Source: a virus. From it: 35,362 nt of DNA. The notes under the pieces were generated by a model. The model searched no databases, was not told where the DNA came from, and saw nothing but the letters and a program-made list of their open reading frames with translations. Every line of letters begins with the position of its first letter. Position 1 is the first letter of the stretch. This document shows, in pieces, positions 1 to 35,362 of the stretch. Location of the stretch: IMG/VR virus record IMGVR_UViG_3300032665_000107, positions 1 through 35,362 of that record. One strand, written 5' to 3'. A program made the position numbers and the translations under genes.

Positions 1-1
1 C

Positions 2-187
2 TTCTCTACACGCACCGTGCGTGGGCCAAATGGGCAACGACAGGTGCCTGTGGTTCGTTCTAAGCCGTTCAAATCGTGGGACTGGTGTCCGGTACCGGAG
101 CAACAACCACGGAGGGAGGGAGCGAGCCTCATGCTCCATAGAATCGAATGTATGTTCGTCAATGTATCGGTGTTACACAGTCGATAG
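2..187 (+). CDS. Possible 3' end of a gene entering from the left edge
   Basis: A reading frame is open from the left edge to a TAG at 185-187 and could be the last 61 codons of a gene whose start lies outside. The translation includes the plausible stretch KPFKSWDWCPVPEQQ but matches no family I know. An alternative is an 18-codon ORF starting at ATG 131 behind a strong GGAGGGAGGG (110-119). The stretch 188-363 appears non-coding apart from the promoter described separately. The edge and the lack of a recognisable domain make this a weak call. Confidence 0.25.
   Translation, partial: FSTRTVRGPNGQRQVPVVRSKPFKSWDWCPVPEQQPRREGASLMLHRIECMFVNVSVLHSR
9..23. repeat. 7-bp-arm inverted repeat
   Basis: CACGCAC and GTGCGTG flank a single C, giving an almost perfect 15-bp palindrome at the window edge. 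It could be a protein-binding site or a small hairpin. Nothing else in the sequence assigns a role. Confidence 0.3.
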
Positions 188-289
188 CTGACGGCGTGTC
201 AGCAAGCACTGTGACTGAGCTCGAGCTGTCGACGGTATGCATTGCTCGAGCATCTGACCTGATCACTAGACATTGTTTGTAGATATCTG

Positions 290-319
290 TTGACAGTTGC
301 TCAAGTTGTGGCGCATAGT
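290..319 (+). promoter_or_regulatory. Early rightward promoter
   Basis: A consensus -35 TTGACA (290-295) is separated by 18 bp from CATAGT (314-319), which fits a vegetative sigma factor. Transcription would start near 326 and leave a short leader carrying the AAAGGGGG ribosome site before ATG 364. All plus-strand genes from 364 to 2110 overlap or nearly abut and could be read from here. The TGTCATGAC motif of the three leaderless promoters is absent, so control may differ. Confidence 0.6.
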
Positions 320-363
320 GGTCGATCGAGTTGGGACACAACCCAACCGAAAGGGGGCAGACC

Positions 364-648
364 ATGAACCACATGACCGTTTCATCTCACCAGGAGATCC
401 GTGATCGACTGAATCGACGTTCAACCGTCGATGATGCGATGTCCATTCCGCCGGCTATCAGCTCTCCGATGCCGACACGACCAGAGATCATGCGAGCTCG
501 GCGAGCTAACCGTGATGCATTCGCCGGCATTCACAACGACGCATTACACGAATGTGCGACTGAGCATGGCGTGGCGCTGGTGGATTTCAAGCCAGCTCTG
601 ATCGTCGACAGCGCTGGATTCGGTGACGTTTGGGGTGATGCACGATGA
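364..648 (+). CDS. Small hypothetical early protein (94 aa)
   Basis: This is the first complete gene of the rightward early cluster. I chose ATG 364 over the upstream in-frame TTG at 331 because AAAGGGGG lies just before it at ribosome-site distance. The product is soluble and basic in its first half (REIMRARRANRD), with no membrane segment or recognisable motif. Its stop overlaps the next start as ATGA, so translation is probably coupled. I do not recognise the family. Confidence 0.6.
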   Translation: MNHMTVSSHQEIRDRLNRRSTVDDAMSIPPAISSPMPTRPEIMRARRANRDAFAGIHNDALHECATEHGVALVDFKPALIVDSAGFGDVWGDAR

Positions 649-842
649 GTGCTGAGACCGATCGGGTTGAGCGTGGGCAGCTCGTCCATGATGGTTGGGA
701 CGGCGCAAGCGTGAGCCGTTACGTGCTCCACATGCCCTGTGGTTGCCGATGGACTCGTGACGGGCGTGCGTTGCTGCGGCCATGCAAGACCACAGCCAAC
801 CCGGAGTGCGCCAGTTTCCAAGTGAACCGGAGCGAGGCATGA
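645..842 (+). CDS. Small Cys-containing protein (65 aa)
   Basis: The gene starts in an ATGA overlap with the preceding stop. The 65-residue product has Cys and His in a pattern that may bind one zinc ion: H-x-P-C-G-C in the middle and R-P-C further on. Tiny Cys-rich proteins of this sort are common in actinophage early regions and mostly have no known function. It ends in another ATGA overlap with the gene at 839, so it belongs to a tightly coupled string. Confidence 0.6.
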   Translation: MSAETDRVERGQLVHDGWDGASVSRYVLHMPCGCRWTRDGRALLRPCKTTANPECASFQVNRSEA

Positions 843-1063
843 CCAGCACCGGCAGAGATGCCGATTGGCCGATGACCGAGGAAACGGTCGCTATCTGCGA
901 ACAATGCGGTTTGGCCGTGAGCCCGTACAAGAGAGCTGACGGTTGGGTGTGGCGTCACCGGGTGACCCACATGTTCGCTTGCTACGACGAGCACGGTCAT
1001 CAGCTCCCCAACTGTCACGCTTGCGTCAACGGTACGACGAGAGTGCCTGGCTATGTCGACTGA
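839..1063 (+). CDS. Small zinc-finger-like protein (74 aa)
   Basis: The start is the ATG of the ATGA overlap at 839; an in-frame ATG at 782 would overlap the previous gene by 61 bases and is rejected. The sequence holds CEQCG near residue 20, HRVTH and FAC in the middle and NCHAC towards the end, which is enough ligands for one or two zinc sites. The pattern suggests a small treble-clef or ribbon fold. Function unknown; it may act as an adaptor or a regulator of host proteins. Confidence 0.6.
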   Translation: MTSTGRDADWPMTEETVAICEQCGLAVSPYKRADGWVWRHRVTHMFACYDEHGHQLPNCHACVNGTTRVPGYVD

Positions 1064-1073
1064 GGCGATCACC

Positions 1074-1283
1074 ATGTGCGATATCGGGCTGTCAGTTCAT
1101 CCCTTTGGCTTCAACAATCACGAAACAACCTGCTCGCGGCCAAAAGGTCACGTTGGCTACCACCGGTGTTTGTGTGGCTGACCACGAGCAAGCGACCATC
1201 GGTGCACCCTCGACGGTGACACGTGCTGGGTTTGCGGAGATTATTGGCCATGCGTCACCTACACAGACAGCCTCGGGATATGA
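1074..1283 (+). CDS. Cys-rich small protein interrupted by in-frame TGA (1179-1181)
   Basis: Starting at ATG 1074 (GAGG 8 nt upstream; ATG 1053 is also in frame), the frame encodes a Cys/His-rich protein including GHVGYHRCLCG. It then meets TGA at 1179-1181 and continues in the same frame for 33 more codons (CTLDGDTCWVCGDYW) to a TGA at 1281. Two observations suggest one original gene. The distal part contains no ATG, GTG or TTG in frame. Its terminal TGA overlaps the next start as ATGA, the coupling used throughout this cluster. The gene may be broken by a point mutation or sequencing error, or the UGA may be read through (UGA-C is a leaky context). Other genes here end normally in TGA, so general recoding is ruled out. 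Confidence 0.5.
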
Positions 1284-1441
1284 CTGAACCTAGCTCTGAG
1301 CCTGATTTCGGTTCTGACGAGCATATTTCAGCCATTCAGGCGGCTGAGTCAGGTTGCGAGTTTTGCGGACAGGATCACTTGACCAAGAAATGCCCTCACA
1401 ACCCGGATAGCCACATTAGAAAGATGACAAATAGTAGTTGA
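1280..1441 (+). CDS. Zinc-knuckle-like small protein (53 aa)
   Basis: ATG 1280 overlaps the preceding TGA. The 53-residue product is acidic at its N-terminus and carries C-E-F-C-G-Q-D-H-L-T-K-K-C near its centre. This is a CxxC-x3-H-x4-C array resembling a zinc knuckle, a fold that binds single-stranded nucleic acid or proteins. It is followed by the stem-loop at 1446, which separates it from the next gene. No family recognised beyond the metal site. Confidence 0.6.
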   Translation: MTEPSSEPDFGSDEHISAIQAAESGCEFCGQDHLTKKCPHNPDSHIRKMTNSS

Positions 1442-1445
1442 TCTT

Positions 1446-1478
1446 CCCTAACGCTTTTCTCCTCGTTGAGCGTTGGGG
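1446..1478 (+). terminator. Stem-loop between early genes
   Basis: Arms 1446-1455 and 1469-1478 pair over 10 bp with one G-U wobble around a 13-nt loop. There is no U-run after it, so it could be a weak actinobacterial-type terminator, an attenuator or an RNA-processing site ahead of the LAFTG gene. Confidence 0.4.
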
Positions 1479-1502
1479 TGGATTCACTAGAAAGGGGCAC
1501 GT

Positions 1503-1727
1503 ATGACCTGCATCCAGCCATCGACATTCCATGAGCCATCCTGTATCCAGATTCCCACGATAGGCCCCCACGCTTCGATCTCAGGGCCTCAAATCGTTCA
1601 TGTGGTGTCCAGTAGCCCGATATCGCATCTGGCGTTTACAGGGGTGGATATCGAGACGCTGTTCGGTGCGGGGCTGCTAGCCGTGGTTGTTGGACTGCTC
1701 GCGATGATTCGCAGGCGGCATGGCTAA
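1503..1727 (+). CDS. Miniprotein with LAFTG sortase-type C-terminal signal
   Basis: ATG 1503 follows AAAGGGG at good distance. The 74-residue protein ends in LAFTG (residues 43-47), a hydrophobic segment (about 52-69) and the positive tail RRRHG. LPxTG-type signals have exactly this order, and LAxTG is the form used by actinobacterial class E sortases. No classical N-terminal signal peptide is visible; the first 42 residues are polar with two Cys. If the signal works, the short N-terminal part would be displayed on or anchored to the host envelope, where it could affect adsorption or superinfection. Otherwise it is a single-span membrane protein. The stop overlaps the HTH gene by 8 nt. Confidence 0.65.
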   Translation: MTCIQPSTFHEPSCIQIPTIGPHASISGPQIVHVVSSSPISHLAFTGVDIETLFGAGLLAVVVGLLAMIRRRHG

Positions 1728-1911
1728 GACGGTCCGTATCGCTGACCTGACCGGCACGGCAGAGCTGGCCAGGCGGCTGTGTGTGCAGCGGTCGACGATC
1801 TCACAGTGGCGGGCTCGAGATATCGGGTTCCCTGATCCCATAGCCTTCATCGGAGGTTCGGCGGTATGGGACTGGCGGGATGTCCAGAGATGGGCGGATA
1901 GGCGTGGATAG
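1720..1911 (+). CDS. AlpA/excisionase-like helix-turn-helix protein
   Basis: The 63-residue product contains the winged-HTH pattern of small MerR/AlpA/excisionase-type proteins: a helix pair (TAELARRLCVQRSTISQW), then FPDPIAFIGGSAVWDW, ending in VQRWADRRG. Proteins of this size bind DNA as excisionases or as transcriptional regulators. No integrase is visible to pair with, so a regulatory role is just as possible. It starts inside the end of the LAFTG gene, and its stop overlaps the next start region. Confidence 0.75.
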   Translation: MAKTVRIADLTGTAELARRLCVQRSTISQWRARDIGFPDPIAFIGGSAVWDWRDVQRWADRRG

Positions 1912-2110
1912 GTTCGATTCAGCCGAGGATTTTGCCGAGTGGTACGCCTACCAGTCACACACGACCGTTGACACGCTGGCCTGGTGGGGACGATTTCCCG
2001 AATCGTGCGATTGTGGCGAGCCTGATTGCACCGGATGGGCCATGGGCTATCAACATGAGGATGCCCTGGCCGATGACGTCCAGCGAACCCGAGTCCTAAC
2101 AGGTATGTGA
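1904..2110 (+). CDS. Small acidic Cys-containing protein
   Basis: I place the start at GTG 1904, giving an 8-nt overlap with the previous stop. ATG 1880 is the alternative and would add eight residues. The product has an aromatic acidic N-terminus (EDFAEWYAYQS) and a compact C-D-C-G-E-P-D-C-T-G-W motif that probably binds zinc. Similar CxCGxxxCxGW modules occur in phage small proteins of unknown role. It is the last rightward early gene before the hairpin at 2287. Confidence 0.55.
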   Translation: MDRFDSAEDFAEWYAYQSHTTVDTLAWWGRFPESCDCGEPDCTGWAMGYQHEDALADDVQRTRVLTGM

Positions 2111-2115
2111 TCCCG

Positions 2116-2247
2116 CTACTTGAGGACGATTTCGTAACACTGGGTGCCCAGGTGGTGTGCCGCCCATCGGATGTCACGGTTGAACAGTCCGTGGAAGAGG
2201 ATCTTGGCCGGGTTGATGCAGGTGATCACGTCGTAGATGTGGTGCAT
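2116..2247 (-). CDS. Hypothetical 43-aa protein
   Basis: A short leftward ORF runs from ATG 2247, with AGGAGAT just upstream, to TAG at 2116. Nearly every third codon position is G or C, as expected for a real gene here; the overlapping rightward frame lacks this bias and crosses the strong hairpin. The product (HHIYDVITCINPAKIL at the start) has no recognised domain. It lies downstream of the late-strand hairpin, so it depends on read-through or on a local promoter I cannot see. It is antisense to the end of the early cluster. Confidence 0.5.
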   Translation of the reverse strand: MHHIYDVITCINPAKILFHGLFNRDIRWAAHHLGTQCYEIVLK

Positions 2248-2286
2248 GGATCTCCTAGTCTGAACAGGTCGTTCACCCTGACGCGA

Positions 2287-2336
2287 AAGAACCCCCGGCC
2301 GGGGCTAGAGGGGCCTAGGTGGAGCCGGGGGTTCTT
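2287..2336. terminator. Strong bidirectional hairpin terminator
   Basis: Arms 2287-2299 and 2324-2336 are perfect 13-bp complements (AAGAACCCCCGGC and its reverse complement) with a 24-nt loop that can itself fold. The AA/TT ends give short T tracts in both directions. It would stop rightward early transcripts leaving 2110. It would also stop leftward late transcripts after they cross the repressor cassette. Confidence 0.75.
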
Positions 2337-2377
2337 CGCTGCCCCTGCTTCCGAGGCACCCGACTAGCTAACCATGA

Positions 2378-2407
2378 TTGTCATGACTGTGTCAACCTGC
2401 ATATACT
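2378..2407 (+). promoter_or_regulatory. Leaderless promoter with operator-like 17-mer
   Basis: TTGTCA (2378-2383), an 18-bp spacer and TATACT (2402-2407) end 6 nt before ATG 2414, so the transcript should start at the start codon. No Shine-Dalgarno sequence precedes that ATG. TGTCATGACTGTGTCAA occupies 2379-2395 and recurs exactly at 14869-14885. The reverse strand of the 17-mer offers TTGACA (2395-2390) for a weaker divergent leftward promoter. This is the obvious place for autoregulation by the XRE protein encoded at 2548. Confidence 0.65.
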
Positions 2408-2413
2408 GGGAAT

Positions 2414-2551
2414 ATGAATGATCATCCCATCGGTGAGCTGATCAACAACCTTCGCGAGATGGGCAAGCACGAGATGGCAGAGTGGTTGAGCAAGGACACC
2501 ATCTCACGGGCCGGATTCGATCCTGACGACTTTTGTGAAGATCCAGAATGA
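2414..2551 (+). CDS. 45-aa protein of the repressor cassette
   Basis: The gene begins 6 nt after the -10 box and is probably translated from a leaderless message. Its 45 residues are acidic and likely helical (GELINNLREMGKHEMAEWL), with no recognised motif. The stop overlaps the XRE gene's start as ATGA, so the two are made together. A small partner, anti-repressor or co-regulator of the XRE protein is a reasonable guess, but nothing in the sequence proves it. Confidence 0.6.
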   Translation: MNDHPIGELINNLREMGKHEMAEWLSKDTISRAGFDPDDFCEDPE

Positions 2552-2826
2552 ACAGGACTTCGGTGAGTCTTCTGCTGGACGCATCGGGCAAACCTGACTG
2601 GCAGGTGGCCATGGCTTGTGACATTCACCCATCGGTGATCTCGAGGTATCGGTCGGGTGAGCGGACGCCACACCGTAGACACGCAGAAAAGTTGGCCGGA
2701 TTTTTCGATTGCACCACCGATATGGTGCTCGGGCCACCCGAAGACTTGCCCTACTCGTCGATCGTGCGGGTGGTGGAGATTGCCGGGCCGCTGAGTCTGG
2801 ATCCTGATGACGAGTGGATCGACTAG
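2548..2826 (+). CDS. XRE/Cro-CI family repressor-like protein
   Basis: The 92-residue protein has a Cro/CI-type helix-turn-helix at about residues 18-45: WQVAMACDIHPSVISRYRSG, then RTPHRRHAEKLAGFF. This is the pattern of phage immunity repressors and Cro-like regulators. The acidic C-terminal half is too short for a typical cleavable CI domain, so the protein is probably controlled by synthesis rather than self-cleavage. It sits in a leaderless cassette behind the 17-mer at 2379 and is the best candidate to bind TGTCATGAC. Its last 4 nt overlap the last leftward gene, so late transcription would run antisense through it. Confidence 0.75.
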   Translation: MNRTSVSLLLDASGKPDWQVAMACDIHPSVISRYRSGERTPHRRHAEKLAGFFDCTTDMVLGPPEDLPYSSIVRVVEIAGPLSLDPDDEWID

Positions 2827-3011
2827 GAGCGCTTGCCGCCCTTCTTCCACTTCCGGGCGTTCTTGGCGAACTGGGCTTTCTTCTTCATCGCCTTCGAAGC
2901 ATGGGGATTGTTCAGGACCCGTGAGGCGTGCGCTTGAGTCGACTCACCAGGTTTGGCGGCAGCGGTGAAGCTGCCCCGCTTCGACTCTTTGATGTGGATG
3001 CCTGAGGCCAT
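2823..3011 (-). CDS. Small basic phage protein (62 aa)
   Basis: The start ATG 3011 shares its A with the previous TGA. The product opens with IHIKESKRGSFTAAAK and ends in a Lys/Arg-rich helix (AQFAKNARKWKKGGKRS). Proteins with this KES-R-G...AQFAKNA pattern are widespread next to phage structural genes, but their function is not established. The strong positive charge suggests binding to DNA or another polyanion. It is the last gene of the leftward operon and converges with the XRE gene. Confidence 0.7.
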   Translation of the reverse strand: MASGIHIKESKRGSFTAAAKPGESTQAHASRVLNNPHASKAMKKKAQFAKNARKWKKGGKRS

Positions 3012-3712
3012 CAGGTCAGATAGGCGTAGAACTCGATCACGCCAGGCGTGATGGTGGTGGCGGTCGTCGGGAACGTCTGAACCACAGTGAGCCCGGTATT
3101 CGAGATGCCCGACAGGATCGGGGGAATGGTCTGACCAGCGGCAGTGAGCGAAGCTACGCCGGACAGGGTCGGAGCAGTCGCTGTGAACGCCCACATCAGG
3201 CCGATGTAGTAGATGCCCGACGTCGGAACGGTGTAGGTGGTCGCCGTACCGGCAGCGGTGGTAGCCACTGCGTAGGTGGCTACTGTCGAAGCGGTGATGG
3301 TGGCGGTCAGGGCATCGGCCGAAGAGGCAACAAGGACAGGGCCGGTGGCCACCCCGGTGTAGAGCGCCATCCATTGGTGGGTCATGGTGGTGGAGCCGGT
3401 AGAGCCGGGGAGGATGTTGAAGTTGGAGATCACCATCCCTTCGGTCAGAAACACCGCAACCATCTGCAGCGTGCCCGAACCTGACAGGGCCAGAGTGGCC
3501 GAGGTGACCGCTTGGCGGGGGACGGTGACCCCGACCGAGTTGGTCGGGCCCAGCAGCCCTACCGGTGTCGAACCGCCGGCCGCGGCATTGGCCAGTGCCG
3601 CCAGGCACTCGCCTTCGCTCAGTGACAACTGGGTGACGCCCAGGTTGTTCAGCCAGGCACGGTAGATGTCGCCCTTGTCGTAGCTCAGGACGGATGCGGG
3701 GTAGGTGGGCAT
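3011..3712 (-). CDS. Probable tail appendage protein
   Basis: AAGGAGAC precedes ATG 3712. The 233-residue protein is rich in Ser, Thr, Ala and Gly with regular beta-strand patterning and no Cys-rich or catalytic motif, typical of phage appendage or base-of-fibre jelly-roll proteins. The N-terminal part (SYDKGDIYRAWLNNLGV) is the least repetitive. It lies at the end of a string of similar proteins, so a role on the virion surface or in receptor contact is likely. I cannot name a family. Confidence 0.55.
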   Translation of the reverse strand: MPTYPASVLSYDKGDIYRAWLNNLGVTQLSLSEGECLAALANAAAGGSTPVGLLGPTNSVGVTVPRQAVTSATLALSGSGTLQMVAVFLTEGMVISNFNILPGSTGSTTMTHQWMALYTGVATGPVLVASSADALTATITASTVATYAVATTAAGTATTYTVPTSGIYYIGLMWAFTATAPTLSGVASLTAAGQTIPPILSGISNTGLTVVQTFPTTATTITPGVIEFYAYLT

Positions 3713-3720
3713 GAGTCTCC

Positions 3721-3954
3721 TTACACAGGCGTCGGTGGTGCCACAGTAGGCGGCTGAGGAAGCGTGGGCGTGGATGGAGTGGCGACAATCGAGGTCCAGG
3801 GATGGAGTAGGACGCCGAACACCCCCAAGATGGCCGAGGCGGTCGGATCGAGGTGTATACCTGACAGGGCCTGGGTCAGGACTCCGAAGACCACAGCGGC
3901 ATCGGCCATCCCATGCTGGAGAAACGTCTTGAGTTGCGCGGTCGTGATGTTCAT
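3721..3954 (-). CDS. Small membrane protein, holin candidate
   Basis: GGAGGA precedes ATG 3954. After a short amphipathic start (TTAQLKTFLQHGM), two hydrophobic segments, AAVVFGVLTQALSGI and TASAILGVFGVLL, are followed by a Pro/Thr-rich tail. The size, topology and pairing with another small membrane protein are those of phage holins. It overlaps the gene at 3951 as ATGA. The muralytic genes of the window are 6-12 kb away, so lysis is the favoured but unproven function. Confidence 0.5.
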   Translation of the reverse strand: MNITTAQLKTFLQHGMADAAVVFGVLTQALSGIHLDPTASAILGVFGVLLHPWTSIVATPSTPTLPQPPTVAPPTPV

Positions 3955-4148
3955 GGGTCCTCCGCTGGTTGGGTCTTTTGGTACTTTACCTCAGCCGTCA
4001 GTTCGGTGTTCTTGTCCATCACGGTCTGGAGTTGATTGTTGACCAGGACGTGAACCTCTTTGACCTTCCCGTTGAGCTTGGCTGCCCATATGGTCCCGAC
4101 AGCGGAGATCAGAACGAGGAGGATCGCAGTGAGGGCATTCAAGATCAC
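3951..4148 (-). CDS. Membrane-anchored coiled-coil protein, lysis-associated candidate
   Basis: The start is GTG 4148, overlapping the previous stop as GTGA. The 65-residue protein has one N-terminal transmembrane helix (ALTAILLVLISAVGTIW) and then a charged helix, VKEVHVLVNNQLQTVMDKN. The VHVLVN motif after a membrane anchor recurs in small phage membrane proteins found in lysis regions. It might be a holin partner or a spanin-like protein. It is coupled to the holin candidate downstream. Confidence 0.55.
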   Translation of the reverse strand: MILNALTAILLVLISAVGTIWAAKLNGKVKEVHVLVNNQLQTVMDKNTELTAEVKYQKTQPAEDP

Positions 4149-4786
4149 AACACAAGAAACATACTGGAAGTGTCTGAGACAGCACCGGAGGGCTCGAGAG
4201 CCAGGGCAAGCAGTCCCGCTCTGGCCGCGGTAGTCCAGTTGGCCGTGGGAGTGATGCCGATCTCCGTCGTGCCTGGGATGAGAGACCCACCGAAACAACG
4301 ACTGGCGGTGGTGGCGATGTTGGTCAACACCGTAGAAGTCCACGCCTTGACCACACCTGATGTCGTGGCCAACGGAACCCCGCACAGGATGATCGACCCG
4401 GAGTTGGATGTCGAGAAGGAATTAGAGGCCAGAGTGCTGATCGAACCGGTGGTGTTGGTGGCCACGATGGTGTCGACAGTGGTGGAGCAACCGGACAGCT
4501 CCCAATAGCAGATGCCGGTGATCGTCCCCCCAGTCCCTGCTGTAGGAGCGATGGATGTCTCCCCGCCCGCCGCCACCTTGTACATGACGAAACCACCATC
4601 AACACCGGCGACGCCGAAGGTGCATGAGGTTCCGTTGACCGTGTAGCCGGTCGCAGATGGGGCCAGGACCGACGTTAGCTGGCTCAGAAACGCCACGAGG
4701 ACATTGCCCGCAGTAGCAGAAGGGATCGTGAGTGAACTGGCGCTACCGGATGCCGTCTGTCCTGAGTTGACGATAGCGATGGCCAT
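4145..4786 (-). CDS. Virion-surface-like beta-rich protein (213 aa)
   Basis: The product begins MAIAIVNSGQTASG and is dominated by Ser, Thr, Gly and Ala in alternating hydrophobic and polar strands, like a phage appendage sandwich domain. ATG 4786 directly follows the TAA of the upstream fibre gene. Four or more Cys residues are scattered without a metal pattern. Placement in the fibre cluster suggests a decoration or receptor-contact role. No specific family recognised. Confidence 0.5.
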   Translation of the reverse strand: MAIAIVNSGQTASGSASSLTIPSATAGNVLVAFLSQLTSVLAPSATGYTVNGTSCTFGVAGVDGGFVMYKVAAGGETSIAPTAGTGGTITGICYWELSGCSTTVDTIVATNTTGSISTLASNSFSTSNSGSIILCGVPLATTSGVVKAWTSTVLTNIATTASRCFGGSLIPGTTEIGITPTANWTTAARAGLLALALEPSGAVSDTSSMFLVL

Positions 4787-5719
4787 TTAGCTGACAGCCA
4801 CGCACGACCATGCAGTGCCCAGGTTGTTGATGAACCCGACGAAGAGAGGGGCCAGAGAGTTGCCTCTGGACGTGCCGGGGACAGAGACGAACTCAGAGTT
4901 GTTGGTGTTCACCCAGGTCAGGGTCTCGGCGGTGTTGGCAAAGTCATAGACCCGAACGATCAAGCGCTGACCGTCGATCCCGCTTGCGGGCAGGGTGATC
5001 TGGAGTGCGGCCGACGAGCCGTTGACGATCGTTGCATTGATGGTGCTCATCGGCACCCAGGCCGACCCGTTGTACTGGTACTGCACGCCGCTGCCGTTGG
5101 GCACGGTGACCGTGTTGGGCGGTCCCGTCACCACTGCTGTGGTCGAGGTGGCAACCGCACCCGCCTGATTGATGCACAAATCGCCTGCGTTGGGAGAAAG
5201 GCTCGGCAGCGTCGTTCCGCTCGGTACCCCGTTGGAGAAGTAGATCCGACAGTATGGTTGGGTCGCCCCCGTGTTGCCGAACAGAGCTGACGGAATGGTG
5301 GTGCCGTCCACCCCGGCCTGGTTCGACACTCCCGGGGCGATCCCGGTCGCCGCAGTTATCTTGTCACCACTGACCAACAGACCCCCGGCGTTGAACACCT
5401 GAGCGATGGGAATACCAGCCGCGTCCGACACGCCCAGGAGAGAACGGATCACACCGACATTGGCACTCTGGGCCACTTCCAACACTTGCAGTCCAGGCTT
5501 GTTGGGATTGTGTGGGGCGTGGACGACCATCCCGTTGACTGTCGGGCGGGGTGTGCGGGAGGTCCACGGTTGGGTCGGATAAGGGCCTTGGATGAACCCC
5601 AACTGGCCGGGAACGACCTGTGACTGCTGTATACCGGCAGGCTGGGGTCTGACGACCTCTCCGTTCAAACCGAGGGGAACGTTGCCACCCCGGCCCCGGA
5701 GCAGGCCCCGATTGCCCAC
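4787..5719 (-). CDS. Tail-fibre-like protein (310 aa)
   Basis: I start at GTG 5719, which shares a G with the upstream TAG; longer in-frame extensions only shadow the gene at 5719-6336. The N-terminal third is Gly/Pro/Gln-rich and extended. The last ~90 residues (LQITLPASGIDGQRLIVRVYDF onwards, with NSLAPLFVGFINNLGTAW) look like the C-terminal trimeric tip domain of phage fibres. The arrangement of linker then compact C-terminal domain suits a receptor-binding fibre. Confidence 0.6.
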   Translation of the reverse strand: MGNRGLLRGRGGNVPLGLNGEVVRPQPAGIQQSQVVPGQLGFIQGPYPTQPWTSRTPRPTVNGMVVHAPHNPNKPGLQVLEVAQSANVGVIRSLLGVSDAAGIPIAQVFNAGGLLVSGDKITAATGIAPGVSNQAGVDGTTIPSALFGNTGATQPYCRIYFSNGVPSGTTLPSLSPNAGDLCINQAGAVATSTTAVVTGPPNTVTVPNGSGVQYQYNGSAWVPMSTINATIVNGSSAALQITLPASGIDGQRLIVRVYDFANTAETLTWVNTNNSEFVSVPGTSRGNSLAPLFVGFINNLGTAWSCVAVS

Positions 5720-6336
5720 TAGAAATACCCGCCGATGCCCACCACATTGATGAGCTGACTGGCAACGAACGAGGAGGCGTTCAGCGACCAGCCTGGGGGG
5801 ATCTCCACCAAGTCGAAGGGGATCGAGTAGGCGTAGGGGGCGACGGTGGTCGACGGAGCACCGGGCGAGACCACAGCCAGGGTGTAGAAGGCGTGGTAGG
5901 TGGTTCCGTCGTAGAGGTAGAGTTGCACCATCCCGGCAACAACCGTGCCGGTGCCGAAGAAGTCCACCTCGTCGACCTTGATCCCGTTGCAGACGAAGCT
6001 CAACGTCGTTGCCGAGAGCGCGGCAGTGATTCCCGCCGAGATCACCAGGGTCGTCCCGCTGATGGCGAGCACCGTGGTCCCAGGAGCGATGCCTGCGCCC
6101 ACCACCTGCCAACCGACCGCAGGAGCCGGATTGGGTTGCAGAGAAGTGAAGGCCGCGCTTGCCGTGAGGATCTGGCTGCCCACGGTCGCCTGGGTGAAGG
6201 TCTGTGCTGGGGTGACCGGGGCTGCTGACAGCACGACCACCGAGTGGGTCGGAGCCGTATAGCTGGAATCGGCGGTAGCGGAGAGGACATTGCTTCCAAC
6301 CGCCGGTGCTGTCGTGAAGTTTGGACTGGTGGCCAT
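5719..6336 (-). CDS. Tail-appendage protein (205 aa)
   Basis: AAGGAGCC precedes ATG 6336. The protein is Ala/Thr/Val-rich at the N-terminus. It then has a more conserved-looking segment, KVDEVDFFGTGTVVAGMVQL, followed by LYDGTTYHAFYTL and VEIPPGWSLNASSF. Similar sandwich domains occur in phage structural proteins near tail fibres. It is followed immediately by the 310-aa fibre-like gene. The exact position in the virion is unknown. Confidence 0.55.
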   Translation of the reverse strand: MATSPNFTTAPAVGSNVLSATADSSYTAPTHSVVVLSAAPVTPAQTFTQATVGSQILTASAAFTSLQPNPAPAVGWQVVGAGIAPGTTVLAISGTTLVISAGITAALSATTLSFVCNGIKVDEVDFFGTGTVVAGMVQLYLYDGTTYHAFYTLAVVSPGAPSTTVAPYAYSIPFDLVEIPPGWSLNASSFVASQLINVVGIGGYF

Positions 6337-6344
6337 GAGGCTCC

Positions 6345-6965
6345 TTAGGTGAACACGGTGTTCATGTAGATCTCTGAGCCAAGATTGGCTTGGGCAACGA
6401 ACGCGGTGGTGGCGATCTGCGTGGTGTTGGTTCCTATCGGGGCGGTCGGGGCGGTCGGGACGCCGGTCAGGATAGGAGAGGCCAGCGGGGCTGCTCCGGT
6501 GATGGTGATGGCCGGAGTGGTTGTGGCAGTGGCGACCGTCCCGCCGATTCCGACACTATTGGTCGTGACTGAGACCGATGTCACCGACCCCGTACCCGAG
6601 ACCGTCGTCCACTCGAGCCCGGTCGCTCCCGCTCCCCCTACCGTCAGAACCTGTCCTGAGGTGCCGATGGGAAGCAGCGCGCCGGTTCCCGACCCCGTAC
6701 CGGCGATCAGTTGGCCCTGGGCGGTGAAGGTCGACGGGGCGTAGTAGTCGGTCCCGCTGACCGCGGCCGAGACCGTGGTTCCGTTGCCCTTGAGGATGCC
6801 GGTGACCGTGGTGGAGATGGTGATGGCCGGAGTGCTGTTGGCATTGGCTACGGTGCCGGCAAATCCGTTGGCGGTGGCCACCGAGACCGAGGTGACCGTC
6901 CCCGATCCTCCGCCTCCGCCCGATCCTCCGCCGCTGGCGGTCAGATCTCCGCTGTTCAGTGGCAT
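6345..6965 (-). CDS. Repeat-containing tail fibre
   Basis: The start at ATG 6965 is preceded by GGTGGGG; a GTG at 6977 is possible. A Gly-rich linker near residues 12-22 leads into two copies of a fibre repeat (GTVTSVSVATANGFAGTVAN and GSVTSVSVTTNSVGIGGTVA). Near the C-terminus comes TTQIATTAFVAQA, the ATTAFV signature of many phage side-tail fibres. This is the clearest fibre protein of the window and probably forms a trimeric rod. It overlaps a 28-aa ORF by 10 nt. Confidence 0.75.
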   Translation of the reverse strand: MPLNSGDLTASGGGSGGGGGSGTVTSVSVATANGFAGTVANANSTPAITISTTVTGILKGNGTTVSAAVSGTDYYAPSTFTAQGQLIAGTGSGTGALLPIGTSGQVLTVGGAGATGLEWTTVSGTGSVTSVSVTTNSVGIGGTVATATTTPAITITGAAPLASPILTGVPTAPTAPIGTNTTQIATTAFVAQANLGSEIYMNTVFT

Positions 6966-7042
6966 ATCAGGCCCCACCCGCCATTGACTGCACCGAGGAT
7001 GCCCAAGGGGTTCGTCGACAGACCACGCCGCTTGCCGCCCAT
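6956..7042 (-). CDS. Possible 28-aa protein
   Basis: ATG 7042 directly follows the TAG of the 107-aa gene, and the stop overlaps the fibre gene start by 10 nt, so the spacing fits the operon. The product is basic at the N-terminus (GGKRRGLSTNPLGILGAV) and Gly-rich. It is too short for any family assignment. It might be a genuine miniprotein or simply the leader that couples translation into the fibre gene. Confidence 0.35.
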   Translation of the reverse strand: MGGKRRGLSTNPLGILGAVNGGWGLICH

Positions 7043-7366
7043 CTACTGCCTCAGAACGAGGAGCTGAACCGACTGAGTCGACGAGGCAACGACACCGTAG
7101 AGGGAGTCACCGCCCACTGCGTTGTAACTGAGGGTGACCACGCCGGTCATCAGGGCCCCGGCCGAGGTGGTTACCCCTGAACCCCCGCAGTAGATGGTGT
7201 TGGCCGAGAGGAAGACCAAGAGGATCGGGAGGGGGTCGCCCGGGGTGCCGGTCGGGAAGATGTTGGCTGCCGGGCTGGACAGCTTGTTGTACTCGGTCGA
7301 GGACAATACCTCGAAGAGCAGGGTCGGGGTCGTGCCTACGGAAATCGTTTGCCCTACGGCTGCCAT
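7043..7366 (-). CDS. Small beta-rich structural protein (107 aa)
   Basis: The product begins MAAVGQTISVGTTPTLLFEV and has alternating hydrophobic strands (PLPILLVFLSANTIYCGG, QSVQLLVLRQ), like a single small sandwich domain. It lies between the propeller gene and the fibre gene and may be a fibre-attachment or decoration protein. No catalytic or metal motif is visible. Family not recognised. Confidence 0.5.
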   Translation of the reverse strand: MAAVGQTISVGTTPTLLFEVLSSTEYNKLSSPAANIFPTGTPGDPLPILLVFLSANTIYCGGSGVTTSAGALMTGVVTLSYNAVGGDSLYGVVASSTQSVQLLVLRQ

Positions 7367-7384
7367 GGGCTGACACTACCTTGC

Positions 7385-8338
7385 TCAGACGATCATGACC
7401 AGCATTCCCGTAGCGACGGTGGCAGGGGCAATCCCCACGCCCCAGGGCTGAGTCCCCACCGATATTGCTGTCCCAGGAGACCCATTCGACCCTCCGCTTA
7501 GCAGCGTAACCGGGAACAGGGCGCCTCCGCTGAGGTCCGCGACGTAGGCGTAGAGGCCATCGGGAGTCATGCCGATGCCTTCGAGCACATCTCCAGGCGC
7601 TATGGAGATGGTCGCGGTGATGGTGTTGGACGAGATCGTGATTACGTCGATGGCACCCTGTGACCCGGCTACCCAGCAATAGAGGCCGTTGGTTGTTATC
7701 GCGACTCCGTCCGGTTGGCCGAATGACGCTAGCGGGGTGATGGTGGCGAAGTGAGTGTTGGAGGTGCAGTTCAGAACTTCTATCGTTCCGCCTGCTCCAC
7801 ATGAGACATAGGCGTACTGGTTATCCGGAGTGATGGCGATGCCGGTGGGGTCGGAGTTCGCCGGGATAGGAGTACCAACTATCTGAGTCGCCAAGGTGAT
7901 GGGGAAGACCTGGCCACCAGCCGAGAGATCCCCGACGTAAGCCGTCAGTCCGTTTGGAGTTATGGCGATGGGTTCAGGGAAGGTGGTGCCGGGTAGAGCG
8001 ATGGGCGTCTGAGGGGTGTTCGTGGCGATGGTGATGGGAGTGACGTTGGCACTACCTGAGTTCGTCACATAAGCTGTAGTACCGGTCGGGTCTATGGCTA
8101 CATCCCACGGCTGAGTTCCCACCGCGACGGTGGCGTAGACCGTGTAGCCGGTAGTCTCGATGACCGTCACGTTGTCGGAGGTTGTGTTGACCAGGTACAC
8201 GTAGTCCCCGTTTGGGGTAACCGCGATTCCCAAAGGACGCGTACCGACCGTCGTGGTGGTGAGGACAGTGTTGGTAGTGATGTCGACGACCGAGACGTTG
8301 TTCGATCCGCGATTGGTTACGTAGACGTTGTCAGGCAT
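7385..8338 (-). CDS. Seven-bladed YVTN beta-propeller protein
   Basis: The 317 residues form seven consecutive ~43-residue repeats, each beginning with an aromatic-V motif (VYVTNRGSNNVSVVD, YLVN, YVTNSGS, YVGD, YVSC, WVAG, YVAD) and most carrying P-x-G/D-[IV]-[AG]-[IV]-[TA]-x-[DNT]-G. This is the YVTN propeller pattern of bacterial and archaeal surface-layer and adhesion proteins. Seven blades make one closed propeller with almost no extra sequence. There is no signal peptide. ATG 8338 shares its A with the preceding TGA inside the appendage operon. A virion-exposed binding module for a host surface polymer is the likeliest role. Confidence 0.8.
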   Translation of the reverse strand: MPDNVYVTNRGSNNVSVVDITTNTVLTTTTVGTRPLGIAVTPNGDYVYLVNTTSDNVTVIETTGYTVYATVAVGTQPWDVAIDPTGTTAYVTNSGSANVTPITIATNTPQTPIALPGTTFPEPIAITPNGLTAYVGDLSAGGQVFPITLATQIVGTPIPANSDPTGIAITPDNQYAYVSCGAGGTIEVLNCTSNTHFATITPLASFGQPDGVAITTNGLYCWVAGSQGAIDVITISSNTITATISIAPGDVLEGIGMTPDGLYAYVADLSGGALFPVTLLSGGSNGSPGTAISVGTQPWGVGIAPATVATGMLVMIV

Positions 8339-8811
8339 CAGCTCGCGGCGAAGTAGAAGGAGCAGGTCAGACCGTCAGCCCCAGAGGTGGCGGTGACCAC
8401 GGGCTGGAAGTAATCATTTGCGGCCACTTCGGCGGTGATCGAGGTGAAGGCCGGCGAGGTCCCTACGGGCACGCCTGTGGCGATGACTGATCCGTCCTGT
8501 TCGATGGAGAGGGTGCAACTCCCGGCTCTGTCCAGAGTCATCACCCCCAGCAACATGCAGACCGCCGGCATGAAGAACGGGGGCAGATACCCGGTGGCTC
8601 CCGAAGGAACGACCACGGTGCCGGTCCAGGCATAGGTGTGGGAGATCTGGGTGAACCCCGCCTCTTGAAGAACCTGGGCCCACTGTTGGATCTTGAGCAA
8701 CGCCGTTCTGGCGTTGATGTCTTGGACCTGGTTGATCTCGGGGACCCAGAGCATCGGGTTCGGGCTTCCCGTTCCCACGAAAGTCGTCGAGGTGCCGGGG
8801 TAATCAACCAA
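8338..8811 (-). CDS. Tail-appendage protein (157 aa)
   Basis: The likely start is TTG 8811, overlapping the previous stop by 8 nt. A helical N-terminal part (NARTALLKIQQWAQVLQEAG) may be an attachment or trimerisation helix. It is followed by a beta-rich C-terminal domain (MLLGVMTLDRAGSCTLSIEQ onward), a plausible fibre-base or tip architecture. It directly precedes the propeller gene and is translationally coupled to it, so the two may assemble together. Confidence 0.5.
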   Translation of the reverse strand: MVDYPGTSTTFVGTGSPNPMLWVPEINQVQDINARTALLKIQQWAQVLQEAGFTQISHTYAWTGTVVVPSGATGYLPPFFMPAVCMLLGVMTLDRAGSCTLSIEQDGSVIATGVPVGTSPAFTSITAEVAANDYFQPVVTATSGADGLTCSFYFAAS

Positions 8812-9103
8812 GGTCCGCCCGGGCCTTTTCGATGATGCCCATCACGTAGTCGTGGTCGGGCTTCGATCCTGATTTGGGGGACTCTTTGGGGGGTCGGTTG
8901 GTCATGATGTAGTCGAGCACGGCGTGGGGGTCGGGCTTGCCTTCCCACTTCTCCAGCACTGGTCGGAGCTCACCCGGGTAGAGATAGGCAAGGATCTCCT
9001 TCCAATCCTCCCGTACTCGGTGCGGCATCGGACCCAACTTCTCGGAGATGAACTGCAGTGCCGCTTCAACGGCAGCCGAGTCCAGTGTCTCTAGTGATCC
9101 CAC
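8804..9103 (-). CDS. Hypothetical protein (99 aa)
   Basis: I start at GTG 9103, a 13-nt overlap with the upstream membrane protein; upstream in-frame extension only shadows that gene. The sequence is mostly helical and charged (REDWKEILAYLYPGELRPVL, PHAVLDYIMTNRPP). No metal site or membrane segment is present. It begins the stretch between appendage and accessory genes, and I do not recognise the family. Confidence 0.5.
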   Translation of the reverse strand: MGSLETLDSAAVEAALQFISEKLGPMPHRVREDWKEILAYLYPGELRPVLEKWEGKPDPHAVLDYIMTNRPPKESPKSGSKPDHDYVMGIIEKARADLG

Positions 9104-9294
9104 GGACGCCAATCGTAATCGTCGAGAGCCTGGTCGACGAGGTGCTTGGTCCGGTGAGCCTCGAACTCGGCCCGGAGAATGACAATCGACACACCGACCA
9201 GCAAGAGGCCGTAGGAGAGGAGCCACTGCCAACCGACGAATCCGAAGAGGACGCCAAGCAGGGCGAGGATGACGAGTGTTCCGATCTTGGTCAT
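9091..9294 (-). CDS. Two-span small membrane protein
   Basis: ATG 9294 lies in an ATGA overlap with the HNH gene. Two hydrophobic segments at about residues 4-18 and 22-41 (LVILALLGVLFGFVGW and LLSYGLLLVGVSIVIL) are followed by an acidic-basic cytoplasmic-type tail ending YDWRPWDH. The size and topology would fit a holin or a small envelope protein. It competes with the gene at 3721 as holin candidate. Context does not decide. Confidence 0.55.
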   Translation of the reverse strand: MTKIGTLVILALLGVLFGFVGWQWLLSYGLLLVGVSIVILRAEFEAHRTKHLVDQALDDYDWRPWDH

Positions 9295-9620
9295 GGCAGG
9301 ACTCCTAGGTAGGGCGATTCTTCGGCGTCTCGAGGGATGATCAGTTGCAGTCGTTCGGCTTCGGCTCGAGGCAGGATGCGGTGGATCCAATTGTGGCCGG
9401 TGAAACAGACCGAGATCAGGTTGTCAACGGAGTTGGACCCACCTTGTGACCTCAGTTTCCGGTGATGGGGATAGCCGGTTGAATACCCGTCGCAATCATG
9501 GGCAGCTTGGATCTCACAACGGAATCCGGCGCGCTCGAGGACGAGTTGCGAGTTGCGTCGGTACTCCTTCTCATAGTCAGTGTGCTTCGGAGATCTGTGT
9601 TTCAGCGTTGACCGGTTCAT
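9291..9620 (-). CDS. HNH endonuclease
   Basis: The start at ATG 9620 overlaps the WhiB-like stop as ATGA. The 109-residue protein has the HNH/beta-beta-alpha-metal core: FRCEIQ with C35 and C43, then HHRKLRSQGGSNSVDNLISVC, with H52-H53, N67 and a second His (H76 or H80) as catalytic and metal ligands. HNH proteins nick or cut DNA. Phage versions assist packaging or act as homing enzymes. Here it is far from the terminase genes and sits in an accessory block, so a homing or anti-host role is also possible. Confidence 0.8.
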   Translation of the reverse strand: MNRSTLKHRSPKHTDYEKEYRRNSQLVLERAGFRCEIQAAHDCDGYSTGYPHHRKLRSQGGSNSVDNLISVCFTGHNWIHRILPRAEAERLQLIIPRDAEESPYLGVLP

Positions 9621-9988
9621 GCCCATCGCGTCCCGTAGGCCTGGTGAGCACTCTTGCACCCTTGGCAGGGTGGGATTCCCCGTCTCAGATGCATCTGATA
9701 GCCCTGGTAGGTGCCATGGGGGATGGGATTGACCAGTTTGATCACATTGCGATCCCGATTCTGTTTGCGGAGCCTCCGTCGTTCTTCTTCAGTCGTTCCG
9801 CCCCATACTCCATGGTGCTCGTCCAGTCCTTCGTCGAGGCATTCACAGATGACCGGACATCTGTTGCAATACTCCTTGGCCCTGTCGACGAGCCACTTCG
9901 TGTAGACCCCCGGAACTCGCTCGGGAAAGAAGATGGACGGATCAGGGGCGTTGCGACACGCTGCTCGGTCAGTCCAGTGATCAGTCAC
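9617..9988 (-). CDS. WhiB-family regulator with C-terminal Cys module
   Basis: The start is GTG 9988 in a GTGA overlap. Residues 5-73 show the WhiB pattern: W5...C11, then C41-x2-C44-x5-C50 (four cluster ligands), GVWGGT at 60-65 and TEEERRRL. WhiB proteins bind a [4Fe-4S] cluster, contact the primary sigma factor and are restricted to actinobacteria and their phages. A second module follows at about residues 89-123 (HGTYQGYQMHLRRG, then CQGC), a motif that also occurs alone in actinobacterial small proteins. The fusion suggests DNA or partner binding beyond sigma. It may redirect host transcription. Confidence 0.85.
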   Translation of the reverse strand: MTDHWTDRAACRNAPDPSIFFPERVPGVYTKWLVDRAKEYCNRCPVICECLDEGLDEHHGVWGGTTEEERRRLRKQNRDRNVIKLVNPIPHGTYQGYQMHLRRGIPPCQGCKSAHQAYGTRWA

Positions 9989-10569
9989 CAGGACGCACAG
10001 CTTCCATCTTGGTCCGGTGGATTGAACTGTATTTGTTCTGCCACGAGGATTTGGGCGTCAGGTGATAAATCGTCTCCACCACCGTATGCCGCCCAGTTCG
10101 TCGCATTGATACCGAGAGAGTCTGGGTAAGCAGGGAATCCAAAGTGACCCCAGCCTCCTTCTTCGCAAATTGCGACTCGGGTCCACTCGGCGTACTCAAG
10201 AGGGGTTACGCCAGTTTGGGTCGGGGGTGTGTCCGGGGCCATTGCAGGTGGGACAGAAGCCGTCTGTGATGTGGTGGTTGGGGATTCTGATGGTTCCACT
10301 GTCGTTGGAGTAGAGGTAGTCGTTTGTGTAGCCGAGGGATGCGGCAGCGTGGCGGAACGCCCATTCGTAGGTGTTGTCGTGGACGGTTGCGTTGTCAGCG
10401 GCTTCAGCAACGGCATCCACGACCTCTTCGCATCCAAGGCCAAAGCCGATCGAATCGTTGCCCTGCCCTTCCCTGAGCTTGCGAGCTTTTGCGATGATCT
10501 CGTAGTCCAAGTCGATAAGCACAATGCCCCAATCAATAGACAAATGGATATGGCCAGGTACTTCTTCAC
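9985..10569 (-). CDS. Secreted Rpf/transglycosylase-like protein
   Basis: GGAAGGA precedes GTG 10569. The 194-residue protein has a signal peptide (KK then LAISICLLIGALCLSTW) and a long Thr/Pro/Ser linker (about 55-120). Its final domain of about 70 residues matches the resuscitation-promoting-factor/lysozyme-like pattern: W129, VAICEEGGW with probable catalytic E136 or E137, then LGINATNWAAYGGG and a C-terminal GSCASW. Such domains cleave actinobacterial peptidoglycan. The role could be lysis or virion entry. Positions 10196-10522 are open in a second frame with strong coding bias, so the linker may be overprinted. Confidence 0.7.
   Translation of the reverse strand: MKKYLAISICLLIGALCLSTWTTRSSQKLASSGKGRATIRSALALDAKRSWMPLLKPLTTQPSTTTPTNGRSATLPHPSATQTTTSTPTTVEPSESPTTTSQTASVPPAMAPDTPPTQTGVTPLEYAEWTRVAICEEGGWGHFGFPAYPDSLGINATNWAAYGGGDDLSPDAQILVAEQIQFNPPDQDGSCASW
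10196..10522 (-). CDS. Alternative-frame protein inside the Rpf-like gene
   Basis: A second leftward frame, from GTG 10522 (GGGG five bases upstream) or ATG 10606, to TGA at 10196, encodes about 108 residues. It shows helices (EIIAKARKLREGQG, EEVVDAVAEAAD), YEWAFRHAAASLGY, then a possible zinc site (FCPTCNGPGH). Third positions are strongly GC-rich, more so than in the frame of the Rpf-like linker. Either both products are made, or this is the older gene and the Rpf-like linker arose by overprinting. No known family. Confidence 0.45.
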   Translation of the reverse strand: MLIDLDYEIIAKARKLREGQGNDSIGFGLGCEEVVDAVAEAADNATVHDNTYEWAFRHAAASLGYTNDYLYSNDSGTIRIPNHHITDGFCPTCNGPGHTPDPNWRNPS

Positions 10570-10726
10570 GATGATGTCCTTCCGCTTTTAGGTGGTTGGG
10601 CACCATCGGCTCAGTGAAGGCTGAGTCCCGGCAGCGGACAGGCTTACACGGGCCTAGGCGTTGTCGCCATCAGCTCTGAAGATGATGTGGGTTCCCTGAG
10701 AGTGTCAGTGGTTCGTTGCAGTCTCC
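10570..10726. other. Gap without convincing gene
   Basis: Only a small hairpin is seen here (10608-10627: CTCAG/CTGAG extended by a G-U and a G-C pair, 6-nt loop). No tRNA, no good promoter and no ORF longer than a few codons. The hairpin could reduce read-through from the peptidase gene into the Rpf-like gene. Confidence 0.35.
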
Positions 10727-11410
10727 TCAGTTCTCAATGGTACAAGTGGGGGGTCGGTGGAGCACGACTGGGATATAGAACGAATCACTTGACCACAGAT
10801 CCTTGGGAGTGACGGTCCAGTTCTTTGCGCTCAAGGGATTCTCGGACTCGATGGTTAGGCCCGCGTCGGTAAAGGCTGAGACGACGAAGGAGCAGCAGGT
10901 CAGCCGCCCATTCTTGTGCGGTCTCAGAAGTATCCTGCTCAGAAGCCCGAGGGTCGTGGCATATCCGCGTGTCTCCCAGCCGTGATAGCTGCGCATCAAA
11001 CAGGGACCGAAGACCCGGAGCAAGGTGCCGTAGTCGAATCCGATCTGACGTTCGAGATAAGCCTTCGCTGCCTTCACGACCTCTGCACGCTTCTCTGATC
11101 TGTGTCTGAGAACTGTGGCCGTGCGGATGTGATTCCCCACCACCTCGGAGATGGGTTGGACTCGGAGAGCGGGATGGTCGAGCGTCGGTCGGGCGCACTG
11201 GATGACCTGGTTGTCCCCGATGTAGAGCACGACGTGGTTCACCGGTCGGTTCTCGGCCAGCTTGGCGAAATGGGAGATCACGCTGTTCATGGTGTCGAGG
11301 ATCAGCACGTCCCCCGGTTCAAGCTGAGAACGGAACTCAGTATCTTTCCAGGTGATCCACCGTTTGCTCAGGGCGTCGATCCGGTTCAGCAGGATCGTTC
11401 GTTCGCTCAC
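10727..11410 (-). CDS. Permuted papain-like (YiiX/NlpC-type) hydrolase
   Basis: AAGGGAG precedes GTG 11410. The 227-residue protein has PGDVLILDT (32-40), then VNHVVLYIGD with probable catalytic H59, and later LTCCSFVVSAF with probable nucleophile C173. His before Cys is the circularly permuted order of the YiiX/YaeF (peptidase C92-like) branch of the NlpC/P60 superfamily. Such enzymes cleave peptide or amide bonds in cell wall or acylated substrates. No signal peptide or membrane segment is seen, so it acts inside the cell or reaches the wall through a holin. Confidence 0.75.
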   Translation of the reverse strand: MSERTILLNRIDALSKRWITWKDTEFRSQLEPGDVLILDTMNSVISHFAKLAENRPVNHVVLYIGDNQVIQCARPTLDHPALRVQPISEVVGNHIRTATVLRHRSEKRAEVVKAAKAYLERQIGFDYGTLLRVFGPCLMRSYHGWETRGYATTLGLLSRILLRPHKNGRLTCCSFVVSAFTDAGLTIESENPLSAKNWTVTPKDLWSSDSFYIPVVLHRPPTCTIEN

Positions 11411-11454
11411 TCCACGCTCCCTTCGGGTGGCTCTACCGGGGGATCAGACGGCAT
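11407..11454 (-). CDS. 15-aa micro-ORF with repeated DPPVEPPEG peptide (copy 1)
   Basis: ATG 11454 lies behind AAGGA, inside the end of the gene at 11444, and the stop overlaps the peptidase start. It encodes MPSDPPVEPPEGSVE. The DNA of the central part is identical to copies at 11937 and 12772. The ORF fills the intercistronic gap exactly, so it may couple translation or make a short functional peptide. Confidence 0.45.
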   Translation of the reverse strand: MPSDPPVEPPEGSVE

Positions 11455-11776
11455 GTGTTCCTTCGACACCACGCTGTTCCCGGTCTCGGGTGCGCTCCGT
11501 CAGCACTTCCAAAGCGGCGTAGAGGTTGCCGAGTGCTACGGCGTTGTGGATGCCGTGGAACTTGGACTTTTGATAGAACTCGATGCGCCCAATGACGGCG
11601 AGGATCACGTCCTCCACGAACGCACCGTTTGGCTCCCGGCGAACGCCATCGACAGCCAACGGCCCGTTCTGCCATTCGATGTCGAACCCGACGCCATGCG
11701 TATCCCCACCAGCGGGGTTTCCGTTGTCATCGACGTGGTGCTGCTGACTAACCACTCCAACTGTTCCCATGTTCAT
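11444..11776 (-). CDS. Phage protein, Acb2/Tad1-hairpin-like candidate
   Basis: AAGGAGCA precedes ATG 11776. The 110-residue protein has GDTHGVGFDIEWQNGPL, then EPNGAFVEDVILAVIGRIEF, and a second long helix (NAVALGNLYAALEVLTERTR) ending EQRGVEGTHAV. This pattern recurs in many tailed-phage proteins. The C-terminal helical hairpin resembles what I recall of the Acb2/Tad1 fold, whose members sequester cyclic-nucleotide or cADPR-type signals of CBASS and Thoeris defence. The family membership is from memory and unproven. Neighbouring accessory genes fit an anti-defence position. Confidence 0.55.
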   Translation of the reverse strand: MNMGTVGVVSQQHHVDDNGNPAGGDTHGVGFDIEWQNGPLAVDGVRREPNGAFVEDVILAVIGRIEFYQKSKFHGIHNAVALGNLYAALEVLTERTRDREQRGVEGTHAV

Positions 11777-11937
11777 TGCTCCTTGCTCGGGCACGACTCA
11801 CGGTGAGCCGCTGCCATTTGTTGAACCCAGGACTTCGGTGAGGTCGGCGGCGTGTGCCATCCGCACCGCTCGCACAACGCCTGCCAGCACGTTTCGATCT
11901 TGACCCCTTCGGGTGGCTCTACCGGGGGATCAGTCAC
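11773..11937 (-). CDS. 54-aa zinc-finger-like protein with repeated N-terminus (copy 2)
   Basis: GTG 11937 overlaps the upstream stop as GTGA, with GAGG at good distance. The protein starts MTDPPVEPPEG, the repeated peptide, and continues with C-x4-C-x2-C-G-W-H and a later H-x3-C, a probable zinc site. The stop overlaps the next start as ATGA. The repeat is the true N-terminus of a longer protein here, which supports its being read as protein in the other copies. Confidence 0.65.
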   Translation of the reverse strand: MTDPPVEPPEGVKIETCWQALCERCGWHTPPTSPKSWVQQMAAAHRESCPSKEQ

Positions 11938-12476
11938 GACTCAGACCTCAGCGCCGCTTCAAGCTCAGCCAGGCGGGTAGCTGGGACGAGCTGGCCGACT
12001 GTAGGAATCGCAGCGAGGAACGCGTGCGCCTCCTCAGATTCAAGCGCGCCGACTGCCAGCTCCCGGAGGAGGTCAGCCTCTTGCCGATCGACAGTTACCA
12101 GAGCCGCTGACACCTTGGCTCGGATGTCTGCCGCCGCTTGAATCTTGAGCCGGTCCCGATCAGTACCACCCCCAGCGAACTTGTCCCCCCAGAGCCTCGG
12201 GACCGCCACCCACATACGCTCGGTGTCGCCCCTGACTTCAAAACCATTTTCGCGCAGGGCGTCATTGATCTTGCAGTTGAACTCCAGCGCAGCCTTGTTG
12301 ACCAGGAACTCCACGTCGGCGCGCTTCTTGTCGTCCTCCGTCTCACGGCTGGTGATCTCGGTCTGGACCTCAGCATTCAACTCGTCCGCCCGCCTGCGAA
12401 TCTCGCTCCGAAGAACCTTGAACTGCTGCCGCACCACCGACCGCAACTCGGTCCGTTCACTCTTTGTTATCGCCAT
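11934..12476 (-). CDS. Coiled-coil-rich phage protein (180 aa)
   Basis: AAGGAAG upstream of ATG 12476 lies inside micro-ORF copy 3. The protein is almost entirely helical and charged: KSERTELRSVVRQQFKVLRS and long heptad-like stretches, then a small central part (MWVAVPRLWGDKF) and a second helical half. Similar N-termini (ELRSVVRQQFKVLR) occur in other actinophage proteins of unknown function. A structural or DNA-associated coiled-coil role is possible. Confidence 0.6.
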   Translation of the reverse strand: MAITKSERTELRSVVRQQFKVLRSEIRRRADELNAEVQTEITSRETEDDKKRADVEFLVNKAALEFNCKINDALRENGFEVRGDTERMWVAVPRLWGDKFAGGGTDRDRLKIQAAADIRAKVSAALVTVDRQEADLLRELAVGALESEEAHAFLAAIPTVGQLVPATRLAELEAALRSES

Positions 12477-12480
12477 CGTT

Positions 12481-12519
12481 TCACTTCCTTCTCCCTTCGG
12501 GTGGCTCTATCGGGGTCAC
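12481..12519 (-). CDS. 12-aa micro-ORF, diverged repeat (copy 3)
   Basis: GTG 12519 overlaps the previous stop as GTGA. It encodes MTPIEPPEGRRK. Compared with the other copies it has lost 6 nt in frame and changed V to I, both changes that keep the reading frame. The end supplies the ribosome site of the gene at 12476. Confidence 0.4.
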   Translation of the reverse strand: MTPIEPPEGRRK

Positions 12520-12743
12520 GGATGGCACCAACTCAAAGCGCCGGGACGGTAGAGGTCGTCATGGTTGTGCTGCCAGTACGCCTGGTCGGCGGGTGGTGTT
12601 GGCTCGCCGTCGTTCATTGGGTCGAACTCCTGGTCGAGAAAGATGTCGACACCACAGTGGATGCAGGTGGCGTGCTGGTGCCCTTCCTCGCCCGTATAGA
12701 GCGAATCGGGGTCCGCCTCGGCGTGAGACAGTTTCGTGTTCAT
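12516..12743 (-). CDS. Small acidic Cys/His protein (75 aa)
   Basis: ATG 12743 overlaps the stop of micro-ORF copy 4 as ATGA. The product has H-x-H-A-T-C-I-H-C-G-V-D-I-F in the first half and HNHDDLYRPG and WCHP near the end, which is probably one zinc site bringing together both ends. The overall charge is strongly negative. Function unknown. Confidence 0.6.
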   Translation of the reverse strand: MNTKLSHAEADPDSLYTGEEGHQHATCIHCGVDIFLDQEFDPMNDGEPTPPADQAYWQHNHDDLYRPGALSWCHP

Positions 12744-12772
12744 TCGGGTGGCTCTACCGGGGGATCAGTCAC
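12740..12772 (-). CDS. 10-aa micro-ORF of the repeated peptide (copy 4)
   Basis: GTG 12772 to TGA 12740 encodes MTDPPVEPPE. It overlaps the upstream stop by 8 nt and the downstream start by 4 nt, so it exactly bridges two genes. The sequence is identical to copy 2 over the shared codons. It is too short to be called a gene by size alone; conservation and coupling are the evidence. Confidence 0.4.
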   Translation of the reverse strand: MTDPPVEPPE

Positions 12773-12893
12773 GTCGGGTCCATTCGTAAACGACCGCTAC
12801 TGCTCCGTCGTCTCGCTGCTCCCAACGGTCGGTTGGTTCCAGCGATGCGGCAGGCCCTGTGATGATCGGGCCGGTTTCCTGCAAGCGGTCCAT
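12765..12893 (-). CDS. Small hypothetical protein (42 aa)
   Basis: ATG 12893 to TGA 12765. The product ends WEQRDDGAVAVVYEWTRRD, a plausible folded sequence. There is no good ribosome site. A competing frame, 12797-12930 (48 aa, starting RLRTHKGSGDDVFAETW), has comparable codon bias and overlaps most of it. One of the two, or a frame change between them, is probably the real gene. Confidence 0.4.
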   Translation of the reverse strand: MDRLQETGPIITGPAASLEPTDRWEQRDDGAVAVVYEWTRRD

Positions 12894-12948
12894 GTTTCAG
12901 CAAAAACGTCATCGCCGCTCCCCTTGTGGGTCCGGAGCCTCATTTCCT

Positions 12949-13785
12949 TCACTTCGCCCTCACGATCAGCCCGGCTTTGCTGAGCTCGTAGCCAGCGGGG
13001 AGCGTGGTGGTCTTGTCGGCATTGGCCCCGGAGAGGTAGGCCCCGGAGAGGTTGGCCCCGGAGAGGTTGGCCCTGGAGAGGTCGGCCCCGTAGAGGTCGG
13101 CCCCGGAGAGGTTGGCCCTGGAGAGGTCGGCCCCGGAGAGGTTGGCCCTGGAGAGGTTGGCCCTGGAGAGGTCGGCCCTGGAGAGGTTGGCCCCGTAGAG
13201 GTTGGCCCTGGAGAGGTAGGCCCTGGAGAGGTCGGCCCTGGAGAGGTCGGCCCCGGAGAGGTCGGCCCCGGAGAGGTTGGCCCCGTAGAGGTTGGCCCCG
13301 TAGAGGTCGGCCCTGGAGAGGTCGGCCCCGGAGAGGTTGGCCCCGTAGAGGTTGGCCCTGGAGAGGTTGGCCCCGTAGAGGTTGGCCCTGGAGAGGTCGG
13401 CCCCGGAGAGGTTGGCCCCGGAGAGGTCGGCCCTGGAGAGGTCGGCCCCGTAGAGGTTGGCCCCGGAGAGGTTGACGACCGGCCCGACCTTGACCTTGGC
13501 CGCACGCAACTTTCCACCCGTGTCGACGACCTTGACACCACGAGGAACCGTGATCTCTACGATGGTCGGTCCCCATCTCAACGCTTCGGCGACTGACCGA
13601 CAGAAGTTGATCCCCTGGCCGCAATCTTTCTCGGGGTCAAGGTCGATGCCATCAGCGGTGACTGTCGTGCCCTCCGTGTAGGTGAGCTTGTGTACTGCGG
13701 TCGGCGACTGCAGCTCCTTCGTCACCCCCTTGTAGTAGGGAAGAGACCGAATGACGGAGTGGCTGCTCGTCGCCTCAGCGGTCAC
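12949..13785 (-). CDS. Pentapeptide-repeat protein
   Basis: I prefer GTG 13785 (GAAGG nine bases upstream) over TTG 13794. After a ~100-residue N-terminal domain ([20 protein letters not shown], then [12 protein letters not shown]) come 30 uninterrupted A[ND]L[SY][GR] pentapeptides, which fold as a right-handed quadrilateral beta-helix. A short C-terminal cap follows ([17 protein letters not shown]). Some pentapeptide proteins (MfpA, Qnr) mimic DNA and protect or inhibit gyrase; most have no known role. The regular stretch would be about 7-8 coils long. Target unknown. Confidence 0.85.
13024..13473. repeat. 15-bp tandem repeat array (30 units)
   Basis: The DNA encoding the pentapeptides consists of nearly identical 15-bp units (GGCC-C/T-NGAGAGGT-type). 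Variation is confined mostly to the N/D, S/Y and G/R codons. Such homogeneity points to recent expansion by slippage or recombination, so length is probably variable between relatives and assemblies. Confidence 0.85.
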
Positions 13786-14029
13786 GATCCACAACCTTCA
13801 TTCCGTTTTCATCACGAACCTTCACAGCCTCGGCGCAGTTGGCGCAGTTAGTCCAGCCGTTCGCCTTCGGGTGAACGACGTGCGGCTCCGTGACTCCGCA
13901 GACACGAGGAGGGGCGTTGTAGATCTGGTCCAATGCCTTTTGCAACCCCTCCAACGTCAGCGAAGAGGGCTCAGTGTTCACGTTCGACACGAGCCATGGG
14001 CTCTCCTCGGGTACTTGGGGGCTACTCAC
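13775..14029 (-). CDS. Small Cys-containing protein (84 aa)
   Basis: The start is placed at GTG 14029, overlapping the upstream TAG; a GTG further in (about residue 15) is an alternative after GAGGAG. The middle is helical ([14 protein letters not shown]), followed by RVCG, HVVHP and NCANC, a likely zinc site. It overlaps the start of the pentapeptide gene by 11 nt. Function unknown. Confidence 0.55.
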
Positions 14030-14849
14030 CGGATTTCGATTTCTCAAGCTGATCGATGACGTGGCGAGCCTCGGCGAAGGTGAGATCCTCCGGACTGGTG
14101 AAAGTGGGGATGATTCCCTGGATTATTGGTCCAGGGTTGATGTTGGGGCCGACCAGCACACCTATACGGTCGATTTGAGCCTTCTGAGCCATCTTCATGC
14201 CCCCACGGGGGGGCTGGGAGGTTTGCGGGGCTCCTGAGCGATTCTGGGCCGTCTCACGGGATTCTGGCTGGAATCTGCCGTTGTCCACGATCTCCTCGGC
14301 TGAGACTTCCCCCATTCCGAAGAGATCGGCCTGGGCTCGGTTGGTGGCTCGGGTCATGGCTGTGGCCGGGATGTCGTGGCTGGGATTGGAGAAGTGCTGC
14401 CGGCCGGTGCAGTTCTCGTCGCAGTGGACGTGTCCGGTGGGCCTGCCCGAGTCGGGCCAGGTCTCCCAGCGAGTACAGGTGGACGAGTCACAGCATCGCT
14501 CATGGATATCGCAGGCCCCGATGCCGTCCTGGAATCGTCCATTGGGAGCCAGGGCCCGGACCGTGCACTGGACCCTCTCGATCCTGCTCCGCGGTCCCCG
14601 CTCCACGTCCTCTTTCAGGAGCTCGGTGGAGACGTTGAAGGCGACCGAGAGCTTGCGCCACGCTGACTTCTTCTTGAATCGCTTGTCCCCGATGATCTGG
14701 TAGTCCGAGTCGTCCAAGAGGGCGGCGCAGAGTTGGTGATAGGCCTGCTGCATCGCTACGACCTGCTCGACCGGGGCTGATTGGATCAGAGCCGGGTTGA
14801 TCGGAACCAGGGGACCGTCGACTACTTCCACCTCTGCTGGCTCGACCAT
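14022..14849 (-). CDS. Rad52-like single-strand annealing candidate
   Basis: The 275-residue protein is the first gene after the leaderless promoter at 14856. It has YQIIGDKRFKKKSAWRKL, then RVQCTVRALAPNGRFQDGIG and HDIPATAMTRATNRAQADLFG, followed by GEVSAEE. The order of a beta-rich strand with G-x-G followed by an ATA-TRA-NRA helix resembles the Rad52/Sak annealing core, and relatives occur widely in phages. Between these parts is a Cys-rich insert (IHERCCDSSTC, CDENC) that could bind zinc. The acidic C-terminal tail is typical of annealing or ssDNA-binding proteins. Annealing activity is inferred, not shown. Confidence 0.5.
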   Translation of the reverse strand: MVEPAEVEVVDGPLVPINPALIQSAPVEQVVAMQQAYHQLCAALLDDSDYQIIGDKRFKKKSAWRKLSVAFNVSTELLKEDVERGPRSRIERVQCTVRALAPNGRFQDGIGACDIHERCCDSSTCTRWETWPDSGRPTGHVHCDENCTGRQHFSNPSHDIPATAMTRATNRAQADLFGMGEVSAEEIVDNGRFQPESRETAQNRSGAPQTSQPPRGGMKMAQKAQIDRIGVLVGPNINPGPIIQGIIPTFTSPEDLTFAEARHVIDQLEKSKSGE

Positions 14850-14855
14850 CCCCCT

Positions 14856-14885
14856 ACCCTAACGAATCTGTCATGACTGTGTCAA
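14856..14885 (-). promoter_or_regulatory. Leaderless leftward promoter with operator-like 17-mer
   Basis: Read leftwards: TTGACA (14885-14880), an 18-bp spacer, then TAGGGT (14861-14856), followed by 6 nt and ATG 14849. The plus-strand sequence 14869-14885 is an exact copy of the 17-mer at 2379-2395. It should drive the Rad52-like gene and the accessory block, under the same regulator as the repressor cassette. Confidence 0.7.
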
Positions 14886-14894
14886 GCAGGACTT

Positions 14895-15671
14895 TCAGGT
14901 GGGAGTTGCGTACTTACCGTCCCTGGTGAACGCATACTGGGCATAGGGTCCGGTGCCCACGAAGATGACATATCCCACGTCGTTGCCGGTTCCGAAGGTG
15001 GAGATGCCGGCGATTTCGGACAGGTTCACGCCCCAGTCTGGGTGGATGTTGAACCCTCCGAGATAAGGGGGAGTTCCGCTTCCCTCCACGGCGTAGGCCC
15101 AAATGGATCCGTTCTCGGGATTGAGCACCCACGTTCCGCCACTCACTGGGTCTGTGACTTGCATGTTCAGCTCCGGTACTGGTCGGGGGTGGATAGGTCT
15201 TCCCGGCAGCCACCCGTCTTCGATGACCCACTGGTCATAGGATCCGCGATCGACCCACTGGTGGCCCGGGGATCCGGGGTAGAGGACGGGGCCGATGCCC
15301 GGGTAGGCGGCGATGAGCCAGTCGACTTGACTGGGAAGGATGTCGATCTCGGTGCAGGCCTCCATAGCGTCGTGCCAGTCGGAGAAGCTGCAGTAGGTGG
15401 CGGGGACCCAGCCTGCGGTGATCTTGGCTGCCGCCGCATCGGCAGCCTGTTCGGGACTGTAGTCACCCTGCTCCATGTCGGAGCAGACGGCAGAAAGGGA
15501 GTTGGCCGCGAGAGGATCAGCCGAGATCGAAAAGGGGATGGCGGACGGGAACCGGGCCCGCATGGCCTGGTAGGAAGGCCACTCGCCATTGATGTATCCG
15601 CCCACGTACTGCGGGGCTGGAATACCGGCCGGGATCGATGCCGGATCAATGGCATCGTATCCCGTCGCCAT
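14895..15671 (-). CDS. GH25-like lysozyme/endolysin
   Basis: ATG 15671 shares its A with the preceding TGA. The first ~170 residues follow the glycoside-hydrolase pattern of actinophage lysins: GYDAIDPASIPAG at the start, YVGGYINGEW, SDMEQGDYSPEQAADAA with probable acid E67, ATYCSFSDWHDAM, and GHQWVDRGSYDQW as the last barrel strand. These are TIM-barrel muramidases. The last ~90 residues look like an added binding domain. It is one of three cell-wall-active proteins in the window and the best endolysin candidate. Confidence 0.65.
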   Translation of the reverse strand: MATGYDAIDPASIPAGIPAPQYVGGYINGEWPSYQAMRARFPSAIPFSISADPLAANSLSAVCSDMEQGDYSPEQAADAAAAKITAGWVPATYCSFSDWHDAMEACTEIDILPSQVDWLIAAYPGIGPVLYPGSPGHQWVDRGSYDQWVIEDGWLPGRPIHPRPVPELNMQVTDPVSGGTWVLNPENGSIWAYAVEGSGTPPYLGGFNIHPDWGVNLSEIAGISTFGTGNDVGYVIFVGTGPYAQYAFTRDGKYATPT

Positions 15672-15979
15672 CAGCTCGGAGCAGGTGGAGCGGAGGTCGG
15701 ACCCTCGTCAGCCGGGGCTGCTGTGGTCGCGTCGGATGAAGGCTTGGCTGCCGTCACCTGGGAGTCCAGGGTGGCCAGATCGGCGGTCACGGCGTTCACC
15801 CCGGCAGAGATGTCATCGCTCTCATTGCCGATGGCGGCGATCAAGGCGGTCACATCGGTGACCAACTGCGTGGTCTCGGTCTGCAGGGCGGCAAGGGCGG
15901 TGTCGTTTGCGGTCACTTGAATCCTCAGTTCTCTCAGCTCCGCGAGGATCTCGTGGAGCGTTTCTCGTTCACCAGCCAT
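15671..15979 (-). CDS. Coiled-coil protein with Ala/Pro-rich tail
   Basis: The 102-residue product is a long amphipathic helix (LHEILAELRELRIQVTANDT onwards) with regular heptads up to about residue 78, then a Pro/Ala/Ser-rich tail. It is directly coupled to the lysozyme gene. Small coiled-coil proteins next to lysins can be virion attachment or oligomerisation factors. Nothing specific is visible. Confidence 0.6.
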   Translation of the reverse strand: MAGERETLHEILAELRELRIQVTANDTALAALQTETTQLVTDVTALIAAIGNESDDISAGVNAVTADLATLDSQVTAAKPSSDATTAAPADEGPTSAPPAPS

Positions 15980-15991
15980 CGTACTCCGATC

Positions 15992-16231
15992 TTAGTCAGG
16001 AACGGTGAACTCGAGGGAGCCCGCCAGATCGTTGGTATCGCACTGGAAATACCAGCACAGCTTCTCCAGGTGATCGGGTCTGAACGCCTTCTTGCCCGAT
16101 GCGTATTCGCACAGGTAGGACCCGATGATCCCACAGTCCGCGGCCACGACGTAGTCCTTGATCTTCTCGCCCTTCTCGTCCACATTGGCCAGGAGCATGG
16201 CGCGGAGCTTGGTGATGCGGAAGGTGACCAC
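15992..16231 (-). CDS. Second XRE-like HTH regulator
   Basis: I place the start at GTG 16231: TATATT ends 6 nt upstream and no ribosome site is seen, matching the leaderless geometry elsewhere. The 79-residue protein has ITKLRAMLLANV, CGIIGSYLCEYASGKKAFRP and LEKLCWYFQCDTNDL, the helices of a Cro/XRE-type HTH. It may be a Cro-like counterpart of the protein at 2548 or a regulator of the lysis/lysozyme genes that follow it. Confidence 0.65.
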   Translation of the reverse strand: MVTFRITKLRAMLLANVDEKGEKIKDYVVAADCGIIGSYLCEYASGKKAFRPDHLEKLCWYFQCDTNDLAGSLEFTVPD

Positions 16232-16237
16232 CCCGAA

Positions 16238-16243
16238 AATATA
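16238..16243 (-). promoter_or_regulatory. -10 box of the second HTH gene
   Basis: TATATT (read leftwards) lies exactly 6 nt before GTG 16231, in an AT-rich stretch. No good -35 is seen 17-18 nt upstream, so this may need an activator or an extended element. Confidence 0.4.
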
Positions 16244-16360
16244 TATCTTCTGATACCCTGGGTGGCGGACACTGCGGTGCCGGGCCCGCACCTCAACCGG
16301 ACCTAGCCAGTCGGGGGATGATGAAAGGTATGGACTGCAGAGTGGCTCCTGCAGACAGGC

Positions 16361-16391
16361 CTCAGTCCGGGTTCGAATCCCGGGGGTGTCC
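16361..16391 (+). other. tRNA 3'-half-like sequence, candidate attP core
   Basis: CCGGG (16367-16371), TTCGAAT, CCCGG (16379-16383) is a perfect T-arm, followed by GGGTGTCC like an acceptor strand. No cloverleaf of normal length fits: the best nearby 5' strand gives only 5 of 7 pairs and a 60-nt RNA. GGACACT at 16267 pairs fully but makes the RNA 125 nt. Phage attP cores often copy the 3' half of a host tRNA gene. It lies in a 159-nt gene-free gap and ends at the stop of the 1313-aa gene. No integrase is visible. Confidence 0.45.
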
Positions 16392-19300
16392 TACACGGCA
16401 GGCGAGGAGAGCGGGGCCACTGTCTCGCTCGGGGGCAGGCCGGGATAGCGCTTCAAGGCTGCCTGGTACTGGGCGTAGAGCTCCTGGGGACTGATGTTGT
16501 AATCGCTGTTGAGCGGATCCGGCACCGTCCCTGGGTACTTGAGCAACGTCGAGAAGTCGCCGGTCTCCCAGGCGTTGTCGGCGTCTGCTTCGGCCTGCTG
16601 GTAACGATCGATCTCGTGCTCGGCACTGATCTGTTGCAGGTTGAGGTGCTGGACTTCGGTGAAGGGGATGTTGAGGGCGTTGAAGATGGCCTTGGCGTAC
16701 TCACCGGCCCCCTCCTTGCGAATCGCTCGAGCGTTTGCCGAGAGCCCCAGGGCATCGTCCAGGACGGTGACTTCGGGGATCTCCTGCTCCAATGCTTGGA
16801 TCGGGGATCCCGAAGGGGCTGCGGACTTGGATCCGTAGACGTCGGAGTAGGTCATGTTGGGATACAGGGTCTGGGAGCCGTAGATGATGTTGGGATCAAT
16901 AGCCGCGAAAGGTGCCGAGATGATGGGGTTGAGGGCCGAGATCCATCCACCGAGGGTGGCGTAGTTGGCCACGTCCCGGAACGGGTCGAGCTCTCGGATG
17001 TCGATGGCACTGACGTTCCCCTGGGCGTCCGGCTGTCCCAGGAACAAAAGGAGCTGCATCCTCTCGTCCAGACCCGACGAGAAGTTGTCGGTGTTCTGGG
17101 TGGCCAGCGTCGACAGGAAGCTGGTGCGCCATGGGTGGTCGACCGGGTAGGTCATCACGTACTTGAGGACGTGCTTGGTCCATCCGTAGAAGGGGAAGAA
17201 CTTGCGAGCCGTCGAGATTTCCAACGGGGTCATGGCCTGCAGGTTCCCCATCACTCTTTCGGCCGACTGCATCCCCAGGAAATGGGCTCTGTCGGCAGTC
17301 ATGGCGACTCGCTCGCCGGTCAATGGGTCATTGATCCAACCCTTCCGTTCCGCCTTGGCCACACCGTCGAGGTAGGCGATGGAGCGTTGCATGTCGGAGA
17401 CGAAGTTGGTGAACCGGAAGTTGATGTCGGCTGCTGCTGAGGCCCACTGCACCGCCGTAGCCACCTTGGGATTCAGACCCCACTGCTCGAGCTTGGCCTG
17501 CAATGCCCACTTCGCCGCCGTCCGGCCCCCCATGGTATGTACGGCCTGGTCCACCGAAGGTGTCCCGTACTGGGCGGAGCCCTGAAGGACTTCGGGGTCG
17601 ATGATGTCCTGGTGCTCACCCTTGCTGTAGGCGGACACAGCCTTGTAGGCGTCGCCGATGAACTTGAGGGATCCGGGATTGATCCGCAGAGCCAACAACA
17701 TGGTCCCCCCGCCGGCGACGTGCATCGTGTATCGGGGACTGAGGCCCAATAGGCTGTATTTGAACACTCCGGTCGTCTTGTCCCACAGGCCTTTCAGGGG
17801 AAACTGGCCCGGTCCCAGCATGAATTCGATCTGCTTCACCAAAGCGGTAGGGATGTAGTAGGTCTCGTTGTCGTCCAGGCCGAACTCGTGGGGGTCCAGC
17901 CCCATGTGGGCCTTGATGTCGAAGGCCGAATGGCCGTACTCGTCGTGGATCAGGCTGGTGATCACCCCCCCGGGAGCCGCACCTTCGGCCGTCTCGATCT
18001 GTTCCAGGTGAGTTTTTGCGATGGCCTGCTTGAACTGGGTGCCCGCTCTCAGCATGGGCTTCAGCCACTCGTTGAAGAAGTCCAGGGTCACGTCCCGGGA
18101 GAGGATGTCGTTGGTGGCTTTGTTCACCCCCAAATAGACGTCGTTCATGGTGTTGGACATGTCCATGCCCCGCTTGAAGGCGGCATCGACGGTCGGGTAC
18201 TTCATCGGGTTGACGTAGACCCCTTCGGACATAGCGCTACTCGTTGCGTCCTTGGGTGAGACCCTCGGCACGTAAGAAGGCTCGAATCCTCTGGCTCGCA
18301 TCGAGTCGTACTCGTTCAATGCGTCCTGTCGGAACGCAGCCGCATCCCCGGGGTCCAGTCCCGGAATCAAGGGGTCGTTGAACATCGGATCGGAGATGGC
18401 AGTGATCAGTTGCCACATCCGGGTCGGGTCCTTGCGGATCCGGTCCACGATGTCGGGGGCGTAGTCCTTGTCCTTGAGATAGGCCGCGGCCTTGTCGGCC
18501 AGGATCTCTGAGGCATCAGAGGCCAGGAAGTTGTTGATGAAGAGGGTCTTGACCACATCCTGGGCTGCGCCCGGAGGGTGAGCCTTGATCTCTTCGGAGA
18601 ACCGCGTGACCGCCTTCTCGGCCTGTTCGTTCAGGTACTTTGCCGATTTCTTGTAGCTCGAGGCGTACTTGCCTTCGTAGGACTTCTCGTAGTCGTTGAG
18701 GAGCTTCATCCGGGCTTGGCTGTAGGCCCGGGCGATGGTGAGCTCGGACTTGAGCTTGGCCAGCATCGGGACCGAGTCCCAACCCTGCTGAGCAGGGATC
18801 AGTCTGCCCGTCGCCGTGCGACCTGACTCCCGCTTCTGGAAGGCCTTGGCATTCATCTTGCGAATGGCCTCTTTGGACAGCCGGTTGAACTCCCGCCAGT
18901 CCTTGGCGGTTGCGGCTTTCTCCATCCGCTCGAGGATGCCGTCCTTGCCAGTCAAGGCCCCGAAGGCTTGGCGGTAGTTGAACGGCATGTTCTCTTGCAT
19001 CATGGCCGGGACACCGGCGATCGACTGGCGGATCTGGTCGATGGTGGCCATGTGAGGCTCGAAGCCAGCCTCCAACTGCTGGGTCTGGGCCATGATGTCG
19101 TCGGAGACCTTGGATGCCTTGTCGGCCGCTTCGATGGCTTGGTCCACCGCCTGGCGTTGGGCGAAAAGGTGACTGGTGGATTCGTAGAACTGGGTAGTGC
19201 CGTCTGGATGCTTCAGAGGCACGATCTGGCCACTGGACAGCATCCGCTCCTTGTGCCACTCCTCCCACGGCTGGTAGGCCTTGATGGCTTCTCGGACAGG

Positions 19301-20332
19301 AACGTCGATCGAGTCGTCGTTGATCAGGCTCTCGGTCGTTCTTCCCGAGCGCATGAGCTGGGTGAACTGGGTCAGTTGTCCCGGCTCTTCGATCCCATCG
19401 GGCCCGATCTTGTCCCTGGTCAACTGAGACAGGGCTTTGGTGAGGTTCCCGGTCAGTTCCTTCTTCTCGATCAGGGCTTTGTTACGAAGTGATGCCAATG
19501 TGTGGGCCCCTGTACTGAGGATGTGGCCGACGCCGAGGTTCTGGGCCCGGGTAGCCGCTCGCTGAGACAACGTGGGTGTCCCGATGATCTGGTTCCCTTC
19601 GGCATCCAGGATCGGCTTTCCATCGATGTCCGTCAATGCCCGGGTGGCAGTGCCGATCTTGATCGATCCGATAGCCTTCCCGGCTATCCGGATCGACCCG
19701 GTGTTGCCGAGAGCCTTGGCTGTCACTCCCAGTCTGTCCGCTAAGGCCTCTCCTGCTGCACTGGAGGCGATGGCTGAGCCGGCCCCGGCATCCAAGTACT
19801 TGAGGCCGGGCATGACGTCTAGGAGCGATGTGATGGGCTGTTCGGCCAGCTTCTCCAGCCCGGCTTTGATGTTCCCCGCCTTGAGGACCGTGCCCAGATC
19901 GTAGGCACCGGGGATCCAGGACAGGGCCGTCTGGGTCAATGCGTTAGCCAGCGGGTCCTTTCCAGCAAGTCGGGCTGGGTCCTCGAGATCATCGACGGTG
20001 TCCTTGAAGGTGTCCCAGATGTTGGCGGCAAGTCTTGTCGGCATGAGACCGGTGAAGATGGATTGGGCGTTGGTGATGGTATTGCCGATGATGTTCGCCG
20101 CTGACGGATTGTCCGAAGGCAGGGCCGTGTTGTAGTCCATGCCGGCGGCAGCCAGGATGGCTCTGGTTCGTTCAGCATTGGACATGGTGTAGTAACCGCT
20201 GGTCAGGCGGGACGAATCCAGGGTGTAGACGTTGTTGACCGCGACGGTGGGGATCTTCTGGGTCTGGGCCCAGGACTTGATCTTGGTCCAGTCGGTGTCG
20301 AAGGTCTGGACCGCCGGCTTCGGCTGGCTCAC
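16391..20332 (-). CDS. Large internal virion / ejection protein (1313 aa)
   Basis: GTG 20332 directly follows the previous TAG. At 1313 residues this is the longest gene. It is mostly helical, with long charged helices (about 360-650) and a hydrophobic Gly-rich stretch (about 840-900, YSLLGLSPRYTMHVAGGG). A conserved-looking region follows near 1060-1110 (ARKFFPFYGWTKHVLKYVMT). Size, position after two Q/A-rich proteins and lack of tail genes match the large internal-core or ejection protein of podoviruses (compare T7 gp16, P22 gp16/gp20). No lysozyme motif was recognised. It probably enters the host with the DNA. Confidence 0.7.
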   Translation of the reverse strand: MSQPKPAVQTFDTDWTKIKSWAQTQKIPTVAVNNVYTLDSSRLTSGYYTMSNAERTRAILAAAGMDYNTALPSDNPSAANIIGNTITNAQSIFTGLMPTRLAANIWDTFKDTVDDLEDPARLAGKDPLANALTQTALSWIPGAYDLGTVLKAGNIKAGLEKLAEQPITSLLDVMPGLKYLDAGAGSAIASSAAGEALADRLGVTAKALGNTGSIRIAGKAIGSIKIGTATRALTDIDGKPILDAEGNQIIGTPTLSQRAATRAQNLGVGHILSTGAHTLASLRNKALIEKKELTGNLTKALSQLTRDKIGPDGIEEPGQLTQFTQLMRSGRTTESLINDDSIDVPVREAIKAYQPWEEWHKERMLSSGQIVPLKHPDGTTQFYESTSHLFAQRQAVDQAIEAADKASKVSDDIMAQTQQLEAGFEPHMATIDQIRQSIAGVPAMMQENMPFNYRQAFGALTGKDGILERMEKAATAKDWREFNRLSKEAIRKMNAKAFQKRESGRTATGRLIPAQQGWDSVPMLAKLKSELTIARAYSQARMKLLNDYEKSYEGKYASSYKKSAKYLNEQAEKAVTRFSEEIKAHPPGAAQDVVKTLFINNFLASDASEILADKAAAYLKDKDYAPDIVDRIRKDPTRMWQLITAISDPMFNDPLIPGLDPGDAAAFRQDALNEYDSMRARGFEPSYVPRVSPKDATSSAMSEGVYVNPMKYPTVDAAFKRGMDMSNTMNDVYLGVNKATNDILSRDVTLDFFNEWLKPMLRAGTQFKQAIAKTHLEQIETAEGAAPGGVITSLIHDEYGHSAFDIKAHMGLDPHEFGLDDNETYYIPTALVKQIEFMLGPGQFPLKGLWDKTTGVFKYSLLGLSPRYTMHVAGGGTMLLALRINPGSLKFIGDAYKAVSAYSKGEHQDIIDPEVLQGSAQYGTPSVDQAVHTMGGRTAAKWALQAKLEQWGLNPKVATAVQWASAAADINFRFTNFVSDMQRSIAYLDGVAKAERKGWINDPLTGERVAMTADRAHFLGMQSAERVMGNLQAMTPLEISTARKFFPFYGWTKHVLKYVMTYPVDHPWRTSFLSTLATQNTDNFSSGLDERMQLLLFLGQPDAQGNVSAIDIRELDPFRDVANYATLGGWISALNPIISAPFAAIDPNIIYGSQTLYPNMTYSDVYGSKSAAPSGSPIQALEQEIPEVTVLDDALGLSANARAIRKEGAGEYAKAIFNALNIPFTEVQHLNLQQISAEHEIDRYQQAEADADNAWETGDFSTLLKYPGTVPDPLNSDYNISPQELYAQYQAALKRYPGLPPSETVAPLSSPAV

Positions 20333-21154
20333 CTAGTCCCCAGTCCCGGGGTTGTCCGGGTTATCGGTCGAGGGGTTCGTTGGGCCGGAGGCTGGCGGAT
20401 TGGGCTTCCCGGGCGTCGTTGTTCCAGGTGCGGAGTTGCCGATGGTGGCGGCATAGGCCTGCTGGACCCACTGCGGCGTGCCTGCGATGGAGAAGGTCGG
20501 GGTGCCTGTTTCGGTCTTGTACTGGGCCTCGGACTGCAGGGCGGAGAGGATTCCTTGGTAGGGGGCCGTCTGCATGTAGAGGTTGAGCGCCTCCCCAGTG
20601 CCCTGGAGAGCCCCTGTGATGGCCCCTGCGCCTGCGGCATTGGCCGCAGCCACCTGCTTGGCCGGTCCGGCCAGAGCAGCGGCGTAGGCGGGATCCTGGC
20701 CGTAGGCGACGCCCCCGATGGCCTGACCTAGGCCGGCAGCGTAGGAAGTGTCGTTCGATGCCACCTGGTTGTTCAGGTAAGGGGTGATCCCCGATTCAGC
20801 CGAGGCGAACTGGCTGATCAGTCCGTCCATCAGTTGGCTGGCATAGTCGGTCGGGGTGGTGGTCGAAGAGGAGCTTGGAGGCTGGTTGGACTGAGTCCTG
20901 ACCTCTTGCTCCTCAGTTGGGGTCAGTTGGTCCTGGGGTACGAAAACCAACTTCCCGTTCTTCATGATCGGGACGTTGCCTGCCTGCATCTCGGCGACGT
21001 TGGATTCGGACTGAGCCTTGGCCTGATCTTTCAGAGACTGATCCTGGGTATCTGGACCGGCGGCCATGTACTCGGCCGGGGTCATCCCCTGAGCGTTGGC
21101 GTCGGCCAACTCAGATGGGGTCAATACAGGGGGGAACTTGTCGTCGTCAGCCAT
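20333..21154 (-). CDS. Internal virion protein candidate (273 aa)
   Basis: The acidic N-terminus (FPPVLTPSELADANAQGM) leads to a Ser/Thr linker, then Ala/Gly-rich helices (VAAANAAGAGAITGALQGTG) and a Pro/Thr/Asn tail. Such composition is typical of podovirus ejection proteins, which must unfold to pass the portal. It lies directly upstream of the 1313-aa gene, and start and stop abut. No family recognised. Confidence 0.55.
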   Translation of the reverse strand: MADDDKFPPVLTPSELADANAQGMTPAEYMAAGPDTQDQSLKDQAKAQSESNVAEMQAGNVPIMKNGKLVFVPQDQLTPTEEQEVRTQSNQPPSSSSTTTPTDYASQLMDGLISQFASAESGITPYLNNQVASNDTSYAAGLGQAIGGVAYGQDPAYAAALAGPAKQVAAANAAGAGAITGALQGTGEALNLYMQTAPYQGILSALQSEAQYKTETGTPTFSIAGTPQWVQQAYAATIGNSAPGTTTPGKPNPPASGPTNPSTDNPDNPGTGD

Positions 21155-21166
21155 GGGTCAATCCTC

Positions 21167-21904
21167 TCATGATCCGTATGCCCCGGTCGGGTTCACCCCC
21201 CCGGCGAGCCCGTAGTTGGCCAGAGCCCCACCGACATCCTGGGTCGCTCCGGACAACACTCCCCCGGCCTGGGCGACCAACTGATCGATGTTCTGTGCCG
21301 CTCCCTCGCCTCCGGTCAGTGAGGCCTCCTGCAACCTGGCCTGCACCTCCTGAGCCGAGAGGTTGTTCTGCTCACCGATGATCTGGTAGTTCTGCATGGC
21401 TCTTGCGAAATCTCCCTGGGACAAAGCTTCTTGACCCTGAAGAGTTTGTTGCTGCCACGCCGCTTCCTGACCCAGGGTGCCCTGCTGGGTCTTCGATCCC
21501 TGGGTGTTCAACGCGCCCGACGCGGCCTGTCCTCCGACCAGGGACTGGAGCTGGTTCTGGAAGTTGAGCTGGTTCTGCTGTTGCTCCTGGCCGAACTGCT
21601 GCTGTTGGAACCCGTACTGCTGCTCGGCGCCCGCCTGTTGGAGCGCGGTCTGTTGCTGGCTCAGCCCCAACCCTCCCAGTTGGAACCCGGCCATCTGGGA
21701 CTGATAGGCGTTCTGCTGGGCCAACTCGGGAGTGACCATGCCCAGTTGGTTCTCGATGCCGGCGTATTGCAGTGCGGCACCGGCTACCTGAGGCGCTACG
21801 GTTCCTTGCTCGGCTGCTTCGAGGGCCTGATTGGGATTGCTCGATGCCAGACCAGAGGCGATCGAGGCGTAGTAAGAAGCATTGGGATCGGTGGTGGTGG
21901 CCAT
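21167..21904 (-). CDS. Gln/Ala-rich internal virion protein candidate (245 aa)
   Basis: ATG 21904 shares its A with the TAA of the adaptor gene. Residues ~55-160 are extremely rich in Gln (LSQQQTALQQAGAEQQYGF), forming long helices with little hydrophobic core. The C-terminus is Gly-rich. Composition and position between adaptor and ejection genes suggest an internal-core or ejection protein. No catalytic motif. Confidence 0.55.
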   Translation of the reverse strand: MATTTDPNASYYASIASGLASSNPNQALEAAEQGTVAPQVAGAALQYAGIENQLGMVTPELAQQNAYQSQMAGFQLGGLGLSQQQTALQQAGAEQQYGFQQQQFGQEQQQNQLNFQNQLQSLVGGQAASGALNTQGSKTQQGTLGQEAAWQQQTLQGQEALSQGDFARAMQNYQIIGEQNNLSAQEVQARLQEASLTGGEGAAQNIDQLVAQAGGVLSGATQDVGGALANYGLAGGVNPTGAYGS

Positions 21905-22605
21905 TACTCGTCCAAGTCCAAGAAGAGGGGATTGTAGTTCTGCTGGCCTGTCGAGAAGAAGTTGGCCTGGTCGGTGTAGGCCCGACTGATCGTCTTCATC
22001 TGCTCGAGCTGGTTGGTGTAGTCCTGTTGGAACATCTTTGACCTCGGGTCAGCGTCTTTCATCATGCACCGGTAGGCCACGAAGTTGTAGAGGCAGTCCT
22101 CCCATCCGGGCAGGATGTCGAGCTCATCGGTTCCCGTAGCCACCGGGGTGGTGGCTTGGTAGTAATAGACGTTCAGGGTTCCCCCGACGTTGGGGACCGG
22201 GTAGAGGATGATCTGCAGTCCAGTCACTCCGGGATCGGAGTCGGTCGGGTAGTTCCACAACGTGTACTGCTCGGGATAGGCCGAAGGAAGGGTCTTGAGG
22301 TTCCCCCAGGACTGGTCGCTCTCGTTGTAGCCCTGGAAGCTGAGTGAGTAGGTGTAGCTCGTGTTGTTGGTTGGGACGAACTCGAGCCGGTAGATGCGGA
22401 GCAGATCGGACGGAGCCACGTACATCTGCTGGGCCGCCACCGCGGTGATCTGAGCCGACGCCCGTTTCCACTCGGTGACCCTCTGGATCTCGGCCTGGCC
22501 CTGGTTGATCCAACTGATGATCTCGGTGGTCTGCCAGAACTGTTGGACGGGCTCGTCGATCAGACTCCGGATGTTGGTCTCGGCGACCGTCAGGGTGTCC
22601 GGCAT
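21904..22605 (-). CDS. Head-tail adaptor / tail tubular protein A-like
   Basis: The 233-residue protein begins LTVAETNIRSLIDEPVQQFW, then EIISWINQGQAEIQRVTEWK: the helix-turn arrangement of podovirus adaptors that dock under the portal (compare P22 gp4, T7 gp11). A central beta region (SYTYSLSFQGYNESDQ) and a C-terminal helical part (AYRCMMKDADPRSKMF) complete it. Position next to the nozzle-like gene supports the call. The sequence is too diverged for certainty. Confidence 0.65.
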   Translation of the reverse strand: MPDTLTVAETNIRSLIDEPVQQFWQTTEIISWINQGQAEIQRVTEWKRASAQITAVAAQQMYVAPSDLLRIYRLEFVPTNNTSYTYSLSFQGYNESDQSWGNLKTLPSAYPEQYTLWNYPTDSDPGVTGLQIILYPVPNVGGTLNVYYYQATTPVATGTDELDILPGWEDCLYNFVAYRCMMKDADPRSKMFQQDYTNQLEQMKTISRAYTDQANFFSTGQQNYNPLFLDLDE

Positions 22606-22607
22606 GG

Positions 22608-24296
22608 CTAAGAACTTACTCCGACCGTCGCCGCATGGGCGATCTGCTTGTAGCCCAGGGACACCGAGTGGACGTTGGGAGCAGCCGCGCTGTTCCCCAA
22701 GGCGTCGATCCTGATGGTCAGGTCTTCTCCGGTGTAGACGTTGCCTGCGGCATTGGCCGAGCCGATGGGCATTCGGATCATGGTCGGAGCGGCGAGGATG
22801 GTGGCCGGGGTGGTGACCGACCCGACCTCGGTTGCTCCCTGGTAGATCGAGACCTTCACTGTGGCTGCAGTGTTCCCACTGTTGGTCGAAGCTCTGACCA
22901 CGACTTCACGAAGTTCCACAAACCGGTTGGTGGTCAGGCGGATCGGGAGGCCCTGCCACTGCCATGTTTCCGAAGGAACGGTCTGGTCGAAGCGGTAGAG
23001 GAAGGTCAGGTCGGACGAGGTGAATTGCAGCGGCGCTGCGTAGATCTGCTGACCGTCGACCTCCTGCACCCAGAACAGATCCGCTCCGCCCTGGGTGGCG
23101 TCGGGGTAGTAGCGCCACCACGAGTTGGTCCTGGTGTCGTAGAGCCAGTTCATCGAGAAGTAGACCTTGTCCCCGATGCACCGGCAGTAGAAGCCGTAGT
23201 TGTTGGACTCCATGTCGTTGAAGACAGAGGGCAGGAAGAAGCTGTCGTCCAACTGACTCGATATCTTCTGTGAGGTCGAACCGCCGTTCCAGCTCCATGC
23301 CCCGTTGTCGAAGCTGCAGTAGATCATCCCCGGCAGTCCTGAGTGCGCGCTTCCATAGATCCCACCGGTGGGCTGCACGCCGGGAAGGAAGGTGACGTTG
23401 GGAGCAAAGATGTCTCCGGTGACGACGATCCCACCTCCCCGCTTCTTGATCAGCATCAACTCCCCGGCCGAGATACTCGCGCCGCACCCGTAGCCGTAGG
23501 GCTCCTCGGCAGCCAGGACGGTCATCTGGTTGCCGTAGTCCGTCGAGTTCGGTGGGTCAGTGAAGTTGATGTTCTCGTTGGTGTCGAACCCTCCACCGGC
23601 GGGGTACATGTAGGTGATGCCGGCGAGGACGACGACGCGCGACTGATGGACCAGCACTTGGCCGGACACCGACGTGTACGGGGGACCGGTGATCAGAGCC
23701 AGCGGCGTGTAACTGGTCGGGGTGGCCGGGTTGGGGTACATCCACAACTGACCTGTCGCCGTGTTGGTGTTGGACGACGGTCCGCCGTTGGGGTAGACGA
23801 TGACCGGATTGCCCGGAGTGGTGGTTGGGTCGGTCGCTGCTGCTCGGGTCAACTGGGGATAGGGGGAGCCGAAGATCCCGGCTGCTGAAGGCTCCGAGGT
23901 CCCGAGACCCGCGGCGGTGAAGGTTGTGGTTTCGGCTATGTAGGAGAAGGGCTGCCAGATGTGGGTGGTGCCGTTGTCGGCTTCCTGGATGACGAAGACC
24001 TCGGTGTCCCCGTTGGAGAGTTCGTCGTGGACCAGGAGACCGACGATGTAGTTGGTCGGGTACGCAGTAGGGGTCCAGGTGTACTCCTGGGCGACGGCCG
24101 GAAGTGGGCCCAGTCCTCCTCCAGGAAGTGCGATGCAGGAGTGGGTGAAGTTGGGATCGGCCGCACCCTTGGGCCCGGGAACGTTCGGCGCTTGGGTGGA
24201 GACGGAGGTGTAGTCGTAGATGCCTGCGCTGAAGTCAGCGAGGTCCAGCCACTGGAGGTCACTCTCTGGCTGTACGCCACGAGGCTCGGCCGGCAT
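22608..24296 (-). CDS. Tail nozzle / tail tubular protein B-like (562 aa)
   Basis: ATG 24296 shares its A with the preceding TGA. The N-terminal part has WLDLADFSAGIYDYTSVSTQ and PNFTHSCIALPGGGLGPLP, the segment near the start of podovirus nozzle proteins in which the chain first enters the beta-propeller. The rest is repeated beta strands (VFVIQEADNGTTHIWQPFSY and similar), fitting a six-fold nozzle as in P22 gp10 or T7 gp12. It is followed by the adaptor gene, and no long-tail genes are present. Confidence 0.6.
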   Translation of the reverse strand: MPAEPRGVQPESDLQWLDLADFSAGIYDYTSVSTQAPNVPGPKGAADPNFTHSCIALPGGGLGPLPAVAQEYTWTPTAYPTNYIVGLLVHDELSNGDTEVFVIQEADNGTTHIWQPFSYIAETTTFTAAGLGTSEPSAAGIFGSPYPQLTRAAATDPTTTPGNPVIVYPNGGPSSNTNTATGQLWMYPNPATPTSYTPLALITGPPYTSVSGQVLVHQSRVVVLAGITYMYPAGGGFDTNENINFTDPPNSTDYGNQMTVLAAEEPYGYGCGASISAGELMLIKKRGGGIVVTGDIFAPNVTFLPGVQPTGGIYGSAHSGLPGMIYCSFDNGAWSWNGGSTSQKISSQLDDSFFLPSVFNDMESNNYGFYCRCIGDKVYFSMNWLYDTRTNSWWRYYPDATQGGADLFWVQEVDGQQIYAAPLQFTSSDLTFLYRFDQTVPSETWQWQGLPIRLTTNRFVELREVVVRASTNSGNTAATVKVSIYQGATEVGSVTTPATILAAPTMIRMPIGSANAAGNVYTGEDLTIRIDALGNSAAAPNVHSVSLGYKQIAHAATVGVSS

Positions 24297-24640
24297 CAGA
24301 CATCAGCCATCGCTATTCCATCCGGCGTGTTCACCATGACTTGCTGCCGCTGCTCGAGCAGGACCACGATCTCGTCCCGGAGGGTCTGGTAGAAGGCGAC
24401 CTGGCCTTCGTACTCGAATAGATCACCCTGATCGGCACAAGAGCCCATCTCGGCGTCCATCCGCTTCTCGGCCACTGATCGGCCCGTCGATGCCGAGTAG
24501 GCCTCCAGGAAGGAGCGGTTGCGCTGCTTTCTCACATTGGCCAGGGCGAACTGCCAGGTGGCCAGTTGTCCCGAGACCCGGGTCAGGTTCTGACGAAGCT
24601 CCTGGCGATCCATCCCGGCATAGTCGTTCTCATCCCGCAT
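24296..24640 (-). CDS. Conserved-type small helical phage protein (114 aa)
   Basis: The product is one long helical hairpin: MDRQELRQNLTRVSGQLATW, then YSASTGRSVAEKRMDAEMG and a final helix (LRDEIVVLLEQRQQ). Proteins of this shape with a central variable (T/S)-V-AE-(K/R) turn occur between phage head genes with unknown function. It is coupled to both neighbours. A role in head completion or portal region is likely by position. Confidence 0.55.
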   Translation of the reverse strand: MRDENDYAGMDRQELRQNLTRVSGQLATWQFALANVRKQRNRSFLEAYSASTGRSVAEKRMDAEMGSCADQGDLFEYEGQVAFYQTLRDEIVVLLEQRQQVMVNTPDGIAMADV

Positions 24641-25223
24641 GGGTGGGGGTGTCCACCTCTGCGTCGTTGCTGTCCTCGCCCCGCAGTCTCTTCAGCTCTT
24701 CCCGCATGGCATCGAACTGGCGCTCGACGTGCTCACGATAGGCGACGGCGTCGTTGAGGTCCTCGGACTCTGTCCGCACCGCTCCGTAGACCGCGGTTCC
24801 CGAGGTGTCGAAGCAGGCCGGAACGACCTTCTCCCCGGTCTCGGTCTGGACGGAAACTGGCCACGGGGTTGTCTTGGGCTCGCCGTGAAGAGGAGAGTTG
24901 GGCGGGTACTCCTCGGCCAAGAGGGTCTCAACGTCGGCGGCGTAGGAGCCGTAGAAGACTCCGAGCCTCTTGATCTCGTCCTCCCGCTTGTTGATGAACC
25001 CCTTCTCCTTGGAGTCCTGGAACTTGGTGTAGACGCCTTCACGCGAGCGGGGGTCACCCCAGAAGATTCGGACCACCTCGAAGGGAACCAGGGCAGATTT
25101 CTTCGGAGGGATGCGGTAGGCGCGGGTTCCTGCCGTGGGCGGGATCACCAGTTCTTGATCGGGCGAATCGTTGCGGAGACGGAAGATGTCCCCCGAGTCG
25201 ATGACGGTCTCGGACGGCTGCAT
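24630..25223 (-). CDS. Head-region protein (197 aa)
   Basis: ATG 25223 shares its A with the upstream TGA. The N-terminal domain is beta-rich (DIFRLRNDSPDQELVIPPT, YRIPPKKSALVPFEVVRIFW), and the C-terminus is a helix (YREHVERQFDAMREELKRLR) with an acidic tail. It lies between the decoration-like and adaptor-region genes, so it may be a head-completion or capsid-associated protein. Not recognised. Confidence 0.5.
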   Translation of the reverse strand: MQPSETVIDSGDIFRLRNDSPDQELVIPPTAGTRAYRIPPKKSALVPFEVVRIFWGDPRSREGVYTKFQDSKEKGFINKREDEIKRLGVFYGSYAADVETLLAEEYPPNSPLHGEPKTTPWPVSVQTETGEKVVPACFDTSGTAVYGAVRTESEDLNDAVAYREHVERQFDAMREELKRLRGEDSNDAEVDTPTHAG

Positions 25224-25723
25224 CAGACCTGCTTGATCAGAGACCAGACCAACGCCGTTCCGGTGGAGATGGTGACCGCCTGCAAAGCCGTGCCGATGCC
25301 TTGGCCGGCGGTGACGGTCGAGGCCGTCTTGGCCGCACCGGCGGTGGCCGCGCTCTGGATCAAAGGGTTGCCCGCGGTGGTGGTGGCATCACAGAGGATC
25401 TGGGCGAAACCGGCGATCAGGATGGTGCACACCTTGCCCGAGGCCACCGAGGTGGCGCTGTTGGCCGTCTCTCCGGTCGCCCCGCCCACCAGGACTCCCA
25501 CCAGCTTGTAGTCGGCCGAGGTCGACGAGGGCTGGACGTTGATCAGGGTCGGGGGATTGGATGTCCCGGGACCGGTGTAGGGAGTGACCACCTCCATCAG
25601 GGTCCCCACCGGGGTCGGACCGGTGACGGTCGACAGGATCACCGCCTGCAGGCGGATGGCGCCGTAGGAGACGTCGTTGTAGTAGCCCGCACCGGTTGGA
25701 TTGGGGAGCATCGTGATGGTCAT
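25223..25723 (-). CDS. Capsid decoration-like protein (166 aa)
   Basis: The protein is beta-rich throughout: YKLVGVLVGGATGETANSAT, then KVCTILIAGFAQILCDATTT and an Ala-rich segment ending in TGTALVWSLIKQV. The pattern 'G-v-v, then v-x-v-x-x-x-G, then a-G-x-x-l' is that of phage capsid decoration/stabilisation proteins (DUF2190-like). It follows the capsid gene immediately. Likely binds the outside of the capsid. Confidence 0.65.
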   Translation of the reverse strand: MTITMLPNPTGAGYYNDVSYGAIRLQAVILSTVTGPTPVGTLMEVVTPYTGPGTSNPPTLINVQPSSTSADYKLVGVLVGGATGETANSATSVASGKVCTILIAGFAQILCDATTTAGNPLIQSAATAGAAKTASTVTAGQGIGTALQAVTISTGTALVWSLIKQV

Positions 25724-25735
25724 GAGTTTCCTTTC

Positions 25736-26683
25736 TCAGCCGGTGAGGGCGGTGAATGCGCCCTGACGGGCGACGTTCGAGCAAGAGGCGTTGCCGGCCC
25801 AGACGACGAGGGAGGTCATGGCGTCCTGGTTCGGAGGCTTGACGAAGTCCTGCACGTAGAAGTTGGCCTTGTCGTTGACGATGAGCTCCCAATAGTTCTC
25901 GTTGAGGTAGGCGAGACCGTTGGTGGGAGCGTGGTCGTCCTGCAGCCAGGGGATGTTGTTGAACACCAGGTTGGTGAACCCCGCTTGGGCAAGCTGGGTC
26001 TCCTGTCCACCGGGCTGCTGGGGGAACTGCTGCTGGGCCAGGTTGAGGTTCCAGTAGCGGCTGTAGTTGTTCTTGTCCCCGACGATCACCGTGGGAACTT
26101 GGCCACCGGACTGGGTCGACACCCACAGGGCGTTGAGCTTCTGCAGGGTCATGGTCGTGGTCGTCGAGTCGATCTGAGCGGCCCACCACGGGTTGGCCGA
26201 CTGGCTGATCCCGCCGTAGGTGCCCGAGGTCTGGAGGGCTTCATAGATGCCGTCGATGGCTTGGGTGTTGGTGCCGTTGGAGAAGATCCCGTAACCGAGC
26301 AAGTCGGCCAACTGCATCTCGGTCTGCTTGAACTGGGAGGCCAGATAGTCGGCCACCTTCATCGGGCTGTCGGCCTGCAGTTGGGTCAAGCCGTCCACGG
26401 TCACGTTGCCGTAGGCCTGCTTCCAGGCGAACACCGAGTTCTGGATGGTGTCGGACTGGGGCACAGAGAGGGTCTGGGGGCCGGTGTACCAACCACCACC
26501 GGACATGGCCGTCCACATGAGCGGTTGCTCGATCTGGAAGCCGCCCTTCTCGATGATCTTGTTCATCCTGTTCCAGCGGAAGAACAGGACGTTGGACCCG
26601 TAGACATTGTCCACGATCACGTCCCGGATGATCCGTCTCGACAGGGCAGTGACGGTGGTCGTACCGATGGCTGCTACGGGCAT
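25736..26683 (-). CDS. Major capsid protein
   Basis: GAGAGG lies upstream of ATG 26683. The 315-residue protein starts with a short helix (TALSRRIIRDVIVDNVYGSN) followed by ITEKGGF-like and QPLMWTAMSGGGWYTGPQTL strands of an HK97-type N-arm and E-loop region. Further on are KVADYLASQFKQTEMQLADL (spine helix) and VPTVIVGDKNNYSRYW in the A-domain. Scaffold upstream and decoration downstream fix the assignment. This is the best candidate for the shell subunit. Confidence 0.8.
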   Translation of the reverse strand: MPVAAIGTTTVTALSRRIIRDVIVDNVYGSNVLFFRWNRMNKIIEKGGFQIEQPLMWTAMSGGGWYTGPQTLSVPQSDTIQNSVFAWKQAYGNVTVDGLTQLQADSPMKVADYLASQFKQTEMQLADLLGYGIFSNGTNTQAIDGIYEALQTSGTYGGISQSANPWWAAQIDSTTTTMTLQKLNALWVSTQSGGQVPTVIVGDKNNYSRYWNLNLAQQQFPQQPGGQETQLAQAGFTNLVFNNIPWLQDDHAPTNGLAYLNENYWELIVNDKANFYVQDFVKPPNQDAMTSLVVWAGNASCSNVARQGAFTALTG

Positions 26684-26701
26684 TTCAACCTCTCTCGGTT
26701 A

Positions 26702-27703
26702 TCAAGTTGTCCCGCCCATGGACTCGAGTTCCTTGGCGAGTCGAGTGGCTACTTCGTTCCACGTCGATGCTGGCTTTTCTCTCTGTGGGCGACGGGTCGA
26801 TGTTCCTGTCCCACCACTCAGTTTGGTGAGGTCATTCTGGCGAACCCTGTCTTTCGCCTTCGTGTCCTCCTTGCGTACTCCGAGCACCTTATCCCGTGTT
26901 GCGGGATCGGTGAGGGATCCAAGTTCCAGCGAACGAACCAGTCCTTCGACCGGGTCACCGGGGAAGTTTGACATGACACCCGGGATGTTGACGTTGGCCG
27001 AGGTGTAGTTGCGGACGGTCTGGATGTCCTCTTCGGTCAGGTCGGGGTGAGAAGTGCGGAACTTCTCCACCGCGGTGTTGATGTCGTTGGTGACCCGGGC
27101 CTGGTCGGCCTGGGACATGACCTCTTGTTGGGTCCGACGATCGTTCTCCTGATCGGAGCGGAGTTTGTTGAGCTCGGTCCAGAAGGCCACCGCCTGGATG
27201 TCGTCGGGGTCGATGAAGTCGGGCAGCTTCTCCTCAACTAGCTCGCCCGGCTCCTCGACCTCTCCGGGCTGTGCCTTACCGGAGAGCTTGTTCGTCACCA
27301 TCTCGTTGAAGGATGATGCGAGATCTGGGTGCTCCATCAGGAGCTGGCGGACCCGGAGAAGTCCTTCCGCCTCGGTCTTGGTCAGTCGGGTGCCGAAGAA
27401 GTCAGCCTCGTCCGGAGCTGATCCCAGGTCACCTTGTTCTGCAGCGGCCGAGGGAGGCTCGGTCCCGGTTCCGTCGTCGTCGCCATCTGCAACGCCATCA
27501 CCATCACTGACGGAATCCGTTCCCACACTCCCGTAGGGTCGACTGAGGCCGAAATCCTCGTCTTTCTCAGTGAGTCCTGGCTCATCGTCCTGCCCTTCGT
27601 CCTTGGCGAGTCCTTCGACCCTGCCGTTCTCCGAGTACGTGAACCCGGCGTCCAGGAGTTCCTGGATCAGGGCTTCGGTCTCGTCCATCTCTTCGTCAGC
27701 CAT
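26702..27703 (-). CDS. Scaffolding protein
   Basis: ATG 27703 overlaps the previous stop by 8 nt; an upstream TTG is possible. The 333-residue protein is very acidic in its first third (GDGVADGDDDGTGTEPP), helical and charged in the middle, and ends in a basic helix (STRRPQREKPASTWNEVATR). Acidic N-terminus, coiled middle and basic C-terminus just upstream of the capsid gene are hallmarks of phage scaffolds. It guides capsid assembly and leaves the mature head. Confidence 0.7.
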   Translation of the reverse strand: MADEEMDETEALIQELLDAGFTYSENGRVEGLAKDEGQDDEPGLTEKDEDFGLSRPYGSVGTDSVSDGDGVADGDDDGTGTEPPSAAAEQGDLGSAPDEADFFGTRLTKTEAEGLLRVRQLLMEHPDLASSFNEMVTNKLSGKAQPGEVEEPGELVEEKLPDFIDPDDIQAVAFWTELNKLRSDQENDRRTQQEVMSQADQARVTNDINTAVEKFRTSHPDLTEEDIQTVRNYTSANVNIPGVMSNFPGDPVEGLVRSLELGSLTDPATRDKVLGVRKEDTKAKDRVRQNDLTKLSGGTGTSTRRPQREKPASTWNEVATRLAKELESMGGTT

Positions 27704-27953
27704 CGACTCTGACAACTGGAACCATCGTCACGCCATCCCAGCCCTGATCCATGCTCGGCCACTTGGCGTAGTAGACCGACGCCTGAAGATCAGGATCGTA
27801 GAACTGGCCGTACTGATAGACCCAGTTCTCGAAGTCCCCGCTCAGTGCCGGCACTTCGATCTGGAATCCCTGGAGCGGGCGAACGTGTCCATCGTAGGGA
27901 CCGCCTATCAAAGGAACTAGCTTCTGCTGTGTCTTGTAATGGGTATCTGTCAT
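27696..27953 (-). CDS. GGPYDGH-motif small protein, copy A (85 aa)
   Basis: ATG 27953 lies in an ATGA overlap. The product has LIGGPYDGHVRPLQGFQIEV, then PALSG, WVYQYGQF and KWPSMDQGWDGVTMV. The same order of motifs occurs in the 77-aa gene at 29538, so the two are paralogues. Proteins with GGPYDG motifs are common in actinophages and have no known function. The position between scaffold and a Pro-rich gene is unusual. Confidence 0.65.
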   Translation of the reverse strand: MTDTHYKTQQKLVPLIGGPYDGHVRPLQGFQIEVPALSGDFENWVYQYGQFYDPDLQASVYYAKWPSMDQGWDGVTMVPVVRVDG

Positions 27954-28357
27954 TGTCCTGCCGCTTCTGAGAGTACCCGGCGCATCTCGTCGGGATCGGG
28001 TGTCATTGGTTGTGAGACTCCGCCGGGGCCGGTCGGGGCATTCGGTGGGCCCATCGACGGCATCTGAGGATTGGCCGCTCCACCTCCTGCAGGTCCGCCC
28101 GGAAGACTCTGGCCCGGCAAACCAGAGGGCCCACCGGCCGCTGGTGGAGGCGGACCACCAGCGCCGGGGGGACCGGCAGGGGCAGGCCCACCGGGCTTTT
28201 GTCCTGAGCCTTGATGGATTCTCAGGAGAACGATCTTCTGCAGCTTGTCGAGAAATCCGATGTCCGCGTCCGGAGCGGCCATGCACACAGCGATGTCAGG
28301 GACAAGGGCCTGCAGCCCCTCCTGCATCGTCTGTGGAACGTCGGACTTCCCTGCCAT
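27950..28357 (-). CDS. Gly/Pro-rich head-region protein (135 aa)
   Basis: A short helical N-terminus (MQEGLQALVPDIAVCMAAPD, FLDKLQKIVLLRIHQ) is followed by a long disordered Gly/Pro/Ala region and a final helix (DEMRRVLSEAAGQ). The layout, two helices joined by a flexible linker, is that of a tether or of a scaffold accessory protein. No family recognised. It precedes the GGPYDGH gene in the assembly operon. Confidence 0.5.
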   Translation of the reverse strand: MAGKSDVPQTMQEGLQALVPDIAVCMAAPDADIGFLDKLQKIVLLRIHQGSGQKPGGPAPAGPPGAGGPPPPAAGGPSGLPGQSLPGGPAGGGAANPQMPSMGPPNAPTGPGGVSQPMTPDPDEMRRVLSEAAGQ

Positions 28358-28360
28358 GAA

Positions 28361-28501
28361 CTAGGGCTTGACGTCGACAGGCTTGTTGGAGGCCGGAGCC
28401 TGGGCAGACAGTTCGGAGCCGTAGCGTCCTTCGGTCTGACCCTGCATCTTCACCTGGGTCTTGCCGACCTTGGCACCCTGGCTGGTTGGTTGATCTGCCA
28501 T
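28361..28501 (-). CDS. 46-aa basic protein
   Basis: ATG 28501 follows GAGAGAGAG. The product (ADQPTSQGAKVGKTQVKMQG at the start) is hydrophilic, Gln/Lys/Ser-rich and without hydrophobic core. It lies just after the long hairpin at 28521. It is one of a series of tiny genes between portal and scaffold. Function unknown. Confidence 0.55.
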   Translation of the reverse strand: MADQPTSQGAKVGKTQVKMQGQTEGRYGSELSAQAPASNKPVDVKP

Positions 28502-28520
28502 GTTCTCTCTCTCTGGTTGT

Positions 28521-28557
28521 GATGAGGGTGGGGGAAGTCGGGTCCCCCACCCTCATC
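28521..28557. terminator. Perfect 15-bp stem-loop inside the assembly operon
   Basis: Arms 28521-28535 and 28543-28557 are exact complements with a 7-nt loop (AGTCGGG). No T-run follows on the minus strand, so full termination is not assured. It separates the tiny basic genes from scaffold and capsid, and may be an RNA-processing or stability element that raises capsid expression relative to upstream genes. Confidence 0.65.
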
Positions 28558-28563
28558 GGTTAA

Positions 28564-28752
28564 CTACTTCCGGCCGTGCCGGCCACCATGACGCTTTCCA
28601 CGACGAGCCATCTTGCCACCCCCTTTCGATGGGTGTCTCCGAGCATTGGACAGGCTGGCGGCAACCGCTTGATCCTGCGGATGCCCAGCCTTCATCATCT
28701 CAGAGATGTTCGAACTGACTGTGTCTCGGGAAGAGCCCGGCGACAGTGGCAC
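28564..28752 (-). CDS. Small basic protein with DUF-like QAVA helix (62 aa)
   Basis: The start is GTG 28752. The N-terminal half (SSNISEMMKAGHPQDQAVAA) resembles the short phage domain with pattern 'NI-x-x-L-x-x-x-G-x-[PQ]-x-x-QAVA-x-[AS]L' found near phage head genes. The C-terminal half is extremely basic (KMARRGKRHGGRHGRK). Binding to DNA or to the scaffold is plausible. It follows two other basic mini-genes. Confidence 0.6.
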   Translation of the reverse strand: MPLSPGSSRDTVSSNISEMMKAGHPQDQAVAASLSNARRHPSKGGGKMARRGKRHGGRHGRK

Positions 28753-28754
28753 GT

Positions 28755-28868
28755 CTAACGACGACCTTTCCCTCTCGCGTGCTTCTTTCCGCCCTTGCGA
28801 GCTCCGGGCTTCCCGCCCTGCTTGTGACCGGGGTTGACGTTGACCACGTGACTCTTCATCCGATCCAT
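28755..28868 (-). CDS. 37-aa polycationic protein
   Basis: ATG 28868 shares its A with the stop of the gene upstream. The product is Lys/Arg/Gly-rich (GHKQGGKPGARKGGKKHARG) with almost no acidic residue. It could neutralise DNA like a protamine-type peptide. It belongs to the run of three basic mini-genes. Confidence 0.5.
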   Translation of the reverse strand: MDRMKSHVVNVNPGHKQGGKPGARKGGKKHARGKGRR

Positions 28869-28966
28869 CAGCGAGATCCCTTCTTCGACGAACGCTTGTG
28901 GCTCTTCTGCGACTTCTTTCCCCCAGGGACCTTGGTGATCAGGTTGGCGAAGTTGTTCCCCGCCAT
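28868..28966 (-). CDS. 32-aa polycationic protein
   Basis: ATG 28966 shares its A with the previous stop. The product begins AGNNFANLITKVPGGKKSQK and ends KRSSKKGSR, so it is basic in its second half. Coupled on both sides, which is the main reason to believe it. Function unknown. Confidence 0.5.
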   Translation of the reverse strand: MAGNNFANLITKVPGGKKSQKSHKRSSKKGSR

Positions 28967-29139
28967 CACTCCACGTCCTCTTGGCACTCGTAGGGGTCAC
29001 AGACCTCACACGAGGTGTAGTCACCGAAGATGGGGAAGTTGCGTCCCGGCGGACGGTAGCCACCCATTCCCTGCGGCTTCACCCGAGCACCCGTGTTGTC
29101 GATCTCGGGTCGTCCGTTGGCAGGAGGCGAGGTAGCCAT
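28966..29139 (-). CDS. Small Cys-containing protein (57 aa)
   Basis: ATG 29139 has no ribosome site. AATGAT lies exactly 6 nt upstream, with TTGCTC 17 nt before it, so it may be leaderless like other genes here. The product has an extended Pro/Gly-rich middle (QGMGGYRPPGRNFPIFGDYT) and C-x2-C-x4-C at the end. It opens the small-gene run after a long gap. Function unknown. Confidence 0.5.
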   Translation of the reverse strand: MATSPPANGRPEIDNTGARVKPQGMGGYRPPGRNFPIFGDYTSCEVCDPYECQEDVE

Positions 29140-29144
29140 TGCGC

Positions 29145-29167
29145 CATCATTGCCCCATTCGTGAACA
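29145..29167 (-). promoter_or_regulatory. Possible leaderless promoter (weak)
   Basis: Read leftwards, TTGCTC, 17 bp and AATGAT precede ATG 29139 with 6 nt between -10 and start codon, as at the three better promoters. Without the TGTCATGAC motif the match is modest. The hairpin at 29485 just upstream would isolate this transcript. Confidence 0.3.
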
Positions 29168-29413
29168 AGAGCAAGCATTCCTTGTTGTTCAGTCGCGACG
29201 CTCGCTCTGAGCTCGATCCCAAGGGGCTCTCGCTCGCTCGCTCCTGAAGGTCCTCCGTCTACCCTCAGGCATCTCTCAGCCCTGCATCTTTCCGCATTGT
29301 GCCTGCTCAGGGGCACGAAGAGCTGTCCCTCGTCTGACGAGTGTTAACACCGGGGTTAGCCGGGGGCTTGCGAATCGCACAGTCCTTGCAAGCGGGATGC
29401 CGACCAGGGTAAA

Positions 29414-29440
29414 CTGGTACTGCTGGTATTGCTGGTACTG
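29414..29440. repeat. Three tandem 9-bp repeats
   Basis: CTGGTACTG, CTGGTATTG and CTGGTACTG follow without spacer. They encode QYQ units if the small leftward frame is real. Otherwise they resemble short iterons. Confidence 0.6.
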
Positions 29441-29484
29441 ATCGACATGGACCTCGATCATGGCCTGTTTAAGGAGTGAGCGTT

Positions 29485-29511
29485 GATCCCTCGGTTTCCG
29501 ACCGGGGGATC
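29485..29511. terminator. Hairpin after the portal-side gene cluster
   Basis: GATCCC (29485-29490) and GGGATC-type right arm (to 29511) form a 6-bp plus 4-bp stem with one mismatch and a 5-nt loop. It stands 27 nt after the stop of the gene at 29538 and would end or slow leftward transcription from the terminase/portal genes. Confidence 0.5.
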
Positions 29512-29537
29512 TTCGTTCTATACAGAAGCTGTGTGGT

Positions 29538-29771
29538 TCAGAAGGCTGTCGTTACGCCATCCCATCCTTGGTCGAAATTCTCGGGCCATTTGCCGATGAG
29601 AACCAATCTCCCGGTCGCCGGATCCTCTTCGTACCCGTAGCCGTAGACCCACTTCCCTTTTCCGTTGAGAGCGGGCACTTCGACCGGACCGTTGAGGTTC
29701 TTCGGGAAGGTGTGGCCGTCATAGGGTCCGCCGACGAGGACGACGGTCCCGGTGATGGTGTCAGTGCTCAT
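29538..29771 (-). CDS. GGPYDGH-motif small protein, copy B (77 aa)
   Basis: ATG 29771 overlaps the portal stop by 11 nt. The protein has VVLVGGPYDGHTFPKNLNGP, VEVPALNG, WVYGYGYEEDP and KWPENFDQGWDGVT, in the same order as the gene at 27696. The repeated motifs suggest a small beta fold with exposed aromatic residues. Function unknown. Finding two paralogues within 2 kb implies a local duplication. Confidence 0.65.
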   Translation of the reverse strand: MSTDTITGTVVLVGGPYDGHTFPKNLNGPVEVPALNGKGKWVYGYGYEEDPATGRLVLIGKWPENFDQGWDGVTTAF

Positions 29772-31596
29772 GTCCGGTACCCGGTCCTTTCGGTTGCCCC
29801 TTCGGCCCCTGGGCCTGCGCGGCCGCTGCTGCCATGGCCTGTTGCTGCATCCGTTGTACCACGTCCTGCCAGTCGGCTACTTGGTGAACCTGAAGAACAT
29901 ACTGCTGATCGACCGCGTGCATGTTGAACAGTGCGTCGGCCTCGGCGATCCGGGCCTGCCGGGAGGTCGGTCTGTCACTACCCGCTGATACGTTGAGGCT
30001 GAATGCCAACGGTGTCATCTCGTACTTCTTGGTCTTCGGATTTCGACTGGGCGAGTAGAAGTGGCGGGAAGCCAGGAGCAAACTGGTCTCTGCTCCCTTG
30101 TCCCCCACGATGGCCACCACCCGGGGTGTGGTGTAGTTCTGGGCGATGAGGTGGCACAGAAGCATCCCTGTGGTCGACAGAGCGGTCTCCATATTGCGCT
30201 GTGAGCCCCTGATCGACACGAACCCTGCTTCCTGGGCCGACTGCATGGTCTGAGCCGCCTGACGCCCCGTACCGAGGGCCCCCTTCTGGGCCGCGTTCAG
30301 TCCGCTGATGTTCTCCATGATCTGTCGCCACAGGTTGATGAGTCCCATGACATCCCCTGACATCGCCGGGGGGGGCAGCCAGGCTGGTTTCGCTCCTTGG
30401 GTGTTGGCTACCGATGCATCCATCGTGAGACGAAGGCCGGCACGATTGACCACCTGCGTCCGGGCGAGACCGGAGTTGGCAACGTCCATGAAGATGGGAT
30501 TGCCGGTGAGCTCGGCGTTCGACTGCATAGCAGCGAGAAGTCGATCGATTGCGATCTGACAGGGAGCGAGATAGCTAACAATGGGGACGGGCCAGAACTC
30601 CCCGGTCTCGTCATCGACATAACGTGAATACGGGTGGTGGTTGTGCTGCCAAAGGTCAGATGCTGTTGTATCGAGGAGTACGTGGTGGCCGGTGAAGACA
30701 ACGACCCTCCACTCGTCAGTGACCACAGTCTCCTCGTCTCCGAGAAGGGGGTCGGTTGTCTCCCGCTCGAAGACGACGTTCTCTCTGATCCAGCACTCAT
30801 AGACGTTCACCCCGTTCTGCAGCACGTTGTCGGCCGATTGGGTTCCCTGTCCCGGTGTCCCCCACGGGGTGCCTGGGTTTCCGGGGATGTTGCCGGGGAC
30901 CACCATCCGGTTGGTCATCCCCGAGTTGGAAGGCGCGGGCCGGGCCGGCTTGTCCGACGTATCCCCGGTCCTGAAGGCGTCGTCCAGGAGTTGCTGGGAG
31001 GTCTCGGGGAACTTTCTGGCGATCTCCTCCATGGACATCCGCTTGATCTCGAACAGGTATCCGGCGTCGTCCATGCAGGTGGCGTGGGGGTCGGGGTAGA
31101 TGTCCCAGGGATCCACCCGCTTCATGGCCACGTTGCCGATCCCACCGTCCAGGCCTGAGTCCCACACCGCCTTGAAGATCCCCGCTCCACAGATGGCTGA
31201 GTCCCACAGGACCAGGGACTGCTGACGAAACCACCCCTGTACCTGCCAGTTCGAGGCCAGGACCAGCTCCATGTGGTGACCGATCTTCTGTTCGTACTGG
31301 GCATAGGCCGACTGGGGATCGACTGCCGGGAAGACATCGAACTGGACCTTCTGGTCGGTCATCCAAGCGATGCGATTACGGATGATCGGGTAGATCTCCG
31401 AGTCCCGCACCCCTGATCCCGGACGGGTGGCAGAGCCTGAGGACCGGTTGAAGGTGAGCATGTAGTTGCGGGCCCACTCTGCGTGTCTCCGCTGCTTGGT
31501 CTCCTTGGAGTCCTGGTAGAGCTCCATGAGACGGGAGGTCAGTCGGAACTGTTCGTATTCGTCCAGTTCCTTCTGGTCGACATCGATCATGGTCAT
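29761..31596 (-). CDS. Portal protein
   Basis: The 611-residue protein begins with a helical clip-preceding region (ELYQDSKETKQRRHAEWARN) and continues through LVLWDSAICGAGIFKAVWDS, VDPWDIYPDP and a long central part. Near the C-terminal third is a helical stretch (QIMENISGLNAAQKGALG), then a Gln/Ala-rich tail. This is the architecture of podovirus-type portals (P22 gp1-like, long with a C-terminal Gln-rich barrel). It lies between terminase and scaffold. It forms the 12-mer channel for DNA entry and exit. Confidence 0.8.
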   Translation of the reverse strand: MTMIDVDQKELDEYEQFRLTSRLMELYQDSKETKQRRHAEWARNYMLTFNRSSGSATRPGSGVRDSEIYPIIRNRIAWMTDQKVQFDVFPAVDPQSAYAQYEQKIGHHMELVLASNWQVQGWFRQQSLVLWDSAICGAGIFKAVWDSGLDGGIGNVAMKRVDPWDIYPDPHATCMDDAGYLFEIKRMSMEEIARKFPETSQQLLDDAFRTGDTSDKPARPAPSNSGMTNRMVVPGNIPGNPGTPWGTPGQGTQSADNVLQNGVNVYECWIRENVVFERETTDPLLGDEETVVTDEWRVVVFTGHHVLLDTTASDLWQHNHHPYSRYVDDETGEFWPVPIVSYLAPCQIAIDRLLAAMQSNAELTGNPIFMDVANSGLARTQVVNRAGLRLTMDASVANTQGAKPAWLPPPAMSGDVMGLINLWRQIMENISGLNAAQKGALGTGRQAAQTMQSAQEAGFVSIRGSQRNMETALSTTGMLLCHLIAQNYTTPRVVAIVGDKGAETSLLLASRHFYSPSRNPKTKKYEMTPLAFSLNVSAGSDRPTSRQARIAEADALFNMHAVDQQYVLQVHQVADWQDVVQRMQQQAMAAAAAQAQGPKGQPKGPGTGHEH

Positions 31597-31946
31597 GAGG
31601 ACTTCACCGCCGCCTCACGTCGCTTGGTCTCATCCAGTGCCGCGATGTGCTCATCGGTGATCCCACAGGCGTCTCGGTCCCGATAGTCGATGGGCTCGTA
31701 GTGGTGCTCGAGCCCGGTGCGGAGGGTCTGTGTCTCGGAGGCCTTCTTCAGTCCGTCCCGGAAGTCGGTCTCGTTGTGGACATAGCGGCCGACGCTCATG
31801 TTGTAGTGGTCCTGGAAGGGAGACTTGGGGTTGAAGGCGAACCTCCGTCGAGAGGTCGCTCCGCAGTTTGGGCATCGCTGCCTATCGCCCCTGGTCAGGG
31901 ACTGGAAGTGTCCACAGGAATCACACAGGTACTCAAACAGGGGCAT
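31593..31946 (-). CDS. FmdB-type zinc-ribbon protein (117 aa)
   Basis: ATG 31946 shares its A with the previous TAA. The N-terminus, MPLFEYLCDSCGHFQSL then RCPNCGATSRRRF, is the CxxC...CxxC zinc ribbon of FmdB-like small regulators. The C-terminal part (VHNETDFRDGLKKASETQTL onward) is helical and charged. Such ribbons sit near phage terminase and portal genes. The role is unknown, possibly as an assembly chaperone or DNA-binding factor. Confidence 0.7.
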   Translation of the reverse strand: MPLFEYLCDSCGHFQSLTRGDRQRCPNCGATSRRRFAFNPKSPFQDHYNMSVGRYVHNETDFRDGLKKASETQTLRTGLEHHYEPIDYRDRDACGITDEHIAALDETKRREAAVKSS

Positions 31947-32116
31947 TAGTCGCGCACCAGAAACTCGGTCCCGTGTTCTGGGCACGGCATAGTCTTTGGG
32001 TCCCGGGTGAACCACTGCGACCACACGATAACCCCGTCTCGTTCATGCCAGCCGGTGCAGCGGTACATCGAGCCCGACAGTTGGCCAGAGCCTCCCGGTT
32101 TGAACCTAGAAGCCAT
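31946..32116 (-). CDS. Small Cys/Trp-rich protein (56 aa)
   Basis: ATG 32116 overlaps the terminase stop by 11 nt. The product has YRCTGWHERDGVIVWSQWF and MPCPEHGTEFLV. C, H and C-P-x-H residues could bind one zinc ion. It lies between the large terminase and the zinc-ribbon gene. Function unknown. Confidence 0.55.
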   Translation of the reverse strand: MASRFKPGGSGQLSGSMYRCTGWHERDGVIVWSQWFTRDPKTMPCPEHGTEFLVRD

Positions 32117-33755
32117 CGCCGATGTCCTCCCAGAATGGCCGGCCGTTGATGTCACCGGAGTAGACCGGGTCGGATCGGGGGGGCTCGAAGACATTCCCTT
32201 CCAGTTCGAGCCTGTAGCTCTGGAACATCTCGGTCGGGTCACGGGACGACTCTAGATCCTGGCAGATGGTTGCGACAGCGATAGCCATGGAGGTCACCGC
32301 ATCGTCACAGCCCTTGGACGAGGCCGGTCCCAGCTCTCCGTAGTCCTTGACCACATAGGCCCCCATCTGGTCATAGGTCAGCTCGTCGTGGATCTTGAGC
32401 ATCCCCTGAGCCAGCTTGTCGATCACAAAGCTCATGGCCATCTGCTTGCGCTTCCAGTTCATCGACCAGCCGAAGGAGTTGGAGACGGCCCCGGGCATCC
32501 GGTCTCCCTGCCGATATCGCCACACGTCGGGGTAGAACATCTTCGAGGTCAGGATGATGATCGAAGCCAGTCCCCCGCCTTCGACCTCGCAGTTCACCGT
32601 GGCCGTGTTGTAGAAATATCCGATCTCGGCCAGTCGGTCGGCGAAGGGGGCTGGGGTGCAGTGACCGTGCCACACCGCCACCTGCTCGAACGTATACCGG
32701 TTGAGGACCTGGATGCAGGCCGGATCACCCCATGAGGTCCGGGTCGGGTCTCCGGCCACCACGTACTTCTGCCCCGGGTGGGGGTACTTGAAGATGGTCA
32801 GCTCTCCATCGGCCGACTGGTGGAACACTCCCTGGGTCTGGGTCGGGTCCTTGATCGGGGAGATGAACCCCTGCACTCCGGACTTGGGCTGGTAGCACTG
32901 GTCCAGTTTGTCGGCCGGGAACAGGTTGCGTCCGGTGACCAGGAAGGCCTCGTGATCGTCGTTGGGATACTCCTGGTTGAACTGTGACACATCGTTGTCA
33001 CAGTTATTCTTGATGCACCACCGTCTCCAAGCCAACTGCGGATAGCCGATGTCGGGGAACTTCTTCATCATCTCCCGCTCTTCGACAGTCAGTTGGTCGT
33101 AACTCAGGGACGTGTTCTTGATCGAGTACTCCTGGTGCAGGAACCACGGAAAGAACATGGGGATGAAGTCCGACTCTCCGGCCTTGGCCGCGAGCCATTG
33201 GGTGTGGAACCAGTTCCCGGCTCCGTTGGCCGTCGACTCGAGCACCATGATCGTGCCCGGTTTGTCGGGCACCGCCTGTTTGAGGGAGAGCATCAGGCTC
33301 TCAGGCTCGGGGTAGAAGGCCACTTCGGAGCAGTGAACGGCGTGGATGGTCTGTCCTCTGCCCACCTCACGGCCTTTGGCTGTGGCGATCTTCATCGATG
33401 ACCCGGTCTCGGTCCAGGAGATCCGCCGAGCCGACTTGTGACCTTCGTGGAACATCTCCCGGAACGGCCAGTTGTCCCACATCAGCTTGGTCATCTCGAA
33501 GAGATACTCGGCATCGGCTGTGGATTTGCTGAGAACCAGGGCATTCGCCCCCTGATGCATGAAGCACCAGTTCAAAAGCAAGGCCTCGGTGGCGGTGGAT
33601 ATCCCCAGTTGACGACCTTTGAGGACGATGATCCGCACCGGCTTGCCGGCGTTCAGTTGCTCCTGGACCTTGGCCACGAACTGCTTCTGGGCCCAAGCGA
33701 ACGGGGTCTCAAAATCCAGGGGCTCAACCGTCAGGTCCTTCGTCTTGATCCGCAT
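32106..33755 (-). CDS. terL: Terminase large subunit
   Basis: I favour ATG 33755 (549 aa) because ATG 33809 would overlap the small subunit by 86 nt. The ATPase domain shows Walker A VLKGRQLGIST (about 45-54), Walker B with acidic SEVAF (about 143-147) and the coupling motif ESTANG. The nuclease domain shows acidic motifs in AGDPTRTSWGD, CEVEGGG and GCDDAVTSMAI. This is the DNA-packaging motor that cuts concatemers and pumps DNA through the portal. The layout terS-terL-portal is standard. Confidence 0.9.
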   Translation of the reverse strand: MRIKTKDLTVEPLDFETPFAWAQKQFVAKVQEQLNAGKPVRIIVLKGRQLGISTATEALLLNWCFMHQGANALVLSKSTADAEYLFEMTKLMWDNWPFREMFHEGHKSARRISWTETGSSMKIATAKGREVGRGQTIHAVHCSEVAFYPEPESLMLSLKQAVPDKPGTIMVLESTANGAGNWFHTQWLAAKAGESDFIPMFFPWFLHQEYSIKNTSLSYDQLTVEEREMMKKFPDIGYPQLAWRRWCIKNNCDNDVSQFNQEYPNDDHEAFLVTGRNLFPADKLDQCYQPKSGVQGFISPIKDPTQTQGVFHQSADGELTIFKYPHPGQKYVVAGDPTRTSWGDPACIQVLNRYTFEQVAVWHGHCTPAPFADRLAEIGYFYNTATVNCEVEGGGLASIIILTSKMFYPDVWRYRQGDRMPGAVSNSFGWSMNWKRKQMAMSFVIDKLAQGMLKIHDELTYDQMGAYVVKDYGELGPASSKGCDDAVTSMAIAVATICQDLESSRDPTEMFQSYRLELEGNVFEPPRSDPVYSGDINGRPFWEDIGDGF

Positions 33756-34164
33756 CTGACGCAGCAACGGCGACAAACGCAGAGGTATCCTCACGGTCAA
33801 GAGGGTCATCGGCTGCTGTGGCCTGCTGGTAGAGATCGAGGAGATCCTGGCGCATGTTGCCCAGAGTCTCGGGGTTCTGACGGGCAGTCAGGGACATGGT
33901 CTTGGAGTTGATGGCCATGATGAACCGGGCTCTGACGTCGTAGGGGGCCTGATGGATCATGGCCTTCATCTCTTCGAGGGCCTCCCACTGCATCCCCGCC
34001 AGTCCTTCGGAGAGCTCGGCCGTCCCATACCGCTGCACCCGGAGCCCGTTCAGCCGCTCCTTGATGTCCAGCACGTCCACTCCGAAGGCCTTGGACAGGG
34101 CTGTCGGAGGCACTCCCACCTCGAGCAGTCGATCGACGATGTCCTCGAACTCCTCGGTGGTCAC
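33724..34164 (-). CDS. terS: Terminase small subunit
   Basis: GTG 34164 overlaps the previous stop as GTGA. The N-terminus is an HTH (FEDIVDRLLEVGVPPTALSK, then VDVLDIKERL), followed by a helical oligomerisation region (EEMKAMIHQAPYDVRARFIM) and an acidic tail. This is the usual layout of phage small terminases that recognise packaging sites. Its 3' end overlaps the large-subunit gene. Confidence 0.7.
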   Translation of the reverse strand: MTTEEFEDIVDRLLEVGVPPTALSKAFGVDVLDIKERLNGLRVQRYGTAELSEGLAGMQWEALEEMKAMIHQAPYDVRARFIMAINSKTMSLTARQNPETLGNMRQDLLDLYQQATAADDPLDREDTSAFVAVAASDADQDEGPDG

Positions 34165-34397
34165 TGCTCATAGCTCTTTTTTCGAACCTCGACGACTAGC
34201 CCACAGGCGAAAGCATCGGCCAGCCTGCGTCCCTGTTCCCTGTCCGACTCGGGGATGAGCAGGACGATCCTCATCTGGCCAGAGGCAAGGTGCTTGGCCT
34301 CGTACAGCTTGGCCTCGAAGGTAGCACTCTCGAAGTCGGAGATCCCCGAGACACCCCGGTTTTCCACAGGTCGAGGAGGCAGGGACACCCCGAGCAA
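34161..34397 (-). CDS. Hypothetical protein (78 aa)
   Basis: I start at TTG 34397 (AGGG seven bases upstream); GTG 34388 is possible. Extending further would overlap the real membrane-protein gene in another frame. The product has a plausible small domain (FESATFEAKLYEAKHLASGQ, then RIVLLIPESDREQGRRLAD and VVEVRKK). No recognised family. Located just before the small terminase. Confidence 0.5.
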   Translation of the reverse strand: MLGVSLPPRPVENRGVSGISDFESATFEAKLYEAKHLASGQMRIVLLIPESDREQGRRLADAFACGLVVEVRKKSYEQ

Positions 34398-34432
34398 CTT
34401 CCCACCCTGAGGAGTGCCGGCGTACTCCCGGG

Positions 34433-34891
34433 CTAGCTCGGCGATGGGGACGACTGGTCCTCTTCGTACACCCCGTGGCCGTTTTCCGATGGTTGCTGCA
34501 GCGTCTCCCAGAGATCGGGAAAGGTTGCCTCTTCCTCCGCCTCCCGGATCATCGCCCCCTGGATGTTGTCGGGAAGGCTTTGCCACAGCTCGTCGGGCCT
34601 CAGCAAGGTCTCGGGCGGCTTCTCGCTCTCGGGCACCTGCTCGATCTTCGGCATCGGACGGCCCAGCAAAAGAAGTTCCGTCAGATCCATTTGCATCTTC
34701 ACCACCAGCGCCGTCTGCGAGATCATCTCCTTCATGGTCTCGTTGGCCTGTGCGCTCTGGCGCTGGGCTGAGATCGAGTGCTTCCCGGCCGAGTCCAGAT
34801 TCCACCACACCAGGAAGATCACCGAGGCTATCGAGACCAAGGAGATCGTCGTGAGGCAAACCACCATCACCAAGATCGTCGAACCAGTCAC
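34433..34891 (-). CDS. Membrane-anchored helical protein (152 aa)
   Basis: GTG 34891 starts a protein with one strong transmembrane segment (ILVMVVCLTTISLVSIASVI, residues 6-30), followed by helices (NETMKEMISQTALVVKMQMD), a charged middle and an acidic Ser-rich tail. A different frame over the same DNA is open but lacks any coding signal, so I treat it as a shadow. Its place upstream of terminase is unusual for a membrane protein; superinfection exclusion or a signalling role is possible. Confidence 0.6.
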   Translation of the reverse strand: MTGSTILVMVVCLTTISLVSIASVIFLVWWNLDSAGKHSISAQRQSAQANETMKEMISQTALVVKMQMDLTELLLLGRPMPKIEQVPESEKPPETLLRPDELWQSLPDNIQGAMIREAEEEATFPDLWETLQQPSENGHGVYEEDQSSPSPS

Positions 34892-34958
34892 TCACACATC
34901 ACCGTTCCCGGTCAGATCGATTGTCCTGGTCATCGGTCCATCCTGTCAGCAACCTCGG

Positions 34959-35222
34959 TCACAGTCCCACCATCCCTTTCATGTCTGGCACCACCCACCA
35001 CTTCTTGGTACACCCTCGACACTTCACATTTCCGTCAGAAGCGAGGACGAGATCGTGCTCATGAGGCGGCGGGGCGTCGTAGAAGAGCTGCATATGGGGT
35101 CCAGGACAGTTGTCCGATTCGTGTTCACGGTGATTGAACAACTGGGGGTTGGAGCACATCTTCTCCACGCTGCGCGACCTCTCGCACCACACGGCTTCGC
35201 CAGAGGGATCGACTGCAAGCAT
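34959..35222 (-). CDS. Small Cys/His-rich protein (87 aa)
   Basis: ATG 35222 is 6 nt downstream of the -10 box at 35229, so it is probably translated from a leaderless message; AGGAT is also nearby. The product has C and H clusters (WCERSRSVEKMCSNPQLFNH, then CPGPHMQLFY) and near the C-terminus VKCRGCTKKWWVV, likely one or two zinc sites. It heads the right-end leftward operon that continues to the terminase. Function unknown. Confidence 0.6.
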   Translation of the reverse strand: MLAVDPSGEAVWCERSRSVEKMCSNPQLFNHREHESDNCPGPHMQLFYDAPPPHEHDLVLASDGNVKCRGCTKKWWVVPDMKGMVGL

Positions 35223-35228
35223 CTGGCT

Positions 35229-35258
35229 ATCCTGTCATGACATCCGTATGCAGGTCAA
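35229..35258 (-). promoter_or_regulatory. Leaderless promoter with TGTCATGACA operator-like site
   Basis: Read leftwards: TTGACC (35258-35253), 18 bp, CAGGAT (35234-35229), 6 nt, ATG 35222. The palindrome TGTCATGACA lies at 35233-35242, in the spacer and reaching the -10. Its first nine bases match the sites at 2379 and 14869. It would drive the packaging/assembly operon. Confidence 0.6.
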
Positions 35259-35311
35259 GAGCGCTAGATATCGCAAGCAAGTGCTAGCTGATGCCCACGG
35301 ATTTTCATCCC

Positions 35312-35335
35312 AAAAAAATCCGGGCCATACCCCGG
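35312..35335 (-). terminator. Rho-independent terminator (leftward)
   Basis: Read leftwards, CCGGG, a 6-nt loop and CCCGG are followed by A and seven T's (35318-35312). It would stop a leftward transcript entering from beyond the right edge just before the promoter at 35229-35258. Confidence 0.75.
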
Positions 35336-35356
35336 CCGGCGCAGGACCGGCGTTTT
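35335..35356 (+). terminator. Possible rightward hairpin with T-run
   Basis: GCCGG (35335-35339), a 7-nt loop and CCGGC (35347-35351) are followed by GTTTT. No rightward gene ends nearby, so it may be part of a bidirectional terminator for transcripts outside the window. Confidence 0.4.
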
Positions 35357-35362
35357 AAAGAC

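Follow-up and report, generated by a model that had tools for sequence, protein, structure and literature searches.

The locus and its genes

The window, that is, the whole stretch of DNA analysed here, is a virus record of 35,362 nt from a soil phage, in one contig. Its called genes lie on the minus strand, and it encodes a terminase, a portal, and a major head protein with matches to phage families. The segment under study reads, in the direction of transcription, gene A, copy 4 of a short repeat, gene B, copy 3, gene C, copy 2 fused to a 54-aa ORF, gene D, copy 1, and gene E (Table 1).

Table 1. Positions of the genes, repeat copies, and micro-ORFs of the segment, and of other features of the window.
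Feature	Position	Strand	Description
Gene E	10727..11410	minus	227 aa; weak match to permuted papain-like / NlpC-P60 enzymes, below curated cut-offs
Repeat copy 1	11407..11453	minus	Between the Tad1-like gene D and gene E; holds the Shine-Dalgarno of gene E
Micro-ORF of copy 1	11407..11454	minus	15 aa, MPSDPPVEPPEGSVE and stop; overlaps the gene D stop by 11 nt and the gene E start by 4 nt (GTGA)
Gene D	11444..11776	minus	Tad1 homologue by tblastn and phmmer; C-terminus ends exactly at the start of copy 1
54-aa ORF	11773..11937	minus	Begins MTDPPVEPPEGVKIETCW; CxxC...H...C, zinc-finger-like (by eye); GTG start overlaps the gene C stop by 4 nt
Repeat copy 2	11893..11939	minus	After the gene C stop; in-frame N-terminus of the 54-aa ORF (MTDPPVEPPEG...)
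Gene C	11934..12476	minus	180 aa
Repeat copy 3	12481..12527	minus	Between genes B and C; 6-nt deletion and G-to-A; holds the Shine-Dalgarno of gene C
Micro-ORF of copy 3	12481..12519	minus	12 aa, MTPIEPPEGRRK and stop; GTG start; overlaps the gene B stop by 4 nt (GTGA); ends 4 nt before the gene C ATG
Gene B	12516..12743	minus	75 aa, CxxC-containing; no Shine-Dalgarno (-3.1 kcal/mol)
Repeat copy 4	12728..12774	minus	Between genes A and B; 31-nt match CGTGACTGATCCCCCGGTAGAGCCACCCGAA; without the Shine-Dalgarno part
Micro-ORF of copy 4	12740..12772	minus	10 aa, MTDPPVEPPE and stop; GTG start; overlaps the gene A stop by 8 nt and the gene B start by 4 nt (ATGA)
Gene A	12765..12893	minus	ORF of 42 aa
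Pentapeptide-repeat protein	12949-13785	minus	Long array with a 15-nt period
275-aa protein	14022-14849	minus	
Exact 17-nt repeat TTGACACAGTCATGACA	14869-14885 and 2379-2395	minus	
T-arm-like GGGTTCGAATCCC	16369-16381	plus	Beside the end of the tape-measure gene
tRNA-Gly(TCC), predicted	29458-29535	plus	

By sequence homology, gene D encodes a Tad1 (Thoeris anti-defence 1), a protein with which phages counter the Thoeris defence, and it may bind gcADPR signals. Residues 39-114 aligned with the solved Tad1 of PDB 8KBB (phmmer, E=3.7e-8), and the tblastn matches were phages with annotated Tad1; the hosts of those listed are Bacillus, Vibrio, and others with no close relation to one another, and the phage studied here is probably one of Acidimicrobiia (see below). 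No homologue of the 54-aa ORF was found in the searches, nor any relative of gene C, gene E, or the gene for the 275-aa protein in IMG/VR, and the collections searched hold no close relative of the repeat-bearing segment as a whole.

Two further genes lie next to this segment. The pentapeptide-repeat array has similar counterparts in Caulobacter and in mycobacteriophages, and the only phage proteins matched by the 275-aa protein, at 41% and 32% identity, were hypothetical ones from Methanobacteriales viruses. We take the latter protein to be reminiscent of single-strand annealing proteins. Just upstream of its start lies one of the two occurrences of TTGACACAGTCATGACA, a candidate phage promoter with TAGGGT at about the -10 distance, at a site that the sigma-70 scan did not report.

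Four copies of a junction repeat

A direct repeat of about 29-31 nt with the core CTGATCCCCCGGTAGAGCCACCCGAAGGG (extended form, GTGACTGATCCCCCGGTAGAGCCACCCGAAGGGAG) occurs on the minus strand in exactly four copies, all of them within 1.4 kb of the 35-kb record and at junctions between minus-strand genes. Four near-identical copies had been claimed in the first-pass annotation, and coordinates, shuffled sequences, self-BLAST, and a weight matrix all confirmed them. With up to three mismatches allowed, a 17-mer of the repeat matched four times in the window, versus a mean of 0.16 and a maximum of 2 in the shuffles, and the longest exact matches among copies in self-BLAST were of 31 nt (E 9e-10), 29 nt (1e-8), and 26 nt (7e-7). 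The weight matrix gave the four copies 34.6-36.4 bits and the next best site 9.3 bits, which is the level of noise, and its scan of the window revealed no fifth, weaker copy above that level.

The near-identity holds overall, with the exception that copy 4 ends before the stretch with the Shine-Dalgarno. Copy 3 is the one with the V-to-I change and the in-frame deletion of 6 nt that had been reported earlier; at the DNA level it shows the deletion and a G-to-A substitution. The placement of all four copies in gaps proved right for copies 4, 3, and 1, which occupy real gaps of 21, 39, and 33 nt, respectively, but not for copy 2, where there is no gap and the repeat belongs to an ORF whose start shares 4 nt (GTGA) with the gene upstream.

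The first eight bases of the repeat contain TGA in two frames and leave a single open frame, which begins with GTG. The first TGA is the end of genes B and C, and the second that of genes A and D. The open frame runs for 10, 12, and 15 codons in copies 4, 3, and 1, and in copy 2 it opens the 54-aa ORF as its N-terminus, in agreement with the lengths given in the first-pass annotation. A functional micropeptide family, or a shared N-terminal tag (MTDPPVEPPEG) kept for the sake of the peptide, would explain why a single frame is open in each of the four copies, why the deletion stays in frame, and why copy 2 is fused in frame. However, synonymous sites are (nearly) invariant between the four copies, so nothing speaks for selection on the peptide, and a single 6-nt deletion plus a single substitution have no statistical power; the earlier suggestion that the peptide is maintained is not supported.

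Translation signals and tiling of the gaps

The duplex between the Shine-Dalgarno and the anti-Shine-Dalgarno was calculated at -16.2 kcal/mol for gene E (copy 1), -10.4 kcal/mol for gene C (copy 3), and -3.1 kcal/mol for gene B (copy 4). That of copy 1 was the strongest among the starts tested, and copies 1 and 3, which place GAAGGGAG ahead of genes E and C, were the best of their operon. No repeat precedes gene D, which comes with an AAGGAG of its own and a simple ATGA overlap. From this Shine-Dalgarno content, copies 1 and 3 are on their face ribosome-binding sites, copy 4 could act only through coupling, and copy 2 is coding.

Most other junctions tested showed gaps near zero (-11 to +12 nt), in contrast to the 21, 33, and 39 nt found at the cassettes, and each of these three real gaps is tiled by one micro-ORF. 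The micro-ORFs overlap the upstream side by 4-11 nt and, on the downstream side, overlap by 4 nt in copies 1 and 4 or leave a 4-nt gap in copy 3. These junctions therefore show the stop/start overlap of about 4 nt, or the very short gap, that termination-reinitiation coupling calls for. In published reporter assays, termination-reinitiation was supported by 4-nt overlaps and nearly lost with gaps of around 20 nt (PMC10666635, PMC6728339). The ATGA/GTGA pairs described there resemble the 4-nt overlaps found here between micro-ORFs and neighbouring genes, with the difference that here the overlap is borne by a repeated element and not by unique gene ends.

When the core was kept and the flanks were randomised, the chance of tiling was 0.023 for copy 4, 0.109 for copy 3, and 0.033 for copy 1. 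This simulation was designed after the data had been seen, and the three probabilities are not independent because the copies share their left end; with both points taken into account, it gives moderate support for a micro-ORF above chance.

RNA structure, promoters, and distribution of the repeat

None of the four copies showed a stable RNA fold (folding z-scores 0.42, -1.05, 0.12, and 0.46), which argues against the conserved RNA structure that the first-pass annotation had raised as an alternative to conserved codons. No Rfam match with E up to 1 was obtained between positions 10500 and 14900, and with neither fold nor family match, a structured RNA or attenuator was rejected. A promoter or terminator repeat was likewise discarded, as the scan for sigma-70-type promoters over 10700-15000 was negative and no terminator-like site was detected at the copies. 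The motif GGTAGAGCC recalls a D-arm, but no tRNA was predicted there and no Rfam match was found, so a tRNA fragment was also set aside.

An origin in the host is not indicated either: 4 of 395 Acidimicrobiia genomes contained a single one-mismatch match each, which is the level of the control pattern. As for spread in other viruses, IMG/VR yielded one chance match, located inside a gene.

Junction repeats in related phages

Relatives of the terminase were found in IMG/VR contigs and in one Acidimicrobiaceae genome contig, and a second relative, detected through the tape-measure, belongs to the same bacterial class (Acidimicrobiia). Sister contigs are present in the source metagenomes IMG 3300032560 and 3300032676. 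Given the bacterial contigs, the phage family probably infects Acidimicrobiia. The repeat of the window was absent from the members of the terminase family searched. At least four of these relatives (G015, G003, G012, and G001) bear junction repeats of their own, of different sequence, again with stop/start overlaps and usually with a ribosome-binding site.

Relative G015 carries four copies of the CCGGCAGAGAGCGACGACGAATGA type, with tails of the PAESDDE-and-stop type, three of them being in-frame C-terminal parts of upstream genes. The fourth is a 33-nt micro-ORF of 10 codons, GTGACATCACCGGCAGAGAGCGACGACGAATGA (GTG...GAATGA), with GTGA at the upstream stop and ATGA at the next start, a layout much like that of copy 4. 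Since the simple gene caller did not pair the G015 copies, they were found via self-BLAST. Five copies of the CGCCACCAACCCCAAGGAGGACGG type (AALATNPKEDG, AAGGAGG) are present in G003, one of them in frame between ribbon-helix-helix-like and zinc-ribbon-like domains (by eye), as if two genes had been fused via the cassette; partial paralogues (ATIAQLRAEKDA segments) lie between its cassettes. The Acidimicrobiaceae contig, G012, has three copies of the GTGGACGGTGAGGGATGA type, and G001 two copies of GGAGGACGACAAGTGAGCA. Junction-to-junction similarity exceeded that of gene-interior controls in the window, G001, G003, and G012. No junction repeat family was detected in six other long relatives (G013, G014, G016, G017, G018, and the prophage G356).

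Among 69 unrelated, terminase-centred control loci, 6 contained one junction pair scoring at least 18, and 1 had three copies; since the control set was built around the terminase and is unmatched for accessory regions, the enrichment in the family is indicative only. A three-copy junction repeat came up among the controls in a contig of a Clostridium MAG (L105, 6436-7224), an unrelated locus.

The micro-ORF of G015 aligned with copy 4 as the first of 488 family junctions, with a score of 13 versus 12 for the next, unrelated junction, so homology between both cassettes is suggestive by rank and not significant. A combined pattern, built from both sequences, retrieved only G015 from IMG/VR. The rank would favour conservation of the micropeptide itself, but the narrow score difference, the distinct peptides of the relatives (PAESDDE, ATNPKEDG, LDGEG, and EDDK, mostly at C-termini), and the lack of synonymous variation between the copies of the window make a function of the peptide very unlikely.

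Comparison with known phage repeats

The start-associated sequence (SAS) of cluster K mycobacteriophages is a 13-bp element, GGGATAGGAGCCC, found across many phages and genes, with an extended form (ESAS) that adds 17-bp imperfect inverted repeats upstream, and its near-identity exceeds what pairing with rRNA needs (PMC3203893). As in the window, it is a short repeat just upstream of starts, with a Shine-Dalgarno core and sometimes an upstream stop, mostly outside the structural module; in contrast, the repeat described here is of about 30 nt, has four adjacent copies and no stable fold, is genome-specific, and is open in one frame throughout. The resemblance to SAS noted in the first-pass annotation stands for the position, immediately upstream of starts as a ribosome-binding site in copies 1, 3, and 4 but inside an ORF in copy 2. 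It fails for the sequence: with up to three mismatches, the SAS consensus matched 18 times in the window versus 16.3 expected, and with up to two there was one 2-mismatch match, on the plus strand, and none at gene starts. The mycobacteriophage SAS was thus rejected. SAS is also one sequence common to related phages; the window repeat was missing from the searched members of the family, and IMG/VR gave one chance match within a gene.

A regulatory site of the same general kind, at which a phage or host protein or RNA would bind and control the initiation of a set of genes, with frame and peptide irrelevant, is a broader possibility. The position ahead of starts, the Shine-Dalgarno content, and a near-identity beyond the needs of rRNA pairing, as in SAS (PMC3203893), are consistent with it, as are the intergenic repeats that precede six genes in the Gordonia phage CaiB (PMC9302106). 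The CaiB repeat ends, like the one described here, in a purine-rich stretch, GAGAGGAC, at -4 to -11 of gene starts, but it serves non-adjacent genes, has split conserved blocks, and has no micro-ORF described. Copy 2 inside an ORF, copy 4 without its Shine-Dalgarno part, the presence of only four adjacent copies, and the differing sequences in related phages lead us to consider such a site unlikely.

In T4-type phages, PeSL cassettes (Arbiol et al. 2010; Comeau et al. 2014, cited in PMC4503421) consist of a promoter and a stem-loop and, as summarised in the citing article, promote shuffling at gene junctions. Both these and the present repeat are repeated junction elements, and a role as mediator of accessory-gene shuffling has been proposed for the former. 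As far as that summary describes them, they differ from the repeat of the window, which has a stop/start overlap and a ribosome-binding site but neither a match to an early promoter (sigma-70-like scan, 10700-15000) nor a stem-loop at its copies.

In the mycobacteriophage LRRHood, a 29-bp direct repeat flanks an acquired block, genes 43-46 (PMC3029335), and we found this repeat again in the LRRHood sequence. It is similar in size (about 29 bp), in spanning the end of one gene and the region upstream of another, and in bounding inserted genes, although it has two copies around one block compared to four here around successive small genes. It provides a precedent for an inert remnant of recent duplication, in which the junction was copied along with duplicated or acquired gene cassettes and the similarity reflects recent origin, not function. 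The near-identity of the copies everywhere, synonymous sites included, and the partial paralogues between the cassettes of G003 point the same way. However, the genes between the copies of the window are not alike (by eye), so under duplication all but the junction was replaced, and the operon has its best Shine-Dalgarno matches in copies 1 and 3; we regard a mere remnant as quite unlikely.

LRRHood also showed a block of Shine-Dalgarno, start, and N-terminus, CAAGGAGCCCC.AAATGAACGCCA, repeated at several genes (L179, 2306-2389, 2629-2708, and 9160-9197), which is another start repeat that is both coding and regulatory.

A proposed translational adaptor at gene junctions

The explanation that we favour, if with modest confidence, is that the repeat is a gene-junction cassette that serves an operon of small accessory genes as its translational adaptor, with copies probably spread, or genes shuffled, by recombination. 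At its left end, GTGACTGA, stops in two frames lie beside a GTG start, so that an upstream gene in either frame would end there and the ribosome could restart at once. In the open third frame, a micro-ORF of 8-15 codons would then take the ribosome across the gap of 21-39 nt; the next start shares bases with the stop of the micro-ORF (ATGA/GTGA) or sits 4 nt past it. The right end would add the strong Shine-Dalgarno GAAGGGAG in copies 1 and 3; copy 4, without it, would depend on coupling, and in copy 2 the micro-ORF is fused in frame to the next gene. Thus seen, the peptide itself would most likely be a by-product. A translation-coupling cassette was among the ideas of the first-pass annotation and is the best supported of them, by the tiling of the gaps and by the cassettes of the same layout in relatives; translation of the micro-ORFs and reinitiation after them are what we infer from these arrangements.

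The common denominator of the cassettes is their job, not their sequence: a stop, a start, and usually a ribosome-binding site on a short portable element. Copies are near-identical within a genome and unrelated or barely alike between genomes, a pattern more in keeping with recent spread in each lineage than with a regulator site conserved since long ago. Each phage lineage would probably amplify its own junction sequence, with copies spreading and the intervening genes being shuffled through recombination at short homologies. The boundary repeats of LRRHood (PMC3029335) and the T4-type cassettes, as cited in PMC4503421, are precedents for this reading. Recombination as the cause is likewise our inference, no event at a cassette having been caught in the collections searched. 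Against the adaptor speak copy 2, whose place inside an ORF does not match the role of a ribosome-binding site alone, and the junction repeats outside this phage family, in the control loci mentioned above.

Junction repeats as such are already known in phages (SAS, T4-type cassettes, boundary repeats), and what is new here is that relatives have their own, different junction cassettes of the same layout. They bear on the question of how phages fit small accessory genes (anti-defence genes, for example) into tight operons without breaking translation. An element that offers homology for recombination together with a signal for restarting translation would resolve the two parts of it together. 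A further step, possible but doubtful, is that lineage-specific plug-in adaptors, each a short repeat that combines a two-frame stop, an overlapping start, a micro-ORF, and a ribosome-binding site, let incoming accessory genes (in this phage, anti-defence and zinc-finger-like ones) insert between copies by recombination and be translated at once, in whichever of two frames the upstream gene ends. If the adaptor reading is true, annotation pipelines would overlook short translated ORFs that matter only as bridges.

Other features of the window

The predicted tRNA-Gly(TCC) lies on the strand opposite to the genes. The T-arm-like GGGTTCGAATCCC is at a position where no tRNA was predicted. Finally, position 1 of two other contigs (L006 and L007) lies 1,553 nt before the terminase gene, the same distance as in the window (its end at 35362), which suggests a physical genome end.
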